From Acidobacteriota bacterium (GTDB lineage Bacteria > Acidobacteriota > Terriglobia > Terriglobales > Acidobacteriaceae), in contig JARLGJ010000063.1 of the NCBI GenBank assembly GCA_031296105.1, forward strand, positions 1-64,000: DNA of 64,000 nt, given 5' to 3'. Within the stretch, counting starts at the first letter, position 1. Every line of letters starts with the position of its first letter. This document shows, in pieces, positions 1 through 64,000 of the stretch. A program made the translations under genes and the position numbers. Under the pieces are notes generated by a model, which did not search any database, had not been told where the DNA came from, and saw only the letters and a program-made list of their open reading frames with translations.

Positions 1-2
1 TC

Positions 3-491
3 ATTGTGGTAGACGTGGACTACGCGGGTATCAGCGGCGCGCTGGGCACGGGCATTACCGGCGGCACGGGCAACACCAGCACCATGGATGTGGACGCGGT
101 GCGGCGGGTGAGCTTTAACGTGGGCTGCGTGACGCAGGTGACAAGCACGGCGCTGGTGCTGGACGCGCCGCTGGCGGGTGGCGCTCCGGCGAGCACGGCG
201 AAGGTGCAGCAGGTGTTGGGCTTCGTGGATCGCGAGGGCGCGAGCTTCCAGCAGGAATGGTCGGCGGTCTTCGCCCTGGAGCAGGCCAACGGCGGACAGG
301 TGTTCTTCTACTATCCGCGCTTGCAGGCCGCATACGGAGCGGAGGAGAGCGCGGACAAGATGGGCGCCGAGGTGAACCTGCTGGGGCTGCACGCGGAGTT
401 TGCCGCGCTGGCCGCGGTGGACGCCAACGACGGCGAGAGCGTGGTGTGCTATCGCACGCTGCTGCCGGCGGCCAACGTTCCGGCGTATTGA
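3..491 (+). CDS. Phage tail-type protein, 5' end outside window (partial)
   Basis: The reading frame is open to the left edge, so this is probably the C-terminal part of a longer protein; a GTG at 6 is the first visible start. About 160 residues are visible, Gly/Ala/Val rich, with no signal peptide or membrane segment, ending in a mixed aromatic/acidic region (FVDREGASFQQEW, then QVFFYYPRLQAAYG). This composition and the gene downstream suggest a tail tube or other virion structural protein. I recognise no catalytic motif. It is separated from the next tail gene by a dispersed repeat rather than by the usual overlap. The phage assignment is inferred from context (lysis genes follow); the exact role is unknown. 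Confidence 0.55.
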   Translation: MVVDVDYAGISGALGTGITGGTGNTSTMDVDAVRRVSFNVGCVTQVTSTALVLDAPLAGGAPASTAKVQQVLGFVDREGASFQQEWSAVFALEQANGGQVFFYYPRLQAAYGAEESADKMGAEVNLLGLHAEFAALAAVDANDGESVVCYRTLLPAANVPAY

Positions 492-524
492 GGACGGCTT
501 GCGTAGGTCCAGGCGTGTTTCCTC

Positions 525-581
525 AGGGGCTGAAGCCCCGCGATAGCGGAGGCATTTGCGGCACGGCTAAAGCCGTGCCCT
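525..581. repeat. Dispersed palindromic intergenic repeat
   Basis: Two short hairpins lie in tandem: GGGGC-TGAA-GCCCC at 526-539 and GGCACGGCT-AA-AGCCGTGCC at 560-579, flanked by CAGGGG and GCCCTGA. From general experience, elements of this kind (GGGGCTGAAGCCCC ... GGCACGGCTAAAGCCGTGCC) are scattered between genes in acidobacterial genomes. Here the element fills much of the 197-bp gap between two phage tail genes. It could also act as a transcription attenuator, but there is no T-run after either stem. Confidence 0.7.
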
Positions 582-688
582 GACGGATCTCGACTTGTTC
601 AGGCTCTCTCTAAAGCGCCAGGACGTAGAGGGACGGGTTGATGCCCGTCTTTTTTTGCTTGCTGCGAAGGGCAACGGAAGGATGAAGG

Positions 689-2983
689 ATGAAGCTGACG
701 ATCGACAATCTGGCGGGAGCGGGCGAGGTGGATTACACGGCGCTGCTGGACGCAGAGGCGCCACCGAAGATTGTGCGCAAGCTGAACGCGGCTCCCCGGC
801 TGACGGCGCAACTGGCGTGCACGGGCGCGCAGGCGTCCATTGCCGCCGGGGCCAAGGTGCGTCTGTATCGCGACGCGGGCGGATTCTGGTTCACGGGATA
901 CCTGACGGCCGCGCCAAGGTGGACGTGCGTGGGCCAGTCGCAAGGTGCGGATGTGTTTCGCGTGCTGCTGCAGGCAGCCGGAGAGTTGAGCATTCTGGAC
1001 CGGGTGACGCTGAGCGAGCGTGAATCGTTTGGCGGACTGACCGCGGGCGGGCAACTGGCGGCGCTGGCGGTGGAGGCAAACCCGAACTTCAACATCTCCA
1101 ACGTGCAGGACGTGGCGAGCGGAAGCACGTTGAGCGTGGAGAGCGGCGCGCCGTGGAACGCAACCGCCTCGGCGATTGCCAACGCGGCGCGCGCGGCGGT
1201 GACGAGCGAGAATCGCGCGCTGACTCTGGCGCCGGTGGGCACGGCCACACGCACGCTGAACGACACGGACGCGGGCTTTGTGCCCTCGGCGCTGAAGCTG
1301 CAAAGCGGCGCGCCGGCGGCGAACGACATCACCGTGCTGGGGCCGGACGAGGCAGCGCTGTACGTGCACGACTCGTTTACCGCGACGGGCACCGAGACGT
1401 ACTTCACCCTGTGGGCCAGCATGACGAAGAGCACGGCGGTAGTGCTGGTGGAAGATGACTTCCACACGATGGCCGTGGACGCGACGAAGTGGGTGAACGA
1501 CGCGGCGGCGGCGCTGACGTTTACCACGGGTGGCGTGGCCGCCGCGGGCGCGGTGGCACTGCGCTATCGCAACGGCGTGGAACTGGGCGGGCTGACGATG
1601 CTGGAGCAGACGGGCGTCAGCTACGCGAGCGGCACGGGAATTTTCGGCGGGCTGTTCAGCGGCGGAGAGGACGCGGCGCACTGCGTGGCCGGTGTGATGG
1701 TAACGAACGGTTCGGTGCAGGCGGTGGTGGGCGGCGTGGTCAAGGCTGTTTCGGCAACACTGGCGGCGGGAATGCTCTACGAGTTCCGCACGCTGCTGTT
1801 TCATCCGGACATGGCGCGCGCGGGACAGGTGTACGCCAGCAGTGCGAACCACGGAGCGCAATCGCGCACGGCGCAAACCTGGGCGGGCACGGCGCGCGTG
1901 GTGCTGACCATGCGGCAGATCAACCCGGCGGACCACTCGACGCTGAGCACGCAGCAGGTGGCAATTTACGACGGCACGCTGACGAACGCGCCGGCGTTTG
2001 CCAATTACCTGGCAATGTGGGGCACGAGTTTGAACTGCACACTGGGCATCGCCAAGGCCTCGCAGAGAGGCGCGGTGTGGGTGCGCTCCTGCCCGCCGGG
2101 CGGTGCGTGGCGCACGCGTGTGCTGGGCAACACGGCGGATGGCGCGGAGTGCTCGGTCGCCTCGCGCACGCTGACCTTTACCGCGGCCAGCGAGCCGGTG
2201 CTGAATGAGTTCATCGAAGTGTTCTACCGCACCACGGGGTTGGCCTCGGCGCGGGTGACCAACGCGGCCAGCGTGGCGGCCATGGCCAACTCGGAGGACA
2301 CGGGTCGGCGCGCGAAGGTCGTGCGCGTGACGCATCCCGCGCCGCGAACATCGCTGGATTGCGAGCAGGCAGCGCTGGCGCTGCTGGACGACCTGACGCT
2401 GGTTCCCTGGAGCGCCACCTACGAAGCATGGGCCGAGCGTCTGCCGGTGGGCAACGCGGATGTGGCTCCGGGCGAGGCATGGACGGTGAACGCCACGCGC
2501 TGGGGCGCGACGTTTACGGCCCTGGTGCGCGAAGTGGAGATCGCCTTTGCCGCGCTGAGCGACCGCTGGGCGCGCTACACGGTCCAGATGGCGAACGACG
2601 CCGCGGAGCTGCTGGGCCTCAAGTGCGGCAATGCGCAGCACGCGTTGCCGGCGCCGGTGGTGACCAGCCAGAGCACGGACAACGCGCTAACGCGTCCGTT
2701 GCCTCTGGAGGAGGCGCGCTTTACCACCTGGACAGCTTCAACGATGACCGTGGACGCGGGCACCGCGCCGCCGGCGGGCGGAGGTATTGAGGTGCGCGTG
2801 GAAGGAGACTGGGGATGGGGTATGACGATCAACCAGAACCTGGTGGGACGCTATACGACGCAGACGATTACCTTGCCGAACACGGACGTGACCCAGACGT
2901 TTTACCTGCGGCAGTACGACGCCAGCACGCCGCCGCGCTACTCACCGTATTCGACGGTGCTGACAATGGAAGTGCCCGCATGA
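689..2983 (+). CDS. Large phage tail / baseplate-like protein
   Basis: A 764-residue protein with no signal peptide. The ATG at 689 (MKLTIDNLAG) has a purine-rich GGAAGG about 8 nt upstream; an ATG at 682 is in another frame. The N-terminal ~110 residues look like a beta-rich tail-associated domain (VRLYRDAGGFWFTGYL). The middle is Ala/Gly/Thr rich, with a segment around residues 250-420 resembling a lectin/laminin-G-like beta sandwich. The C-terminal ~80 residues (PPAGGGIEVRVEGDWGWG ... FYLRQYDASTPPRYSPYS) look like a fibronectin-type or carbohydrate-binding end. The last codon overlaps the next gene (ATGA). Size, composition and the following lysis cassette suggest a tail fibre/baseplate component; no family is identified with certainty. 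Confidence 0.6.
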   Translation: MKLTIDNLAGAGEVDYTALLDAEAPPKIVRKLNAAPRLTAQLACTGAQASIAAGAKVRLYRDAGGFWFTGYLTAAPRWTCVGQSQGADVFRVLLQAAGELSILDRVTLSERESFGGLTAGGQLAALAVEANPNFNISNVQDVASGSTLSVESGAPWNATASAIANAARAAVTSENRALTLAPVGTATRTLNDTDAGFVPSALKLQSGAPAANDITVLGPDEAALYVHDSFTATGTETYFTLWASMTKSTAVVLVEDDFHTMAVDATKWVNDAAAALTFTTGGVAAAGAVALRYRNGVELGGLTMLEQTGVSYASGTGIFGGLFSGGEDAAHCVAGVMVTNGSVQAVVGGVVKAVSATLAAGMLYEFRTLLFHPDMARAGQVYASSANHGAQSRTAQTWAGTARVVLTMRQINPADHSTLSTQQVAIYDGTLTNAPAFANYLAMWGTSLNCTLGIAKASQRGAVWVRSCPPGGAWRTRVLGNTADGAECSVASRTLTFTAASEPVLNEFIEVFYRTTGLASARVTNAASVAAMANSEDTGRRAKVVRVTHPAPRTSLDCEQAALALLDDLTLVPWSATYEAWAERLPVGNADVAPGEAWTVNATRWGATFTALVREVEIAFAALSDRWARYTVQMANDAAELLGLKCGNAQHALPAPVVTSQSTDNALTRPLPLEEARFTTWTASTMTVDAGTAPPAGGGIEVRVEGDWGWGMTINQNLVGRYTTQTITLPNTDVTQTFYLRQYDASTPPRYSPYSTVLTMEVPA

Positions 2984-3201
2984 CGAACTTTGAAGAACGC
3001 GTGCTGCGCGACCTGGGCGAGTTGAAGGCCAATATGCGGTTCATTGTGGGCAACGGCAACGAAGGAAAAATTCAGGAACTGGAGACACGCATCCAGCGCC
3101 ACGAAGCAGCACTGCAAAGAGCCATGGGATTGGGCCTGGCGGCGGGCGTGCTGCTGACGGTGTTTCACGTGGCGTTGGATGCGCTGCGCCTGGTGCATTG
3201 A
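2980..3201 (+). CDS. Small coiled-coil/membrane protein, XhlA-like (phage lysis)
   Basis: A 73-residue protein: a charged N-terminal helix (residues 1-45, heptad-like LGELKANMRF ... ELETRIQRHEAAL), then one hydrophobic helix at about 48-68 (MGLGLAAGVLLTVFHVALDAL). Helical stalk followed by one C-terminal transmembrane segment is the architecture of hemolysin XhlA-type proteins, which sit beside holins and endolysins in phages. The start overlaps the upstream stop as ATGA and its stop overlaps the endolysin start (TGATG), so the genes are translationally coupled. The XhlA comparison rests on architecture only. Confidence 0.6.
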   Translation: MTNFEERVLRDLGELKANMRFIVGNGNEGKIQELETRIQRHEAALQRAMGLGLAAGVLLTVFHVALDALRLVH

Positions 3202-3647
3202 TGATGACGAAAGAAGAATTCGTAAAGACAGCGCTGGCGGCGGCCGAGGAGAGTTCGCACACGAGCGGACTGCCAGAGTGGGTGACGGTGGCGCAGGCGG
3301 CGCTGGAGAGCCGATGGGGCGCATCGTGGCTCTCCTGCCGGGCGCACAACTACTTTGGCATTAAGGCACACAAGGGACACGCGGAGATCCTGCTGCCGAC
3401 GACGGAGTGCGCGCGGGGCACGACCGAGCACGTGACGGCGGCGTTTGCGAAATATGGCTCGATGCTGGAGTGCTTCCAGTGCCGCGATCATCTGCTGACG
3501 CACGCGGCGGTGTACGCCGCGGCCCGCGAGAAGCGCGCGGACGAAGAAGCGTTCATCGACGAGATGGCGCGGCATTGGGCCACCGATCCGCACTACGCGG
3601 AAAAGCTGAAGGCCGTGCTGCACGAGGTGAAGGGAGGAACGGAATGA
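3201..3647 (+). CDS. Phage endolysin, glucosaminidase (FlgJ-like) family
   Basis: A 148-residue single-domain protein. The ATG at 3201 overlaps the preceding TGA; ATG 3204 is an alternative. Residues ~25-60 carry the glucosaminidase signature: VAQAALESRWGAS, with Glu as the likely catalytic acid, followed by the NYFGIK motif. A later segment (AFAKYGSMLECFQCRDHLL) and DPHYAEKLKAVL match the usual end of the family. It should hydrolyse the glycan strands of peptidoglycan at lysis. There is no signal peptide, so export would need a holin or a tail needle. It lies between the XhlA-like gene and a small hydrophobic gene, with ATGA overlap to the latter. Confidence 0.85.
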   Translation: MMTKEEFVKTALAAAEESSHTSGLPEWVTVAQAALESRWGASWLSCRAHNYFGIKAHKGHAEILLPTTECARGTTEHVTAAFAKYGSMLECFQCRDHLLTHAAVYAAAREKRADEEAFIDEMARHWATDPHYAEKLKAVLHEVKGGTE

Positions 3648-3898
3648 TTTTGCTGGCGACGTTGCTGCGCGGGATTTCGTTTATTCCCGCGCTGGTGCAT
3701 GGCGTGGAAGGACTGCTGGGCGCCAAGACCGGCGCGGACAAGAAACAGGCGGTGCTGAGCTTTGTATCGGCAGCGCTGGGACTGGGCACGGGCACAAACA
3801 CGGTGAGCGACGCGGAGAAGTTCGAGGCGGGATTGGGCAAGGTGATCGACGGCGTGGTGGACTGCATGAACGCCTCGGTGTGGGCGAAGGCGAAGTAA
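3644..3898 (+). CDS. Small hydrophobic phage protein, possible holin
   Basis: An 84-residue protein whose ATG overlaps the endolysin stop (ATGA). A hydrophobic N-terminus (residues 2-27, MILLATLLRGISFIPALVHGV) is followed by a moderately hydrophobic Ala/Gly segment (QAVLSFVSAALGLGTG) and an amphipathic C-terminal helix. Position at the end of a lysis cassette and small size suggest a holin or holin-associated protein, but the hydrophobic segments are marginal and no family is recognised. A hairpin with a short T-run about 45 nt downstream closes the unit. Confidence 0.5.
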   Translation: MILLATLLRGISFIPALVHGVEGLLGAKTGADKKQAVLSFVSAALGLGTGTNTVSDAEKFEAGLGKVIDGVVDCMNASVWAKAK

Positions 3899-3942
3899 CA
3901 GGACTCCTGGCTGGCGAAACCGGCTGGGACCGGTATCGCATG

Positions 3943-3976
3943 GGCGGCGAAGCCAAATGGCTTCGCCGCCGATTTT
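3943..3976 (+). terminator. Rho-independent terminator of the phage lysis cassette
   Basis: A perfect 12-bp stem GGCGGCGAAGCC / GGCTTCGCCGCC (3943-3954 with 3959-3970), loop AAAT, then GATTTT. It lies 45 nt after the last lysis gene. The T-run is short, so termination may be partial. Confidence 0.7.
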
Positions 3977-4416
3977 GTACTTGAGGAAAAACCTACGACA
4001 ACTTCATTACCCTTCTACCGCCGGGTTGACTCAAGTCATTGTTTTTGAAGAGCTTGAGGTAAACTTCAGGCACTAGTTCCCATACGGGGGAGGTCTATGG
4101 GGGCCATATTCTGGGAACCTATAGTAACCCCACGTCAGAGAGCCGGACTCGACAGGGTCCCCCGGTGACGTTAAACTCTAAAAAAGAGAGATTGACGACT
4201 TTAAAGGGAATGTCCCTTTGAAAGCTATACTTGTGTTGCTTTATCAAGTTCAGAGAGGAGTTTGATGACTCCGAGTATGGCACAGCGACCCGACTCCATT
4301 CCTACGACCGACCTGTGTGTATATTTGTTTTGGAATTGATGTTGTTTGGAGTGCGGGTTCTCGCCGAATATGTAGCGTGTGCGTTTATCGCATTGCGTTG
4401 GAAGTGAAGGAGAGCA
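3977..4416. other. AT-richer, hairpin-rich non-coding stretch
   Basis: About 440 bp without a convincing gene and visibly lower in GC than its flanks. It contains several small inverted repeats: GTTCCCA/TGGGAAC enclosing ~30 nt (4076-4118), TATGG-GGG-CCATA near 4097-4109, and AAAGGGA-ATG-TCCCTTT (4203-4219). It ends in a good ribosome-binding site for the gene at 4417. The region could be a phage attachment junction, a leader, or a small structured RNA; nothing seen decides between these. Confidence 0.4.
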
Positions 4417-4935
4417 ATGACCGAATTGACCAATCATCCACTAATGTTGACTTTGAAGGATACGGTCTCGGGTGACGGCTTCTTGGCAGGTATCACATTG
4501 TCAGGTCGCGCGTTGGTGCGAAAAGAGGAAGATGACAAGTGGTGGATGTACGGTGTCCGCCCGGCAGGGTTATGCGAATCAGGAGATACCGTCAAGGAAG
4601 CGTTCTCGCGTTTCAGGGGACGGTATACCGAGATACTTTTCGATATTGCCGAAGAGAGCCATGACTTCGAGACATTCAAGAGTTTAGTTGAGGAGTTCTT
4701 CCATGAGCATGATGCTGATGATGAAGACAGTCGTCTGTGGGAAGAATCGCTAGCGCAAATCAGGAAAGGAAACATCGACCCGCCGGACCCCTTTGCCGAC
4801 CTACCGAGAGAGTCACCAGAAACTAAACCGGCCCAGATCATGGTGGAGAGGTTAGATTCACAAGAAAAACGATTCCTGCGGAGCGACAATGTGCGGGATT
4901 CTTACTCGCTGGCGTGTCTTCCGTGCGCGGCATAG
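4417..4935 (+). CDS. HicB-like putative antitoxin
   Basis: A 172-residue acidic protein with AAGGAG about 6 nt before the ATG. Residues ~20-75 resemble the partial RNase-H fold of HicB antitoxins: a short beta hairpin (DKWWMYGVRPAGLCESGD) followed by a helix with the usual spacing (TVKEAFSRFRGRYTEILF), like the 'PDLPGC..GDT.EEA...' pattern. The C-terminal half is acidic and Pro-rich (HDADDEDS, IDPPDPFADLP) and I see no clear ribbon-helix-helix or HTH. It is followed after 7 nt by a small HicA-like gene. GC is lower than in surrounding genes, as expected for acquired DNA. The family call is an inference from pattern, not from a search. Confidence 0.5.
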   Translation: MTELTNHPLMLTLKDTVSGDGFLAGITLSGRALVRKEEDDKWWMYGVRPAGLCESGDTVKEAFSRFRGRYTEILFDIAEESHDFETFKSLVEEFFHEHDADDEDSRLWEESLAQIRKGNIDPPDPFADLPRESPETKPAQIMVERLDSQEKRFLRSDNVRDSYSLACLPCAA

Positions 4936-4942
4936 CTGAATA

Positions 4943-5164
4943 GTGTCCACCACAACCCCATTATCGGACGTGGAACGCATGTTGGAGCATTGCGCCAAAG
5001 GCTCTGACATCCGTTTAGCCACGCATAGCCGGGTTGTTACCTATGACGGACGTACCTATCGTGACCTGCCGAAGTTTAAGGAAATTGAAATAGGACATAT
5101 AAGGAAGATGGTCAGACATCTCGGCATCAACAAAGAGTGTGCCAAGAAGTATGGCTGTTTCTGA
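4943..5164 (+). CDS. HicA-like putative toxin (mRNA interferase fold)
   Basis: A 73-residue basic protein. The only upstream start is the GTG at 4943; an in-frame ATG at 4979 is an alternative. The core THSRVVTYDGRTYRDLPKF and then EIEIGHIRKMVRHLGI follows the HicA/double-stranded-RNA-binding layout (beta strands, a turn with DGR, then a helix ending KxxRxLGI), but the usual 'KGSHH' catalytic His is replaced by 'THSR' with a single His. HicA toxins cleave mRNA and are neutralised by HicB. Here the antitoxin-like gene comes first, the reverse of the classical order. A strong terminator follows 30 nt after the stop. Confidence 0.5.
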   Translation: MSTTTPLSDVERMLEHCAKGSDIRLATHSRVVTYDGRTYRDLPKFKEIEIGHIRKMVRHLGINKECAKKYGCF

Positions 5165-5194
5165 TGCATTCCAGCTGATTCCAGGTTGTTTTGA

Positions 5195-5227
5195 AGGTGG
5201 CGGGGCTCCGGCCCCGCCACCTTTTTT
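5195..5227 (+). terminator. Strong rho-independent terminator after the hicBA-like pair
   Basis: A 12-bp perfect stem AGGTGGCGGGGC / GCCCCGCCACCT (5195-5206 with 5211-5222), tetraloop TCCG, then a T-run to 5227. It terminates the plus-strand toxin/antitoxin-like pair and insulates it from the convergent E2 gene. Confidence 0.88.
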
Positions 5228-5306
5228 GTGCCCGAAAATAGGTGGGTATCAAAAGAGGCGGCGAACCAAGGTCCGCCGCGAAATATCGCTTAAGCTTGCG
5301 CTTCGC

Positions 5307-6923
5307 TTACAGCGCCTCGTTCCAGTTTTCCAACACACCTTTGACGACCATCATGAACTGGTCGGCGACGGCGCCGTCGATGATGCGGTGGTCGAAGCCG
5401 ATGGCGATGGTCAGCATGTTGCGTATGGCGATGGTGTCGTTGCCTTCCTTATCCGTGAGCACCACCGGCTTTTTGACGATGTTGCCGATGTCGAGGATGG
5501 CCACCTGCGGCTGGTTGATGATGGGCAGGCCGAAGCTGGCGCCGAAGATGCCGGGGTTGGTGATGGTGAAGGTGCCGCCCTGCACTTCGTCGGGCTTCAG
5601 CTTCTTGGTGCGGGCGCGCTCGCCGAGGTCGTTCAGCGCGCGTTGCAGGCCGGTGAAGCTGAGTTCGTCGGCGTGGCGGATGACCGGCACGAGCAGGCCC
5701 CAATCGAGCGCAACGGCGATGCCGATGTTGATGTCACGCTTGTAGTGGATGTTCTCGCCCTCCACCGAAGAATTCAGGATGGGCCAGGCGCGCAAGCCGC
5801 GGGTGACGGCGCGGATGAAGAACGGCGTGTAGGTGAGCTTGAGGCCGGTCTCCTGCTGGAAGCGCGACTTGTTCTTTTCGCGCAGGCGCACGATGCGCGT
5901 CATGTCCACATCAAAGACCGTGTGCACGTGGGCGCTGGTGCGGCGCGAGGCGATCATGTGCTCGGCGATCTTTTTGCGCATCACCGACATGGGTTCGACC
6001 ACGCCGGGCGTGCCGGCAAACTTGCTGGGCGCGGCGGGCGCAGGGGCTGTTGGAACCGGGGCCGGGGCCGCCACTGGCGCGGGCGCAGACTTCGACCGCT
6101 CGATGAAGGCGAGGATGTCGTCCTTGGTGACGCGTCCGCCGGTGCCGGTGCCGGGCACCTGGCGCAGATCGACGTTGTTCTCCGAGGCCAGCTTGCGCAC
6201 CAGGGGCGAGGAGCGGACGTCTTCTCCGGCGGCAACCGGAGCGGGAGTTGCTGCCGCGGGCGATGAGACGGTTAACGCTGCGCTGCCGGCCGCAGGCGCT
6301 GGGGCGGGTAACGCTACGCTGCCGGCTGCGGACGCGGGGCCTCCGATGACGGCGACGACGGCGTTGACTTGCACGGTTTGACCGGCTTCGGCTTTGATGG
6401 CCGTGAGCACACCGGAGGCGGGCGCGGGAATTTCGGCATCGACCTTGTCGGTGGAGATTTCAAAGAGCGGCTCGTCGCGGTTGACCGTGTCGCCAACCTT
6501 TTTGAGCCACTTGGTAATGGTGCCCTCGAAGATGGATTCGCCCATCTGCGGCATGACGACGTCGGTGGCGGGGCCGCTGACGCCGGGAGCCGCAGCAGGA
6601 GCCGGGGCGGATGGGGCCGCAGCAGCGGCGGACGCGGGAGTCGAGGCGGGTAACGCGGCGGCGCCGCTGCCGGCCACGGGCGCAAGGCCGTCATCAATGA
6701 CGGCGACGACCGCATTGACCTGCAAGGTCTGGCCAGCCTGGGCCTTGATCTCCTTGAGCACGCCCGAGGCGGGCGCGGGAATCTCGGCGTCCACCTTGTC
6801 GGTGGAGATCTCGAAGAGCGGCTCATCACGGTTCACCGTGTCGCCGGGTTTCTTGAGCCACTTGGTGATGGTGCCTTCAAAGATGGACTCGCCCATCTGG
6901 GGCATTACGACGTCGATTGCCAT
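5307..6923 (-). CDS. sucB: 2-oxoacid dehydrogenase E2, dihydrolipoamide acyl(succinyl)transferase
   Basis: A 538-residue E2 with two N-terminal lipoyl domains (about 1-80 and 115-195), each with the lipoylation motif EISTDKVDAEIPAP (Lys of DK). They are joined by Ala/Pro linkers to a peripheral-subunit-binding domain (SSPLVRKLASENNVDL ... GTGTGGRVTKDDI). The C-terminal catalytic domain ends in DHRIIDGA, carrying the active-site His and Asp. The start was set at the ATG at 6923 (MAIDVVMPQMGES) because AAGGA lies 5-6 nt upstream; a GTG at 6938 is also in frame. The two-lipoyl architecture matches succinyltransferase-type E2 proteins of actinobacteria and acidobacteria. No E1 or E3 gene is adjacent, so the acyl specificity is not proven. 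Confidence 0.88.
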   Translation of the reverse strand: MAIDVVMPQMGESIFEGTITKWLKKPGDTVNRDEPLFEISTDKVDAEIPAPASGVLKEIKAQAGQTLQVNAVVAVIDDGLAPVAGSGAAALPASTPASAAAAAPSAPAPAAAPGVSGPATDVVMPQMGESIFEGTITKWLKKVGDTVNRDEPLFEISTDKVDAEIPAPASGVLTAIKAEAGQTVQVNAVVAVIGGPASAAGSVALPAPAPAAGSAALTVSSPAAATPAPVAAGEDVRSSPLVRKLASENNVDLRQVPGTGTGGRVTKDDILAFIERSKSAPAPVAAPAPVPTAPAPAAPSKFAGTPGVVEPMSVMRKKIAEHMIASRRTSAHVHTVFDVDMTRIVRLREKNKSRFQQETGLKLTYTPFFIRAVTRGLRAWPILNSSVEGENIHYKRDINIGIAVALDWGLLVPVIRHADELSFTGLQRALNDLGERARTKKLKPDEVQGGTFTITNPGIFGASFGLPIINQPQVAILDIGNIVKKPVVLTDKEGNDTIAIRNMLTIAIGFDHRIIDGAVADQFMMVVKGVLENWNEAL

Positions 6924-7044
6924 TTGATCCTTCCCCACGGCCGTAAGTATTTCGTTACAGCGTCAACGGGACATTATATACGCCGCCGCATGGGGGACGC
7001 AGGGGGCAACCCCGGACCAGCACCGGGTGCGCACCAACCCGGCA

Positions 7045-7737
7045 CTACATTTCAAAAGCGACGTGAGCCACGCGACCCACGACGTAATCGGCAAAGGTGC
7101 GGCCGCGAGCGATGGCGATAAAGTCGAGAGCGCAGCGCTGGTTCTCCGGACGCAGCGTGAGCTGGTTGCCGTGCAGTTCGACGTAGCGCACCAGGCAGCG
7201 GGAGCCGTCCTTGACCACGTAAAGGTTGGGCTCGCGCTTGCGATAGGGCTGCAGAGAGTTGTAGTGGCGGTCCACCAGCATCATGGCACCGGCCACCAGG
7301 CGCGGACGCAAGGCCTCCCCGGCATCGCGATCGGCGCGCAGCAGCACAAAGCGCTGCCAGTTGTCGCGCTGGCTGGCCGCAGCCGGATGCAGACGGCGCA
7401 GGAAGGTTCGCTTGAAGCGGAGATACTCCTGCACTTCGTTCTGCGCGAAATCATTTTGCAACAGCACCGCGGGCGAAACGACGGGCACGGCCTCAAAGGC
7501 TACGTCGGAGGGCACCTGCCGCTCAGGCGGGATGAGGTCGCGCACCTCGAGGCTGAGCACCTGCAGGACGCGGTCCATGGCCTCCAGGCTGAGGCCGCGA
7601 CGCTGGTTCATGAAGTTGGAAATGTGGGCCTGCTGGAAGCCGGCGCGGCGCGCCAGTTCCGTACCGGTCAGCTCGCGCGATTGCACGCGCTCGCCGACAA
7701 GCTCCCGTAAGCGGTCGTGAAGATCTGCCATCAACAT
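7045..7737 (-). CDS. XRE-family repressor with S24-like C-terminal domain
   Basis: A 230-residue regulator. Residues 1-60 form a Cro/C1-type helix-turn-helix (LTGTELARRAGFQQAHISNF, then SLEAMDRVLQVLSL). The C-terminal half (GAMMLVDRHYNSLQPYRKRE ... LYVVKDGSRCLVRYVELHG) resembles the S24/LexA-like sensor fold, but I cannot place a Ser/Lys catalytic pair. The start was set at ATG 7737 because AGGAG lies 8 nt upstream; ATG 7731 is possible. It is divergent from a small gene at 7879, and two near-identical 16-bp sites lie in the shared promoter region. Phage-repressor-like autoregulation is an inference from this layout. Confidence 0.8.
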   Translation of the reverse strand: MLMADLHDRLRELVGERVQSRELTGTELARRAGFQQAHISNFMNQRRGLSLEAMDRVLQVLSLEVRDLIPPERQVPSDVAFEAVPVVSPAVLLQNDFAQNEVQEYLRFKRTFLRRLHPAAASQRDNWQRFVLLRADRDAGEALRPRLVAGAMMLVDRHYNSLQPYRKREPNLYVVKDGSRCLVRYVELHGNQLTLRPENQRCALDFIAIARGRTFADYVVGRVAHVAFEM

Positions 7738-7757
7738 CAGCGGGCTCCTGAGTAAAC

Positions 7758-7804
7758 AACTTTAAGATATGTTCCATGAAACCGAAGTAACTTTAAGCAA
7801 TGTT
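7758..7804. promoter_or_regulatory. Tandem operator candidate between divergent genes
   Basis: Two direct copies of AACTTTAAGNNATGTT (7758-7773 and 7789-7804; 14 of 16 positions identical) lie 31 bp apart, i.e. about three helical turns on one DNA face. A degenerate third copy (GGCTTAAAATATCC) follows near 7811. They lie 20-70 bp upstream of the XRE repressor start and upstream of the divergent small gene, the position expected for an autoregulatory operator. Confidence 0.55.
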
Positions 7805-7878
7805 TTTCGTTGGCTTAAAATATCCCATTCACGCATGATGCGCGTGCGTATTCCGGAAATAAACCAAGGGGGTGAGAC

Positions 7879-8085
7879 ATGCAGCACGTCACCGGAGCGG
7901 CGCACTTTGCGGAGTTTCGCCGCAGGGTGCAGCGCTCGGAATTGATTGCGGCTGGAATTCTTCCGCTTCTGCGGGCCATCCGTTTTTCGGGAAGACTGAG
8001 CATCGTTGTACACAACGGCGAGATATTGAAGTCCGGCTACGAGGAGGGCTACTTCACCCGCAGAGATGATCGCCGCCTGATTTAG
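7879..8085 (+). CDS. Small conserved-looking hypothetical protein
   Basis: A 68-residue basic protein (MQHVTGAAHFAEFRRRV ... GYFTRRDDRRLI) with a strong AAGGGGGTGAG site just before the ATG, which is the main reason to accept it. It looks like one helix followed by a beta hairpin (FSGRLSIVVHNGEILKSGY). It is divergent from the XRE repressor and shares its operator region, so it may be the repressor's target, like a Cro-type or excision regulator. No family recognised. Confidence 0.55.
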   Translation: MQHVTGAAHFAEFRRRVQRSELIAAGILPLLRAIRFSGRLSIVVHNGEILKSGYEEGYFTRRDDRRLI

Positions 8086-8284
8086 GCGTCGGCGGGAGAA
8101 ACTTAAGGGGAAGCGGGCCGCGCGGCGGCCCATGGCAAACACCACAACCGACAGGTCATCGCAACACAGCCGAGCCCTGTCGCCATCGTTCATTCCAGCG
8201 GCCGCACACCTCACCGTGCCGGCCGCACGGGACGGGCGGGCACAGGGTTTTCGATTGTGCGGCGGACCGGAGAGAAAACATTCC

Positions 8285-8491
8285 ATGGCCCATTTCGTCT
8301 GTGAAATTACGTCGTGGTCCCTGTTGCAACCAAAGTACTGCGAGCGCTGCGGCAGTCTGTGGCTGCGTCCCAGCAGCAGTATGCGTAAATTCTGCGGGCC
8401 CTGCACGGCGCAGGAGCGCACCCTGCGCGAGGGCGCGGGAGATAGCTTTATGGAGCTCTGGCTGCGCAGCCGACAGGAGGCGCGGGCATGA
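8285..8491 (+). CDS. Small zinc-ribbon protein
   Basis: A 68-residue protein with two CxxC knuckles (CERC at ~20-23 and CGPC at ~38-41), the spacing of a treble-clef/zinc-ribbon, followed by an amphipathic helix (FMELWLRSRQEARA). Start ATG 8285 has GGAGAG 10 nt upstream; the frame is open further upstream but lacks a better site. The stop overlaps the ATG of the next gene (ATGA), which couples it to the sigma-region-4-like protein. A DNA- or RNA-polymerase-binding accessory role is a guess from the fold and partner. Confidence 0.6.
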   Translation: MAHFVCEITSWSLLQPKYCERCGSLWLRPSSSMRKFCGPCTAQERTLREGAGDSFMELWLRSRQEARA

Positions 8492-9114
8492 GCGAAGACC
8501 GTATTTACCTGCTCACCGGCAACAGCAGCGGCGCCAGCGGACTGGAGGTGTACCGTCCTTACACCCGCGCGCTGCTGCGGCGTTACATGCGGCTGGCGTC
8601 GGACCTGGGAAGGCTGCCCAGCATTCTGGGCGGACTTTGCTTCCGGGCGCGGCTTACTTCCTACCGCGTGCACACCTTCGAGGACGCAGTGATCTTTGTG
8701 CATGACGTGGAAAGAGCTTTCGAGCGCGTGAGCCGCCGGCACATGGAGGTAATCGCCGGCGTGGTGCTGCTGGACTACTCGCTGCCCGAGGCGGCGCTGC
8801 GCATGGGGATTTCCGTGCAGAGAACCGAGCGGCGCTACTCCGCCGCGCTGGACGAACTGGCGCGGGTACTGCTGGAAAGCGGACTGCTGCAACCGGTGTT
8901 CACCGGCGAGGACGACCTGCTGGACGAACTCGACGAAGAAGGGTTCGGCAGCGCGGCAACGGCCACTCCGGACAAAGACGCCTCCACGGCGGGTAGAAAA
9001 GAGCTGCCACCGCGCATTCCCCCGGCCTCCGTGCGCGAGGTGCCCAGCCTTGCAAGATTGGCTGGGTTGAAAAATGCGCAGGGGTTGGGGCGCAAAGTGG
9101 GCCTGAAACACTGA
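8488..9114 (+). CDS. Sigma-70 region-4-like / phage-type transcription regulator
   Basis: A 208-residue protein. Residues ~85-135 (RRHMEVIAGVVLLDYSLPEAALRMGISVQRTERRYSAALDELA in outline) have the layout of a sigma-factor region 4 HTH: a helix, the 'LPEAALRMGIS' turn, then a recognition helix rich in Arg. No region 2 is evident, so it is not a complete sigma factor. The C-terminal ~60 residues are low complexity and Pro-rich. It is translationally coupled to the zinc-ribbon gene and followed by a terminator. With the nearby repressor and tail genes it may be a late-gene activator of phage origin; this is inference. Confidence 0.55.
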   Translation: MSEDRIYLLTGNSSGASGLEVYRPYTRALLRRYMRLASDLGRLPSILGGLCFRARLTSYRVHTFEDAVIFVHDVERAFERVSRRHMEVIAGVVLLDYSLPEAALRMGISVQRTERRYSAALDELARVLLESGLLQPVFTGEDDLLDELDEEGFGSAATATPDKDASTAGRKELPPRIPPASVREVPSLARLAGLKNAQGLGRKVGLKH

Positions 9115-9123
9115 ACGGAACGG

Positions 9124-9151
9124 CAAGGGAGCTCCCCCGCTCCCTTGTTTT
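9124..9151 (+). terminator. Rho-independent terminator
   Basis: Stem CAAGGGAGC / GCTCCCTTG (9124-9132 with 9139-9147), loop TCCCCC, followed by TTTT. It ends the zinc-ribbon/sigma-like transcription unit 10 nt after its stop codon. Confidence 0.8.
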
Positions 9152-9261
9152 CCGCACACTCGGCGGACCTGCTCCGGCTTCATTCTGCTTTGCGTCATCT
9201 GCTATGATCGGCTCCGTTCACCGGCTTTGTCCGGCTGGGCATTGATCTGGAGGATTGCACC

Positions 9262-9489
9262 GTGAGTGATACGCCTGAGGCTCCCGTACCCGCCGCGCCG
9301 CCACTGCGCCGCGATGAAGAAATCGCCCTGGAAATGATGAAGTTCATTGCCAACACCGCCGGTTATGGCCGCGCGGGCACTGCCGCCGCCGGATTCCAGG
9401 GAAATTCCGCCAACAATCCCGAAGAACTGTCGCGGCAACTGCTGGAGTTGTACGGACAGTGCCTGCAAAAGGTGCGCGACGGGCAGTAA
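9262..9489 (+). CDS. Small hypothetical protein
   Basis: A 75-residue protein starting with GTG at 9262, supported by GGAGG 8 nt upstream. A Pro/Ala-rich N-terminus precedes a helical body (DEEIALEMMKFIANTAG ... PEELSRQLLELYGQCLQKV). No signal peptide, no membrane helix, no recognised motif. It stands alone, 112 nt before the PLP enzyme gene. Confidence 0.55.
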   Translation: MSDTPEAPVPAAPPLRRDEEIALEMMKFIANTAGYGRAGTAAAGFQGNSANNPEELSRQLLELYGQCLQKVRDGQ

Positions 9490-9601
9490 GTCTGCGCCAC
9501 AATCGTCTGCTTTGCCCGGCGCACCCAGCAACTGATTTTGCGGCAGGCAGGGGATCTCTGCTGGAACGGAAACCATTCCGCTCTGGCACCGGGCTGTCCG
9601 T

Positions 9602-10819
9602 ATGCCGGAAACACTCCGAACCGCGATGAAGAAAACGACCCACCCTGCCTCCGATGCCACGCTCGCCATCCATGCCGGCGAGGACCGCCATGGCCGCAAC
9701 GCGCCGCTAACTACTGAAATTCAACAAACCGCCGTCTTTGCTCTGCGTAACACGGAACAACTACGCCGCTATCTGAAGGGTGAAGGCGACGTATACCTCT
9801 ACACCCGCTACGGCAATCCCACGCTGCGCGCCGCGGAAGAAAAAATCGCGGCCCTGGAACTTGGCGAGGACTGCGTGCTGACGGCCAGCGGACTGGCCGC
9901 GGAGTTCTGCGCCGCCCTGGCGCTGTGCCGCGCCGGCGATGAAATCGCCTGCATGATGGACGTTTATGGCGGCACCGCCAAGCTCTTTCGCAACCTTTTG
10001 CAGCGCTGCGGCATACACACGCGGCTGATTCCCTTCGACGGCATGGCGCAGGTGGAAGATTACTTCTCGCCGCAAACCCGCATGTTGTTTCTGGAGACGC
10101 CCACCAACCCCACGCTGCGGTGCGTGGATATTGCCAAACTGGCCCGCCTGGCGAGAAAGCACAAGATCACGACGGTGGTGGATAACACTTTTGCCACCCC
10201 CATCCTGCAAAAACCTCTGACCATGGGCGCCGATCTGGTGGTGCATTCGGCCACCAAGTACCTGGGCGGGCATAGCGACCTGACGGCCGGAGCCGTGGCC
10301 GGCAGCAAAAAGCTCATCGCCAAAGTACGCGAGACGATGATCCTGAGCGGAGGCTGCTCCGACCCCGGCGTTGCCTACCTGTTGCTGCGCGGACTGAAGA
10401 CCCTGGACGTGCGCATGGAACGCGCCTGCGGCAACGCCCAGCAGATCGCCGAATTTCTGGTGGCTCATCCGCGGGTGGCGCAGGTGTTTTATTCCGGCTT
10501 GCCCACTTCTCCGGAGCACGAGCTGGCGGCGCGGCAGATGAAGGGATTCGGCGCCATGGTGTCGTTCGACATTCGCGGCGGCGGGCGGGCGGCCGAGCGC
10601 TTTCTGGACGCGCTCAAGCTGTGGTACCTGGCCACCAGCCTGGGCGGCGTGGAATCTACCGTGAGTTACCCGGTGCTTAGCTCCCATGCCTCTCTTAAGG
10701 CAAAGGAGTTGAAGCTGCTGGGGGTCTCGCCGGCCACGATACGGCTGTCCGCCGGAATCGAGGACGCGAGGGACCTGGTGGCCGACCTGTCCCAGGCACT
10801 GGACGCGGCCGGAAAATAA
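9602..10819 (+). CDS. PLP-dependent Cys/Met metabolism (trans-sulfuration) enzyme
   Basis: Up to 405 residues, fold-type I. The PLP lysine lies in HSATKYLGGHSDLTAGAV (~residue 218), preceded by the conserved VDNTFATP segment and ETPTNPTLR. The family (cystathionine gamma-synthase, cystathionine gamma-lyase, methionine gamma-lyase, O-acylhomoserine sulfhydrylase) catalyses gamma- or beta-elimination/replacement on sulfur amino acids. Sequence alone does not settle which. ATG 9602 and ATG 9626 are both possible starts; neither has a strong ribosome site. The gene stands alone. Confidence 0.88.
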   Translation: MPETLRTAMKKTTHPASDATLAIHAGEDRHGRNAPLTTEIQQTAVFALRNTEQLRRYLKGEGDVYLYTRYGNPTLRAAEEKIAALELGEDCVLTASGLAAEFCAALALCRAGDEIACMMDVYGGTAKLFRNLLQRCGIHTRLIPFDGMAQVEDYFSPQTRMLFLETPTNPTLRCVDIAKLARLARKHKITTVVDNTFATPILQKPLTMGADLVVHSATKYLGGHSDLTAGAVAGSKKLIAKVRETMILSGGCSDPGVAYLLLRGLKTLDVRMERACGNAQQIAEFLVAHPRVAQVFYSGLPTSPEHELAARQMKGFGAMVSFDIRGGGRAAERFLDALKLWYLATSLGGVESTVSYPVLSSHASLKAKELKLLGVSPATIRLSAGIEDARDLVADLSQALDAAGK

Positions 10820-11017
10820 TTGAGGCGGTATCCGCAAACAAGTTCTCCCGAATGCTTGGGATACTATTACTACTTAGTCACTATTCCTAGTGTCACTTTA
10901 TATACCCCTAATCCTGATTTCGCCGGAATGGCGCGATTGACCCTGCCGGGCAGGCTTCAATAGAGTAAAGAGGATGGCACGGAGGCGGCGATAGGCCCTT
11001 CTGATGCCGCTAAGCTT

Positions 11018-13174
11018 ATGATGAATTGCCTTTTACGCCGGACCTGGCCGCTCGCTTTCCTGTTCTGTTTGCTCCTTTCCTCCTGCACGCCGGTAAAGGA
11101 CGACGCCGAGTCCACGCTGCCGGCCTCCGATGCCGTTGCACCGGAGTTGGCGGCCCCCGCTCCCGCGCCGGCAGTTCCCGCCGCCGAGCCGCAGCCGCCC
11201 CAACACAGCGCCCCGCTGCCCGCCGCACAGGCAGCGCCAGAGACGGTGGAGCTGGCGATTGCCCGCGCCGAGACCGAGTACGCCCGCGGCAAGGCGAACT
11301 ACGAGGCCGGCCACCTGGAGGCAGCCAAGGAAAACTTCGACGCCGCGTTCAACATCCTGCTGCGCGCGCCCTCCGGCGTGCAGAGCGACGACCGCCTGCA
11401 GCATGAGTTCGACCGCATTGTGGATGCCACGAACGAGTTGGAGATGGAGGCGCTGAAGCAGGGCGACGGCTTTACCGAGCAGCATTACGAGCCGGCCCCG
11501 ATCGACGAGGCGAACAACATCACCTTCCCGGTCGATCCCAACATCCGCGCCAAGGCGCAGCAGCAGTTGGCCAACACGCACAGCGATCTTCCGCTGATGC
11601 TGACCGACCCGGTGGTGAGCTACATCAACTACTTTTCCTCGCGCGGCCACGGCACCATTGCCCATGCGCTGATCCGCCGCGGCCGCTACCTGGACATGAT
11701 TTCGCGCGTCTTCCGCGAGGAGGGCGTGCCGCAGGATCTGGTCTTCCTGGCACAGGCCGAATCGGGCTTCCAGCCACTGGCGTTGTCGCGGGCCGGAGCA
11801 CGCGGCATGTGGCAGTTCATGCCCTTCGACGGACTCAAGGCCGGGTTACAGCGCAACTGGTGGATGGACGAGCGGCAGGATCCGGAAAAATCCACCCGCG
11901 CCGCTGCCCGCCTGTTGCGGGATCTTTACGCGCAGTTCGGCGACTGGTACCTGGCCATGGCCGCCTACAACAGCGGTCCCGGCACGGTGCAAAGAGCGGT
12001 GCAGCGCACCGGCTATGCCGACTTCTGGGAGTTGTACAAGCGCAACGTGCTGCCGGGCGAGACACGCAACTACGTGCCCATCATCCTGGCCATGACCATC
12101 ATGGCCAAGAACCCCACGCAGTACGGGCTGGACCACCTGGCGCTGGACGCGCCGATTGCCTACGACACGGTACGCATCCACTATCCGATTGACCTGCGCC
12201 TGGTGGCCGAGTGCACCGACTCTTCCACGGCGGCGCTGGCCGAGCTGAATCCCAGCCTGCTGCGCATGACCACGCCGAAGGATACGGACTACGACTTGCG
12301 CCTGCCGCAAGGCACGGTCGAAATGTATGAGAAGAACGTGGCGGCGATTCCGGCAGACATGCGGGTAAGCTGGCGCTATCACCGCGTGGAGGATAACGAG
12401 TCATTGGCGGAAGTTGCGCGCCGCTACCACACCACGGCCGCCGCCATTGCCGAGGCCAACAACCTGGAAGAGGATGCCAAACTGGAGCGCGACACGCGGC
12501 TGATCATACCAGTTTCGGCCTCGCGGGCCAGCGCCGTTGGACGGCCCTCTATGTCCGGCGCGGCCAGTTCGAGTGCCCCGGGTTACAGCAAAAAGGCCGT
12601 GCGCTACAAGGTACGCAAAGGGGACACGGTGCTTTCCGTGGCCGACGACTACGGCGTTCCGGTGGAAAAGGTGCGGCAGTGGAACCACCTCTCCGGCAAC
12701 TCGCTGAAGGCGGGCCGCACGCTGACCCTGTACCGCCCGCTGACGGCGGCATCCGCGGGGACAGAGAAGTCGAGCGGCGGCAAGAAATCGGCCAGGAGCG
12801 GCGAGAAGAATCGGGCGAGTGCCAAATCCGGCGAGGCCGAGGAGAAATCGGCAGGCAAGGGTGCGGAGAAGTCCGCGGACGGGAAAAAGGCCACGGGCAA
12901 GAAGAAGTCCAGCCGCGAGTTGAAGGCCGAGGCGAAGGAGTCCAAGGCCGGGGAATCCAAGTCCAGGGAGCACAAGGCAAGGGGGGCCAAGCCCGAGTCG
13001 AGCGAGCCGGAAGCAGGGAAAAAGACAGGGGTGAAGGGCAAATCCCATACGGCGGAGAAGCCGGAGGCAAAGTCCGAAGAGAAAAAGACAGGCAAGGCCG
13101 CCAAATCCGGGGAGAAAAAGTCCCCGGAGAAGGATGCGGACAAGACTCCGTCCCGCCACAAGAAACACAAGTAG
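11018..13174 (+). CDS. mltD: MltD-like membrane-bound lytic transglycosylase with LysM repeats and charged tail
   Basis: A 718-residue lipoprotein: N-terminal signal ending in the lipobox LLSSC (Cys ~26), a helical/low-complexity linker, then a family-1 SLT domain around residues 225-365. Catalytic Glu is in FLAQAESGF, with GARGMWQFMP, AYNSGPGTV and ETRNYVP motifs following. Two LysM domains bind peptidoglycan (~445-490 and ~530-575). The last ~135 residues are an unusual Lys/Glu/Ser tail (repeats such as KSSGGKKSARSGEK, EEKSAGKGAEKSADGKK) absent from typical MltD. It cleaves glycan strands to anhydro-muropeptides at the outer membrane. Starts ATG 11018 or 11021. Confidence 0.88.
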   Translation: MMNCLLRRTWPLAFLFCLLLSSCTPVKDDAESTLPASDAVAPELAAPAPAPAVPAAEPQPPQHSAPLPAAQAAPETVELAIARAETEYARGKANYEAGHLEAAKENFDAAFNILLRAPSGVQSDDRLQHEFDRIVDATNELEMEALKQGDGFTEQHYEPAPIDEANNITFPVDPNIRAKAQQQLANTHSDLPLMLTDPVVSYINYFSSRGHGTIAHALIRRGRYLDMISRVFREEGVPQDLVFLAQAESGFQPLALSRAGARGMWQFMPFDGLKAGLQRNWWMDERQDPEKSTRAAARLLRDLYAQFGDWYLAMAAYNSGPGTVQRAVQRTGYADFWELYKRNVLPGETRNYVPIILAMTIMAKNPTQYGLDHLALDAPIAYDTVRIHYPIDLRLVAECTDSSTAALAELNPSLLRMTTPKDTDYDLRLPQGTVEMYEKNVAAIPADMRVSWRYHRVEDNESLAEVARRYHTTAAAIAEANNLEEDAKLERDTRLIIPVSASRASAVGRPSMSGAASSSAPGYSKKAVRYKVRKGDTVLSVADDYGVPVEKVRQWNHLSGNSLKAGRTLTLYRPLTAASAGTEKSSGGKKSARSGEKNRASAKSGEAEEKSAGKGAEKSADGKKATGKKKSSRELKAEAKESKAGESKSREHKARGAKPESSEPEAGKKTGVKGKSHTAEKPEAKSEEKKTGKAAKSGEKKSPEKDADKTPSRHKKHK

Positions 13175-13203
13175 GGGCGGAGGCAGAGGGCGCCGCCAAA
13201 TTC

Positions 13204-13232
13204 GCGGGCCGTTCCAGTGGACGGCCCGCATT
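13204..13232 (+). terminator. Terminator-like hairpin after mltD
   Basis: Stem GCGGGCCGT / ACGGCCCGC (13204-13212 with 13221-13229), 8-nt loop, followed by ATTTC. It is 30 nt past the transglycosylase stop. The U-tract is weak. Confidence 0.6.
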
Positions 13233-13396
13233 TCATTGCATCGCAATCACGGCTGAGTTATTGTGTTCGGGTGCGTGAACGCGCACCGTACGCATGCCAG
13301 GTGCAGGCGTTCGCCAAACCATATCAACAGCAGTCGTTCTAATCCTGTGCTCAGGAGAACCGGGGCGCGGAAGCGGCATAGAGATCAGGAGGAGAG

Positions 13397-13966
13397 ATGA
13401 CAGACGAGACCCTGTACGGTCGCAATGATGACGCGGACGAGTTCGGCGACAACGAGTCTTTTGACGACGTCCTGGATGACGAAGAAGAAGAACTAGAGGA
13501 CGAAGAGGAAGAAGCGGAAGAGGAAGAACTGGGCCACGCGGAAGACGATGCCGTCGCTCCCGCCGCCGCGCGTGCCGCGCGTGTGGAAGAGCTGGTGGTG
13601 GTCGTTGAGGAAGAACCCGTGGCCAAACCTCCGGCGCCGAAGACCGCAAAGAAAGCAACCAAAAAGCCCGCCAAAAAAGCCGTGAAAAAGGCAGCCAAGA
13701 AAGCGGAGAAGAAAGCCGCGAAGAAAGTTGCCAAGAAAGCGGACGTGAAACCGGCCAAGAAGGCGGAGAAAAAAGCGGAGAAGAAGGCGAAGCCCGCCAA
13801 GCCTGCCAAGAAAGTGAAGAAGGCAGCGAAGCCGGTGAAGCCCGCCAAAAAAGCCAAGAAGGCCGTAGTGAAGGCCGCTCCGAAGAAGGCCGAGAAGAAA
13901 GCCAAGAAGGCCGACAAAAAGGGCAAAAAGGCGGAGAAGAAAACCAAGAAGGGCAAGAAGAAGTAA
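13397..13966 (+). CDS. Bipolar acidic/lysine-rich protein, histone-H1-like
   Basis: A 189-residue protein with a strong GGAGGAGAG site before the ATG. Residues 1-50 are extremely acidic (runs of D/E). Residues ~72-189 consist almost only of Lys, Ala, Pro and Val in KKAAKKAEKK-type repeats resembling the C-terminal tails of bacterial histone-H1-like proteins (Hc1/AlgP type). Such tails bind DNA non-specifically; an acidic head of this length could self-neutralise the tail or recruit partners. Low complexity makes homology calls unreliable. The gene has its own strong terminator and lies next to mltD, whose tail is also Lys-rich. Confidence 0.75.
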   Translation: MTDETLYGRNDDADEFGDNESFDDVLDDEEEELEDEEEEAEEEELGHAEDDAVAPAAARAARVEELVVVVEEEPVAKPPAPKTAKKATKKPAKKAVKKAAKKAEKKAAKKVAKKADVKPAKKAEKKAEKKAKPAKPAKKVKKAAKPVKPAKKAKKAVVKAAPKKAEKKAKKADKKGKKAEKKTKKGKKK

Positions 13967-13982
13967 GCTGTCCCAAGAAAAT

Positions 13983-14016
13983 AAAAAGGGCCGCGGATCG
14001 CTCCGCGGCCCTTTTT
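13983..14016. terminator. Bidirectional rho-independent terminator
   Basis: A 15-bp perfect stem from AAAAAGGGCCGCGGA (13983-13997) to its complement (14002-14016), loop TCGC, with A-run and T-run on either side, so it can work for both strands. It follows the lysine-rich gene by 16 nt; pgeF ends further downstream on the other strand. Confidence 0.88.
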
Positions 14017-14074
14017 ATTTGGCCGGAAATCGATTTTGCGTTTGTTCCTGGTTCACGGCCGTTCCTTGGCCATC

Positions 14075-14137
14075 AACCTGGGATAGATCTATCCCAGGTT
14101 AGCCGCGCACAAAACGCGCGCCGAACCTGGGGCACAA
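14075..14137. repeat. CCCAGGTT-family intergenic repeat
   Basis: A 26-bp perfect palindrome (14075-14100) whose arms are AACCTGGGATAGA is followed by AGCCGCGC...GCGCG and then GAACCTGGGGCAC (14123-14135). The same CCCAGGTTAG ... GAACCTGGGGCACAAC arrangement recurs at 17745-17860, which marks it as a dispersed element and not as part of pgeF. Confidence 0.65.
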
Positions 14138-14150
14138 CGCCAGGAGTGAA

Positions 14151-15140
14151 TTACCGGATGCCGATGACGGCCAGCATCCGTCCCGTCACCTGCTCCTTGC
14201 GGTAGCTGAAGAACAGGTCGGTGCGGCAGGCGGTGCACATGTCCATGGTGGAGATGTTCTCCTCGGGCACGCCGGCATCGAGGAGCTGGCACCAGTTGGC
14301 CTTCACCAGATCGAGGTGGCGCGAGAGCGCGGGCTCGCCGTGGCCGGGTGCGCGCTGGTTCAGAAAGAGCATGGGGTACTTGGTTTTGAGGCTCCAGGAG
14401 TCGAAGACGTCCTCGAAGAGTTCGCGCGAGTAGGCGAACTGCGACTCGAAGGCACTCTCGACCTCTTCGCCGATCTCGTAGCAGCACGGGCCAATGCCAG
14501 GGCCGATGACGGCGATCAGGTTCTCCGGCTTGGAGCCGAACTGGCGGCGCATCTCGCCGATTCCCTTCTCGACGATGCGTTGCTGGGTGCCGCGCCATCC
14601 GGCGTGGAAGACGCCAACGGCCTTCTTGCGGCGGTCGGCGACCAGAACCGGGTAGCAGTCGGCGACCTTGACGCCGAGCAGCACGCCGGAAGTGTCAGTA
14701 ATCAGACCATCGCCCGAGGTGGCTACCAGGTGGTCGCGGCGCAGGCGGGCGTACTCCGGTCCGCGCGGACCATAGACGCGATGGATGGCCGCCGAGTGGA
14801 TCTGGTTCAGCAGCGCCAGCGGCCACAGGGAGCCGTTGGCCTTCACCGCCTTCAGCTTGCGCAGCAAGCGCTCGCGGTTGCGGGCCACGTTTTCCGCCGT
14901 GTCCTCGGGGGTCAGGTTCAGATTGAGCTGGCGGCCGCCGTATTCCCCGGTGACGCCGCCCTGCCGGGTGCTGAAACCGTGGACAAGCCAGGGCAGCCCG
15001 GCCAAAGCGGGCGCGGAAAGCACCTTGAGTGCCGGAGTGCGCGGCGCGCGGCGGGTGGCCGAGGCGCGGTCACGCTTGGCGCGCTGAGTCTTGAGGGTGG
15101 AGGATTTCGGGGCCGCGGAGCGGGACGATTTCTTCTGCAT
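14151..15140 (-). CDS. pgeF: Peptidoglycan editing factor PgeF / laccase-domain protein
   Basis: A 329-residue YfiH/PgeF-family protein. The fold signature is complete: WLVHGFSTRQGGVT, metal-site His in LLNQIHSA, Cys in VKVADCYPVL and His in VGVFHAGWRG, and IGPCCYEIG near the C-terminus. The family includes cytoplasmic enzymes that remove misincorporated serine from UDP-MurNAc peptides and are also described as purine nucleoside phosphorylases. The N-terminal ~55 residues are Lys/Arg/Ser rich, an extension not typical of the family. The start was placed at ATG 15140 because AAAGGGTGAG lies directly upstream. Confidence 0.88.
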   Translation of the reverse strand: MQKKSSRSAAPKSSTLKTQRAKRDRASATRRAPRTPALKVLSAPALAGLPWLVHGFSTRQGGVTGEYGGRQLNLNLTPEDTAENVARNRERLLRKLKAVKANGSLWPLALLNQIHSAAIHRVYGPRGPEYARLRRDHLVATSGDGLITDTSGVLLGVKVADCYPVLVADRRKKAVGVFHAGWRGTQQRIVEKGIGEMRRQFGSKPENLIAVIGPGIGPCCYEIGEEVESAFESQFAYSRELFEDVFDSWSLKTKYPMLFLNQRAPGHGEPALSRHLDLVKANWCQLLDAGVPEENISTMDMCTACRTDLFFSYRKEQVTGRMLAVIGIR

Positions 15141-15320
15141 ACTCACCCTTTGATTGTAGCCGATGGCGCGAAAATGGCCGCAGAGCGCAAGATTGCCGCG
15201 TTGCGGGCGGTTTTTCTGTACCAATTCCAGCATTTTGAGGTACGCTATCCCGTCGATGCGCAAGCCGGAAATTGACCACCGGTTGCGAGACTGGCCCTGG
15301 GGAAGCTAGAGTTTCTCACT

Positions 15321-15680
15321 ATGTATCAAGACTTCAAGACCGTCGAGCGTTGGACCGGGGAACCGGTCCGCTGTACTTTTCAGTGCATCGTAATGGCCAT
15401 TGCCACGCGCCATGCCGATGCGGTGGACGTGAAGTTCCTGGTGAACGAACGGCCGGTGTGGGTGGCCCTGGCGCACGGCGCCTGGGAAGCACACCGCAGC
15501 CAGACGGGACACGCGATCACCGATCCGCTGGCGGTGGAAATTGCCGGCCACTATTTGCGCACCATCCTGGAGAACGGCGAGGAGAGCGGGCGCGAGATGT
15601 ACACATTGAACGTGGCCGAAACCTTGCAGCACCTGGATGCGGTGTTGCAAGAGGCCGGGATGCTGACGGCCGGCAAGTGA
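15321..15680 (+). CDS. Hypothetical protein, small alpha/beta
   Basis: A 119-residue soluble protein (MYQDFKTVERWTGEPVRC ... VLQEAGMLTAGK) with predicted beta strands (VDVKFLVNERPVWVAL) and a C-terminal helix. No motif or signal peptide seen. It starts about 180 nt from pgeF on the opposite strand and has a strong terminator, so it is a monocistronic gene. Function unknown. Confidence 0.6.
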   Translation: MYQDFKTVERWTGEPVRCTFQCIVMAIATRHADAVDVKFLVNERPVWVALAHGAWEAHRSQTGHAITDPLAVEIAGHYLRTILENGEESGREMYTLNVAETLQHLDAVLQEAGMLTAGK

Positions 15681-15688
15681 TTTTTCAA

Positions 15689-15725
15689 AGGTAAAAAGCG
15701 CGGCCCAGTGCCGCGCTTTTTACCT
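15689..15725. terminator. Rho-independent terminator
   Basis: A 16-bp stem AGGTAAAAAGCGCGGC / GCCGCGCTTTTTACCT (15689-15704 with 15710-15725), loop CCAGT, with T-run inside the descending arm. It ends the 119-residue gene. Confidence 0.85.
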
Positions 15726-15833
15726 GATGGAAGCATTTCATCGCCCCGCGGGACGGTGCAATGAGCAGGAGCAGGGAGGAACGACCATAACCGCCGTCGG
15801 CTGGTATGCATGGCGGAAAAAGCGGGGAAATTT

Positions 15834-17672
15834 ATGAGTGAGCAATTGATCAGCGACAAACAACGAAACAGCACACCCCTTTGCGAGAACAAGAACCTGC
15901 AGAAGTGGGTGGAGAAAATCGCAGCGTTGACCAAGCCGTCCTCGATTTACTGGGTGGACGGCTCGGACGAAGAATACGAGCGGATGTGCGCCGAGCTGGT
16001 TGCCAGCGGCACATTCACCAAACTGAACCAGGATCTGTGGCCGGGATGTTATTACGCACGGTCGGACGCCAGCGATGTGGCTCGCGTCGAAGACCGCACT
16101 TTCATCTGCTCTCATTCCAAGGAAAATGCCGGCCCGACGAACAACTGGGAAGATCCCTTCTCCATGCGCAAAAAGTTGAAGGGACTGTTTGACGGCTGCA
16201 TGAAGGGCCGCACGATGTACGTGCTGCCGTTCAGCATGGGACCGGTGGGTTCGCCCATGTCGCAGATCGGCGTGGAGTTGACGGACTCGCTGTACGTGGT
16301 GGTGAACATGCGCATCATGACGCGCATCGGACTGCCGGTGTACCGCGAGATCGAGAAGGACGAAAAGCGCGTAGTGCCCTGCGTGCACAGCGTGGGCATG
16401 CCGCTGGCGCCGGGCGAAAAAGACGTGGTCTGGCCCTGTAACAAAGAAAAATACATTGTGCACTTCCCGGAAGCTCGTGAGATCTGGTCGTTCGGCTCGG
16501 GCTACGGCGGCAACGCGCTGCTGGGCAAGAAGTGCTTTGCCCTGCGCATTGCCAGCACCATGGCGCGCGACGAAGGCTGGATGGCCGAGCACATGCTGAT
16601 CCTCGGCGCCGAAAGCCCGGAGGGCGAAAAGACCTACGTTGCGGCGGCCTTCCCCAGCGCCTGCGGCAAGACGAACTTTGCCATGCTGATTCCTCCCACG
16701 GGCTTGGACGGCTGGAAGATCACGACGGTGGGCGACGACATCGCCTGGATTCGCCCGGACGCCAACGGTCAGTTGCGGGCCATCAACCCGGAGGCCGGCT
16801 TCTTCGGCGTGGCTCCGGGAACCTCGGTGAAGACCAATCCGAACGCCATGATCTCGCTGGCCAAGAACTCGATCTTTACCAACGTGGCCCTGACCCCTGA
16901 GGGCGGCGTGTGGTGGGAAGGCATGACGGACGAGCCGCCGGCCGAGTGCATTGACTGGCAGGGCAACCGCTGGACGCCCGCCATTGGCAAGGAAACCGGC
17001 AAGCCGGCGGCGCACGCCAACGCGCGCTTTACGGCTCCGGCCAAGCAGTGTCCCACGATCGATCCTAACTGGGAGCACCCCGAGGGCGTGCCGATCAGCG
17101 CGTTCATCTTCGGCGGACGCCGCCCGAACACGATGCCGCTGGTGTACCAGGCCTTCAACTGGAGCGCGGGCGTGTACGTGGGCGCCACCATGGGCTCGGA
17201 AATGACGGCCGCGGCTGCCGGCACCATCGGCAAGGTGCGGCGCGATCCCATGGCCATGCTGCCCTTCTGCGGCTACCACATGGGCGACTACTTCCGGCAC
17301 TGGATCCGCATGGGCCGCAAGCTGAACCCGACGCCAAAGATCTTCCACGTGAACTGGTTCCGCAAGGACGCCAACGGCAAGTTCATCTGGCCGGGCTATG
17401 GCGAGAACATGCGCGTGCTGAAGTGGATCATTGGCCGCGTGCACGGCAAGAGCCTGGGCCGCGAAACGCCCATCGGCTGGCTGCCACGCTACGAGGACAT
17501 GGACTGGACCGGCTACGACTTCTCCAAGGAAGTCTTTGACGAGTTGCAGACCGTGAACAACGAAAACTGGAAGCAGGAAGTGATCGGGCACGAAGAACTG
17601 TTCATCAAGCTGCACGACCACCTGCCGCCGGAGATGGTGTACGAACGCGAACTGCTGATCTGCCGCCTGTAA
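15834..17672 (+). CDS. pckG: Phosphoenolpyruvate carboxykinase (GTP)
   Basis: A 612-residue enzyme converting oxaloacetate and GTP to PEP, CO2 and GDP, the first committed step of gluconeogenesis. The GTP-type P-loop [12 protein letters not shown], the metal-binding TTVGDDIAW segment, [13 protein letters not shown] and the C-terminal FHVNWFRKD are all present. Length matches the GTP-dependent family (about 600-620), unlike ATP-PEPCK. The start was set at ATG 15834 (MSEQLISDK) because of GGGGA 7 nt upstream; ATG 15810 would add eight residues. Stands alone between two terminators. Confidence 0.96.
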
Positions 17673-17690
17673 AAGGGTGAGAAACCACGA

Positions 17691-17724
17691 AAGCGCCGCT
17701 GCCTGCCCGCAGCGGCGCTTTTCT
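17691..17724 (+). terminator. Rho-independent terminator of pckG
   Basis: A 12-bp stem AAGCGCCGCTGC / GCAGCGGCGCTT (17691-17702 with 17709-17720), loop CTGCCC, then TTCTTTG. It lies 18 nt after the pckG stop. Confidence 0.85.
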
Positions 17725-17744
17725 TTGTCTTGAATCCTGCGGGT

Positions 17745-17860
17745 GTGCCCCAGGTTCGCACCAGGTGTGCCCCAGGTTCGCCGCGCGCCTTAAGCGCGGA
17801 TAACCTGGGCTTCAAACTCCTCCCAGGTTAGTCCCGCTACGCGGGCCGAACCTGGGGCAC
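17745..17860. repeat. CCCAGGTT-family intergenic repeat, tandem copies
   Basis: GTGCCCCAGGTTCG occurs at 17745 and again at 17767, followed by the inverted arms GCGCGC..GCGCG and AACCTGGG, then TCCCAGGTTAG, a CCCGC/GCGGG hairpin and GAACCTGGGGCAC (17848-17860). Same unit as at 14075-14137 but expanded. It lies between the pckG terminator and the OPT transporter. Confidence 0.65.
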
Positions 17861-18034
17861 AACCCTGTCCCCCGGGCTCGTCACAAGCGCTTTTCTTTGC
17901 GCGAAGATGAGCCGATTGGGGCCTCAGCGTTTATGATGTTGGGACGGCGCATTGTCCCTGTTTCACCCCTGCTCCGCGCGTGACGCTGCGCCCCCTGAGA
18001 CAGTTACGTAATTCATTCCAATCGAGGAAGCCGC

Positions 18035-20068
18035 ATGAGTTCACCGAAAACCTTCCGCCCTTACGTTCCCGCGAATATGCCGATGGCGGAATTCACCCCG
18101 CGGGCAATCATCCTGGGATTGCTGATGACCGGCGTACTGGGCGCGGCCAATGCCTACCTGGGCCTGCGCGCGGGCATGACGATTGCCGCCACCTATCCGG
18201 CGGCCGTGATCGGCATGTCGCTGCTGCGCGTGATGAAAGGCTCTCTGCTGGAAGAGAACATGTCGCGCACCATCGGCTCCATCGGCGAATCGGTGGCGGC
18301 CGGCGCGGTGTTCACCATCCCCGGCTTTGTGATGGCCGGCATCTGGAACGGCCTGACCAAGGAGCACTACTGGAACTCGGTGGCGCTGATGGTGATTGGC
18401 GGCCTGCTGGGCATCCTGTTTGTGACCCTGTTGCGCCGCGTAATGGTGGAAGATCCCGAGCTTCCCTTCCCTGAATCGGTGGCGGCCAGCGAGATTCACA
18501 AGGCCGGACAGCAGGGTTCGAAGGCGGCCAAGATTCTGTTCTCCAACATGGGCTTTGGCGGCCTGCTTTACCTGCTGGGCCAGCTCAACATCTTCAACCC
18601 GAGCAACGTTTTCACGGTCACGATTGGCGCGCTGGGCAAAAAGCTATTGCTGCGGACAAGCACCAATCCCAATGTGGCCGTCACGGCCACGGGCGGCGCA
18701 TCAACCTTTGCCGCGCCGGACATCAGCCCGGCGTATCTGGGCGTGGGCTACATCATCGGACCGCGGCTGGGCGCGTTGAACTTTGCCGGCGGCGTGCTGG
18801 CCTGGGGCCTGCTGGTTCCACTCTTGACCTACGTGCTTGGTCCTTACGTGCAGGCGGCGCAGCCCGCGGGACAGCCGATTCCCTGGCCGCAGTTGGCGGG
18901 CGCGATTTACTTCTCCATCGTGCGCCCCATTGCCGTGGGCGGCATGCTGGTGGGCGCCAGCTACACGCTGTTCAAGATGCGCAAGCAGCTTGGCGCGGGC
19001 ATTGCCCGGGCGGTCAGCGACTTGAAGAAGTCGGCGCAGGCACACGAGGCGGCAGACCGCACGGAAGTCGATCTGAGCGCCAAGCTGGTGTTCGCCGGAA
19101 TCGTGGTCGTGCTGCTGGCGATGATCGGGCTGTACTACTACTTCATCAAGGGCGCGGGCAACCTGTCGAACTCCACGGTGCTCACGGGCGCGGTGGTTTC
19201 GGCCGTGGTGATGATCATCCTGGGCTTCTTCTTTGCCGCCGTCAGCGGCAACCTGGTGGGCATGATCGGCTCGTCAAACAATCCGGTGAGCGGCCTTACG
19301 CTGTGCACGCTGGTGGTGGCGGCGTTGCTGATGGTGGCCTTGGGAGTCTCCGGCACGGGCGGCGTGGCCGCGGTGCTGGGTGTGGCCGCCGTGGTCTGCG
19401 TCTCCTCGGCCGTGGCCGGTGAAATGTTGCAGGACTTGAAAGTCGGTCACATCCTGGGCGGCACGCCGGCCAAGATGCAGATTGGCGACATCATGGGCGT
19501 GCTGGTGGCGTCGCTGGTGTTGTTCTTCCCGCTGATGGTGCTGGACAAGGCGTATCACTTTGGCAGCGCCGAACTGCCGGCTCCGCAGGCCGGACTGATG
19601 GCCATGCTGGCCAAGGGCATTGTGGGCGGCGAAATGGCGTGGCCGCTGGTGATCGTCGGCATCCTGATGGGCTTTGCCTTGATTCTGATCGAGGTGAAGA
19701 GCCCGATGCTGTTCTCGGTGGGCATGTACCTGCCGCTGGGCACGACGTTTGCCATCTTCATTGGCGGCCTGGTGCGCTGGGCCACCGACAAGTTCCGCGA
19801 CCGCGCGGGCTTGAACGACGCACAGAAGGCTCGGGTGGACAACGCTGGAGTGCTGACGGCCAGCGGCCTGATCGCAGGCGAGGCGCTGTGCGGGCTGGTG
19901 GTGGCCGCCATCGTCGGCTCGCGCGGCAAGATGTTTACCGTGATGGAGCACGCGCCCTGGCTCACCGGCGTGGCCGCGCTGATCGTGCTCATTCTCGTGA
20001 TGGTGCAGGTTCCGCTGCGCAACGCGGGCAGCCCGGACGAACCGGCGCCGCCAACGGCCATCATGTAA
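18035..20068 (+). CDS. OPT-family oligopeptide transporter
   Basis: A 677-residue polytopic membrane protein with roughly 14-16 hydrophobic helices and the OPT N-terminal pattern (TPRAIILGLLMTGVLGAANAYLGLRAGMT ... NMSRTIGSIGESVAAGAVFTIP). It should import oligopeptides or metal-chelate conjugates by proton symport across the inner membrane. The substrate cannot be read from sequence. Conserved GGASTFAAPDISPAYLGVGYI and LGGTPAKMQIGDIMG segments support an intact protein. Monocistronic, with a terminator 22 nt after the stop. Confidence 0.9.
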   Translation: MSSPKTFRPYVPANMPMAEFTPRAIILGLLMTGVLGAANAYLGLRAGMTIAATYPAAVIGMSLLRVMKGSLLEENMSRTIGSIGESVAAGAVFTIPGFVMAGIWNGLTKEHYWNSVALMVIGGLLGILFVTLLRRVMVEDPELPFPESVAASEIHKAGQQGSKAAKILFSNMGFGGLLYLLGQLNIFNPSNVFTVTIGALGKKLLLRTSTNPNVAVTATGGASTFAAPDISPAYLGVGYIIGPRLGALNFAGGVLAWGLLVPLLTYVLGPYVQAAQPAGQPIPWPQLAGAIYFSIVRPIAVGGMLVGASYTLFKMRKQLGAGIARAVSDLKKSAQAHEAADRTEVDLSAKLVFAGIVVVLLAMIGLYYYFIKGAGNLSNSTVLTGAVVSAVVMIILGFFFAAVSGNLVGMIGSSNNPVSGLTLCTLVVAALLMVALGVSGTGGVAAVLGVAAVVCVSSAVAGEMLQDLKVGHILGGTPAKMQIGDIMGVLVASLVLFFPLMVLDKAYHFGSAELPAPQAGLMAMLAKGIVGGEMAWPLVIVGILMGFALILIEVKSPMLFSVGMYLPLGTTFAIFIGGLVRWATDKFRDRAGLNDAQKARVDNAGVLTASGLIAGEALCGLVVAAIVGSRGKMFTVMEHAPWLTGVAALIVLILVMVQVPLRNAGSPDEPAPPTAIM

Positions 20069-20090
20069 GTTGTCTTTCGAGACAAAGAGA

Positions 20091-20120
20091 AAGCCCGCCG
20101 GGAAAATCGGCGGGCTTTTT
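20091..20120 (+). terminator. Rho-independent terminator of the OPT transporter
   Basis: Stem AAGCCCGCCG / CGGCGGGCTT (20091-20100 with 20108-20117), loop GGAAAAT, then TTT. Confidence 0.85.
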
Positions 20121-20174
20121 GCTGCGCTTCGTGTGCGCTGTGCTCGAAGCGAATCCGCGCGCCGCATCATCCAA

Positions 20175-20384
20175 ATGGGTATGGCAAATCTATCGTTGGT
20201 GTATGGACTGCGTTTGTTGCCCGCCGAAGAGTTGGAACAGGTTGGCTCGGGGACCATCAAGCTGCACAATGGGCGCGAGGAGCACGTGACGCTGCATCTT
20301 CTCGAAGGCAGCAAAGAAGAGATTGAGGCGCAGCTCAAGCAGAGCATTGAAGCGTTCTTTGACATTTACCCGGAGATTCAGTAA
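20175..20384 (+). CDS. Small hypothetical protein
   Basis: A 69-residue protein (from ATG 20175; ATG 20181 also possible) with MANLSLVYGLRLLPAEELE, then a beta hairpin (TIKLHNGREEHVTLHLLEG) and an amphipathic helix. No clear ribosome site and no recognised family. It ends 9 nt before the convergent hemolysin III gene. Confidence 0.45.
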   Translation: MGMANLSLVYGLRLLPAEELEQVGSGTIKLHNGREEHVTLHLLEGSKEEIEAQLKQSIEAFFDIYPEIQ

Positions 20385-20393
20385 GCGGCAGGC

Positions 20394-21026
20394 TTAGCGC
20401 AGCATCATCCACACAGCGGCGAAGTGACAGGCGGTTCCGGCCAGCACCCACAGGTGCCAGATGAAGTGCATGTATTTCCGCTTGGAGGCGTAGAAGGGGA
20501 TTCCCGCCGTGTAGCAAATGCCGCCCGCCATTAACATGGCGAACACCGGATGCGCCAGCAGCATGTACATGCTGCGGATGGCGAACAGGCAGATCCATCC
20601 CATGGCCAGGTACATGGCGGTGGAAACGGCGTCCCAGCGTCCGGTGGCAAAGGTCTTGACCAACACGCCCACCGCGGCACAGCTCCACACAATCGCAAAC
20701 ATCGTCCAGCCCAGCGGGCCTCTCAGGCCAATCAGGGTGAAGGGCGTGTAGGTTCCGGCGATGAGCAGGTAGATGGAGCCGTGGTCCATGGAGCGCAGCA
20801 CGCGGTAGGCGCGGGTACGGCTCATGGCGTGGTACAGGGTCGAACTCAGGTAGAGCAGGATGGAGGACGCGCCAAAGACGGTGACGCAGAGCAACGAGCG
20901 GACGCCGCCCGCATCCCATGCGCGCACACTCAACAGCACCAGGCCGGCAATCGAAAGCGCCATGCCCAAGCCGTGCGAGACGCTATTGGCAATCTCTTCG
21001 CCGACTGTCTGATCCGTCATCTCCAT
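20394..21026 (-). CDS. Hemolysin III / PAQR-family membrane protein
   Basis: A 210-residue protein with seven hydrophobic helices. PAQR-family metal-site residues are visible: SSTLYHA in the second helix, SMDHGSIYLLIAGTYTPF in the third, and HFIWHLWVLAGTACHF near the end. Bacterial members are called hemolysin III/YqfA; physiological roles include membrane homeostasis, and the hemolysin name does not imply virulence here. Stands alone, convergent with the small gene at 20175. Confidence 0.88.
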   Translation of the reverse strand: MEMTDQTVGEEIANSVSHGLGMALSIAGLVLLSVRAWDAGGVRSLLCVTVFGASSILLYLSSTLYHAMSRTRAYRVLRSMDHGSIYLLIAGTYTPFTLIGLRGPLGWTMFAIVWSCAAVGVLVKTFATGRWDAVSTAMYLAMGWICLFAIRSMYMLLAHPVFAMLMAGGICYTAGIPFYASKRKYMHFIWHLWVLAGTACHFAAVWMMLR

Positions 21027-21145
21027 ACAGACTTCATCCTAGCCCGCGGGAATGGACGAAAGGTGAATATCCGCTTGCTTTGACAAAACAATTACACTCC
21101 GGACGCTCTGCGCATATCGTGGATTACCCCGTTGGAGACGGAGGC

Positions 21146-21179
21146 AAAAAAGGCGGACGCTCAACATGGAGCGTCCGCC
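21146..21179 (-). terminator. Rho-independent terminator of sodA
   Basis: An 11-bp stem (21152-21162 with 21169-21179), loop AACATG; read on the minus strand it is followed by a run of six T (21146-21151). It lies 27 nt past the SOD stop. Confidence 0.88.
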
Positions 21180-21205
21180 GGAGCGGGGACACAGCTCGTG
21201 AATAT

Positions 21206-21817
21206 TTAACGCTTCAAAGCGGCTTCGTAGCGCTCGCCCACCTTAGCCCAGTTGACCACGTTCCACCAGGCCTTCAGGTATTCGGCGCGCCGGTTCTGAT
21301 ACTTCAGGTAGTAGGCGTGTTCCCACACATCGTTGCCCAACACCGGGTACAGACCCTGCGAGAGAGGGCTGTCCTGATTGGCGGAGCTGAGCACGTGCAG
21401 GCCGTCCTTGCCCAGCGCCAGCCAGGTCCAGCCGCTGCCAAACTGCTTGGCGCCGGCGTCGTTGATCTTTTCCTGCAACTGCGCCAGGTCGCCAAAGGTG
21501 CTCTTGATGGCCTCGGCCAATTTGCCCGCGGGGGCGCCACCGTTGGGGCCCATGATGTTCCAGAACAGCTCGTGGTTGTAGAAGCCGCCCACGTTGTTGC
21601 GGATGGGGCCGCGGAACTCTTCGGGCACCGTGGCGAGGTTGATCAGAATCTCCTCCGCCGACTTGCCGGCCAGCGGCGGAACCTTGGCTACCGCGGCGTT
21701 GGCGTTATCGGTGTAGGTCTGGTGATGCTTGTCATGATGCAGGTGCATCGTCTGCGCGTCCACATAAGGCTCAAGCGCGTCGTAGGCATACGGCAGGGCA
21801 GGTAGTTCGAATGCCAT
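21206..21817 (-). CDS. sodA: Superoxide dismutase, Mn (or cambialistic) type
   Basis: A 203-residue Fe/Mn SOD. All four metal ligands are seen: His in MHLHHDKHH, His in FYNHELFW, and Asp and His in DVWEHAYYLKYQNRR. The second-sphere Gln lies in SSANQDSPLS and Gly in NNVGGFYNHE, the arrangement typical of Mn-type or cambialistic enzymes rather than strict Fe-SOD. No signal peptide, so it should be cytoplasmic. GGAGG precedes the ATG by 12 nt. Single gene with terminator. Confidence 0.95.
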   Translation of the reverse strand: MAFELPALPYAYDALEPYVDAQTMHLHHDKHHQTYTDNANAAVAKVPPLAGKSAEEILINLATVPEEFRGPIRNNVGGFYNHELFWNIMGPNGGAPAGKLAEAIKSTFGDLAQLQEKINDAGAKQFGSGWTWLALGKDGLHVLSSANQDSPLSQGLYPVLGNDVWEHAYYLKYQNRRAEYLKAWWNVVNWAKVGERYEAALKR

Positions 21818-21962
21818 GGTTGCTAATTTCCTCCACGTTTATAGGATGAAAAGCTTACCGCAGGGGTTTCAAAATGTCTGCTGGGCGGATTGTGGTTTTC
21901 CCCTGAATGGCAAAAGACCGGAGTTTGGCTCCGGCCTTTGAGGTGCAAAAGATTTGCGCTGG

Positions 21963-22145
21963 CTAGCGCTTGATGAGCCACATGGCCCATCCGGCCACCA
22001 GCACGCCGCCGATGAACCAGGCAAAGCAGTAGAGGCCGTAGCGCACCATGGCTTTGGTTTCATCACGCTGGGTGATGCCGAAGACCACCGAGGCGCAAAG
22101 GGAGAAGATGAGGGCCGCCGTAAAGTGAGAGAAGTTGAGCGTCAT
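21963..22145 (-). CDS. Small two-helix membrane protein
   Basis: A 60-residue protein with two hydrophobic segments (residues ~8-25 and ~38-57) and a Lys/Arg C-terminus (MWLIKR). Its ATG overlaps the stop of the upstream membrane gene (ATGA), which supports it as a real, co-translated gene. Function unknown; it is likely a partner of that membrane protein. Confidence 0.6.
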   Translation of the reverse strand: MTLNFSHFTAALIFSLCASVVFGITQRDETKAMVRYGLYCFAWFIGGVLVAGWAMWLIKR

Positions 22146-22543
22146 TGCTTTTTCCCGATGGCGATCTGGTGCGCGTCAATGGCGGCGATCACGTTGAGCA
22201 GTCCGCCGCAGACGAGGAACTTGGTTCCGTAATCCGAAGTAGCGCGGAAGATGTTGGCGCCGCCCCACTCGAAGGCGCGGGCCAGGAAGTAGAACAGTCC
22301 GTTGCCGAAATCGCCGACGAAGCCCAGCATGTCCAGCAGATCGCCCGCATTGAGGCCGTACACCTTGCCCTGCATGCCCAGACCGCAAACGAACATGATA
22401 AGCACGCTGAGGAAGATGAGGCCGCCGCGCACGGGGCGCTTTTGCAGCACGTGGCCCAGTCCGGGCACCAGCCAGCCCGCCAAAGGAGCCACCATGGCCA
22501 TGGTGCTCATCTGCGGAGTTTCGGGAGTTTTGTTATTCGCCAT
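22142..22543 (-). CDS. Polytopic membrane protein, DUF6677-like
   Basis: A 133-residue protein with about three or four hydrophobic helices and the start pattern AGWLVPGLGHVLQKRPVRGGLIFL, seen in small acidobacterial membrane proteins (DUF6677 type, from memory). It follows the M24 peptidase directly with no gap and overlaps the next small membrane gene by 4 nt, so the three form an operon. Role unknown. Confidence 0.6.
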   Translation of the reverse strand: MANNKTPETPQMSTMAMVAPLAGWLVPGLGHVLQKRPVRGGLIFLSVLIMFVCGLGMQGKVYGLNAGDLLDMLGFVGDFGNGLFYFLARAFEWGGANIFRATSDYGTKFLVCGGLLNVIAAIDAHQIAIGKKQ

Positions 22544-23704
22544 TTAGATCCGTACCAACTCTTCCTGTTCGGCGCCGGTCACCTGTGCCCGGCCGTTGTG
22601 CACCAGCACGTCCACTTCACTGCGCACGCCGAACTCCGGCAGGTAAATTCCCGGCTCTACTGAGAATAACGTATTCGGCAGAATCTGTCGGGTATCGTGC
22701 GTCTCCAGGTTGTCCATGTTGGCGCCGTTGCCGTGCACATTGATGCCGATGGAGTGTCCGGTGCGGTGCACAAACCACTCGCCATATCCGGCGTTGTTTA
22801 TCACCCAGCGGGTGGCGTCGTCCACCTCCCAGCCCTCGATGCGCTTGTTGGCGGCAAAGGCGTCCGCCACTTTCTTGGCACCAGCCTTGCGGGCGTCGCG
22901 CACAATTTCAAAGACCTTCTGCTGTTTTTCAGAGGGCGTGCCTATGACGCCGGTCCAGGTGATGTCGTAATAGACGGCGCCGGGCGTATTCTTTTTGGCC
23001 CACATATCGAGCAGCACCAGATCGCCTTCGCGAATGGGTCCATGCACCTCGGCCGTAGGCTCGTAGTGCGGATTGCCGGCATTCGCGTTGGCACCCACGA
23101 TGGGCAGATCGTCGGTGATGAGGTTTTCGCGGGCAAAGGCCTCACCCAGCCACTGGCGAACACCCCACTCATCCCAGCCGCCGTGGCGCACGCGCTGGCC
23201 AATCTCCTTGAAGGCCGCGGCCATGATGCGATCCATGCTGTCGCGGGCGGCAAAGTGGGAGAAGATCTGCTCCTCGCTCAAGACGGCCTCAAAGCGGCTG
23301 ACCAGATCGGCCGAGGTGACCACCTCGACGCCGAAGCTGCGAATCAACTCGAGCATGCCGCCATCCACCAGCGAGACGTACATGATGTCGTTATTCGGCG
23401 AGTACTGCATGGCCACGCGCTTGCAGGACTTGAGCATGGCCGCCAGCTTGGTGCGCAGCTCGCGCCAGCCGCCATAGTGCTGCTGCACCCCGGGAAGCTT
23501 CTCCAAGTGGCGCGGCTCCACGCGATGATTGAGCTTGATGGGCTCGCCCGTGGCGGGCACCAGGTAGAACCAGCGGCGGGTGACGTGCATCTTGCCCAGG
23601 CCAAGAATCGAATAGGCAATCTCGTCGCGGTAGTGGTGGTCGTAGAAGAGCCAGCCGTCCAGGCCTTGCTCCCGCAGCGCCTGCTGAATCGCGGTTAAAT
23701 CCAT
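22544..23704 (-). CDS. M24-family metallopeptidase (Xaa-Pro aminopeptidase-like)
   Basis: A 386-residue protein with a creatinase-like N-terminal domain and a C-terminal pita-bread domain. The five metal ligands are present in order: Asp in LVLLDMWAK, Asp in YYDITWTG, His in TGHSIGINVHG, Glu in FSVEPGIY and Glu in RSEVDVLV. It should remove N-terminal residues next to proline or hydrolyse dipeptides. No signal peptide. The start was taken at ATG 23704; there is no ribosome site, but a TACAAT box sits 6 nt upstream, which suggests a leaderless message. Confidence 0.88.
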   Translation of the reverse strand: MDLTAIQQALREQGLDGWLFYDHHYRDEIAYSILGLGKMHVTRRWFYLVPATGEPIKLNHRVEPRHLEKLPGVQQHYGGWRELRTKLAAMLKSCKRVAMQYSPNNDIMYVSLVDGGMLELIRSFGVEVVTSADLVSRFEAVLSEEQIFSHFAARDSMDRIMAAAFKEIGQRVRHGGWDEWGVRQWLGEAFARENLITDDLPIVGANANAGNPHYEPTAEVHGPIREGDLVLLDMWAKKNTPGAVYYDITWTGVIGTPSEKQQKVFEIVRDARKAGAKKVADAFAANKRIEGWEVDDATRWVINNAGYGEWFVHRTGHSIGINVHGNGANMDNLETHDTRQILPNTLFSVEPGIYLPEFGVRSEVDVLVHNGRAQVTGAEQEELVRI

Positions 23705-23710
23705 GGCCGT

Positions 23711-23716
23711 ATTGTA
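23711..23716 (-). promoter_or_regulatory. -10 box of a probable leaderless promoter
   Basis: TACAAT on the minus strand ends 6 nt before the ATG of the M24 peptidase, so transcription would begin at or within a base of the start codon. No Shine-Dalgarno sequence is present. The -35 region is poor. Confidence 0.45.
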
Positions 23717-23766
23717 CCGCGCCAAGGGCTGACTGCCCCGCCCGGTTTGCGATACGTCCCGGACGC

Positions 23767-24552
23767 CTAGCGGGAGAGGAGCAACCGCTCCTCACGGAAG
23801 GCCAGACGCTCATAACCTTGGGCGGCCACCAGGGCGGTCAGGCCGCTGGCGGCGTAAATCATGGCGATGACCATGAACTGATAGATGGCCGTATAGACCG
23901 GGTCGCTTCCGGTGAGCAACATGCCGGCGGCAAAGCCGGGAATCCAGACAATGCCTAACGAACGAAGCGAGTTAAGGCTGGGAATGAGGGCGGCGTTGGC
24001 GGCGTTGCGCGCGTAGGGCAAAGCGGCCTGCGCGGGAGAGGCGCCGAGTGACAGCGCGGCCTCCACGCGGCCCGCGTTCTGGCGCAGGTCGCTGGCCAAG
24101 CGCTCCAGCACCTGCGAGCAGGTGTTCATGGAGTTGGCCACAATCATGGAGCCAAGCGGGATAAGCGCCATGGAGCGGAAGCCAATGACGCCCACCAAGG
24201 TCATGATGGCGATGACTGTTGCGGCTCCGGTGGCGATGGAACGCAGGCAGAGCCAGTAGGCACGAGGCACCGACTTGGCGCGACGCGAGGCCATTTTCGC
24301 GGCGGTGGCACACATGGCGGCCAGCACGGGAACGCTCCACCAGGGCGGACCTTTCAGAATCCAGACGAGGACGAGACCGACGGCGAGCATCTGCGACAGG
24401 CCGCGCACGAGAGCAATCAGCGTTTTGCGTCCCAGGCGGATTTGGCGCAGGCGTCCGAGGGCGGCCACTGCCAACGCCAGGCCGGAGACCACCATGGCCT
24501 GCGCCAGTCCGCGAGCGACCGGGGTATGGAGGAATTCGTGGATGCCGGTCAT
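23767..24552 (-). CDS. fetB: ABC transporter permease, FetB (UPF0014) family
   Basis: A 261-residue permease with about seven hydrophobic helices and the family signature VIGFRSMALIPLGSMIVANSMN and LGASPAQAALPYARNA (the coupling-helix region). FetAB is described as an iron exporter that helps under oxidative stress; the metal specificity here is inferred from the family. Its ATG overlaps the stop of the ATPase gene (ATGA). Confidence 0.85.
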   Translation of the reverse strand: MTGIHEFLHTPVARGLAQAMVVSGLALAVAALGRLRQIRLGRKTLIALVRGLSQMLAVGLVLVWILKGPPWWSVPVLAAMCATAAKMASRRAKSVPRAYWLCLRSIATGAATVIAIMTLVGVIGFRSMALIPLGSMIVANSMNTCSQVLERLASDLRQNAGRVEAALSLGASPAQAALPYARNAANAALIPSLNSLRSLGIVWIPGFAAGMLLTGSDPVYTAIYQFMVIAMIYAASGLTALVAAQGYERLAFREERLLLSR

Positions 24553-25268
24553 GCCGCGCCTCCCGAAACCTTATCCGCAAGCAGGCCGTCGCGCATGACG
24601 AGCGTGCGCCCGGCCAGGCGGGCGGCCTGCGCGGCGTCGTGGGTCACGATGAGGCACGCGCCTTCCACGCGCCGCATGGCCTGACGCAGAGCCTCTTCCA
24701 CCACCAGTTTCGACTGGTCGTCCAGGGCCGAGGTCGGCTCGTCCAGCAAAAGTACCTGCGGACGGTTGGCCAAGGTGCGGGCCAGCGAGACGCGCTGCGC
24801 CTCGCCGCCGGAGAGCACCGAAACATCGCGCGCCGCATACCCGGCAAGGCCGACGGTGACCAGCAACTCTTCAATTTCTGAAACGGACATTCGAAGGCCC
24901 AGCAGCGAATGTCCATAGGCGACGTTCTCCGCCACCGTGCCAGAAAACAGATTAGCCTGCTGCATGACCATGCCGACGCGGCGGCGGAGATCGCGAATGG
25001 GCAGCGAGCTGACATTGCGGCTTTCGAGGAAGACCTCGCCCGCGCTGGGTGGGTCCAAACGGTTAAGCAGGCGCAAAAGGCTGCTCTTCCCGGCACCGCT
25101 GGGGCCGGTAATGGCCAGGGTCTCTCCGGCACGGAGGGTGAACGAGGCATCGCGAACCAGAACGCGCTCACCTACCTGGCGGGCCAGGTGCTCCACGCGA
25201 AGCAGGGGGGCGGCGGAGTGGGCAGAATCGGATTGGGCAGAAAAGGTCACGGCTGTGTTGGCTTCCAT
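24549..25268 (-). CDS. fetA: ABC transporter ATP-binding protein, FetA-like
   Basis: A 239-residue ATPase. Walker A GPSGAGKSS, Q-loop MVMQQANLFSG, signature LSGGEAQRVSLARTL, Walker B VLLLDEPTSALD and switch His in VTHD are all intact. It pairs with the overlapping permease downstream to form a half-size exporter. The start was placed at ATG 25268 (MEANTAV); ATG 25304 would add twelve residues. Neither has a clear ribosome site. Confidence 0.85.
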   Translation of the reverse strand: MEANTAVTFSAQSDSAHSAAPLLRVEHLARQVGERVLVRDASFTLRAGETLAITGPSGAGKSSLLRLLNRLDPPSAGEVFLESRNVSSLPIRDLRRRVGMVMQQANLFSGTVAENVAYGHSLLGLRMSVSEIEELLVTVGLAGYAARDVSVLSGGEAQRVSLARTLANRPQVLLLDEPTSALDDQSKLVVEEALRQAMRRVEGACLIVTHDAAQAARLAGRTLVMRDGLLADKVSGGAA

Positions 25269-25443
25269 GTTGTACCACGGAGGCTTGGCGCGTGACGGGG
25301 GCATGGTGTAGATTTTGCGGGTCCCTCGGCAACCTCCATTATGGAGGTTCTACCCTGGCCCTCCTCCTCGCGGAGGGCTTGGATGGAGGAATTGCGAGCA
25401 ATCGGTATGGTGCGCCCGCAAGGCCTCCACCGGGAGAAACGCC

Positions 25444-25797
25444 ATGAGCGAAATCAGCAAACACAACATCATCAACTACATCGAGTTCTTTGCCACAGAT
25501 ATTGCCGCCACCAAGAAGTTCTACACGAGCGTCTTCGGCTGGGAGTTCGTCGATTATGGGCCGGAGTACACCTGCTTCCAGAAGGCAGGGCTGGACGGCG
25601 GCTTCGCCCTGGGAGAGGTCAAGAGCGGCCACGGACCGCTGCCGGTGATCCACGTGGATGACTTACAGGCGGCGTATGCCAAGGTAAAGGCCGCGGGCGG
25701 CAAGATCGTCAAGGAGATTTTCAGCTTCCCCGGCGGATCGCGCTTCCACTTTGCCGATCCCAGCGGCAACGAGCTAGCGGTGTGGCACATGGAGTAA
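25444..25797 (+). CDS. VOC-family (glyoxalase/bleomycin-resistance fold) protein
   Basis: A 117-residue single vicinal-oxygen-chelate domain: paired beta-alpha-beta modules with [23 protein letters not shown] at the start and [12 protein letters not shown] at the end. The family covers dioxygenases, epimerases and resistance proteins that use a metal; no specific activity can be assigned. GGGAGA precedes the ATG by about 7 nt. Confidence 0.85.
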
Positions 25798-25906
25798 ATA
25801 CGCGGGAAAATTGGCGGCGGAGGGGCGACCTCCGCCGTTTTTGTCGATTAGCCTGCAACCTGGAACTGGCCTGGGGAATCCGAATCCCTGGGGGGTGGAA
25901 TCGAGC

Positions 25907-26299
25907 ATGGAGAAGATTCGCAAGAGTGAAGCCGAGTGGCGCCAGGAGCTGACGCCGGAGCAATACCGCGTGCTGCGGGAGAAAGGAACGGAGCGGGCGT
26001 TCACCGGAGAATACGCCGAAACCAGCGAGCCGGGCACCTATCGCTGCGCCGGATGCGGGCTGGAGCTGTTCACCAGCGAGACGAAATTCAACGCCGGCTG
26101 CGGCTGGCCCAGCTTTTACCAGCCACTGGAGGGCGCCAACGTGGAAGAGCACAAGGACCGCAGCTACGGCATGGCACGCATCGAGGTGACCTGCGCCCGC
26201 TGCGGCGGCCACCTGGGACACGTCTTCCCCGACGGCCCGCGGCCGACCGGGCTGCGTTATTGCATCAATTCCGCGTCCATCGATCTGGAAAAGAAATAG
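25907..26299 (+). CDS. msrB: Peptide-methionine (R)-S-oxide reductase
   Basis: A 130-residue MsrB. Two zinc CxxC pairs ([11 protein letters not shown] and ARCGGHLGH, with its Cys pair in TCARC) and the catalytic Cys in LRYCINSAS are present, with the GCGWPSF motif. It reduces the R form of methionine sulfoxide in oxidised proteins using thioredoxin. No signal peptide, so cytoplasmic. Start ATG 25907, preceded by a G-rich ribosome site. Confidence 0.93.
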
Positions 26300-26569
26300 C
26301 GGTATAAGCCCCTTGAATAGTGGTTCCGGCGCGGCCGGAAGGCAGACAGAAACTCCGGTTGACTTGGAACCGCGAGCGCCTTAGTTTAGAGCAAAACCTA
26401 GGGATACTGTGTTCTGTCTAAATTGGCTTAGGGTCGCCGCTCCCTGATGGACGCGTCAACTCAACCGCGTGGCTTCGGGATATGTCTTCCCTGGTTTCGC
26501 TCTAGGAAGTTCCGGGACAAGTTTTTCATGCGGTCCTTTGTGGGCTGCTCTCATAACAGAAGGGGACTT

Positions 26570-28102
26570 ATGGCCACCGCTACGACGTCATACTCCAATC
26601 GCATTCTGAACTCCGAACTGCGGAAGCGCATCATGAGCGCCGACGAGGCCGCGCAGTTGATTCAGAATGGTCACACCATCGGCATGAGCGGCTTTACCGG
26701 CTCGGGCTATCCCAAGGAATTTCCGCCGGCCCTGGCGCGGCGCATGGAGAAGTGCCGCGAAGAGGGTCACCCGCTGCGAGTGGGAGTATTTACCGGCGCA
26801 TCGACGGGGCCGGAGTTGGACGGCGCACTGGCCGCCGCCAATGGCATGCAGGTTCGCCTGCCCTACCAGTCGGACCCGGCGGTGCGTAAGCGCATCAACG
26901 ACGGCGACATGGAATACATTGACATGCACCTGAGCCACCTGGCGCAGTTCATGGACTATGGATTCCTGGGCAAGCTGAACTGGGCGGTGATCGAAGTGAC
27001 CGCCGTGTATGAGGACGGCCGCGCCATTCCGTCCACCTCGCTGGGCAACAACAAGAGCTGGATCGAGGCCGCCGAGGGCATCATTCTGGAGGTCAACTCC
27101 TGGCAGTCGCCGGACCTGGAAGGCATGCACGACGTCTATTACGGACTGGACCTGCCGCCGCGCCGCGAACCGATCCCGCTGACGAGGGCCGGACAGCGCA
27201 TTGGCAGCCCGTACCTGAACATTCCCCTGGATAAAGTGGTGGCGGTCATTGAGACGAACTCGCCCGACCGCAACACGGCCTTCAAGGAACCGGACGAGGC
27301 TTCCAAGCGCATTGCCGAGCACATCCTGGAGTTTCTGGAATACGAGGTGAAGAAGGGGCGCATGCCGGAAGAGCTGCTGCCCTTGCAGTCCGGCGTGGGC
27401 AACATCGCCAACGCGGTGCTGTTCGGCCTGAAGCAGGGCAAGTTCACCAACCTGACGGCCTACACCGAGGTGATTCAGGACGGCATGATCGAACTGATCC
27501 GCGCCGGCAAAATGGTGTCGGCGTCGGCCACGGCGTTCTCGCTGGGTCCGGACATGATCAAGGACGTGTACAGCAACCTGCGCGACTACCGGCGCTCGAT
27601 TGTGCTGCGCACCCAGGACATTTCGAACAACCCGGGCATCATCCGCCGCCTGGGTGTGATCTCGATGAACGCCATGATCGAGGCCGACATTTACGGCAAC
27701 GTGAACTCGACGCACATCATGGGCTCGAAGATCATGAACGGCATCGGCGGCTCGGGAGACTTTGCGCGCAACGCCTACCTGTCCATCTTCATGGCGCCGT
27801 CGCTGGCGTCGAAGGGATCAATCTCCACCATTGTGCCCATGGTGAGCCACGTGGATCACACCGAACATGACACGCAGGTGCTGGTGACGGAGAACGGCCT
27901 GGCTGACCTGCGCGGACTTTCCCCGAAACAAAGGGCGCGGTTGGTGATTGAGAAGTGCGCATCGGACGACTACAAGCCCCTGTTGAAGGATTACTTCGAA
28001 CGCGCCCAGCAGAACAAGGGAGCCATGCACACGCCGCACATTCTGAGCGAGGCACACGGCTTCCATGAGCGCTACCTGGAAACGGGCACCATGCGGAAGT
28101 AA
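26570..28102 (+). CDS. Acetyl-CoA hydrolase / succinate CoA-transferase family protein
   Basis: A 510-residue class I CoA-transferase related to succinyl-CoA:acetate CoA-transferases. GMSGFTGSGYPKEFPPALA opens the CoA-binding region, and the catalytic Glu is expected in LTAYTEVIQDGMIEL (~residue 300). NPGIIRRLGVISMNAMIEADI and DVNSTH-like NVNSTHIMGSK, with GGSGDFARNAYLS, are family hallmarks. It moves CoA between acetate, succinate or similar acids, and could bypass succinyl-CoA synthetase. Start ATG 26570 is chosen for AAGGGG at 26560; the 270 bp before it hold no gene and probably the promoter. Confidence 0.9.
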   Translation: MATATTSYSNRILNSELRKRIMSADEAAQLIQNGHTIGMSGFTGSGYPKEFPPALARRMEKCREEGHPLRVGVFTGASTGPELDGALAAANGMQVRLPYQSDPAVRKRINDGDMEYIDMHLSHLAQFMDYGFLGKLNWAVIEVTAVYEDGRAIPSTSLGNNKSWIEAAEGIILEVNSWQSPDLEGMHDVYYGLDLPPRREPIPLTRAGQRIGSPYLNIPLDKVVAVIETNSPDRNTAFKEPDEASKRIAEHILEFLEYEVKKGRMPEELLPLQSGVGNIANAVLFGLKQGKFTNLTAYTEVIQDGMIELIRAGKMVSASATAFSLGPDMIKDVYSNLRDYRRSIVLRTQDISNNPGIIRRLGVISMNAMIEADIYGNVNSTHIMGSKIMNGIGGSGDFARNAYLSIFMAPSLASKGSISTIVPMVSHVDHTEHDTQVLVTENGLADLRGLSPKQRARLVIEKCASDDYKPLLKDYFERAQQNKGAMHTPHILSEAHGFHERYLETGTMRK

Positions 28103-28123
28103 CCTGAAAATAGCTTGCAGAAA

Positions 28124-28153
28124 CGAATCCCCACCCCGCGCGGTGGGGGTTCG
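28124..28153 (+). terminator. Hairpin after the CoA-transferase, weak terminator
   Basis: A 12-bp stem CGAATCCCCACC / GGTGGGGGTTCG with loop CCGCGC, 21 nt past the stop. Only CATTT follows, so it may act mainly in mRNA 3'-end protection. Confidence 0.6.
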
Positions 28154-28290
28154 CATTTACCGGCGCGGTGAAAAACCCACGCGGTCTTCCAGCCGTCCAT
28201 GAGACTGGCGGTGTCAGATTAAGCACCCCAGTTACGAAAGAGTATTTCGCTCCCCTAACCCGTCACCGTATACTGCGTCCCAAGGTTTTC

Positions 28291-29439
28291 ATGCCGCAAT
28301 TTTCCGCCAATCCGTTGCCAGCCCGTCGGGCAGGCCTGCCGTCTGCCGTGGTTTGCGCCTGGTTGCTGGGCGCTCTGCTGTTGACGGCGGCCCAGGCCAA
28401 GGTGTCCACGCCGGCGGAATTGGAGCCGGGCATTACGGAAGCATCTCACCTGACGAATCAGGCACTGGCGGGAAAATTGGCGCATGCCCGCGGCGACGAG
28501 GAGATTGCCCTGCGCTTTGCCCTTTTGCGCCGTGCCGCGGCCTCCGGCGACAGCCGCGCTGTGGCCGAGCAGAGTTCCCGGCTGCTGAACGCCGCGGCGG
28601 TCTGTAACGATCCGGCGATGCAGAAGACGCTGTACGCCGTGCTGGGAGAAACGCTCTCCTCGGCCTCGGGCGAGGAGAATCTGCGGATGTATGCCCAGCA
28701 TATCCAGGGGCAGTTGATTGCCACGGAAAAAATGCGGCAGCACCTGGAGGAAATTCAGCGTAACCAGCAGTTGCAACTGGAGTACATGACCCGCCGGGCG
28801 GAGATGCAGCGGCGCATTACGCTGCTGCTGGGCGTGTGCCTGACGTTGACCGTGGTGCTGGCCTGGTCTCTATGGCGCACGGCGCGCAGCCGGCGCGAGC
28901 AGGCACTGGAAGACTCCATGACGGGACTGAAGAACCGGCGCTTTCTGCAGGCCTTCATGGGCCATGAGGCATTACGCCTGCAGCGCAATGGGCAAAGCGC
29001 GCTGCTGCTGATCGCCGACCTTGACCACTTCAAGCAGGTCAACGACCGCTGGGGACATGACATGGGCGACCGCGTGCTTGTGCAGACGGCGCAGACGCTG
29101 GTCCACTGCATGCGCAACTCCGACGTTGTGGTGCGCTGGGGCGGCGAGGAATTCGTGGTGGTCTGCCCGCAGTCACGAGAGGTGGATGCCGAACTGATCT
29201 GCCAGCGCATCCGGAAACGGCTGTATGAGATGGCGTTTACTACCGCGGACGGACAGGAACTGCGCATCAGCATCTCGATTGGTGTGGCACTTTTCTCCCC
29301 GGCCAAAACCGGAGAGTCGTGGGAGAAAGTGCTGGAAAGAGCCGACCAGTGCCTGTACTGGGTCAAGCAGCACGGCCGCGACAACTGGCGGATGACCGAA
29401 CCTCAGCCAGCCGAAGCCACTCAGGTCGCGGTATCGTAG
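28291..29439 (+). CDS. Membrane-anchored diguanylate cyclase (GGDEF)
   Basis: A 382-residue protein: signal/anchor helix (~18-38), periplasmic helical domain with a coiled coil (~100-195), a second membrane helix (ITLLLGVCLTLTVVLAWSLW) and a GGDEF domain. The active-site motif is WGGEEF (intact for cyclic-di-GMP synthesis), and RNSD five residues upstream is a standard inhibitory I-site, implying product feedback. DADHF-like IADLDHFKQVND carries the metal-binding Asp. The start was taken at ATG 28291 (MPQFSAN); a TATACT -10-like box lies at 28269. Confidence 0.88.
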   Translation: MPQFSANPLPARRAGLPSAVVCAWLLGALLLTAAQAKVSTPAELEPGITEASHLTNQALAGKLAHARGDEEIALRFALLRRAAASGDSRAVAEQSSRLLNAAAVCNDPAMQKTLYAVLGETLSSASGEENLRMYAQHIQGQLIATEKMRQHLEEIQRNQQLQLEYMTRRAEMQRRITLLLGVCLTLTVVLAWSLWRTARSRREQALEDSMTGLKNRRFLQAFMGHEALRLQRNGQSALLLIADLDHFKQVNDRWGHDMGDRVLVQTAQTLVHCMRNSDVVVRWGGEEFVVVCPQSREVDAELICQRIRKRLYEMAFTTADGQELRISISIGVALFSPAKTGESWEKVLERADQCLYWVKQHGRDNWRMTEPQPAEATQVAVS

Positions 29440-29593
29440 GGCTGAAAATTCCCATCTTGCGAACAGCCAAAGCCGTAAATTTTTCTGAACTTTGACTTTC
29501 CGCATTTCGCAGCGTGTTTATTTCCCCAAGACGCATGTTTCTAATCTACTCATGGATATGGGAAGGCCCTAGAATTGAGTACTGGAGGAAGTC

Positions 29594-30274
29594 ATGACCG
29601 CGATGCGCCAGCCTGGTGTGCGCCGAACTCTGATTGTTTTGCCCGTGGTGCTTCTGGCCCTGTTCTGCGGCTCGTGTGCCGACTTCTGGGTTTCGGAAAG
29701 TTCGCTTGAATCGATTGCGCTGAGTCCGGCCGGCCTGATCCTGAAGGCAGCCTCCAGCAGCGGCAGCGACGGCGACTCCTACGCCATGACGGCCACCGGA
29801 ACCACCGTGGGCGGCACCACCGAGGACATTACCAGCGCGGCCACCTGGACGAGCAGCGATACCTCCGTGGCCACGGTAAGCGCCGGAACGGTGACTGCCG
29901 TGGCGACAACCAGCGGCGCAACGGCAACCATCACGGTGAAAGACGACGGCAAAACCGAAACGGCCAACGTGATCACGTACACGGGGACGGCTCCCTCCGC
30001 CTTGACGGTAAGCTGCACCAAGTTTAGTTCCGGCGGCACGGTTGCAGCGGGAACCTACCAGTTGCACGCCTACTTGTATGGCACAACTACGGACGTGGCA
30101 AACTATGTGACCTGGTCCACGAGCAATTCGACCGCGACCAGCATCTCCAGTTCAGGAGTTTTGACGGTAAACAGTGTGAGCACCGAGGTCTCGGTGACCG
30201 TCACCGCAGTGGGCACACTGGGCGCGTCGGTGGGCAATACCATCACCGGGACATTGAGCTTTACCGCGGAATAG
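29594..30274 (+). CDS. Ig-like (BIG2) domain lipoprotein
   Basis: A 226-residue secreted protein. The signal peptide ends in the lipobox LFCGSC (Cys ~28). The body is Ser/Thr/Val/Gly rich with two bacterial Ig-like repeats, each with the TWTSSDTSVATVSAGTVTAV or TWSTSNSTATSISSSGVLTV pattern of BIG2 domains. Likely an outer-membrane-anchored surface protein with an adhesive or structural role. GGAGGA precedes ATG 29594. Monocistronic, followed by a hairpin. Confidence 0.8.
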   Translation: MTAMRQPGVRRTLIVLPVVLLALFCGSCADFWVSESSLESIALSPAGLILKAASSSGSDGDSYAMTATGTTVGGTTEDITSAATWTSSDTSVATVSAGTVTAVATTSGATATITVKDDGKTETANVITYTGTAPSALTVSCTKFSSGGTVAAGTYQLHAYLYGTTTDVANYVTWSTSNSTATSISSSGVLTVNSVSTEVSVTVTAVGTLGASVGNTITGTLSFTAE

Positions 30275-30294
30275 GCGTCCGGAAGATTTCCATG

Positions 30295-30318
30295 ACGGCA
30301 CCCCGCGGGGTGCCGTTT
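30295..30318 (+). terminator. Terminator-like hairpin
   Basis: A 10-bp stem ACGGCACCCC / GGGGTGCCGT (30295-30304 with 30307-30316), followed by a short TT. The 2-nt loop means the top pairs probably open. Confidence 0.6.
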
Positions 30319-30444
30319 CCGTTTGACGGAAAGCCGGCGCCCGGGAGTGATCTGGGTTTAACCTGCGACGGCGGGCGCTGATATACAATTTCGTTGAATT
30401 TATATTGGCGCAATTTTTTGCCCTACTATCGAGGCCCATACATC

Positions 30445-31536
30445 ATGTCAGAGATCAGGAAAATCGGCATCTGCACCGGTGGCGGCGACTGCCCCGGCCT
30501 CAACGCGGTGATCCGCGCCGCGGTGAAAACCGCAATTCTCAAGTACCGCTATGAAGTCATCGGCGTCCGCGACGGCTTTGACGGCCTGATTTGGCCGGAG
30601 AAGAGCCGTCTGTTGACGTTGAACGACGTAAGCGGAATCCTGCCGCGCGGCGGCACCATTCTGGGAACCACGAACCGGGGAAACCCGTTTGCCTACCGCA
30701 TCAACAACGAAGGGCAGGAGACCGTGCACGACCTGTCCGACGAAGTGATCAAGAACGCCAAAATGCTGGGGCTGGACGCGCTGATCGTGATCGGCGGCGA
30801 CGGCACCCAGAAGATTGGCTTGCAACTGGCGGCCAAGGGGCTGCCCGTGGTGGGCGTGCCCAAGACCATCGACAACGATCTGTCCGCCACGGACGTGACC
30901 TTCGGCTTTGACACCGCGGTGCATGTGGCGATGGACGCCATCGACCGCATCCACACCACCGCCGAATCTCACCACCGGGTGATGGTGGTGGAGGTGATGG
31001 GCCGCGACGCGGGCTGGATTGCGCTGCACGCCGGATTGGCCGGCGGAGCGCACGTCATCCTGATCCCGGAGATTCCTTTCACCATCGAGAGCGTCTGCTC
31101 CTACATTCAGCAGCGGCACATCTTCGGCAAGAAGTTCACCATCATCTCGCTGGCCGAGGGGGTAAAGGTGCCGGAGGACGTGCTGAAGGAATGCATCAGC
31201 CGCTATGGCTCGGTGCCGAAGGGCATCAGCGTGGGCAACCTGATCGGTGAAGCGATCGCGCAGGGTTCCAACAAGGAGGTGCGCGTGACCGTGCTGGGAC
31301 ATGTGCAGCGCGGCGGCTCGCCCTCACCGATGGATCGCGTGCTGAGCACACGCTTCGGCGTGGCGGCGGTGGACCTGATCGCCCAGCGCGGCTTTATGAA
31401 AATGGTGGCCCTGCGCGGCGACCGCCTGGAGTTTGTGGACATCGCCGAAGCAATCGGCAAGATGAAGGGCGTCGATCCGCAGGGTGAGATGGTGAACGTC
31501 GCGCGCTCGGTAGGCATCCACTTCGGCGACGAGTGA
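30445..31536 (+). CDS. pfkA: 6-phosphofructokinase, group III-type
   Basis: A 363-residue PFK phosphorylating fructose-6-phosphate. GGGDCPGLNAVIR binds the nucleotide phosphate, PKTIDNDL holds the catalytic Asp, and VMGRDAGWIALHAGLA and HVQRGGSPSPMDR bind substrate. The residue pair that separates donor classes is Gly in IGGDGTQ (ATP-like) with Lys in PKTIDND (PPi-like), the mixed combination of group III enzymes. Start ATG 30445 with GAGG 11 nt upstream; a TATACAAT promoter element lies at 30382. Confidence 0.92.
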   Translation: MSEIRKIGICTGGGDCPGLNAVIRAAVKTAILKYRYEVIGVRDGFDGLIWPEKSRLLTLNDVSGILPRGGTILGTTNRGNPFAYRINNEGQETVHDLSDEVIKNAKMLGLDALIVIGGDGTQKIGLQLAAKGLPVVGVPKTIDNDLSATDVTFGFDTAVHVAMDAIDRIHTTAESHHRVMVVEVMGRDAGWIALHAGLAGGAHVILIPEIPFTIESVCSYIQQRHIFGKKFTIISLAEGVKVPEDVLKECISRYGSVPKGISVGNLIGEAIAQGSNKEVRVTVLGHVQRGGSPSPMDRVLSTRFGVAAVDLIAQRGFMKMVALRGDRLEFVDIAEAIGKMKGVDPQGEMVNVARSVGIHFGDE

Positions 31537-31555
31537 TTCCGAATTAGCAGTCTCC

Positions 31556-31582
31556 GCCCCGGCCCGCGCGGCCGGGGCTTTG
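31556..31582 (+). terminator. Rho-independent terminator of pfkA
   Basis: A 9-bp stem GCCCCGGCC / GGCCGGGGC (31556-31564 with 31570-31578), loop CGCGC, then TTTG. Confidence 0.75.
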
Positions 31583-31722
31583 TTCTGGCGAACCCATGCC
31601 GCACCGCTACCGGAGCGTTCCTTCCCGGCACCTGGGTAATCTGTTTTGCCAATCTCTGAATCGCTCCCCAATGGTTTGCCGCGGCAACACTGGTTTATAG
31701 TGAAATTTCACGGGAAATTGCC

Positions 31723-33000
31723 TTGCCTTTGTCAGATTGCCATCGCCGTTCGCTGTTTTGCCACACGCTTCTAGCCGCCATGCTGCTGGCCCTGTTGTGC
31801 CTTGGCGCCTGCAAAAGGAACAGCGCGTCAGGCACCGGAGAGACCATGTACGTGAGCGCGCCGCAGGCCAACCTGCGCGACCACGTGAGCACGGTCTTCA
31901 ACCGCGTGGGAACCATCAAGAACGGCGACAAGGTGGAAGTTCTGGAGCACCAGAAGCGCTTTGTGCGTGTGCGCACGGAGAACAAGATCGAGGGATGGGT
32001 GGAGATCCGCGCCCTGGCTACCGAGGCCACCTTCGACCAGTTCCAGAAGATGGCGAAGGAGAATCGCGAGACGCCGGTACAAGGCAAGGGATCGACACGC
32101 ACGGAACTGAATATGCACGTCACTCCCGGGCGCGAGACTGAAACCCTGTACCAGTTGGCCGAGGGTACGAAGGTCGAAACCCTGAAGCGCTCGGCCACGC
32201 TGCGCGCCACCGCCGAAGAGATTGCCGCCGCGCACGCCGCTACCCTAGCCAAGATCACCGGTGAACCGTCCAAGAACGCGCCCAAGAAGGGGAAGAAGCC
32301 GGTACAGCAGACAGCGGCACCGGCAAGACCGGTTCCGCCGTCCCAGCCCACGCCTCCCGCCACGGCGAAGAGGGACACGGACAGCAACGACAGCGCGGCT
32401 CCCACCGAGGAAGAAAAACCGAAGCCCATGGATGACTGGTGGCTGGTGCGCGATCCGCAGGGACATACCGGATGGGTGCTGGCGCGCATGGTCGATCTGG
32501 ACATTCCCTTGGACGTGATTCAGTACGCAGAAGGGCAGCGCATCCAGGCGGCCTTTGTGTTGAACACGGTGCAGGACGAAGAAAAGGGTGCGATTGCGCA
32601 GTACCTGGTGCTGCTGAACGACAACAAGGACGGGCTGCCCTACGACTTTAACCAGGTGAGGGTCTTTACCTGGAACCTGAAGAAACACCGCTACGAGACC
32701 GCCTACCGCGACCGTGGCATTCTCGGCTACTTTCCGGCCCGGGTGAGCAACGAGAACTTTGGCAAGGACGGCGTGCAGCCGGTGTTTGTGGTGCGCAAAC
32801 AGAATCAGAACGGCACGGTCACCGAGCGCAAGTTCCGCCTCTTCGGCAACGTGGTGCGCCAGGTGCTGGCGCCGGGCGAGCAGCCGGACAAGCCCGCCAA
32901 ATTGCCCGATGCGGATAAGAAAACGCAGGCGGCGAAGGGCGCTAAGGCTCCGGCAAAAGGCGCCAAGGCAACAGCGCAAGTCCATCATAAGAAACGATAA
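31723..33000 (+). CDS. SH3-domain lipoprotein
   Basis: A 425-residue lipoprotein with lipobox LCLGAC (Cys ~30). The start is TTG 31723, chosen because the next in-frame ATG (31780) would leave a signal peptide without a basic N-region; GGGAAA lies about 8 nt upstream. Residues ~45-90 form a bacterial SH3-like domain (NLRDHVSTVFNRVGTIKNGD ... GWVEIRAL). A second SH3-like unit spans ~100-150 and ~235-260 (WWLVRDPQGHTGWVLARM). A Pro/Lys/Ala linker separates them and the C-terminus is Lys/Ala rich. Probably a periplasmic cell-wall-associated protein. Confidence 0.75.
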   Translation: MPLSDCHRRSLFCHTLLAAMLLALLCLGACKRNSASGTGETMYVSAPQANLRDHVSTVFNRVGTIKNGDKVEVLEHQKRFVRVRTENKIEGWVEIRALATEATFDQFQKMAKENRETPVQGKGSTRTELNMHVTPGRETETLYQLAEGTKVETLKRSATLRATAEEIAAAHAATLAKITGEPSKNAPKKGKKPVQQTAAPARPVPPSQPTPPATAKRDTDSNDSAAPTEEEKPKPMDDWWLVRDPQGHTGWVLARMVDLDIPLDVIQYAEGQRIQAAFVLNTVQDEEKGAIAQYLVLLNDNKDGLPYDFNQVRVFTWNLKKHRYETAYRDRGILGYFPARVSNENFGKDGVQPVFVVRKQNQNGTVTERKFRLFGNVVRQVLAPGEQPDKPAKLPDADKKTQAAKGAKAPAKGAKATAQVHHKKR

Positions 33001-33097
33001 GCGGCCTTTCCAGCATTTCCTATCCGGCGAATTTTCAGCGCTGATCCATCCTCGCGGGCGCAGGGCGAATCCTACTGTCATAGGAAGGAGGCCCCGG

Positions 33098-33325
33098 ATG
33101 ACGGAAAAGATCAAGAAATTGGATCTTCCTAGGGACCACAAGCAGTTCCTCTATTTTATCGACGGCGAAGGCAGCGTGTGCAGCAAGCCGAAGAAAGGCG
33201 AGGGCGAAACCCGGGTGCTGGTACAGCACGCGGTGACGCGCGAGCAAGGCTACCTGTACTTTCTCGACAAAGAGGGAGACATCTCGCGCTCGCCGCGCGG
33301 GCAAAAGCCGCGCAAGGCCGCGTAG
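33098..33325 (+). CDS. Small protein with an internal repeat
   Basis: A 75-residue basic protein with a strong AGGAAGGAGG site. Two copies of one motif are visible: FLYFIDGEGSVCSKPKKG and YLYFLDKEGDISRSPRGQ, about 32 residues apart, which suggests two beta-hairpin units. The stop codon abuts that of the convergent aminotransferase gene with no gap. Function unknown. Confidence 0.6.
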   Translation: MTEKIKKLDLPRDHKQFLYFIDGEGSVCSKPKKGEGETRVLVQHAVTREQGYLYFLDKEGDISRSPRGQKPRKAA

Positions 33326-34510
33326 CTATTTCGAGTAGAACTCCGCGATGGCCTCGACCACGCGCTGCTGCTCTTCCCCGGTAAGTTCGGGGAAGATGGG
33401 CAGGGCCAGCACTTCGCGGCAGGCACGCTCGGCTTCGGGGAAATCTCCGGCCTTGTAGCCGAGATAGGCGAAGCACTCCTGCAGGTGCAGCGGCACGGGG
33501 TAGTAGATCTCCGAGCCGATTTTGCGCGCCGCCAGGAACTCGCGCAGTTCGTCGCGGCGATGGACGCGGATGACGTACTGATGGAAGATGTGCTCTGCCT
33601 GCGGCAAGGTGGCGGGCAGGGCCACGGGATGCGTGGCATCCACCGTGACAGAAGCTCCGCGAGCCGCGCAGAGGCCGCTCTTGGCCAGAAGCGCGTCGTA
33701 CTGCGTGGCGATCTGGCGTCGGCGCGCGTTCCACTCTCCGATGCGGCGCAGTTTAATGCGCAGCACCGCGCCCTGAATACCGTCCATGCGCGCGTTCCAG
33801 CCGATTTCCTCGTGATAATAGCGGCGCGCCGATCCGTGATTGCGCAGGCGGCGCATGTGCTCGCCCACCTCGGCGTCGGTGGTGGTGGCGGCACCGGCGT
33901 CGCCGAAGGCCGACAGGTTCTTGGTGGGATAGAAGCTGAAAGCGGCGCTGCGCCCCAGTGCCCCGGCGTGGCGACCGTTCCAGGTGGCGCCAAAGGCTTG
34001 CGCCGCATCCTCAACGATATCCAGTTTGTGGGCCGTAGCCACCTTGCCGAGGGCGTCCATGTCCACGCACTGGCCGTAGAGGTGCACCGGCATAACGCCC
34101 TTCAACTGCGCCGGGCGCTGGCGTTCGATGGCCTTCTCGACCGCCTGGGCCGAGAGGTTGAACGTAGCCGGGTCGATGTCGGCAAAGTAAGGCCGCGCAC
34201 CGCAGCGCGTAATGGACGAGGCCGAGGCAAAGAAGGTGAATGGCGTAGTCAGAAAGCTGTCATTGGCTTTTACGCCGATGCCTGCCAGCGCTAGCCACAA
34301 GGCGTCCGTGCCGGAAGAGCATCCCACGGTAGCCGTTGCGCCCAAGGCGGAGCAGATTTCTCGCTCCAGCGAGGCGACCTCTTCGCCCAGCACCAGGGCT
34401 TGCGATTCGCAAACCTGGTCGATGGCCGCGCGCACTTCCTCGCGGATGGTGGCGTACTGGCGCTTGAGATCGAGCATGGGGACGGCGGGAGAGGATGCGT
34501 TGGTTGTCAT
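33326..34510 (-). CDS. DegT/DnrJ/EryC1/StrS-family aminotransferase
   Basis: A 394-residue fold-type I PLP enzyme. The cofactor Lys lies in FSFYPTKNLSAFGDAGA, preceded by IVEDAAQAFGA (the Asp that pairs with the pyridine N). GCSSGTDALWLAL starts the PLP-phosphate pocket and FHQYVIRV is typical of sugar aminotransferases. The family usually transaminates nucleotide-linked 3- or 4-keto sugars for lipopolysaccharide or glycan synthesis. There are no sugar-nucleotide genes nearby, so the substrate is open. Start set at ATG 34510; a start at 34558 would add sixteen unlikely residues. Confidence 0.88.
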   Translation of the reverse strand: MTTNASSPAVPMLDLKRQYATIREEVRAAIDQVCESQALVLGEEVASLEREICSALGATATVGCSSGTDALWLALAGIGVKANDSFLTTPFTFFASASSITRCGARPYFADIDPATFNLSAQAVEKAIERQRPAQLKGVMPVHLYGQCVDMDALGKVATAHKLDIVEDAAQAFGATWNGRHAGALGRSAAFSFYPTKNLSAFGDAGAATTTDAEVGEHMRRLRNHGSARRYYHEEIGWNARMDGIQGAVLRIKLRRIGEWNARRRQIATQYDALLAKSGLCAARGASVTVDATHPVALPATLPQAEHIFHQYVIRVHRRDELREFLAARKIGSEIYYPVPLHLQECFAYLGYKAGDFPEAERACREVLALPIFPELTGEEQQRVVEAIAEFYSK

Positions 34511-34684
34511 GAGAAAAGTCCGCCCGGATACCTCCCGGGCATAGCCTGATTTTATCACCCGGAGCGCAGGCGGGCAGGCGTGGGCGGGGGTGCGGTATCA
34601 TCAGCATAGCCTGCGGCGCAGCTCCGCCGGGAGCGTAAAATCTCCCGCGCCGGGCTGGCATGCGGATGGGGTGAGCGAGGCGTT

Positions 34685-37015
34685 TTGGCAACCACAGACC
34701 AGCGCGTAACGCATGGCCTTCGAAACCTGGCGCGGATGAAGATGACCATCCGCGGCGCGGTACAGGGCGTGGGATTCCGTCCGTTCATTTATCGCCTGGC
34801 CACCACCCTTGAACTGCGCGGCTGGGTGAACAACACGGCGCGCGGCGTGTTTGTGGAAGTGGAAGGCGAGCGCGAACGGCTGGACGAGTTTCTGCTGCGC
34901 GTGGAGCGGGAAAAGCCCGCCATAGCCTTCATCCAAAGTTTAGAGAGCAGCCTGGCCGACCCGGTGGGCTATGCGAACTTTACCATCCAGCACAGCGACG
35001 AGCAGCCCGGAGCGAAGACTGCTCTGGTGATGCCCGACGTGGCCACCTGTCCCGAATGCCTTGCGGAAATCCGCGCCCCGCGCAATCGCCGCTATCGCTA
35101 CCCCTTTACCAACTGCACCAACTGCGGTCCGCGCTACTCGATCATTGAAGCCCTTCCCTACGACCGTCCGCGCACCACGATGAAGAAGTTCGCAATGTGC
35201 CCTGCGTGCGAGCACGAGTACCGCGATCCGGCGAACCGGCGCTTTCACGCCCAGCCAAATGCCTGCCCCGAGTGCGGCCCGCAACTGCAACTATGGGACA
35301 TGACGGGCGTGGTACTGGGGGCGCGCGACGCGGCGCTAGTGGCGGCGGCCGAAGCAATACGGGCTGGCAAAATCGTTGGCGTCAAGGGACTCGGCGGCTT
35401 CCATTTGATGGTGGACGCGCGCAACGAGGATGCCGTGTGTGAACTGCGCCGCCGCAAGCATCGCGAGGAAAAGCCGTTTGCGCTGATGGCACCGTCGGTG
35501 GAAGCGGTGAAGGCGCTATGCGAAGTATCTCCGCTGGAGGAGCGGCTGCTGCGCTCGCCGGAGTCGCCGATTGTGCTGCTGGGCCGCCGAGGCGGCGCGA
35601 GTGATTTGGCGGCATCGCTGGCGCCGGGCAATCCGATGCTGGGGATGATGGTGCCCTACACGCCGCTGCATCATCTGTTGCTGGACGAACTGAATTTCCC
35701 TGTGGTGGCCACCAGCGGCAACCTGAGCGATGAGCCGATCTGCATTGACGAACACGAGGCCTTGGAGCGGTTGCAAGGCATCGCCGACCTGCTGCTGGTG
35801 CACGACCGCCCCATTCTGCGCCATGTGGACGACTCGATTGTGCGCGTGATGGCCCAGCGCGAGATGGTGATGCGCCGTGCGCGCGGCTTTGCTCCGTTGC
35901 CGGTGATGGTGCAGGACGAGTTGCCCAGCGTGCTGGGCGTGGGCGCGCACCAGAAGAACACGGTGGCGCTGGCCGTGGGACGGCAGGTCTTTGTGAGCCA
36001 GCACATAGGGGACCTGGAAACCGAGCAGGCCAGCGCGGCCTTCGAGCGGGTGATTGCGAGCCTGGAAGATCTTTACGAAGCGGAGCCCGTGGCGATTGCC
36101 TGCGACCTGCATCCCAACTACGTTTCTTCTGAATATGCGCGGCGGGCGACGAAGCATCCCATTGAGGTGCAGCATCATTACGCGCACGTGCTGAGCTGCA
36201 TGGCGGAAAACGCATTGCAGCCGCCGGTGCTGGGCGTGGCCTGGGACGGGAGCGGCTACGGACCGGATGGCATGGTGTGGGGCGGCGAATTTCTAAAGAT
36301 CGACAAATATGGATATATAAGGGCGGCGCGGCTGCGTCCTTTGCACCTGCCCGGCAGTGAGCGAGCGGTGCGCGAGCCGCGGCGCTGCGGGTTGAGCCTG
36401 CTGTGGGAGACCCTGGGCGAAGCGGCTCTGGCGCAAAGCGAGTTACCTCCCATTGCGGCCTTCGACGAAAACGAACGGAAGCTTGTGGCGCAGATGCTGC
36501 GCCAGAATCTGAACAGCCCGTGGACCTCGAGCATGGGGCGGCTCTTTGACGGCGTGGCTTCGTTGATTGGGCTGCGGCAAAAGGTTCGCCACGAGGGCCA
36601 GGCAGCGATGGAACTGGAATGGCTGGCTGCGCGCAGCACGGATGCCGGCGCGTACGAGTTTGCCCTGCGCGCGGGCCAGGACGGCCAGCCCACGGAACTC
36701 GACTGGCGGCTGATGGTGGAAGAAATCCTGCGCGACCTACAGCGCGGCGAGGCGCGGGAGACGATGGCGCGGCGCTTCCACAACACGCTGGCGGAGATGA
36801 TCTTGCGCGTGGCGCAGACGCAGGCGGGCATTCCCGTGGCGCTGACGGGAGGTTGCTTCCAGAACCGTCTACTGACGGAGCTGGCGGTTGCGCGTCTGCA
36901 ATCCGGGGGAATCAGGGTATATTGGCACCAGAGGGTGCCGCCGAACGACGGCGGCATTGCCCTGGGACAGGTTGTGGCCGCGGCGCGCGCGTTGCGGCAA
37001 AAGGAAACGAGGTAG
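34685..37015 (+). CDS. hypF: Carbamoyltransferase HypF (hydrogenase maturation)
   Basis: Up to 776 residues with all HypF modules: acylphosphatase-like domain (~18-105, RGAVQGVGFRPFIYRLA), two C-x2-C-x18-C-x2-C zinc-finger units (CPEC ... CTNC and CPAC ... CPEC), a YrdC-like domain (~215-400, KGLGGFHLMVDA) and the C-terminal Kae1-like carbamoyltransferase domain with QHHYAHVLSCMAE metal-binding His residues. It makes the thiocyanate/cyanide ligand precursor from carbamoyl phosphate for the NiFe site. TTG 34685 is used as start (GAGCGAGG upstream); ATG 34736 or 34742 is a real alternative. Confidence 0.93.
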   Translation: MATTDQRVTHGLRNLARMKMTIRGAVQGVGFRPFIYRLATTLELRGWVNNTARGVFVEVEGERERLDEFLLRVEREKPAIAFIQSLESSLADPVGYANFTIQHSDEQPGAKTALVMPDVATCPECLAEIRAPRNRRYRYPFTNCTNCGPRYSIIEALPYDRPRTTMKKFAMCPACEHEYRDPANRRFHAQPNACPECGPQLQLWDMTGVVLGARDAALVAAAEAIRAGKIVGVKGLGGFHLMVDARNEDAVCELRRRKHREEKPFALMAPSVEAVKALCEVSPLEERLLRSPESPIVLLGRRGGASDLAASLAPGNPMLGMMVPYTPLHHLLLDELNFPVVATSGNLSDEPICIDEHEALERLQGIADLLLVHDRPILRHVDDSIVRVMAQREMVMRRARGFAPLPVMVQDELPSVLGVGAHQKNTVALAVGRQVFVSQHIGDLETEQASAAFERVIASLEDLYEAEPVAIACDLHPNYVSSEYARRATKHPIEVQHHYAHVLSCMAENALQPPVLGVAWDGSGYGPDGMVWGGEFLKIDKYGYIRAARLRPLHLPGSERAVREPRRCGLSLLWETLGEAALAQSELPPIAAFDENERKLVAQMLRQNLNSPWTSSMGRLFDGVASLIGLRQKVRHEGQAAMELEWLAARSTDAGAYEFALRAGQDGQPTELDWRLMVEEILRDLQRGEARETMARRFHNTLAEMILRVAQTQAGIPVALTGGCFQNRLLTELAVARLQSGGIRVYWHQRVPPNDGGIALGQVVAAARALRQKETR

Positions 37016-37020
37016 CAACT

Positions 37021-37286
37021 ATGTGTCTGGCGGTTCCGGGCAAGATTCATACAATTGAAGGCGAAGATCTGTTGCGCGCCGCCAAGGTGGATTTCGGCGG
37101 CATTCTGAAGGACGTGAATCTGGCGTACGTCCCCGAGGCGAAGGTGGGCGATTACGTGATGGTGCACGTCGGCTTCGCCATCAGCATTGTGGACGAAGAA
37201 GAAGCCGGCAAGGTCTTCGGCTATTTGCAGGAGATGGGCGAGCTCGGCGAACTTGGCGAGCTGACGCCGAATCCGGGAGTGAAGCA

Positions 37287-37290
<4 letters not shown>
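37021..37290 (+). CDS. hypC: Hydrogenase maturation chaperone HypC
   Basis: An 89-residue HypC/HypG-type chaperone. It starts MCLAVPGKI; Cys2 is exposed after Met removal and is required for binding Fe(CN)2CO and Hyp[42 protein letters not shown] matches the OB-like fold along its length. The C-terminal [14 protein letters not shown] extension is longer than usual. Its stop overlaps the GTG of hypD. Confidence 0.93.
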
Positions 37291-38396
<1,106 letters not shown>

Positions 38397-38402
38397 CTAG
38401 GG

Positions 38403-39458
38403 ATGAGTTCGATTAAGGATTTTACGCTGGCCTGCCCCGTGCCGATCAGCGATTACCCCACGGTGACGCTGGCGCATGGCGGCGGCGGCAAATTGATGCA
38501 CCAGTTGATTGAGCGGATGATTCTGCCGGCCTTCCAAAGCCCTCTGCTGGAGGCGCGGCATGATGGTGCGGTCTTCGACCTGGGCGGCGCGCGGCTGGCC
38601 TTTACCACCGACTCCTACGTGGTGAACCCCTTGTTCTTCCCCGGCGGAGACATTGGCTCGCTGGCCATCAATGGCACGGTCAACGATCTTTCCATGTGCG
38701 GCGCCAAACCCATGTACCTGAGCTGCGGCCTGATTCTGGAAGAAGGCCTGCCGATGGAAACCCTTTGGGCCGTGGTGCAGAGCCTGAAGCAAGCGGCGGA
38801 AGCCGCGGGCGTGCAACTGGTGACGGGCGACACAAAGGTCGTGGATCGCGGCAAGGGCGACGAAGTGTTCATCAACACTGCCGGGGTTGGCCTCATCGAG
38901 CATGGACTGACCATCGCGCCCTCCAGCGTGAAGCCCGGCGACGTGGTGCTGGTCTCCGGCGACGTGGGCCGCCACGGCATTGCCATCATGGCCACGCGCC
39001 AGGGCTTGGAGTTCGAGTCGAAGATCGAAAGCGATTGCGCGCCGCTGAACCACGCGGTGCAGGCGCTGCTGGCGGCCAAGCTGGACGTGCACTGCCTGCG
39101 CGACCTGACGCGCGGCGGACTGGGCACGACGCTGATCGAGATTGCCGAGGCCACCAACCAGCAGATCCTCATCGAGGAGACGAAGATTCCGGTGCGCGAC
39201 GATGTTTCCGGCGCCTGCGAGGTGTTGGGCTTCGATCCGCTATACCTGGCCAACGAGGGCCGCATGATCATCTTCGTCCCCGAAGCCGAGGCCGGTAAGA
39301 CACTGGAGGTGCTCCAGCACAGCCCTTACACCGAAGGCGCGGCCGTCATCGGACGCGTGACCGGCGACAAGGGCGGCGTGGTGAAGATGAAGAGCCGCAT
39401 CGGCACCACGCGGATCATCGACATGCTGAGCGGCGAACAGTTACCGAGAATCTGCTAG
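38403..39458 (+). CDS. hypE: Hydrogenase maturation protein HypE
   Basis: A 351-residue AIR-synthase-like enzyme. [12 protein letters not shown] opens the nucleotide-binding domain. The C-terminal PRIC ends with the Cys that carries thiocarbamate from HypF and is dehydrated to thiocyanate. The ATG lies 6 nt after the hypD stop, so it is the last of four coupled hyp genes. hypA and hypB (nickel insertion) are not found in the window. Confidence 0.95.
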
Positions 39459-39865
39459 GAACAGCCCTGCCCCCGGAGTTGAAATCGCACCAATTCCGGG
39501 GCACTTCTTCCCGCCCGCGCCGCCCCTCGTTCAGGATGTCTGAATTCCGTCCGCAAAGTTCGCCAATCCCTATTGAATGAGTGCATTACAGCACATCGAG
39601 GAGTGAGCCGTATCACATTCCGGTGCTTAGGCTGGGAGTAGATTCGATGCTGGGATGGAGTTGCTCCATTGCCAAACGTGGGCGCGAAGCCGCGCAAATT
39701 TTATGAACGCAGCCTGGCAGACTCCGGCATTGCACAGGAACCTCCGGACCTGCCATTTTTATTTCGAGCTAAGACCTTCGCACTCCCCAGCCTGTTTTCC
39801 GATGATTTGAACCTGCAATTTTGCGGGTGGGGAAGTTCCTACGACGAAGGAACGAGGAGCACGGG
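39459..39865 (+). promoter_or_regulatory. hox operon leader, with a possible CRP/FNR-type site
   Basis: A 407-bp gap between hypE and hoxE with no convincing gene (a 67-codon TTG frame at 39669 has no ribosome site). GTGAG-CCGT-ATCAC at 39603-39616 resembles an FNR/CRP-family palindrome (TTGAT-N4-ATCAA), with TGA/ATCA core bases kept. GAGGAG at 39853 is the hoxE ribosome site. The length suggests hox has its own promoter here, separate from hyp. Confidence 0.35.
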
Positions 39866-40405
39866 ATGCTAACCAATGCAAAGGTGGTTTCTCCCCCATC
39901 GGACGACAAGCGATGGAAGATCATTGACGGCACGATGCGGCGGCACGGCCATCAGCCGCACTCGTTGATCGAAGTCCTGCACACGATGCAGGAGACCTTC
40001 GGCTTTTTGACCGACGACGGGCTGCGTTACGTAGCCACTTCGTTGCGCGTACCGTACAGCAAGGTTTACGGCGTCGCCACGTTCTACCACTTCTTCACCA
40101 TGAAACCGCCTGGAAAGCACACCTGCGTGGTGTGCACCGGCACGGCCTGCCACATCAAGGGCGCCAACACGCTGCTGGCGGCGGTGCAGGAAGAGTCCGG
40201 CCTGAAGGCAGGCGAAACGACACGGGACGGCAGCCTGTCTCTGTTGACGGCGCGCTGTGTCGGCTCCTGCGGCCTAGCTCCGGCCGCGGTCTTTGACGGC
40301 CAGGTGGCCGGCAAGATCACTACCGACTCCATCAAGCGCCGGGTGCGCGACTTCCTGGGCAATGAGACGGATGCCGAAATCCTCTCGGTGGGAGAACATC
40401 AATGA
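39866..40405 (+). CDS. hoxE: NAD-linked hydrogenase diaphorase subunit HoxE
   Basis: A 179-residue NuoE-like [2Fe-2S] protein. Cluster Cys residues are in [10 protein letters not shown] and, downstream, [12 protein letters not shown], the normal C-x4-C ... C-x3-C pattern. [20 protein letters not shown]-type sequence (residues ~58-78) is diagnostic of NuoE/HoxE. It feeds electrons between HoxF and quinone- or ferredoxin-type partners. Start ATG 39866 with GAGGAG; stop overlaps hoxF (ATGA). Confidence 0.94.
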
Positions 40406-42062
40406 ACCAGGACGATCTGGCAAACATTGCGGTACAGACGAAGCAGGAAGAGAGCCGCTACGATCACGTCATTAAGGTGTGCGTGGCCGCGGGCTGTCTT
40501 TCGGCAAACTCCGACCAGGTAAAAACCCAACTGGAGAGCGAGGTCAAGCAGCGCGGCCTGGAGTCCTGCTGCAAGGTAAAGGGTGTGGGCTGCATGGGAC
40601 TTTGCGCCGCCGGGCCACTGGTTGCCGGCGAGGGCAACGAGAAGATGTTCCAGAACGTGACCCCGGCGGACGCCTCGGCCATTCTCGACTCCATCGTGGA
40701 CAACAAGCCGGCGCCGGAAAACGTGGTCATCGACAGCCATCTCGACTTTTTTACCGGGCAAAAGAAAATTGTGTTGGAGAACTCCGGCGAGATCGATCCC
40801 GAGCGCGTGGAAGACTACATTGCCGCCGACGGCTACGAGGCGCTCTTCCACTGCATCACCAAGCTGAAGCCGCTGGGCGTCGTCGAGCAGGTCACCAAGA
40901 GCGGACTGCGCGGACGCGGCGGCGCGGGCTTCCCCACCGGACTGAAGTGGACCACGGTCTATAAGGCCGGCACGGGGCAGAAGTACGTAATCTGCAACGC
41001 CGACGAAGGCGACCCCGGCGCGTTCATGGATCGCAGCGTGCTGGAAAGCGATCCGCACCGCGTGCTGGAAGGCATGGCCATTGCGGGCTACGCGGTGGGC
41101 GCCAACAAAGGATTCATCTACTGCCGCGCGGAATACCCTCTGGCGGTGAAGCGCCTACGCACGGCCATCCGCCAGGCGGAGAGCCACGGCCTGCTGGGCA
41201 ACAACATCGGCGAAACACACTTTGACTTCAAGATTGAAATCCGCCTGGGCGCCGGAGCTTTTGTCTGCGGCGAAGAGACGGCGCTGATCGCCTCCATTGA
41301 AGGCGGGCGCGGCACCCCGCGGCCGCGACCTCCGTTCCCGGCGCAATCGGGCCTGTGGGACTGCCCGACGCTGATCAATAACGTGGAGACCTTCGCCAAT
41401 ATTCCGCCCATCATCCGGCGCGGCGGCGAATGGTACTCGACCATTGGCACCGAGAAGAGCAAAGGGACCAAGGTCTTCGCCCTGGCGGGCCGCGTGGTGA
41501 ACACCGGACTGATCGAAGTCCCCATGGGCATCACCCTGCGCGAGATCATCTTCAAACTCGGCGGCGGCATTCCCGAGGGGCGGCGCTTCAAGGCCGTGCA
41601 GTCGGGCGGCCCGTCCGGCGGCTGCGTGCCCGAGCAGTACCTGGACATTCCGGTGGACTACGATTCGCTGGCCAGCGTGGGCTCCATCATGGGCTCCGGC
41701 GGCATGATCGTAATGGACGAGACGAGTTGCATGGTGGATGTGGCGAAGTTCTTTATGGACTTCTGCATGTCGGAATCGTGCGGCAAGTGTGTTCCCTGCC
41801 GCGTGGGCACCACGCAGATGCACAACATTCTGGAGCGCATCAGCGAGGGCCGCGCCACGCAGAACGACCTGGAACAGTTAAAGGAACTGACCGGCATGGT
41901 AAAGGCCGCCAGCCTGTGCGGACTCGGGCAGACGGCGCCGAATCCGACGCTGACCACGTTGCGCTACTTCATGGACGAATACAAGGCACACATTGAGGAA
42001 GGCCGCTGTCCGGCTGGAATCTGCCATCCCGTGAAAGACAAGGAAGAGGCGGAGGTGGGCGC

Positions 42063-42066
<4 letters not shown>
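40402..42066 (+). CDS. hoxF: NAD-linked hydrogenase diaphorase subunit HoxF
   Basis: A 554-residue subunit. An N-terminal thioredoxin-like [2Fe-2S] domain (CVAAGC near 27-32, then [13 protein letters not shown] near 56-68) precedes the NuoF core. [16 protein letters not shown] binds [18 protein letters not shown] and [19 protein letters not shown] bind FMN, and SCGKCVPCR plus a later Cys carry a [4Fe-4S]. It oxidises or reduces NAD(H). Overlaps hoxE and hoxU by 4 nt each. Confidence 0.95.
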
Positions 42067-42784
<718 letters not shown>

Positions 42785-42788
<4 letters not shown>

Positions 42789-43333
42789 CGAAGGCAAAGA
42801 CCCCCAAGGCCCGGGTGGCAACCGTTTGGCTGGACGGCTGCTCGGGCTGCCATATGTCCCTGCTGGACATCGACGAGCGGCTGATTCTGCTGGCCGACAA
42901 AATCGACCTGGTGTACAGCCCCCTGGTGGACGCCAAGGACTTTCCGGAGAATGTGGACGTGGCCATTGTGGAAGGCGCGGTGAGCAACACCGAGGACCTG
43001 CACAAGATCAAGCTGATCCGCAAGAACTCGCGGGTGCTGGTCTCGCTGGGCGACTGCGCCGTGACCGGCAATATCCCTTCCATGCGCACGGTATTTCCGC
43101 TGCAGAGCTTGCTGGACCGGGTGTACGACGAGAACGCCACCATCAACAAGAAGGTGCCAACCAAGGTGGTTCCCAAGCTCCTGGAGCAGGTGCATCCGCT
43201 GCATGAGATTGTGCCGGTGGATGTGTACGTGCCCGGCTGCCCGCCTTCGGCCGACACCATCTTCCTCGCCATCAGCGAGCTGCTGGAAGGACGCGTGCCG
43301 CAGTTGAACGAAGTCACGCGCTTTGGAGCCTGA
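42785..43333 (+). CDS. hoxY: [NiFe]-hydrogenase small subunit HoxY
   Basis: A 182-residue small subunit. The proximal [4Fe-4S] cluster Cys residues lie in [29 protein letters not shown] and [13 protein letters not shown]. It is short, with no Tat signal and no medial/distal cluster domain, as in cytoplasmic bidirectional (group 3d) enzymes. Starts within hoxU (ATGA) and ends 2 nt before hoxH. Confidence 0.95.
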
Positions 43334-43335
43334 CC

Positions 43336-44754
43336 ATGTCCACCATCACCATCGATCCCATCACTCGCATTGAAGGCCACTCCAAGGTGACCATCCAGCT
43401 CGACGAGCAGGGCGAGGTCATCGGCGCGCGCTTCCACGTCACCCAGGTGCGCGGATTTGAGAAGCTCTGCCAGGGACGCCCATTCACCGAGATGCCGGCC
43501 CTGATGGCGCGCATCTGCGGCATCTGCCCGACGAGCCATTTGCTGGCCAGCAGCAAGGCCTGCGACGACATCATGGCCGTGCGCATTCCGGAGACGGCGG
43601 AAAAACTGCGCCGCATCATGAACCTGGCGCAGATCGTGCAATCGCACGCGCTGAGCTTCTTCTACCTCTCCGCGCCCGACTTCCTGCTCGGCATGGACGC
43701 CGATCCCGAAGAGCGCAACATTATGGGCGTGGTACGCAAGTTCCCCAAAATGGCGCAGGACGGCATCAAGCTGCGCCAGTTCGGGCAGCGCATTCTGGAA
43801 ACGCTGGGCGGCAAGCGCGTTCATCCGGGATGGATCGTGCCCGGCGGCGTGAGCCATCCGCTGCAGGCCGATCAGCGTGACGCGATTCTTGCCGCTACTC
43901 CGGAAGCCATCCGCATCACGCGTGAAGCGTTGCAATGGTTCAAGGGGCAAATCGAAAACTTCCGCGCCGAAGTGCGCTCGTTCGCCAACTTCCCCTCGAT
44001 GTTCCTGGCCATGGCCAACGATGCCAACGAGTTCAGCGCCTACAACGGCTGGCTGCGCTTCATCGATGCCAATCTGAACATTGTGGCCGACCACATTACG
44101 GGCACCGATTACATGAACTACATCGGCGAATCCTGTAATGACGACTCCTACCTGAAGTCCACGTATTACAAACCACTGGGATTGAAGGACGGCGTCTATC
44201 GCGTGGGACCGCTGGCGCGCCTGAACATGTGCAAGTCGGCGGGTACGCCGCTGGCCAACGAAGAACTCGCCGAGTTCCGCGAGTTGGAGCGCCACTCGGT
44301 GCTTAGCTCGTTCTACTACCACTACGCCCGCCTCATTGAGATCCTCTTCAGCATCGAACGCATGCAACAACTGCTGAATGATCCCGAGATCCTGAGCCAG
44401 AACGTGCGCGCGCACGCGTCGCCCAATAACTACGAGGGCGTTGGCATTCTGGAAGCGCCGCGCGGCACGTTGATCCACCACTACCGCATCGACCGCAACG
44501 GACTGATCGAATCGGCCAACCTGGTGATTGCCACCGGGCACAACAACGAGGCGATCAACCACGGAGTCTTCCAGGTGGCGCGGCAGTTTGTGAAAAGCAA
44601 AAAACTGGAGCAGGGCGCACTGAATCGCGTGGAAGCCGTCATCCGGGCCTTCGATCCCTGTCTGAGCTGCTCCACGCACGCCGCCGGCATGATGCCCCTG
44701 GACATACAGCTCATCGCTGCCGATGGCGAAATGGTGGACCGGGTACGCCGCTAG
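43336..44754 (+). CDS. hoxH: [NiFe]-hydrogenase large subunit HoxH
   Basis: A 472-residue catalytic subunit. The four Ni ligands are intact: L1 [14 protein letters not shown] and L2 [12 protein letters not shown] 24-residue extension after the L2 His ([10 protein letters not shown] ... VRR) is the peptide removed during maturation. [15 protein letters not shown] at the start is standard. With HoxEFUY it forms the cytoplasmic bidirectional NAD-reducing hydrogenase (group 3d). Assignment to 3d rests on operon content. Confidence 0.96.
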
Positions 44755-45216
44755 GTGACACGCATCCTCGTCCTCGGATACGGCAACACACTGCGCGGCG
44801 ATGACGCGCTGGGGCCGCGGGCGGTAGAACGCCTGCGGCCCCTTGTTTTTCCAGCGGAAACGCTGGCCTGCCACCAGCTCATACCCGAGCTGGCGGCGCA
44901 ACTGGCGGAGTACGATGCCGCGATCTTTGTGGACGCCGCGGCCGCCGGCGAGCCTGGCACGGTTCACGTGCGGCGGCTTCTCCCCGAGACACAAACGGCA
45001 TCGCTTACCCACCACGTCTCTCCGGCAACTTTGCTGGCCATGGCCCACGAACTCTATGGCCGCGCGCCGCAGTCACTGCTCGTCACCGCCGTGGGCGCGG
45101 ACTTCACGCTGCAATCGTCGGACGAAGGGCCGCTCAGCGCCGCGGCCACGCGCGCGCTGGACGAAATCTGCCGCCTGCTGCCGCAACTGGTTCGCGACTT
45201 CCCCGTTGGCTGGTGA
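44755..45216 (+). CDS. hoxW: Hydrogenase maturation protease (HoxW-type)
   Basis: A 153-residue HycI/HyaD-fold peptidase. GTG 44755 follows the hoxH TAG directly. The metal-binding residues appear as Asp in GYGNTLRGDDALG (with Glu-equivalent region), Asp in AIFVDAAAAG and His in THHVSP. It should trim the 24-residue HoxH C-terminus after Ni insertion. Its location next to the large subunit gene fits a dedicated protease. No terminator is obvious in the 248 bp downstream. Confidence 0.88.
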   Translation: MTRILVLGYGNTLRGDDALGPRAVERLRPLVFPAETLACHQLIPELAAQLAEYDAAIFVDAAAAGEPGTVHVRRLLPETQTASLTHHVSPATLLAMAHELYGRAPQSLLVTAVGADFTLQSSDEGPLSAAATRALDEICRLLPQLVRDFPVGW

Positions 45217-45464
45217 GACTGCGAGAGCGCCTGGCCTGCAAGGACGCACCGGCAGTGAAGCACCCTTTTCTTTATTGCCAACAGCGCGCAGCTGCACATC
45301 CAGCGGCTTTTCCCATTCCTCTCGGTAATTACTAATTCGTCAATGGCTCAACGACCACTTGCCATACCGGGTCCTTCTTTCTATGATTCCTCAATTCCTT
45401 TTCGCCGATATTTCCGCGTCGGTAGATCCATGCGGTTGGGATCACGGGAGAAACCGGACCGCCC

Positions 45465-45875
45465 ATGACTTGCAAAAAAACGATTCTCTGCGTCGATGAC
45501 GAGCAAAGCCTCTCCATTCATAGATTGACTCTGGAGACGCGCGGTTACCGCGTGCTGGCGGCTTGTTGTCTGGCGGATGCGGCCGCCCTGTTTGCGCAGG
45601 GCGGAGTGGACCTGGTGATGAGCGCGGCGGAGCTGCCCGACGGCAGCGGCTGCGAACTGGCGCACACGGTAAAAGGCTCCTCGCCGGAGGTTCCCGTGGT
45701 GCTGTTGGGCAGCAAGCTGCGCAACTCGCACACGGATGCCCCGGTAGAGCTGCTGCTGCGCAAGGGTTCCTACAGCCAGGCCGAACTGCTGGAGCACCTG
45801 CGCCTGTTGCTGGTCAAGCGGCGAGGCCCGCGCCGCCAGACGGCCTCCCTGCGCCGCAGTCAAGCCGCATCCTAA
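45465..45875 (+). CDS. Receiver-domain protein lacking the phospho-acceptor Asp
   Basis: A 136-residue CheY-like domain with a basic C-terminal tail. The acidic pocket ILCVDDEQSL is present and the alpha/beta pattern is complete. At the end of strand 3 the expected Asp (as in 'DLVILDxxLPDGSG') is Ala: VDLVMSAAELPDGSG. The late Lys is present in LRKGSYSQ, though not followed by Pro. It probably cannot be phosphorylated in the standard way and may act by binding. The short tail RRGPRRQTASLRRSQ has no output domain. No kinase is adjacent. Confidence 0.7.
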   Translation: MTCKKTILCVDDEQSLSIHRLTLETRGYRVLAACCLADAAALFAQGGVDLVMSAAELPDGSGCELAHTVKGSSPEVPVVLLGSKLRNSHTDAPVELLLRKGSYSQAELLEHLRLLLVKRRGPRRQTASLRRSQAAS

Positions 45876-45968
45876 TGGATTTTCTGCCCCCTGCCACGTC
45901 CCAGACGGCGGCAAGGGGGCTTGTGCGCCTGCCGCTGCGGCCCATCGTGTAAGATAAAACTGGTTATT

Positions 45969-46679
<711 letters not shown>

Positions 46680-46719
46680 AGCCGGGAAAAGATATCCTCA
46701 GCTTTGCGCATTGGCCGGT

Positions 46720-46749
46720 TTGACAGTCCACAGCGCCTTTGCATAAGAT
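46720..46749 (+). promoter_or_regulatory. Sigma-70-type promoter of tRNA-Gly
   Basis: TTGACA (46720-46725), an 18-bp spacer, then TAAGAT (46744-46749); the tRNA begins 12 nt after the -10 box. This is the best consensus promoter in the window. Confidence 0.75.
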
Positions 46750-46760
46750 TGAGAAGTCGA

Positions 46761-46835
<75 letters not shown>

Positions 46836-46914
46836 GAGATTCTTCAGGCCCTCGCCAAGCGCGAGGGTTTGTTGTGCAAGGGGAGCTGCCGTTCCCCGCA
46901 CCGCTCCAATCCGG

Positions 46915-46989
<75 letters not shown>

Positions 46990-47172
46990 ACTCCCTTCTT
47001 TCGTCTTTTCTACTTCAGTGACTTTACCTCTCCTCTCAGGCTTTCGCCCGAGGTTATAGGCATATGCAGTCTCCTCATGTAAGTGGAGGGGCATGTTTTC
47101 CTGTACAGAAAAACAGTCTCCCTCTGCACTCAAGGTGCAGGCGGATACTCATGGGATTGCGGTCCTGTGTGT

Positions 47173-47655
47173 TTACGAAGGATCGGCGGTGGCGATCAGC
47201 GCGCGGTACTGTAGGAACATCGAAGTGCGCCAGCGCAGGATCATGCCGAAGGCGAGGATGAAGAATAGTCCGGCGGTCTGCTGCACGGTAAGCACCGTGT
47301 CCAGGTAGCCGCGGGCGCCAACGCGAATTCCCGCGAGGACGATGATGACGGCAAAGAATGCGTGTGAGCGCTGCGCCATCACCGTGTCGCCTTCACGCAC
47401 CAGGCGCGAAGTGCGCAGCAACGGATACGCCAGGGCGATGGCTCCCAGCAGAAACGCCGCCAAGGCCCACAGCCAGGGCACGCGGAAGGGCGTCGCAAAA
47501 AACATGCAGAAGCCGGTGGCCATGCCGAGCGGCGGAATCACGATTTTGCGCGCTGTAACGGCGGTGCGCGACTCGCGCACGCGCCAGATCATGACTGCGA
47601 TAGCGCCGGCGACCGACGAGACGAGCGACAGGATGTTGACAGGAGGTATGGCCAT
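47173..47655 (-). CDS. CcdC-like (DUF1453) membrane protein
   Basis: A 160-residue protein with about four hydrophobic helices. The C-terminal part has the CcdC pattern: RSHAFFAVIIVLAGIRVGA, then TAGLFFILAFGMILRWRTSMFLQYR. CcdC was named in cytochrome c biogenesis of Bacillus, where it is not essential. Here it has no ccd neighbours and its role is open. Start set at ATG 47655; ribosome site weak. Confidence 0.7.
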   Translation of the reverse strand: MAIPPVNILSLVSSVAGAIAVMIWRVRESRTAVTARKIVIPPLGMATGFCMFFATPFRVPWLWALAAFLLGAIALAYPLLRTSRLVREGDTVMAQRSHAFFAVIIVLAGIRVGARGYLDTVLTVQQTAGLFFILAFGMILRWRTSMFLQYRALIATADPS

Positions 47656-47704
47656 GGAATTCAATCGACGGCACGCGGCCGTACCTCCGCAACGGAGGCT
47701 GAGG

Positions 47705-48598
47705 TTATTTTACGGTATCGGCACGTGTCGCCGCATCCCATCCTTCGGCGGAATGCTCCACAGGCAGAGCCAGCAGCCATAAGTTGCACTTGAACAGGAA
47801 TTCCGTGGGCTCGGCGCTTGCTTCGCCGGGCAGTATCTGCGCCAGTTCGGCATCCATCCACGCAGTGACGGACCCAGGCGTCTCTCGCCCCTGTTGAATG
47901 GCCACCAGGGTGTTGCTGCGGGTCAGCAGAAAATCGATGAACTCCCGCCGCCGGTACGGGACAAGATGCTCGAAGGAGCCGCGGCGCAGGATACGGAAGC
48001 CCGCTTCCAGGGCCACCGCCTCGGTCATATCCCTCATGCCGCGGCGCGGAATGGGAAAACGCCGGGCAAAGCGCGAGCGCATCCAGTGCTTTACCGCCAG
48101 AACCTGTTGCGCGTGGGCGGTGAAGTGATCGTTGTAAACCAACAACAACGCCCCAGGGGCCATTACTCGGCGGCATTCTGCATAGAACTGAGGCTGATCG
48201 AACCAGTGCAGAGCCGCGCCCACCGTAACCAGATCGAAGGAAGCAGAAGGAAACTCCAGATGCTCGGCGCTTCCCTGCTGGTACGCAATGCGCTCGTGCG
48301 GCACGGCGTGGGCCAACATTTCGGCAGCGGCATCCACCCCTGACACGCGCGCCGCAACCTCGGCCAGCGCCTCGGACGATTGCCCCGCGCCACACCCCAC
48401 GTCGAGCGCGCGGGCAAAGCTGCCGCGCCCGGAGGCCTCACAAAGCCAACGCACGGCCTGTGGATGATAGTAAGGGCGCACCTGCCGATAGCGCGCGGCC
48501 GCCGCCTCCGAGGCAAAACAGTTCCCGCCTGGCACAGCGGGATTACCGGGCGCGGCATTTCCGGAAGCGCAAGGCTTCGTACTGGGCACAAAGGGCAT
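47705..48598 (-). CDS. Class I SAM-dependent methyltransferase
   Basis: A 297-residue enzyme. SAM motif I is ALDVGCGAGQSSEAL, with the acidic residue after strand 2 in VSGVDAAAEML. Motif III-like segments are FDLVTVGAALHWFDQ and PGALLLVYND. This is the methyltransferase-11 type used on small molecules (ubiquinone/menaquinone, trans-aconitate and others). No substrate can be assigned and the neighbours give no pathway. Confidence 0.85.
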   Translation of the reverse strand: MPFVPSTKPCASGNAAPGNPAVPGGNCFASEAAAARYRQVRPYYHPQAVRWLCEASGRGSFARALDVGCGAGQSSEALAEVAARVSGVDAAAEMLAHAVPHERIAYQQGSAEHLEFPSASFDLVTVGAALHWFDQPQFYAECRRVMAPGALLLVYNDHFTAHAQQVLAVKHWMRSRFARRFPIPRRGMRDMTEAVALEAGFRILRRGSFEHLVPYRRREFIDFLLTRSNTLVAIQQGRETPGSVTAWMDAELAQILPGEASAEPTEFLFKCNLWLLALPVEHSAEGWDAATRADTVK

Positions 48599-48641
48599 TC
48601 CTAACTCATATCACAGCTGCCAACGGCGCACCGAGGGGAAG

Positions 48642-49118
48642 TTACCCGCGAACAGAGAGCGCGTCGTACTCGCGCTCAGCCGATGCCGGCAGCAGCACCA
48701 CCAAGGTGTAAATGCCAAGCGCGGTGCCGAAGGGAACATGCACCAGCGAGATGAAGCCCAGTATGATGGCCAAAATCCGCGCCCACGGCGCGCGCTGCAT
48801 CAAGCCCCATCCCGCAGCCAGCCCTAAAGCCGACTTCATGAGGAAGAGCACACTGATGGCACCCACCATTGGTGCCAGAAAGCCGTTGCGGAAAGGCATC
48901 ATAAGGTGCCCAACAAAAGCAGCGCCAACCGTGAGTCCGACCAGAGTGACGATCATATGCAACGCGGAGAAGGCAATCCACAGAATACCCAGAAGCTGAA
49001 GATTGCTGCTCACGCGCCCCGGCATCACCGAAGCTGCATCCGGCACCAGACGTTTGCCACAGCGGCTGCAAAACACTTGCGCGGGGTAAACCTCAATACC
49101 GCATCCATCACAGAACAT
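48642..49118 (-). CDS. Zinc-ribbon membrane protein
   Basis: A 158-residue protein: N-terminal zinc ribbon (MFCDGCG ... FCSRCGKRL) facing the cytoplasm, then four hydrophobic helices (~40-68, 78-97, 103-120, 122-143). This 'zinc-ribbon plus small membrane domain' layout is common in acidobacteria; function unknown. Confidence 0.7.
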   Translation of the reverse strand: MFCDGCGIEVYPAQVFCSRCGKRLVPDAASVMPGRVSSNLQLLGILWIAFSALHMIVTLVGLTVGAAFVGHLMMPFRNGFLAPMVGAISVLFLMKSALGLAAGWGLMQRAPWARILAIILGFISLVHVPFGTALGIYTLVVLLPASAEREYDALSVRG

Positions 49119-49429
49119 TCTGCCTCCTCCGGAGACGCACGCTCCAGCCCTGCATTCCAGTACGCAGATAAGCCGCGCCCGGTTCCAGTATTCCGGCCAT
49201 TTTACCCGGATTTTGCGCCATGAACCGGACGGGGAAGGTGCGGCATATCGCTCGACACTGGGGCATTTCTCGATTTCTCGTGCTTATGCTCAAGAAAGAC
49301 AACACCCAAAGTACCGGCGCAACTTATTGACGTAATGGAAGATATCTCATTATGTGCGAAGCTCGCGCACATTGGCCCTCAGTTTGCAATTCCATAGGTC
49401 TGAACTGCTTTTTGGGAGTATTCGCCGTT
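49119..49429. other. Intergenic region upstream of the MerR gene
   Basis: 311 bp between divergent genes. No ORF of interest. TTGACGTAATGG at ~49326 and a GGGAG ribosome site at 49414 mark the probable MerR promoter and start; no clear MerR-type 19/20-bp spacer dyad was seen. Confidence 0.35.
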
Positions 49430-49909
49430 ATGAGTGAATCCACAGTGCCGCTATCTACGCCGGCGGTTCTTGCGCTTGCCGAGCCGGGGCAAACCCACAG
49501 CAAGCGCATCAAGATCGGCGAGGTGGCACGCCATTTTAATATCTCCGTGGATCTGTTGCGCCTGTACGAGCGCGAGGGTCTGCTGATACCACTGAAATCC
49601 TCCAAGGGAACTCGCTACTTCACGGAGAGCGACTACCCGTGGATCGGCACGCTGCTGCACTTGGTGCGCGCAGAAGGACTGAACTTCGCCGGCATTCGCC
49701 GCCTGCTGGCGCTGATTCCCTGCTGGAGTCTGCAAGGCTGCGACGACACGCACAAAGCGCAGTGCCACCAGTTGCTGAGCGCCGTGCAGCCCTGCTGGAC
49801 CGATCATTCCTGCTGCACGCCGGAAGGCAATTGCTACGCCTGCGAGGTGTATCGCACGGCCAGCCAGTGTGAGAATCTGAAAGCCCTGGTCAGTATTAAA
49901 CCTGCATAA
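49430..49909 (+). CDS. MerR-family regulator with Cys-rich C-terminus
   Basis: A 159-residue regulator. Residues ~27-95 are the MerR winged HTH and dimerisation start (IKIGEVARHFNISVDLLRLYEREGLLIP ... TRYFTESDYPWI). The C-terminal ~55 residues contain nine Cys: PCWSLQGC, QC, PCW, CC, CYAC and QC. This spacing suggests binding of a metal or an Fe-S cluster, as in SoxR-like sensors, though it does not match the SoxR CxxCxCxxxxxC motif. No metal-resistance gene is adjacent. Start ATG 49430 chosen for GGGAG upstream and the start of good composition. Confidence 0.8.
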   Translation: MSESTVPLSTPAVLALAEPGQTHSKRIKIGEVARHFNISVDLLRLYEREGLLIPLKSSKGTRYFTESDYPWIGTLLHLVRAEGLNFAGIRRLLALIPCWSLQGCDDTHKAQCHQLLSAVQPCWTDHSCCTPEGNCYACEVYRTASQCENLKALVSIKPA

Positions 49910-49930
49910 TTCCTGTTTCTTCCGTAGAAG

Positions 49931-49960
49931 GGAAAGCCCGCGATACGTCGCGGGCTTTCC
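49931..49960. terminator. Bidirectional terminator between merR-like gene and phoU
   Basis: A 13-bp perfect stem GGAAAGCCCGCGA / TCGCGGGCTTTCC (49931-49943 with 49948-49960), loop TACG. Placed between convergent genes, it can serve both. Confidence 0.8.
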
Positions 49961-49978
49961 TGCTGCAAGCAATTCCTG

Positions 49979-50677
49979 CTACTGGCTGGCCGGACGGTCG
50001 CTGTCAGGTTCGGTAGCCACGCGTGAGTTGTGGCGCACGTCGGTGCCGTTCACCCAGAAGATGACATCCTCGGCGATATTGGTGGCGTGGTCGGCAATGC
50101 GCTCCAGACTGCGCGTGATGAGCAGCACGTCCATGTAGATACGTATGCGCTCGGGGTCCTTCTTCATCTGCGCCACCAGCGTGATGAACGCTTCGTCCTT
50201 CATGCGATCGACGATGGAATCCATCTGCAGAACCGCCTGGGCAACGTCGGACTTTGCCGAGAGGAAGCTCTCCAGGGCGCGGCGGACCATGGTGGAAACC
50301 GCGGTGGTCATGCGCGCGATATCCACCGGGATCACCAGCTCCTGCTCCTGCGCCACGTTCAGCGAACGCTGCGCGATGTTCACCGCCAGGTCGCCGACGC
50401 GCTCGAGGTCCGAGTTGATTTTGAGCACGGCCAGCACAAAGCGCAGGTCGGTGGCCATGGGTTGCTGCATGGCCAGCAGGTCCACACCCATTTCATCGAT
50501 GGCGCGCTGGCTCTCATTAATGAGCTTCTCGCGCTCAAAAACTTCCTGGGCAATGCGTCCATCGCGTTTGCGCAGAGACTCGGAGGCCAATTCGATCGCC
50601 GATTCCGCGAGGCCGCCCATTTCAAGCAGCCGTTCCTTAAGTTCGTCCAACCCTTGCTGAAAGCGAGTACGCATCAT
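49979..50677 (-). CDS. phoU: Phosphate-transport regulatory protein PhoU
   Basis: A 232-residue helical protein with two PhoU repeats, each with the E(K)xxDxxxD-type metal motif ([13 protein letters not shown] in the first, [16 protein letters not shown] in the second). It links PstSCAB to the PhoR kinase and represses the Pho regulon at high phosphate. Last gene of the pst operon; its ATG overlaps the pstB stop (ATGA). Confidence 0.94.
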
Positions 50678-51435
50678 CCAAACCTGCCCGTAATGTAGTC
50701 TTCTGTCCGTTTGTCGGAGGGCGTGGTGAAGATCTTCTCCGTCTTATCGAACTCGATGAGCTTGCCCATAAGGAAGAAGCCCGTGTAGTCCGCCACGCGC
50801 GCGGCCTGTTGCATGTTGTGGGTGACGATCACCACCGTGTACTTGGTCTTGAGCTGGAAGATCAGCTCTTCGATCTTTCCGGTAGAGATCGGGTCCAGGG
50901 CGCTGGCCGGCTCGTCCATCAGCAGCAGTTCCGGCTGCACGGCCAGGGCGCGCGCAATGCAGAGGCGCTGCTGTTGTCCGCCGGATAGCGATGCGCCTGA
51001 CTTCTTCTTGAGAACGTCGCGAACCTCCTCCCAAAGAGCAGCCATGCGCAAAGAGCTTTCCACCGCAGCGTCCAGTTCGGCGCGCCGGGTAAAGCCGTTC
51101 AGCCGCAGCCCGGCGGCCACGTTGTCGTAGATCGACATGGTGGGAAACGGATTCGGCTTTTGGAAGACCATGCCGATCCGGCGGCGCACATCCACGGCGT
51201 CGGTGCCCGGCGCATAGATTTCCATTTCGCCGACCTTGACCGAACCGGTAAGGCGCGCATCGGGATTCGTCTCGTGCATGCGGTTCAGGCAGCGCACGTA
51301 TGTGGACTTGCCGCAACCCGAGGGGCCGATCACGGCAGTCACCGCGTTCGGCCCAATCTTCATATTGACTTCGTTCAGTACCTGCGCCTTACCAAACCAG
51401 GCATTCAGGTTGTTGACTTCAATTCCTACACCCAT
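50674..51435 (-). CDS. pstB: Phosphate ABC transporter ATP-binding protein PstB
   Basis: A 253-residue ATPase: Walker [29 protein letters not shown] (diagnostic of PstB), signature [15 protein letters not shown], Walker [14 protein letters not shown] and [10 protein letters not shown]. It powers high-affinity phosphate uptake with PstCA. AAGGAG lies 11 nt upstream of the ATG. Confidence 0.96.
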
Positions 51436-51456
51436 TCCAGGTCGGCTCCTTGCCGG

Positions 51457-52320
51457 CTAAGCGTTGTTCGCCATGGTGCCGCGGCTGGTCACTACGCGCA
51501 CGGCAGACACGGCGATGACAATCAAGAGAATCAGGATCAGCGCGCCAGCCCAAGCCTGACGATGCCACTCGTCAAAGGGCGAAATAGCGTACGAAAAAAT
51601 CTGCAATGGCAGCGCGGCCGTCGGCTGATTCGGATTCAGGTTCCAGAACTGGTTGCCGAAGGCGGTAAACAAAAGCGGAGCGGTTTCACCGGCTACGCGG
51701 GCAAAGGCCAGCATGGCACCCGTGATGACGCCCTTGCTGGCGGTGCGCAGCGTAACTTGCAACGTGGTACGCCACTGCGGAATGCCCAGGCCCAACGCCG
51801 CTTCGCGGATTGTGTTGGGCACCATCAGCAGCATCTCTTCCGTGGTGCGGGCGATGGTGGGAATCATCATGATGCCCAGGGCCACGCCGCCACTGAAGGC
51901 CGAGAAGTGATGCTGCGGCAGCACCACCAGCGCATAGGCCGAGATGCCAACCACGATGGAAGGAACGCCATTCAACACGTCGGCCGTGAAGCGCACCAGC
52001 GTAACCAGGCGCCCGTGGCCAAACTCTGCCATGTAGATTCCGGCACCGATCCCCAAGGGCACGCCGAGGACGGAACCAAGACCGAGGATCATGAGTGAGC
52101 CGACGATGGCATTGGCCATGCCGCCTCCATCTTCACCCACGGGTTTGGGAAGGTGCATGAGAAACGCGAGATTCAGCGAGCCCACACCCTTCATCACCAG
52201 GTAGCCGAAGATGGCCACCAGCGGCGCCAGCACAACCACGGACGCCAGAATGGCGGAGCCGATAAAGGCCAGGTTGGACAATTTGCGGAACGAACTGACC
52301 GGACGATTGAGATTAGGCAT
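51457..52320 (-). CDS. pstA: Phosphate ABC transporter permease PstA
   Basis: A 287-residue permease with six hydrophobic helices and the EAA-type loop REAALGLGIPQWRTTLQVTLRTA. Its start overlaps the end of pstC by 8 nt. VVGISAYALVVLPQHHFSAFSGGVALGIMMIPTIARTTEEML is characteristic of PstA. Confidence 0.94.
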   Translation of the reverse strand: MPNLNRPVSSFRKLSNLAFIGSAILASVVVLAPLVAIFGYLVMKGVGSLNLAFLMHLPKPVGEDGGGMANAIVGSLMILGLGSVLGVPLGIGAGIYMAEFGHGRLVTLVRFTADVLNGVPSIVVGISAYALVVLPQHHFSAFSGGVALGIMMIPTIARTTEEMLLMVPNTIREAALGLGIPQWRTTLQVTLRTASKGVITGAMLAFARVAGETAPLLFTAFGNQFWNLNPNQPTAALPLQIFSYAISPFDEWHRQAWAGALILILLIVIAVSAVRVVTSRGTMANNA

Positions 52321-53368
52321 GGGCCTGACCTCCTCGTCCGCGAGTGATGGACCACACCAGCAACCGGGCGCAGGCGTTAACGATCACCGTGACGATGAGC
52401 AGCGCCAATCCAATTTCCACCAGTGCGCTGAGGTAAAGGTCGTCGCTGGCCTCGGAAAACTCATTGGCAATGACCGAGGCCATGGTGTACCCCGGCGCAA
52501 GCAGCGACTTGGAAATCTCCGGCCGGTTGCCGATCACCATGGTGACAGCCATCGTCTCGCCAATGGCGCGGCCCAGCCCCAAAATAATTCCGCCCATGAT
52601 TCCGGCGCGGGCGTTGCGCAGGACCGCCATGCGCACCATCTCCCAGCGCGTGGCGCCCAAGGCCAGCACGGCTTCGCGCTGGTTCTGCGGCACAGCCACC
52701 AGAACCTCGCGCGTGATGGAGGCGATGATGGGAACGATCATGATGGCCAGAATGACGGCGGCGGCCAACATGCCAATGCCATAAGCGGGACCGTCGAATA
52801 GGCCCGTCCAGCCGAGCGCCTTGGCCAGCCAAGGCTCCACGTAGGTGCGCAGGAGCGGGGCCAGTACGAAGATGCCCCACAGTCCGTAAATCACCGAGGG
52901 AATGGCAGCCAGCAGCTCAACAGTGAAGGAGATGATGCCGCGCAGACTGCGCGGGCAAAGTTCGGTGACGAAGACCGCTACACCCACCGCCAGCGGCACG
53001 GCCAACACCAGCGCCACAAACGAAGAAACCAGCGTGCCGTAAATAAATGGCAGGGCGCCAAAGTCACCCGAGACCGGATCCCAGGTATTGCCCACGAAAA
53101 AGTGCAGCCCAAACTTGGCGATGGTCAACTGCGAGCGCGACGCCAACTCATAAAAGAACAGCGCCATGATCGCCAGGATCGAGAGAGCGCAGATCAACAG
53201 TCCGTTGCGGAACAATACATCGAGCAGCTTGCTGATGCGGCTGCTGCGCAACTCAATATGCGGAACCTCGATGTGCTCGAAGGGCTTAACCCCGGCGGTC
53301 TGGCCGACCACCGGCGTATGAAAGCGCGGAATGGGAGGACGAACGTCTGATTCAGGTGCGGTACTCAC
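52313..53368 (-). CDS. pstC: Phosphate ABC transporter permease PstC
   Basis: A 351-residue permease with about six to seven hydrophobic helices; EAA loop REAVLALGATRWEMVRMAVLRNA and the following AIGETMAVTMVIGN are typical of PstC. The N-terminal ~60 residues are a hydrophilic extension. It starts with GTG 53368; GAGG is only a base or two upstream, so this start is not firm. Confidence 0.93.
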   Translation of the reverse strand: MSTAPESDVRPPIPRFHTPVVGQTAGVKPFEHIEVPHIELRSSRISKLLDVLFRNGLLICALSILAIMALFFYELASRSQLTIAKFGLHFFVGNTWDPVSGDFGALPFIYGTLVSSFVALVLAVPLAVGVAVFVTELCPRSLRGIISFTVELLAAIPSVIYGLWGIFVLAPLLRTYVEPWLAKALGWTGLFDGPAYGIGMLAAAVILAIMIVPIIASITREVLVAVPQNQREAVLALGATRWEMVRMAVLRNARAGIMGGIILGLGRAIGETMAVTMVIGNRPEISKSLLAPGYTMASVIANEFSEASDDLYLSALVEIGLALLIVTVIVNACARLLVWSITRGRGGQAHA

Positions 53369-53391
53369 ACCTCAAACGCTAGCAGGCGATT

Positions 53392-53409
53392 GTTACAGGA
53401 GTATGAAAC
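53392..53409 (-). promoter_or_regulatory. PHO-box-like direct repeat upstream of pstC
   Basis: Read on the minus strand, GTTTCAT-ACTC-CTGTAAC: two 7-mers separated by 4 bp, the spacing of a PhoB box (CTGTCAT-N4-CTGTCAT), with five of seven matches in each half. It ends 24 bp before the pstC start. A second CTGTAAC precedes pstS at 56790-56796. Confidence 0.4.
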
Positions 53410-53505
53410 GCCGGAAATGATTGAAAACTATCGGATGAGTAAGAAAAACGGGACGAATATTGCGATTCGCCCCGCAGTTAAGCTCCGGCAATGGCCGGAA
53501 AGGGT

Positions 53506-55398
53506 TTACGGGAAGATGTAGCGCATGCCAAGGTACACATCGTTGTCGATGCCCTTCGGCTGCTTCACGCCACTCATCTGCCAGAGCTGACGGTTGACGT
53601 ACTCGTACTGGCCGCCATAACGGAGGATGCCAGCAGCACCCTTGTACACGTCATACCAAGCCGCCAGCGTACCGTCGATGATGGCCTTGTTGCTGCCGCC
53701 AATGCCGTAGCCCAGCTTCTGCCAAGCGCCAACCGTCTGCGTGTAGGTAGTTGCGCTCGTCGCCACGGGGGCGCCGAGTGCCCGGTTATAGTAGAGCGAG
53801 CGGAAATAGTACTCGGTACCCGCATAGACATCGAGCTCGAAGCGGGGGGTCGGGTGAGTTTCCGCGCCCAGAATGGCGCTGGCACCCTTCACATCCTGCA
53901 GCGTGCCTACCGGCGAAGGCGCGCCTGCAAACGTGGACGTCGCGTAGATCGTCCCCGCCGGCAGAACCGTCGTCGTCGTTCCACCGCTCGTGTAAGTAAG
54001 AGCCGAGGCCAGGTAGCTGTAAGTATTGGCGCGAACCACGACGTCAGCCTGACCGGAATCCTGGTAGCGGCTGATGCCCTTGCCAAACAGACCCTGGAAG
54101 ATTACGTCAACCTTCTTCGGAACCACAGGGATGATGGCACCAGCGCCGAAGCCCGTGCCATCGGTGTAGTGCTTGGTCACGCCATAGCGGTCACGGAAGA
54201 AGCGCTGCACGGCCTTGACTTCATAGTGGCCGAGCTTGGGGTCGTCGTAGGCCAGCTTAACGGCGATGTCGGGCGCCACGTTGGTGGAGAAAGTGCTGGT
54301 GTAGGAGCAAGCCGCAGTGGTGCTGGCGGTGCTTACATCCGCGCAGGTGGTGGCAAACGACGAACCAAGATTGCCCGAGCCTGTGGTCAGGATACCGGCG
54401 ATACCGTTTTGGCTGGCGCCGATGTAGGTAAGACCGTTTTGGATCAGAGAAGGATCAATGGCCGAAAAGGCCACGGTGAACTTCTTGTCGAAGGACTTGG
54501 CCACGCGGATTTCAGCCTCACGGCCCCAATCCCAACCCACTACGTAGTTGGTATCCAGCGTGTTCGGAACCCACGGGGCATCCGCATCGGCGGCCTTGCG
54601 GTTCATGGTAACCAGGTTCCACATCTGACCGCCGGTGATGCTCCAACCATCCGTGGTCTTCACGCGTCCCCAAGCCTGGCGGACGCGGAAGGGCCATGCG
54701 GTCGTCTGGTTAGGGTTGGCGCTACCCACGCCATAGAAGTCACCTTCGACGTATCCGGTGAGCTTCAACTTGCCGGCATCGCCATCCAAACGCAGCTTGA
54801 GCTGCGAGGCGCGGGCGCTCATGGCAAACTCGCTCAGATTGCCGAAGCTCGTCGAGCCGCTCAGAGCGTTCTCCAGCGGGATCGCGTTGAACGACGTCGC
54901 CGGACCAGAGTTATTGGCACGCTCGCGATAGTATCCGGTGAGATCAAAGAAGCCGCCGGGAGTGATGCGTACGCCCTTGAACGCGATGCTGTTGGGATGC
55001 TCGAGGTCAGCCACTGACTTGGCAACCTTCGCGGTTGTGGCATCGTTCTTGGCCAAGTCGCCCTTCACATCGGAAAGGTCGGCCTGCACCTTCTGCACCT
55101 GGACGTTCGTGCTGTCGATGGCACTGGCCTTGGCATTGGCCGCATTGGCCGCTGCCTGTGCCGCGGAGAGATCCTGACGCGTCTGCTGCAACTCCTGCTG
55201 CGTCTGCTTCAACTGCTCCTGCAACTGCGCAGTCGCGGCCTGTTGCTGTTCAATGGCCTGTCTCAGGTCCTTGATTTGGTCGGCGCTAACTTCCGTCTTT
55301 GCCGGCTTAGCCTTTTTCTTTACTCCGCTGTCGGACGGAGCTGCAAAGCAAAGTCCGGAGAGCGCAATCACCGCTACCAGCTTCTGAAAGTTCCTCAT
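53506..55398 (-). CDS. Outer-membrane porin with N-terminal coiled coil (probable phosphate porin)
   Basis: A 630-residue protein: signal peptide (~1-20), then a Gln/Ala/Lys-rich coiled coil (~30-120, QLKQTQQELQQTRQDLSAAQ) and a long beta-barrel region with alternating aromatic/hydrophobic strands to the C-terminus, which ends in Phe-Pro (MRYIFP). The coiled coil may bind peptidoglycan or form trimer stalks. It sits between pstS and pstC on the same strand, so import of phosphate is the likely role, in the manner of OprP; the specificity is inferred from context. Start ATG 55398 chosen for GGAG upstream. Confidence 0.8.
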   Translation of the reverse strand: MRNFQKLVAVIALSGLCFAAPSDSGVKKKAKPAKTEVSADQIKDLRQAIEQQQAATAQLQEQLKQTQQELQQTRQDLSAAQAAANAANAKASAIDSTNVQVQKVQADLSDVKGDLAKNDATTAKVAKSVADLEHPNSIAFKGVRITPGGFFDLTGYYRERANNSGPATSFNAIPLENALSGSTSFGNLSEFAMSARASQLKLRLDGDAGKLKLTGYVEGDFYGVGSANPNQTTAWPFRVRQAWGRVKTTDGWSITGGQMWNLVTMNRKAADADAPWVPNTLDTNYVVGWDWGREAEIRVAKSFDKKFTVAFSAIDPSLIQNGLTYIGASQNGIAGILTTGSGNLGSSFATTCADVSTASTTAACSYTSTFSTNVAPDIAVKLAYDDPKLGHYEVKAVQRFFRDRYGVTKHYTDGTGFGAGAIIPVVPKKVDVIFQGLFGKGISRYQDSGQADVVVRANTYSYLASALTYTSGGTTTTVLPAGTIYATSTFAGAPSPVGTLQDVKGASAILGAETHPTPRFELDVYAGTEYYFRSLYYNRALGAPVATSATTYTQTVGAWQKLGYGIGGSNKAIIDGTLAAWYDVYKGAAGILRYGGQYEYVNRQLWQMSGVKQPKGIDNDVYLGMRYIFP

Positions 55399-55479
55399 GT
55401 CTCGTTGCTCCAGAATTTCACTTCTTGCCTGCGTCGAGTTGCGCGCGTGCAAGAACAGTTAGTGACACAATCTCGATCG

Positions 55480-55527
55480 CTGGGAAATTTCTATCCCAGG
55501 TAGTTTCTATTCAGCTTGTCTGAATAG
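55480..55527. repeat. Two adjacent inverted repeats upstream of the porin gene
   Basis: CTGGGA ... TCCCAG (55480-55499, related to the CCCAGGTT family) is followed by a perfect CTATTCAG-CTTGT-CTGAATAG hairpin (55507-55527). They lie about 80-130 bp upstream of the porin start, between it and the pstS terminator; an operator or mRNA leader structure is possible. Confidence 0.45.
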
Positions 55528-55650
55528 CGGGATGATTCTATGGCAATCGCCTGCGGGGAGGAAGAGAAAAGAGGGTGGTATTCCCGCATTTTTACGCATC
55601 CCCTCCGGGGTGCCGCGTGGAGAACTCCCTCAGCGCATCGCTTGTTTTTC

Positions 55651-55682
55651 AAAAAGAAAAGAGCGGAGCTTTCGCTCCGCTC
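55651..55682 (-). terminator. Rho-independent terminator of pstS
   Basis: A 9-bp stem GAGCGGAGC / GCTCCGCTC (55661-55669 with 55674-55682), loop of four; on the minus strand it is followed by TTTTCTTTTTG. Placed 22 nt after the pstS stop, it separates pstS from the porin unit. Confidence 0.82.
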
Positions 55683-55703
55683 TCCTTTGGACCTAACTTG
55701 CAG

Positions 55704-56711
55704 CTAGTGGATAGTATCGACCGTCGCCTTGACTTTCCTTACAACCTCTTTAGGCAGTGGTGCATAGCTCAGTGCCCCGGCTTGGTTTTGACCATTCTGG
55801 AGCATCCATTCTAGAAAATCATGCAGCACCCGGCCCTTGTTACCATCTCGAGACTGTTTGGGAATGAGCAGCCAGGTAAAACTTGAAATCGGATAGGCGT
55901 TCCTGCCTTCGGCATTGGTGATGGAAACACGGTAGTCGGCGGGCATGTTGGCGGCGGCGCCCGCTGCGGCGGCGGTCACCGTTTCCATGGTGGCTTTTAC
56001 GAAATTGCCAGCCTTGTTGCGCACCGAGCCGTAGCTGATGTTGTTCTGCACCGCATAAATCAGCTCGACGTAACCGATTGCTCCGTCCATTTGGCGAACC
56101 TGCCCGGCAACTCCTTCGTTGCCCTTGCCGCCGAGGCCGACCGGCCACTTGACGGCCGTGTTGGCACCCACACGGGACTTCCACTCGGGACTTACCTTGG
56201 AAAGGTAGTCGGTAAAGATGAACGACGTGCCGGAGCCATCCGAGCGGTGCACCACGATGATGGGAAGATTGGGGAAGCTAACACCGGGATTTACGCGGGA
56301 AATCTGCGGGTCGGCCCAGTTTGTGATGTGACCGAGAAAGATACCGGCCAGCAACTCCGGCGTGAACTTCAGCTCCTAGCGGACGCCGTGAATATTGTAA
56401 GCAGGAACCACGCCGCCAAGCACCGTGGGGATGTGCAGGATGGGACGCCCCGCCTGGGCAAGCTGCTCGTTAGTCATGGGGCCGTCTGAAGCGCCAAAAT
56501 CCACGGTGCCGGAGATGATCTGGCGTATGCCGGCCCCAGAACCGAGCGACTGATAGTTAATCTGCACGCCGCGATGCGAACCGCTGTATTCGGAAAACCA
56601 CTTCTGGTAGATAGGGGCCGGGAACGAGGCACCGGCGCCATTCAAGGATTGCGCCGAAGCAACGGCGCACAGGGCCATTGCACAGGCCAGTACTTTGAAG
56701 AAACGTGTCAC
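55704..56711 (-). pseudogene. pstS: Phosphate-binding protein PstS interrupted by an in-frame TAG
   Basis: One reading frame of 335 codons with a TAG at codon 112 (56376-56378). Upstream of it: signal peptide (residues ~1-20), LNGAGASFPAPIYQKWF, INYQSLGSGAGIRQI and VDFGASDGPMTNEQL, i.e. the first phosphate-binding lobe. Downstream, in the same frame: LKFTPELLAGIFLGHITNWADP, VVHRSDGSGTSFIFTDYLS and the rest to a normal end. Everything but one codon is intact, and total length is normal. The GTG start has a perfect AGGAGA site 6 nt upstream. Either a true nonsense mutation, a sequencing error, or suppression; if real, the periplasmic receptor is lost. Confidence 0.88.
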
Positions 56712-56804
56712 AGGTTTGTCTCCTTTTCTCTATGACCTGAGTATCTGGCCAGTAAGATTACGAGACGGTGAAAGGAATGTTAATTTCTGGTTACAGGATA
56801 ATGA

Positions 56805-57506
56805 CTACCGGCCGTCGGCTTGCTCCAAAAGAAGTTGTTCGGCCGGCCGGTCATGCGCGCGGAGCACATGGCGCACCGTACGCCCGCTGACCAGGTGGCA
56901 AACTTCTTCGGCCATGTTCTTTGCATGGTCGCCTGCACGCTCAAGTTCCTGCGCCATGCACAACACGTGAAAGCTGTCTGGACGGCGCAGGCCGTCTTCT
57001 GGCTCCAGGTGGCGGAAGGTGATGATGTTGCGGAGACGGTCGATTTCGCTATCGGCCCGCAGCACGCTGACCGCTTTATCCAGCGAGCGGTCGCGGAAGG
57101 CTGTCTCCACGTCTCCCAGCATTTTCTCCAACTGCGATCCCATGGCAGTAAAGTCGCGAACGTCCTCCGGCGCGAAGCTGGCCGCGGCGGTTTCCGCGCG
57201 GTTGGCAAAGCTGAGCAGCAGATCGCCGATGCGCTCCAGGGAGATGCCGAACTTCATGCAGGCCAGCAGCAGCCGGGCTTCCTCGTCGCCGACATGAGTG
57301 ATGGTGGTTGTCACCAGGTCATCGATATCGCGGTCGAGAGAGTCGAGGGCACGCTCATGTTCGCGAACCTCCTCCAGCAGCGCGCGCGCACTGGTGGCCA
57401 CGCCTTCCGCCGCCGCCGTAGCAGCGCGATGCGCAACGCGAAGAGCTTCGTAGGTGAGTTCCAGCAAATGCGAATTGCCGGCTGCGGGAGAGTTGGGCGC
57501 GCTCAT
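56805..57506 (-). CDS. Second PhoU-family protein
   Basis: A 233-residue helical protein with two PhoU-type repeats (ISLERIGDLLLSFANRAE and AQELERAGDHAKNMAEEVCHL). It differs clearly from the PhoU at 49979-50677. It lies between phoR and pstS and may be the one acting on PhoR. Start ATG 57506 with GGAG 8 nt upstream; the extra upstream codons are unlikely coding. Confidence 0.88.
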   Translation of the reverse strand: MSAPNSPAAGNSHLLELTYEALRVAHRAATAAAEGVATSARALLEEVREHERALDSLDRDIDDLVTTTITHVGDEEARLLLACMKFGISLERIGDLLLSFANRAETAAASFAPEDVRDFTAMGSQLEKMLGDVETAFRDRSLDKAVSVLRADSEIDRLRNIITFRHLEPEDGLRRPDSFHVLCMAQELERAGDHAKNMAEEVCHLVSGRTVRHVLRAHDRPAEQLLLEQADGR

Positions 57507-57665
57507 GACAAGGCTCCGAAAGCAGTGAACGCACGGCGGCAAAAAGTTGAGAGGCCGCCACTGAATAAGCCTGCGGCCTCTCAAGCCCCCAAGTTCATTG
57601 CCTGTAACTTAAACGCCCCGCGTTGCGGAAGGATGAGCGCAGAGTAAATATCCTGTAAATCGCGG

Positions 57666-59399
57666 TTATTCTTCCTCGCCGCTGCGCGCTTCCGGCAGGG
57701 TGAAGACAAACGTGGAACCGTGGTTCAACTCGCTCTCGGCCGAGATGGTGCCGCCGTGGGCGAGGATGATGTGTTTGGCGATGGCCAGACCAAGGCCGGT
57801 ACCGCCGCTCTCGCGCGAGCGTGCTTTGTCCACGCGGTAAAAGCGCTCGAAGAGGCGTGGCAGATGCTCACTGGCAATGCCGGGACCGAAGTCGCGGACA
57901 TAAAACTCGACGAAGCCCTCTACGTCGTGCGCGCCGATCAGAATGCGTCCGCCCGAGGCCGCATATTTACAGGCGTTATCGATGAAGTTGGAAAATACCT
58001 GGAAGACCACATCGCGATCGGCGGAAACCAGCTTCAGCGCCTCATTCACCACGTCCAGCGTCATGCCGCTCTCCGCGCGATGATCGCGGAAGTAATCCGA
58101 GGCGTCGCGCAACAACTCAGCGGGCGACACCGGGCGGCGATTCAGCTTCTTGTCGCCGGATTCGACACGCGCCAGGATCAGGAGATCCTCGGTAAGACGC
58201 GTCATGCGCGAGGCATTCTTGCGAATAATTTCCAGAAAATCGCGTTGCGTCTCTTCGGAGTTGACGCCCTCCAGAAGGGTCTCCGCGTAACCCTGGATCG
58301 AGGTCAGCGGCGTGCGCAGCTCGTGCGAGACGTTGGCGATAAAATCGCGGCGCGTGGTCTCGATCTTCTCCGCGTCGGTGAGATCGTGCAGCACCGCCAC
58401 CGAGCCGCCGCTAGGCATGGGCGCCACGGTGGCGGAGAAGATGCGTCCGGAGACGAAAGAAGTGACGCGAGCCGTGGTGGGCTGATGGTTGCGCGCCGCA
58501 TCCTGCACGGCGGAGAGAAAGCTGGGGTCGCGCACGGTTTGCACCACCGGCTGGCCGAGACGGACGCCGGTGGGCGTGAGCAATTCCATGCGGCGGTTGG
58601 CCCACTGCGCGCGCCCGTCGGGCGTAATGGCCACCACCGCCTCTTGCATTCCGTTGAGCACGGCCTCCAGTTCGCGACGGCTGGCTTCCAGTTCCTCAAA
58701 GCTTGCCTGGAGCTTGCGTGCCGTCGCATCCAGCGCCATGCCCACCTTGCCAAGCTCATCCTGGTGAAATTCAGCAAGGCGCGCCGAGTAGTCTCCCGCG
58801 GAAATTTTCGCGGCAAAGTCCAGAATTTTTTCCAGGCGTGCACTGGCGCCGCGCGAAGCCCAGATGGCAACAAGCAGCGCAATGACAAACGCCAGCGCCG
58901 AGGCATAGATGAGCGAGCGCCGCACCTTAAAGCCAGCCTCCGCAATGGCCGAGAGCGGCACGGCCAGGCGGACGGCGCCGCCGCGAACGGGCTGCGCCAG
59001 ATACAAAAAGTCCACGCCGAGCGTGTGGCTGTTGCGCGTATCCACGCCAGTGCGTCCGGCCAGCGCCTCCTGGAATTCGGGACGGCGGGCGTGATTTTCC
59101 ATGGTCTCGACATTGGCGCCGGAGTCGGCCAGGACCTGCCCCGTGTTGTCAATGACGGTGGCACGCGCGCCAGAGGCTTGCGAAACTGAAAGAACAATGG
59201 GAGAAACGTTTTCCGGAGTGAGGGGAACAGCAGCGATGCGCTGCGCCAGCAGCGCTGTCTCCTGCTGCAAGCTGCTTTGAATCTGCTCGCGCAAGGAGAC
59301 CCGCCACGCGTGAGTGATGGCAATGTCCAGGGTCAGCGTGGCAACGGCAATGACAAGAGCAAAAGCAAAAAACAGCTTGAAGAAAATCCGATTCGTCAC
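57666..59399 (-). CDS. phoR: Phosphate sensor histidine kinase PhoR
   Basis: A 577-residue kinase: N-terminal membrane helix, periplasmic domain (~30-155), second membrane helix (~167-185), HAMP (~190-245), PAS (~250-330), HisKA with NVSHELRTPLTSIQGYAETL (His is the phospho-acceptor) and HATPase with FIDNACKYAASGG, DFGPGIASEHLPRLFERFYR and GTGLGLAIAKHI. GTG 59399 overlaps the phoB stop (GTGA). The presence of a full periplasmic domain is longer than in E. coli PhoR. Confidence 0.92.
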   Translation of the reverse strand: MTNRIFFKLFFAFALVIAVATLTLDIAITHAWRVSLREQIQSSLQQETALLAQRIAAVPLTPENVSPIVLSVSQASGARATVIDNTGQVLADSGANVETMENHARRPEFQEALAGRTGVDTRNSHTLGVDFLYLAQPVRGGAVRLAVPLSAIAEAGFKVRRSLIYASALAFVIALLVAIWASRGASARLEKILDFAAKISAGDYSARLAEFHQDELGKVGMALDATARKLQASFEELEASRRELEAVLNGMQEAVVAITPDGRAQWANRRMELLTPTGVRLGQPVVQTVRDPSFLSAVQDAARNHQPTTARVTSFVSGRIFSATVAPMPSGGSVAVLHDLTDAEKIETTRRDFIANVSHELRTPLTSIQGYAETLLEGVNSEETQRDFLEIIRKNASRMTRLTEDLLILARVESGDKKLNRRPVSPAELLRDASDYFRDHRAESGMTLDVVNEALKLVSADRDVVFQVFSNFIDNACKYAASGGRILIGAHDVEGFVEFYVRDFGPGIASEHLPRLFERFYRVDKARSRESGGTGLGLAIAKHIILAHGGTISAESELNHGSTFVFTLPEARSGEEE

Positions 59400-60097
59400 T
59401 TTACGCTCTCGAAGCGATACCCAGCGCCACGCACCGTGCGCAGATACTGGGGTTCCTCGGCATCCTTTTCGATCTTCTCGCGGATGCGGCGCACATAGAC
59501 GTCCACCGAACGCGGCGTAACGTAGGCCGTGTCGCGCCAGACGGCGTCAAGCAACTGGTCGCGCGTAAAGACCCTTCCCGGATGCCGCGCCATGTACTCC
59601 AGCAGGCGGAACTCGGTTGCCGTAGTGGCCACGGTTTTTCCGCAAACCTTCAGAATCATGGCGCCGCTGTCGATTTCAATCTCGCCGGTGGTAATCACTT
59701 CAGGCGCTAGCGGGCGCTCAAAGCGGCGCAGCACGGCCTTGACCCGAGCCGTCAGTTCGCGCGGGCTGAAGGGCTTGCCCACGTAATCGTCGGCACCCAG
59801 TTCCAGGCCCAGCACGCGGTCGCTCTCACTGGTTTTGGCCGTGAGAAAGATAACCGGCGTCATGGCAATGGCCTGGTTCTGGCGAATGCGGCGGCACAGC
59901 TCAAAGCCGTCGCCCCCGGGGATCATGATGTCCAGCAGAAACAGCGCGGGCTTGTCGCGCTCCGCTTCGCCAATCACCAGTGGGGCTGCGGAAAAGATCC
60001 GTACGTTGAAACCGGCGGCCTCGAGATGGTGCTTGATCAGGCGCGCAATGTCGGCTTCATCCTCTACGACGTAAATGAGGGGTTTCATCGCCTTCAT
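59396..60097 (-). CDS. phoB: Phosphate-regulon response regulator PhoB
   Basis: A 233-residue OmpR-type regulator. Receiver: acidic pair VVEDEADI, phospho-acceptor Asp in LFLLDIMIPGGDG, Thr in FLTAKT and Lys in GKPFSPRE. The winged-helix domain (TATEFRLLEYMARHPGRVFTRDQ ... SVDVYVRRIREKI ... RTVRGAGYRFE) binds PHO boxes. Start ATG 60097 is preferred over ATG 60088; neither has a strong ribosome site. First gene of the phoBR pair. Confidence 0.94.
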   Translation of the reverse strand: MKAMKPLIYVVEDEADIARLIKHHLEAAGFNVRIFSAAPLVIGEAERDKPALFLLDIMIPGGDGFELCRRIRQNQAIAMTPVIFLTAKTSESDRVLGLELGADDYVGKPFSPRELTARVKAVLRRFERPLAPEVITTGEIEIDSGAMILKVCGKTVATTATEFRLLEYMARHPGRVFTRDQLLDAVWRDTAYVTPRSVDVYVRRIREKIEKDAEEPQYLRTVRGAGYRFESVK

Positions 60098-60204
60098 TGT
60101 ATTCAGCCACTCCCGCGGCGGGAACACCTGCCGCGCGCTTTTCACATGCTTGTAACATTTCAGACGATCCGGAGACGATTTGCAACCGGAATGCGTGTTC
60201 CCTG

Positions 60205-60248
60205 CAAAACCAATAGGGAGAGCCACTTGGCTCTCCCTATTGGTTTTG
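60205..60248. terminator. Long perfect inverted repeat, probable bidirectional terminator
   Basis: A 21-bp perfect stem with a 2-nt apex (60205-60225 with 60228-60248); arms contain ATAGGGAGAGCC with CAAAACC at the base, so T-tracts follow on either strand. It lies 15 nt past the cytochrome oxidase subunit IV gene and about 108 bp upstream of phoB. Confidence 0.75.
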
Positions 60249-60262
60249 CAACATAGCTCCGT

Positions 60263-60571
60263 TTAGCGGAATGGATTCACGTAGGAACTCCAACCGCGCG
60301 TCATGTAGTCGGAAAGCGTGAGGCCGACTAGCAGGCACAGGAAAAAGAGGGCCGCAACTACCACCATCTTCGTCATGGCCGAGCTGTAACGCAGTTCCAT
60401 AAAGAACAGCAGAACCAGCAGCGCCTTGGTAGTGGCAATGGCCAGAGCCACAACGGCGTTGAACGGTCCAAGGTCGAGTGTGGCCACGCCGACGGTGACC
60501 GCGGTAAGAATCAGCAAGGTGATCCAGACGGCGAAGAAAGTCTTTACGGTAGGGTGTGCGTGTGCGCTCAT
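60263..60571 (-). CDS. Cytochrome c oxidase subunit IV (caa3-type)
   Basis: A 102-residue protein with three hydrophobic helices (~10-30, 38-58, 68-88) and the family pattern FNAVVALAIATTKALLVLLFFMELRYSSAMTK. It is the small accessory subunit of caa3/bo3-type oxidases, last gene of the cta operon. Confidence 0.88.
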   Translation of the reverse strand: MSAHAHPTVKTFFAVWITLLILTAVTVGVATLDLGPFNAVVALAIATTKALLVLLFFMELRYSSAMTKMVVVAALFFLCLLVGLTLSDYMTRGWSSYVNPFR

Positions 60572-60584
60572 CGTCTCTTGTCTC

Positions 60585-61256
60585 CTACCCGTTGTGGTGA
60601 TGGCTGATCAGATAGAGCAGCGGGAAAAGGTAGATCCAGACCAGGTCAACAAAGTGCCAGTAGAGGCCTACCATCTCCACCGGCGTGTTGTACTCCGTGG
60701 AGAAACGTCCGCGCAGGTTGCTGATGAGCAGCCACAGCAACAGCCCGCCTCCGATGATCATGTGGAAGGCGTGCATGCCGGTCATGGCGAAGTACAGCGA
60801 AAAGAAGATCTGGACCTGGTTCGGGTCGAAGTTACCCTCGTGCTCGAAGTGGAAGTTCGCCCCCGGCACCTCGTGGTGCTCCCAGTGTCCGTGATACTCC
60901 ACGGCCTTGACCCCGAGGAAGGTAAATCCCAGCACCAGGGTGAGAATCAGGAACAGAGAGGTAAGCTTGCGATTGCCGAGCTTTGCCGAATGCACCGCCA
61001 GCACCATGGTAAGCGAGGAGCAGATGAGCACGGCGGTGTTGATGGCGCCGAGCTTGATCTCCATGGTCTGGCTGCCCGCCACCCAGGCGTTGAAGTAGTA
61101 CAGGCGGTAGATCAGATAGGCAGCGAACAGGCCGCCGAAAAACATGATCTCCGTCACCAGGAACAGCCACATGGCGAAGGTAGAGGAATCCTTCTGCTGC
61201 TCGAGGTCGGCAAAGTGATGCTTCAGGTTGTGTACCGCGGGCGTGCTATCCGGCAA
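60585..61256 (-). CDS. ctaE: Cytochrome c oxidase subunit III
   Basis: A 223-residue protein with five or more hydrophobic helices; [36 protein letters not shown] and [18 protein letters not shown] are diagnostic of subunit III. The only in-frame starts are TTG: AAAGGGGG lies 6 nt before TTG 61256 and adjoins TTG 61262, so 61256 is preferred. It overlaps ctaD by 11 nt. Confidence 0.93.
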
Positions 61257-62886
61257 CTTCAACCCCCTTTTGCGGCGAATCGATTTCGTCGTAGTTGTAG
61301 GCCTCCCAGGTGACCACTGGGGTCTCCTCGAAGTTGTAGGTAGGAGGCGGAGAAGCGGTCTGCCACTCGAGTCCGGCGGCGTTGAACGGGTTCGGCCCCG
61401 CGTCCTTGCCGTAACGCAGGCTCCAGGCGAAGTACAGCATCGGCAGCAGGAAACCGATGGCCAGAATTGATGCGCCCGCCGTGCTGAGAACGTTGAGCAC
61501 CTGGAACTCCGGCGGATACGCGTGGTAGCGGCGCGGCATGCCCAGGTACCCGAGCAGGAATTGCGGGAAGAACGTCAAATTGAAGCCGCAGAAGACAAGC
61601 AAACCGCTGATCTTGGCAGCAAATTCGGGATACATCTTGCCGGTAATCTTGGGCCACCAGAAATGCATTCCGGCCAGAAACGCGGTGACCGATGCGCCGA
61701 CCATCACATAGTGGAAGTGCGCCACCACAAAGTAGGTGTCCGTTACATGCAGATCGATGCCAACGGCTGCCAGGAAGACGCCCGTCAGCCCGCCCACCAT
61801 GAACAATCCGATGTAGGCGAAGACGTAGAGCAGCGGCGACGCAAACGTAATCGATCCTTTGTATAACGTGGCCGTCCAGTTAAAGACCTTCACCGCCGAG
61901 GGAATCGCCACGAAGAACGTAAGCAGCGAAAAGATCATGGCCGCGTAAGTGGAGATGCCCGCCACATACATGTGGTGCGCCCATACCAGGAAGCCCAGCA
62001 CGGCGATGGCGATGGATGACATGGCCACGAAGTCGTAACCGAACGGGCGCTTGCGCGCAAAGCAGGCAATGATTTCGCTGATAATGCCCATGCCGGGCAG
62101 CACCATGATGTACACCGCCGGGTGCGAATAGAACCAGAAGAGATGCTGGAAGAGCAGTGGGTCACCGCCCAGGCGCGCATCGAAGATGCCGAAGTGGAAG
62201 AGCCGTTCCAGGGCCACCAGCACAATCGTGATGGCCAGCACCGGCGTGCCCAGCACCATGATCACCGAGGCCGCGTAGTGCGCCCAGATGAACAGTGGCA
62301 AGCGTCGCCAGGTAAGTCCCGGGGCGCGCATCTTGTGCACGGTCACGATGATGTTCAGGCCGGTGAAGATGGATGAGAAGCCGGTGATGAACACGCCGAG
62401 AGCAGCCGAGACCACGTTTGTATTCGAGTAGGTGGTGGCGTAGGGCGTGTAGAAGGTCCAGCCGGTATCCAGGCCGCCGGTGAGAATGGCGTACAGGATG
62501 AAGCCGGCGCCAACAATGAAGATGTACCAGCTCGCCAGGTTCAGCTTTGGCATGGCCAGATCCTTGGCGCCAATCATCAGCGGCACCAGGAAGTTGCCAA
62601 GCACGGCCGGAACCGAGGGGATCAGGAACAGGAAGATCATCACCACGCCGTGCATCGTAAAGAGCTTGTTGTAGGTGTCGGCCAGAACGAGGTCGCCAGC
62701 CGGCGTCAACAGCTCCAAGCGAATCAGCATGGCAAAAATTCCACCGAGGAGGAAGAACACGGTGATCGAAGCCAGGTACAGCAGCCCGATGCGCTTATGA
62801 TCCGTCGTCAGCAGCCATGATTTGATGCTGTAGTCGGCGTTCAGATAGTTGGTCTTCTTCTCCGTGGAGAGGTTCGTCGTTTCCAT
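61246..62886 (-). CDS. ctaD: Cytochrome c oxidase subunit I
   Basis: A 546-residue haem-copper oxidase subunit with twelve hydrophobic helices. HHMYVAGI and [17 protein letters not shown] hold the CuB/haem ligands (His-Tyr pair in SHPAVY), FTMHGVVMI the haem a ligand, and HFHYVMVG another haem ligand pair. It reduces O2 to water while pumping protons. Start ATG 62886 with GAGGA 6 nt upstream. Confidence 0.96.
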
Positions 62887-62896
62887 CACTGTTCCT

Positions 62897-63970
62897 CTAC
62901 CTCCGCTCCGCAGGTTTGGCCGGAGCTGGAGCCGCGGCGGGCGGATTGGCCGTGGTGTCGCTCTTAGCGTCCGAGCCCTCGGCCTTCGGGGCCACCGGAT
63001 ATACTCCGTTGTTCGGTTCGCTCACCGGGATCGGCGCGTTCACCGTGCCGTTGCCCAGCGCCTTGATGTAAGCCACCAGCCCGATCACTTCCTCTTCGCT
63101 CAACTGTCCCTGGAAGGTGGGCATGATGTTTTTGAAGCCGCTGGCGATCTTCGAACCCGGATTCAGGATCGACTCGCGGATGTAGCTCTCATCGGCCTGC
63201 ACCGTGCGTCCGTCATCAAGCAGCACGGGATGCCCGAAGACGCCCACCAGATTCGGTCCGCGTCCAGCGGCATCCGTGCGATGGCACATGGAGCAGCCGT
63301 ACTGCTGGAAGCTCTTTTCCCCCGCCGAGGCCAGCGATCCATCCACGCCGCTGTTGGCCCACTTGTCGTAAGCCACGGCATCCATCACGATGATTTCGCC
63401 GATCATCCCCGAGTGCTGCGTGCCGCAATATTCGGCGCAGAACAGGTGGTAACGGCCCGGCTGCGTGGCGCGGAACCAGGTGGAGGTATAGCGGCCCGGC
63501 AGCACGTCGGCCTTGATGCGGAAGGCCGGCACATAAAAGCTGTGGATCACGTCCTGCGAGGTCATGATCATGCGCACATCTCGGCCCACTGGAACGTGCA
63601 GTTCGTTGATCTCGCGCGGTCCTTCGGTGTGCTGGAACTTCCACATCCACTGCTTGCCCACCAGATAGACTTCCATGGCGCCCTTGGGCGGACGGGTCTG
63701 CATGAAGAAGATCACCGCCGACCAGACAAAGATCACCATGACGATGGCCAGCGGCACGCCCGTCCAGAACAGTTCGAGCGCCGTGGAGCCGTGAATCTGC
63801 GTGGCATGTGGATTGCGTTCCTTCCGGTAGCGGATGGCGAAGAAAAGAATCACCGCCGAAACCAGAAAAGTAAAAAAGGCCGCAATCGCCACCAGGGCGA
63901 AGTACAGTGCATCTACGTGCCCGGCCATGCTGCTGCCGCGTGCCGGGAAAAGTGGCAGGTTTGACCACAT
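62897..63970 (-). CDS. ctaC: Cytochrome c oxidase subunit II with fused cytochrome c
   Basis: A 357-residue subunit. Two membrane helices (~22-48, 68-90) are followed by the CuA cupredoxin domain: ligands His in DVIHSFYVP and Cys/Cys/His/Met in [14 protein letters not shown]-terminal class I cytochrome c domain carries CSMCH and the axial Met in IMPTFQGQ. The fusion defines a caa3-type oxidase. The C-terminal ~45 residues are Pro/Ala-rich. First gene of the operon; the promoter lies at or beyond the window edge. Confidence 0.95.
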
Positions 63971-64000
63971 AGTTTCTTATGCCCGTCCTGTTCCGATGCG

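Follow-up and report, generated by a model that had tools for sequence, protein, structure and literature searches.

Deletion of any Pst component in E. coli has been reported to cause overexpression of the Pho regulon (PMC5775613), and PHO boxes have been described as direct repeats of 11 nucleotides (PMC4415409). The literature search returned background on Pho signalling and no paper on the pstS gene described here or on its host organism. The gene is located in a stretch of DNA of 64,000 nucleotides (hereafter the window) from an Acidobacteriota bacterium whose draft genome comprises 3.45 Mb in 74 contigs and is ~99% complete. The window pstS is similar to the PstS of PstSCAB systems (TIGR00975) in that both share the GAGASF, VDFGASD, and HRSDGSGTS loops and the pst-pho locus setting. 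It differs from them in that the window copy has an internal amber codon and a terminator and a porin-like gene lie between its transcription unit and pstCAB.

The frame of the window pstS consists of a GTG start, 334 further codons, and a terminal TAG. The protein has 335 residues including the amber position, and 334 of the 335 codons are open. The sole internal stop is a TAG at codon 112 that is flanked by NIHGVR and ELKFTPELL. The N-terminus is signal-peptide-like. When the gene is read through, it matches TIGR00975 with 397.9 bits (cut-off of 205 bits) over profile positions 1-314 of 315 with the one TAG inside. PBP_like_2 is matched with an E-value of 2e-40 by the read-through protein and with E-values of 5e-15 and 9e-20 by the separate halves. 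The read-through protein also has a PDB match over residues 18-329 (E-value of 5e-94) where the nearest PDB relatives are all PstS (1ixh, 2abh, 8ods, and others). The stop is preceded by the loops that start at residues 25, 57, and 70 and followed by HRSDGSGTS at residue 155; the phosphate-binding loops of both lobes are not encoded in one open chain. The preliminary description had reported an otherwise intact frame of 335 codons with a signal peptide, both lobes, and a terminator, interrupted by a single TAG in a complete phoBR-phoU-pstCAB locus. All of these points are confirmed by the sequence, the PBP_like_2 halves, and the terminator hairpin.

The features of the locus are shown in Table 1. 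No internal stops were found in 12 neighbouring genes of the pst-pho-cox cluster. The gap after the window pstS is 250 bases and includes the terminator, which separates pstS from the downstream genes. Since this terminator lies between pstS and the porin-pstCAB genes, no polar effect of the amber on pstCAB is expected. Polarity was rejected on account of the terminator and the gap. No Pfam porin family is matched by the porin-like gene in the window. In the genus, porin-like genes with an N-terminal coiled-coil part adjoin pstS, both in the window and at L090:9101-10792 (Porin_5), where the gene lies 3' of a second pstS copy (pstS2). Their position beside pstS suggests an outer-membrane phosphate porin that is tied to the Pst system.

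Table 1. Features of the pst-pho locus in the window.
Feature	Position	Strand	Remarks
phoU	49979..50677	(-)	
pstB	50674..51435	(-)	
pstA	51457..52320	(-)	
pstC	52313..53368	(-)	
Porin-like gene between pstS and pstC	53506..55452	(-)	coiled-coil N-part
Intrinsic terminator 3' of pstS, between pstS and porin-pstCAB	55657..55686	(-)	hairpin, 13 pairs then T-rich tail
pstS (phosphate-binding protein), one amber	55704..56711	(-)	TIGR00975, PBP_like_2, PDB relatives
Internal TAG, codon 112	56376..56378	(-)	alignment; Gln (CAG) in G001 and G002, Gly (GGC) in G003
Pho-box-like array upstream of pstS	56756..56805	(-)	five hexamers, exact 11-bp period: GTCATT, GTAACC, TTAACA, TTCACC, GTAATC
Second PhoU-domain gene, upstream of pstS	56805..57584	(-)	
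phoR-type sensor kinase	57666..59399	(-)	sCache-like, HAMP, HisKA, HATPase
phoB-type response regulator	59396..60226	(-)	

An open pstS is present in all three genus mates (G001, G002, and G003), with ~74-77% identity to the window copy over the full length. This identity and the single stop in an otherwise open frame are judged to be more than chance. The gene order in G001 is coxII-I-III-IV, phoB, phoR, phoU-like, pstS, porin, pstC, pstA, pstB, and phoU. In G002, whose contig ends at pstS, the order is identical as far as the contig extends. The order in G003 is similar, with additional copies of the porin gene. The genes of the genus mates also resemble the window copy in that a Pho-box-like array lies a comparable distance, 40-44 bp, ahead of their start; they differ from it in being uninterrupted in all three. 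A pstS match was identified in 53 of the 61 genomes searched, with the host genome counted, and no internal stop was found in the main pstS match of any of these genomes except that of the window. The only other in-match stop among the 61 genomes is in a 38-residue match in G003. It belongs to a 129-bp piece (L094:6451-6580) that shares 89% identity with the 3' end of the intact G003 pstS and lies between two porin2-like genes. We read this piece as a decayed pstS duplicate that arose from a tandem duplication of pstS and porin. Besides more distant relatives, the genome-contig scan retrieved a single genus mate; a second genome of the species was not among the results.

Three pstS genes were identified in the host genome, and the two besides the window copy are both full-length and uninterrupted. 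The first, pstS2, is located on contig C47 (L090:7957-8961) and is ~69% identical to the window pstS. It has the loops GAGATF, VDFGASD, and HRSDGSGTT. In the tree, pstS2 is the sister of the clade of operon-linked pstS genes of the genus (support of 96/90). The second, pstS3, is located on contig C26 (L091:7749-8867) and is the first gene of a second complete pstS-pstC-pstA-pstB operon. Directly upstream of this operon (L091:3885-7419) are a multihaem-cytochrome-like gene with repeated CxxCH and a gene for an 873-aa protein that has no Pfam match.

The preliminary description had proposed that the strain would be without its phosphate receptor and that Pho signalling would be constitutive. The first proposal is contradicted by the open pstS2 and pstS3. 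The analogy with the Pho-constitutive pst-null mutants of E. coli (PMC5775613) would apply if the sole pstS had been lost. Unlike those mutants, the host keeps two other open pstS genes, whose function is predicted from sequence, and a second pstSCAB operon. Constitutive Pho signalling cannot therefore be concluded, because that would need the loss of the only copy.

The Pho-box-like array upstream of the window pstS is the only one that reaches its score in the window on both strands, and no array at that score was found in 10 shuffles of the plus strand of the window. As the pattern used for scoring was set up when this site was already known, independent support comes from pstS2 and the three genus mates. 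The arrays in these four are located 40-47 bases before the start, and pstS2 has a four-repeat array at L090:7871. Only a weak array was found for pstS3, as 54 of 1000 shuffles reach its score. With 11-bp direct repeats upstream, as expected for the Pho regulon, the window pstS and its closest paralogue pstS2 both look PhoB-controlled, where PhoB binding is predicted.

Two of the three genus mates have Gln (CAG) at the position aligned to codon 112, which makes one transition from CAG to TAG the simplest origin. The origin from a sense codon by one base change that had been proposed earlier is supported, with CAG favoured. The idea that the codon was a hotspot of deamination, as the presumed ancestral CAG would have been part of CCAGG, a CCWGG site of the Dcm type, was considered and rejected. 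The genome yielded no match to the C5-cytosine methyltransferase family (PF00145), and depletion of CCAGG/CCTGG in the window was not clear. Relative to the genus mates, dN amounts to 0.17-0.20 in the part 5' of the stop and to 0.14-0.18 in the part 3' of it, at a distance where synonymous sites are near saturation and recent relaxation would not be visible. Relaxed selection after the stop was rejected since dN is no higher there than before the stop. No second lesion was found in the window pstS, and both its promoter array and its terminator are intact. The similar divergence on both sides of the stop, together with the intact promoter and terminator, indicates either that the stop arose very recently or that a single base of the sequence is wrong.

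We lean slightly towards a real and recent nonsense allele, present in the organism or in part of its population and buffered by pstS2, where the weights given to this and the other explanations are a matter of judgement. If the TAG is real in the organism, the operon-linked pstS would have acquired one recent point nonsense mutation, most simply from Gln CAG to TAG. Termination at codon 112 would produce a stub without the second half, including the HRSDGSGTS phosphate loop, and such a stub should not bind phosphate. pstS2 probably can serve PstCAB in its place. The loss would be tolerable because pstS2 has retained the conserved motifs of the phosphate loops as well as a Pho-box-like promoter of its own, and because there is a second complete PstSCAB. 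The decayed copy in G003 is a precedent that adds to this tolerability, as it indicates that redundant pstS copies do decay in the genus. The loss would nevertheless be unusual, since an open copy has been kept at the same place in the genus mates. There is also no sequence sign of decay in the window copy, and this would fit a gene that is intact in reality equally well. A further-reaching reading is that the lineage is swapping its operon-linked receptor for the separately located and Pho-box-controlled pstS2-porin2 pair, with the old receptor just lost by the nonsense mutation. We consider this unlikely.

The explanation that the gene is intact in the organism is given somewhat less than an even chance. 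The TAG would then stem either from an error of one base in the consensus or the assembly, or from an allele of a minority strain that entered the assembly. A single substitution with no second lesion, unchanged constraint 3' of the stop, and an intact promoter array and terminator are what this explanation expects. The other examined genomes without an internal stop in the main pstS match, the 12 clean neighbouring genes, and the draft state of the 74-contig assembly also favour it. However, the assembly is not visibly error-rich, as none of 112 domain matches (54 ABC and 58 receiver, two large families from which the in-frame stop rate of the genome was sampled) contains an internal stop, and the paralogues make a real loss tolerable.

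Translation of the amber by a suppressor tRNA or by leaky readthrough, which would yield some or all of the PstS at full length, is very improbable. The frame is open and constrained up to the terminal stop, which speaks in its favour. However, no CUA anticodon was found among 40 tRNAs when ARAGORN was run on every tRNA locus from the genome search, and the search for an amber suppressor tRNA was negative in this respect. The recovered tRNA set is incomplete (e.g., Ile-GAU, Ala-UGC, and Glu-UUC were not found in the assembly), so this absence is strong and not absolute, and an unassembled suppressor is conceivable. Two tRNA-Cys (GCA) genes were found at separate places (46915-46989 in the window and L019:1498-1572). 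RF1 with the PAT motif (RVPATETQGRVHTSA) and RF2 are both encoded in the genome. The best match to pyrrolysyl-tRNA synthetase has 20.5 bits against a cut-off of 178, and a similar weak match is present in most control genomes. TAG is the terminator of 7 of 13 local genes, including pstS itself. An amber suppressor or pyrrolysine system was rejected given the lack of a CUA tRNA, the low PylS score, and the lack of widespread in-frame TAG. Together with RF1, TAG as a normal terminator, and the stop-free domain matches, the lack of a CUA tRNA means that recoding of TAG in the host is not indicated, as had been concluded earlier.

The possibility of a gene that is naturally split into two products, a stub and a fragment restarted at a TTG at 56354, can practically be dismissed, because the 216-aa ORF after the amber that would encode the fragment starts within the mature domain and lacks a beginning that resembles a signal peptide, the genus mates encode one continuous chain, and no examined relative has a split gene.

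The isolated nonsense codon was correctly observed in the preliminary description, and the phenomenon is an ordinary one. If real, the slightly favoured nonsense allele would be one more recent case that is buffered by paralogues. Before a single broken pstS is taken to imply constitutive Pho signalling, the whole genome needs to be checked for further copies. The conserved arrays (TTAACA/GTAACC/TTCACC type with an 11-bp period) provide a motif that can be used to map the Pho regulon of the genus.
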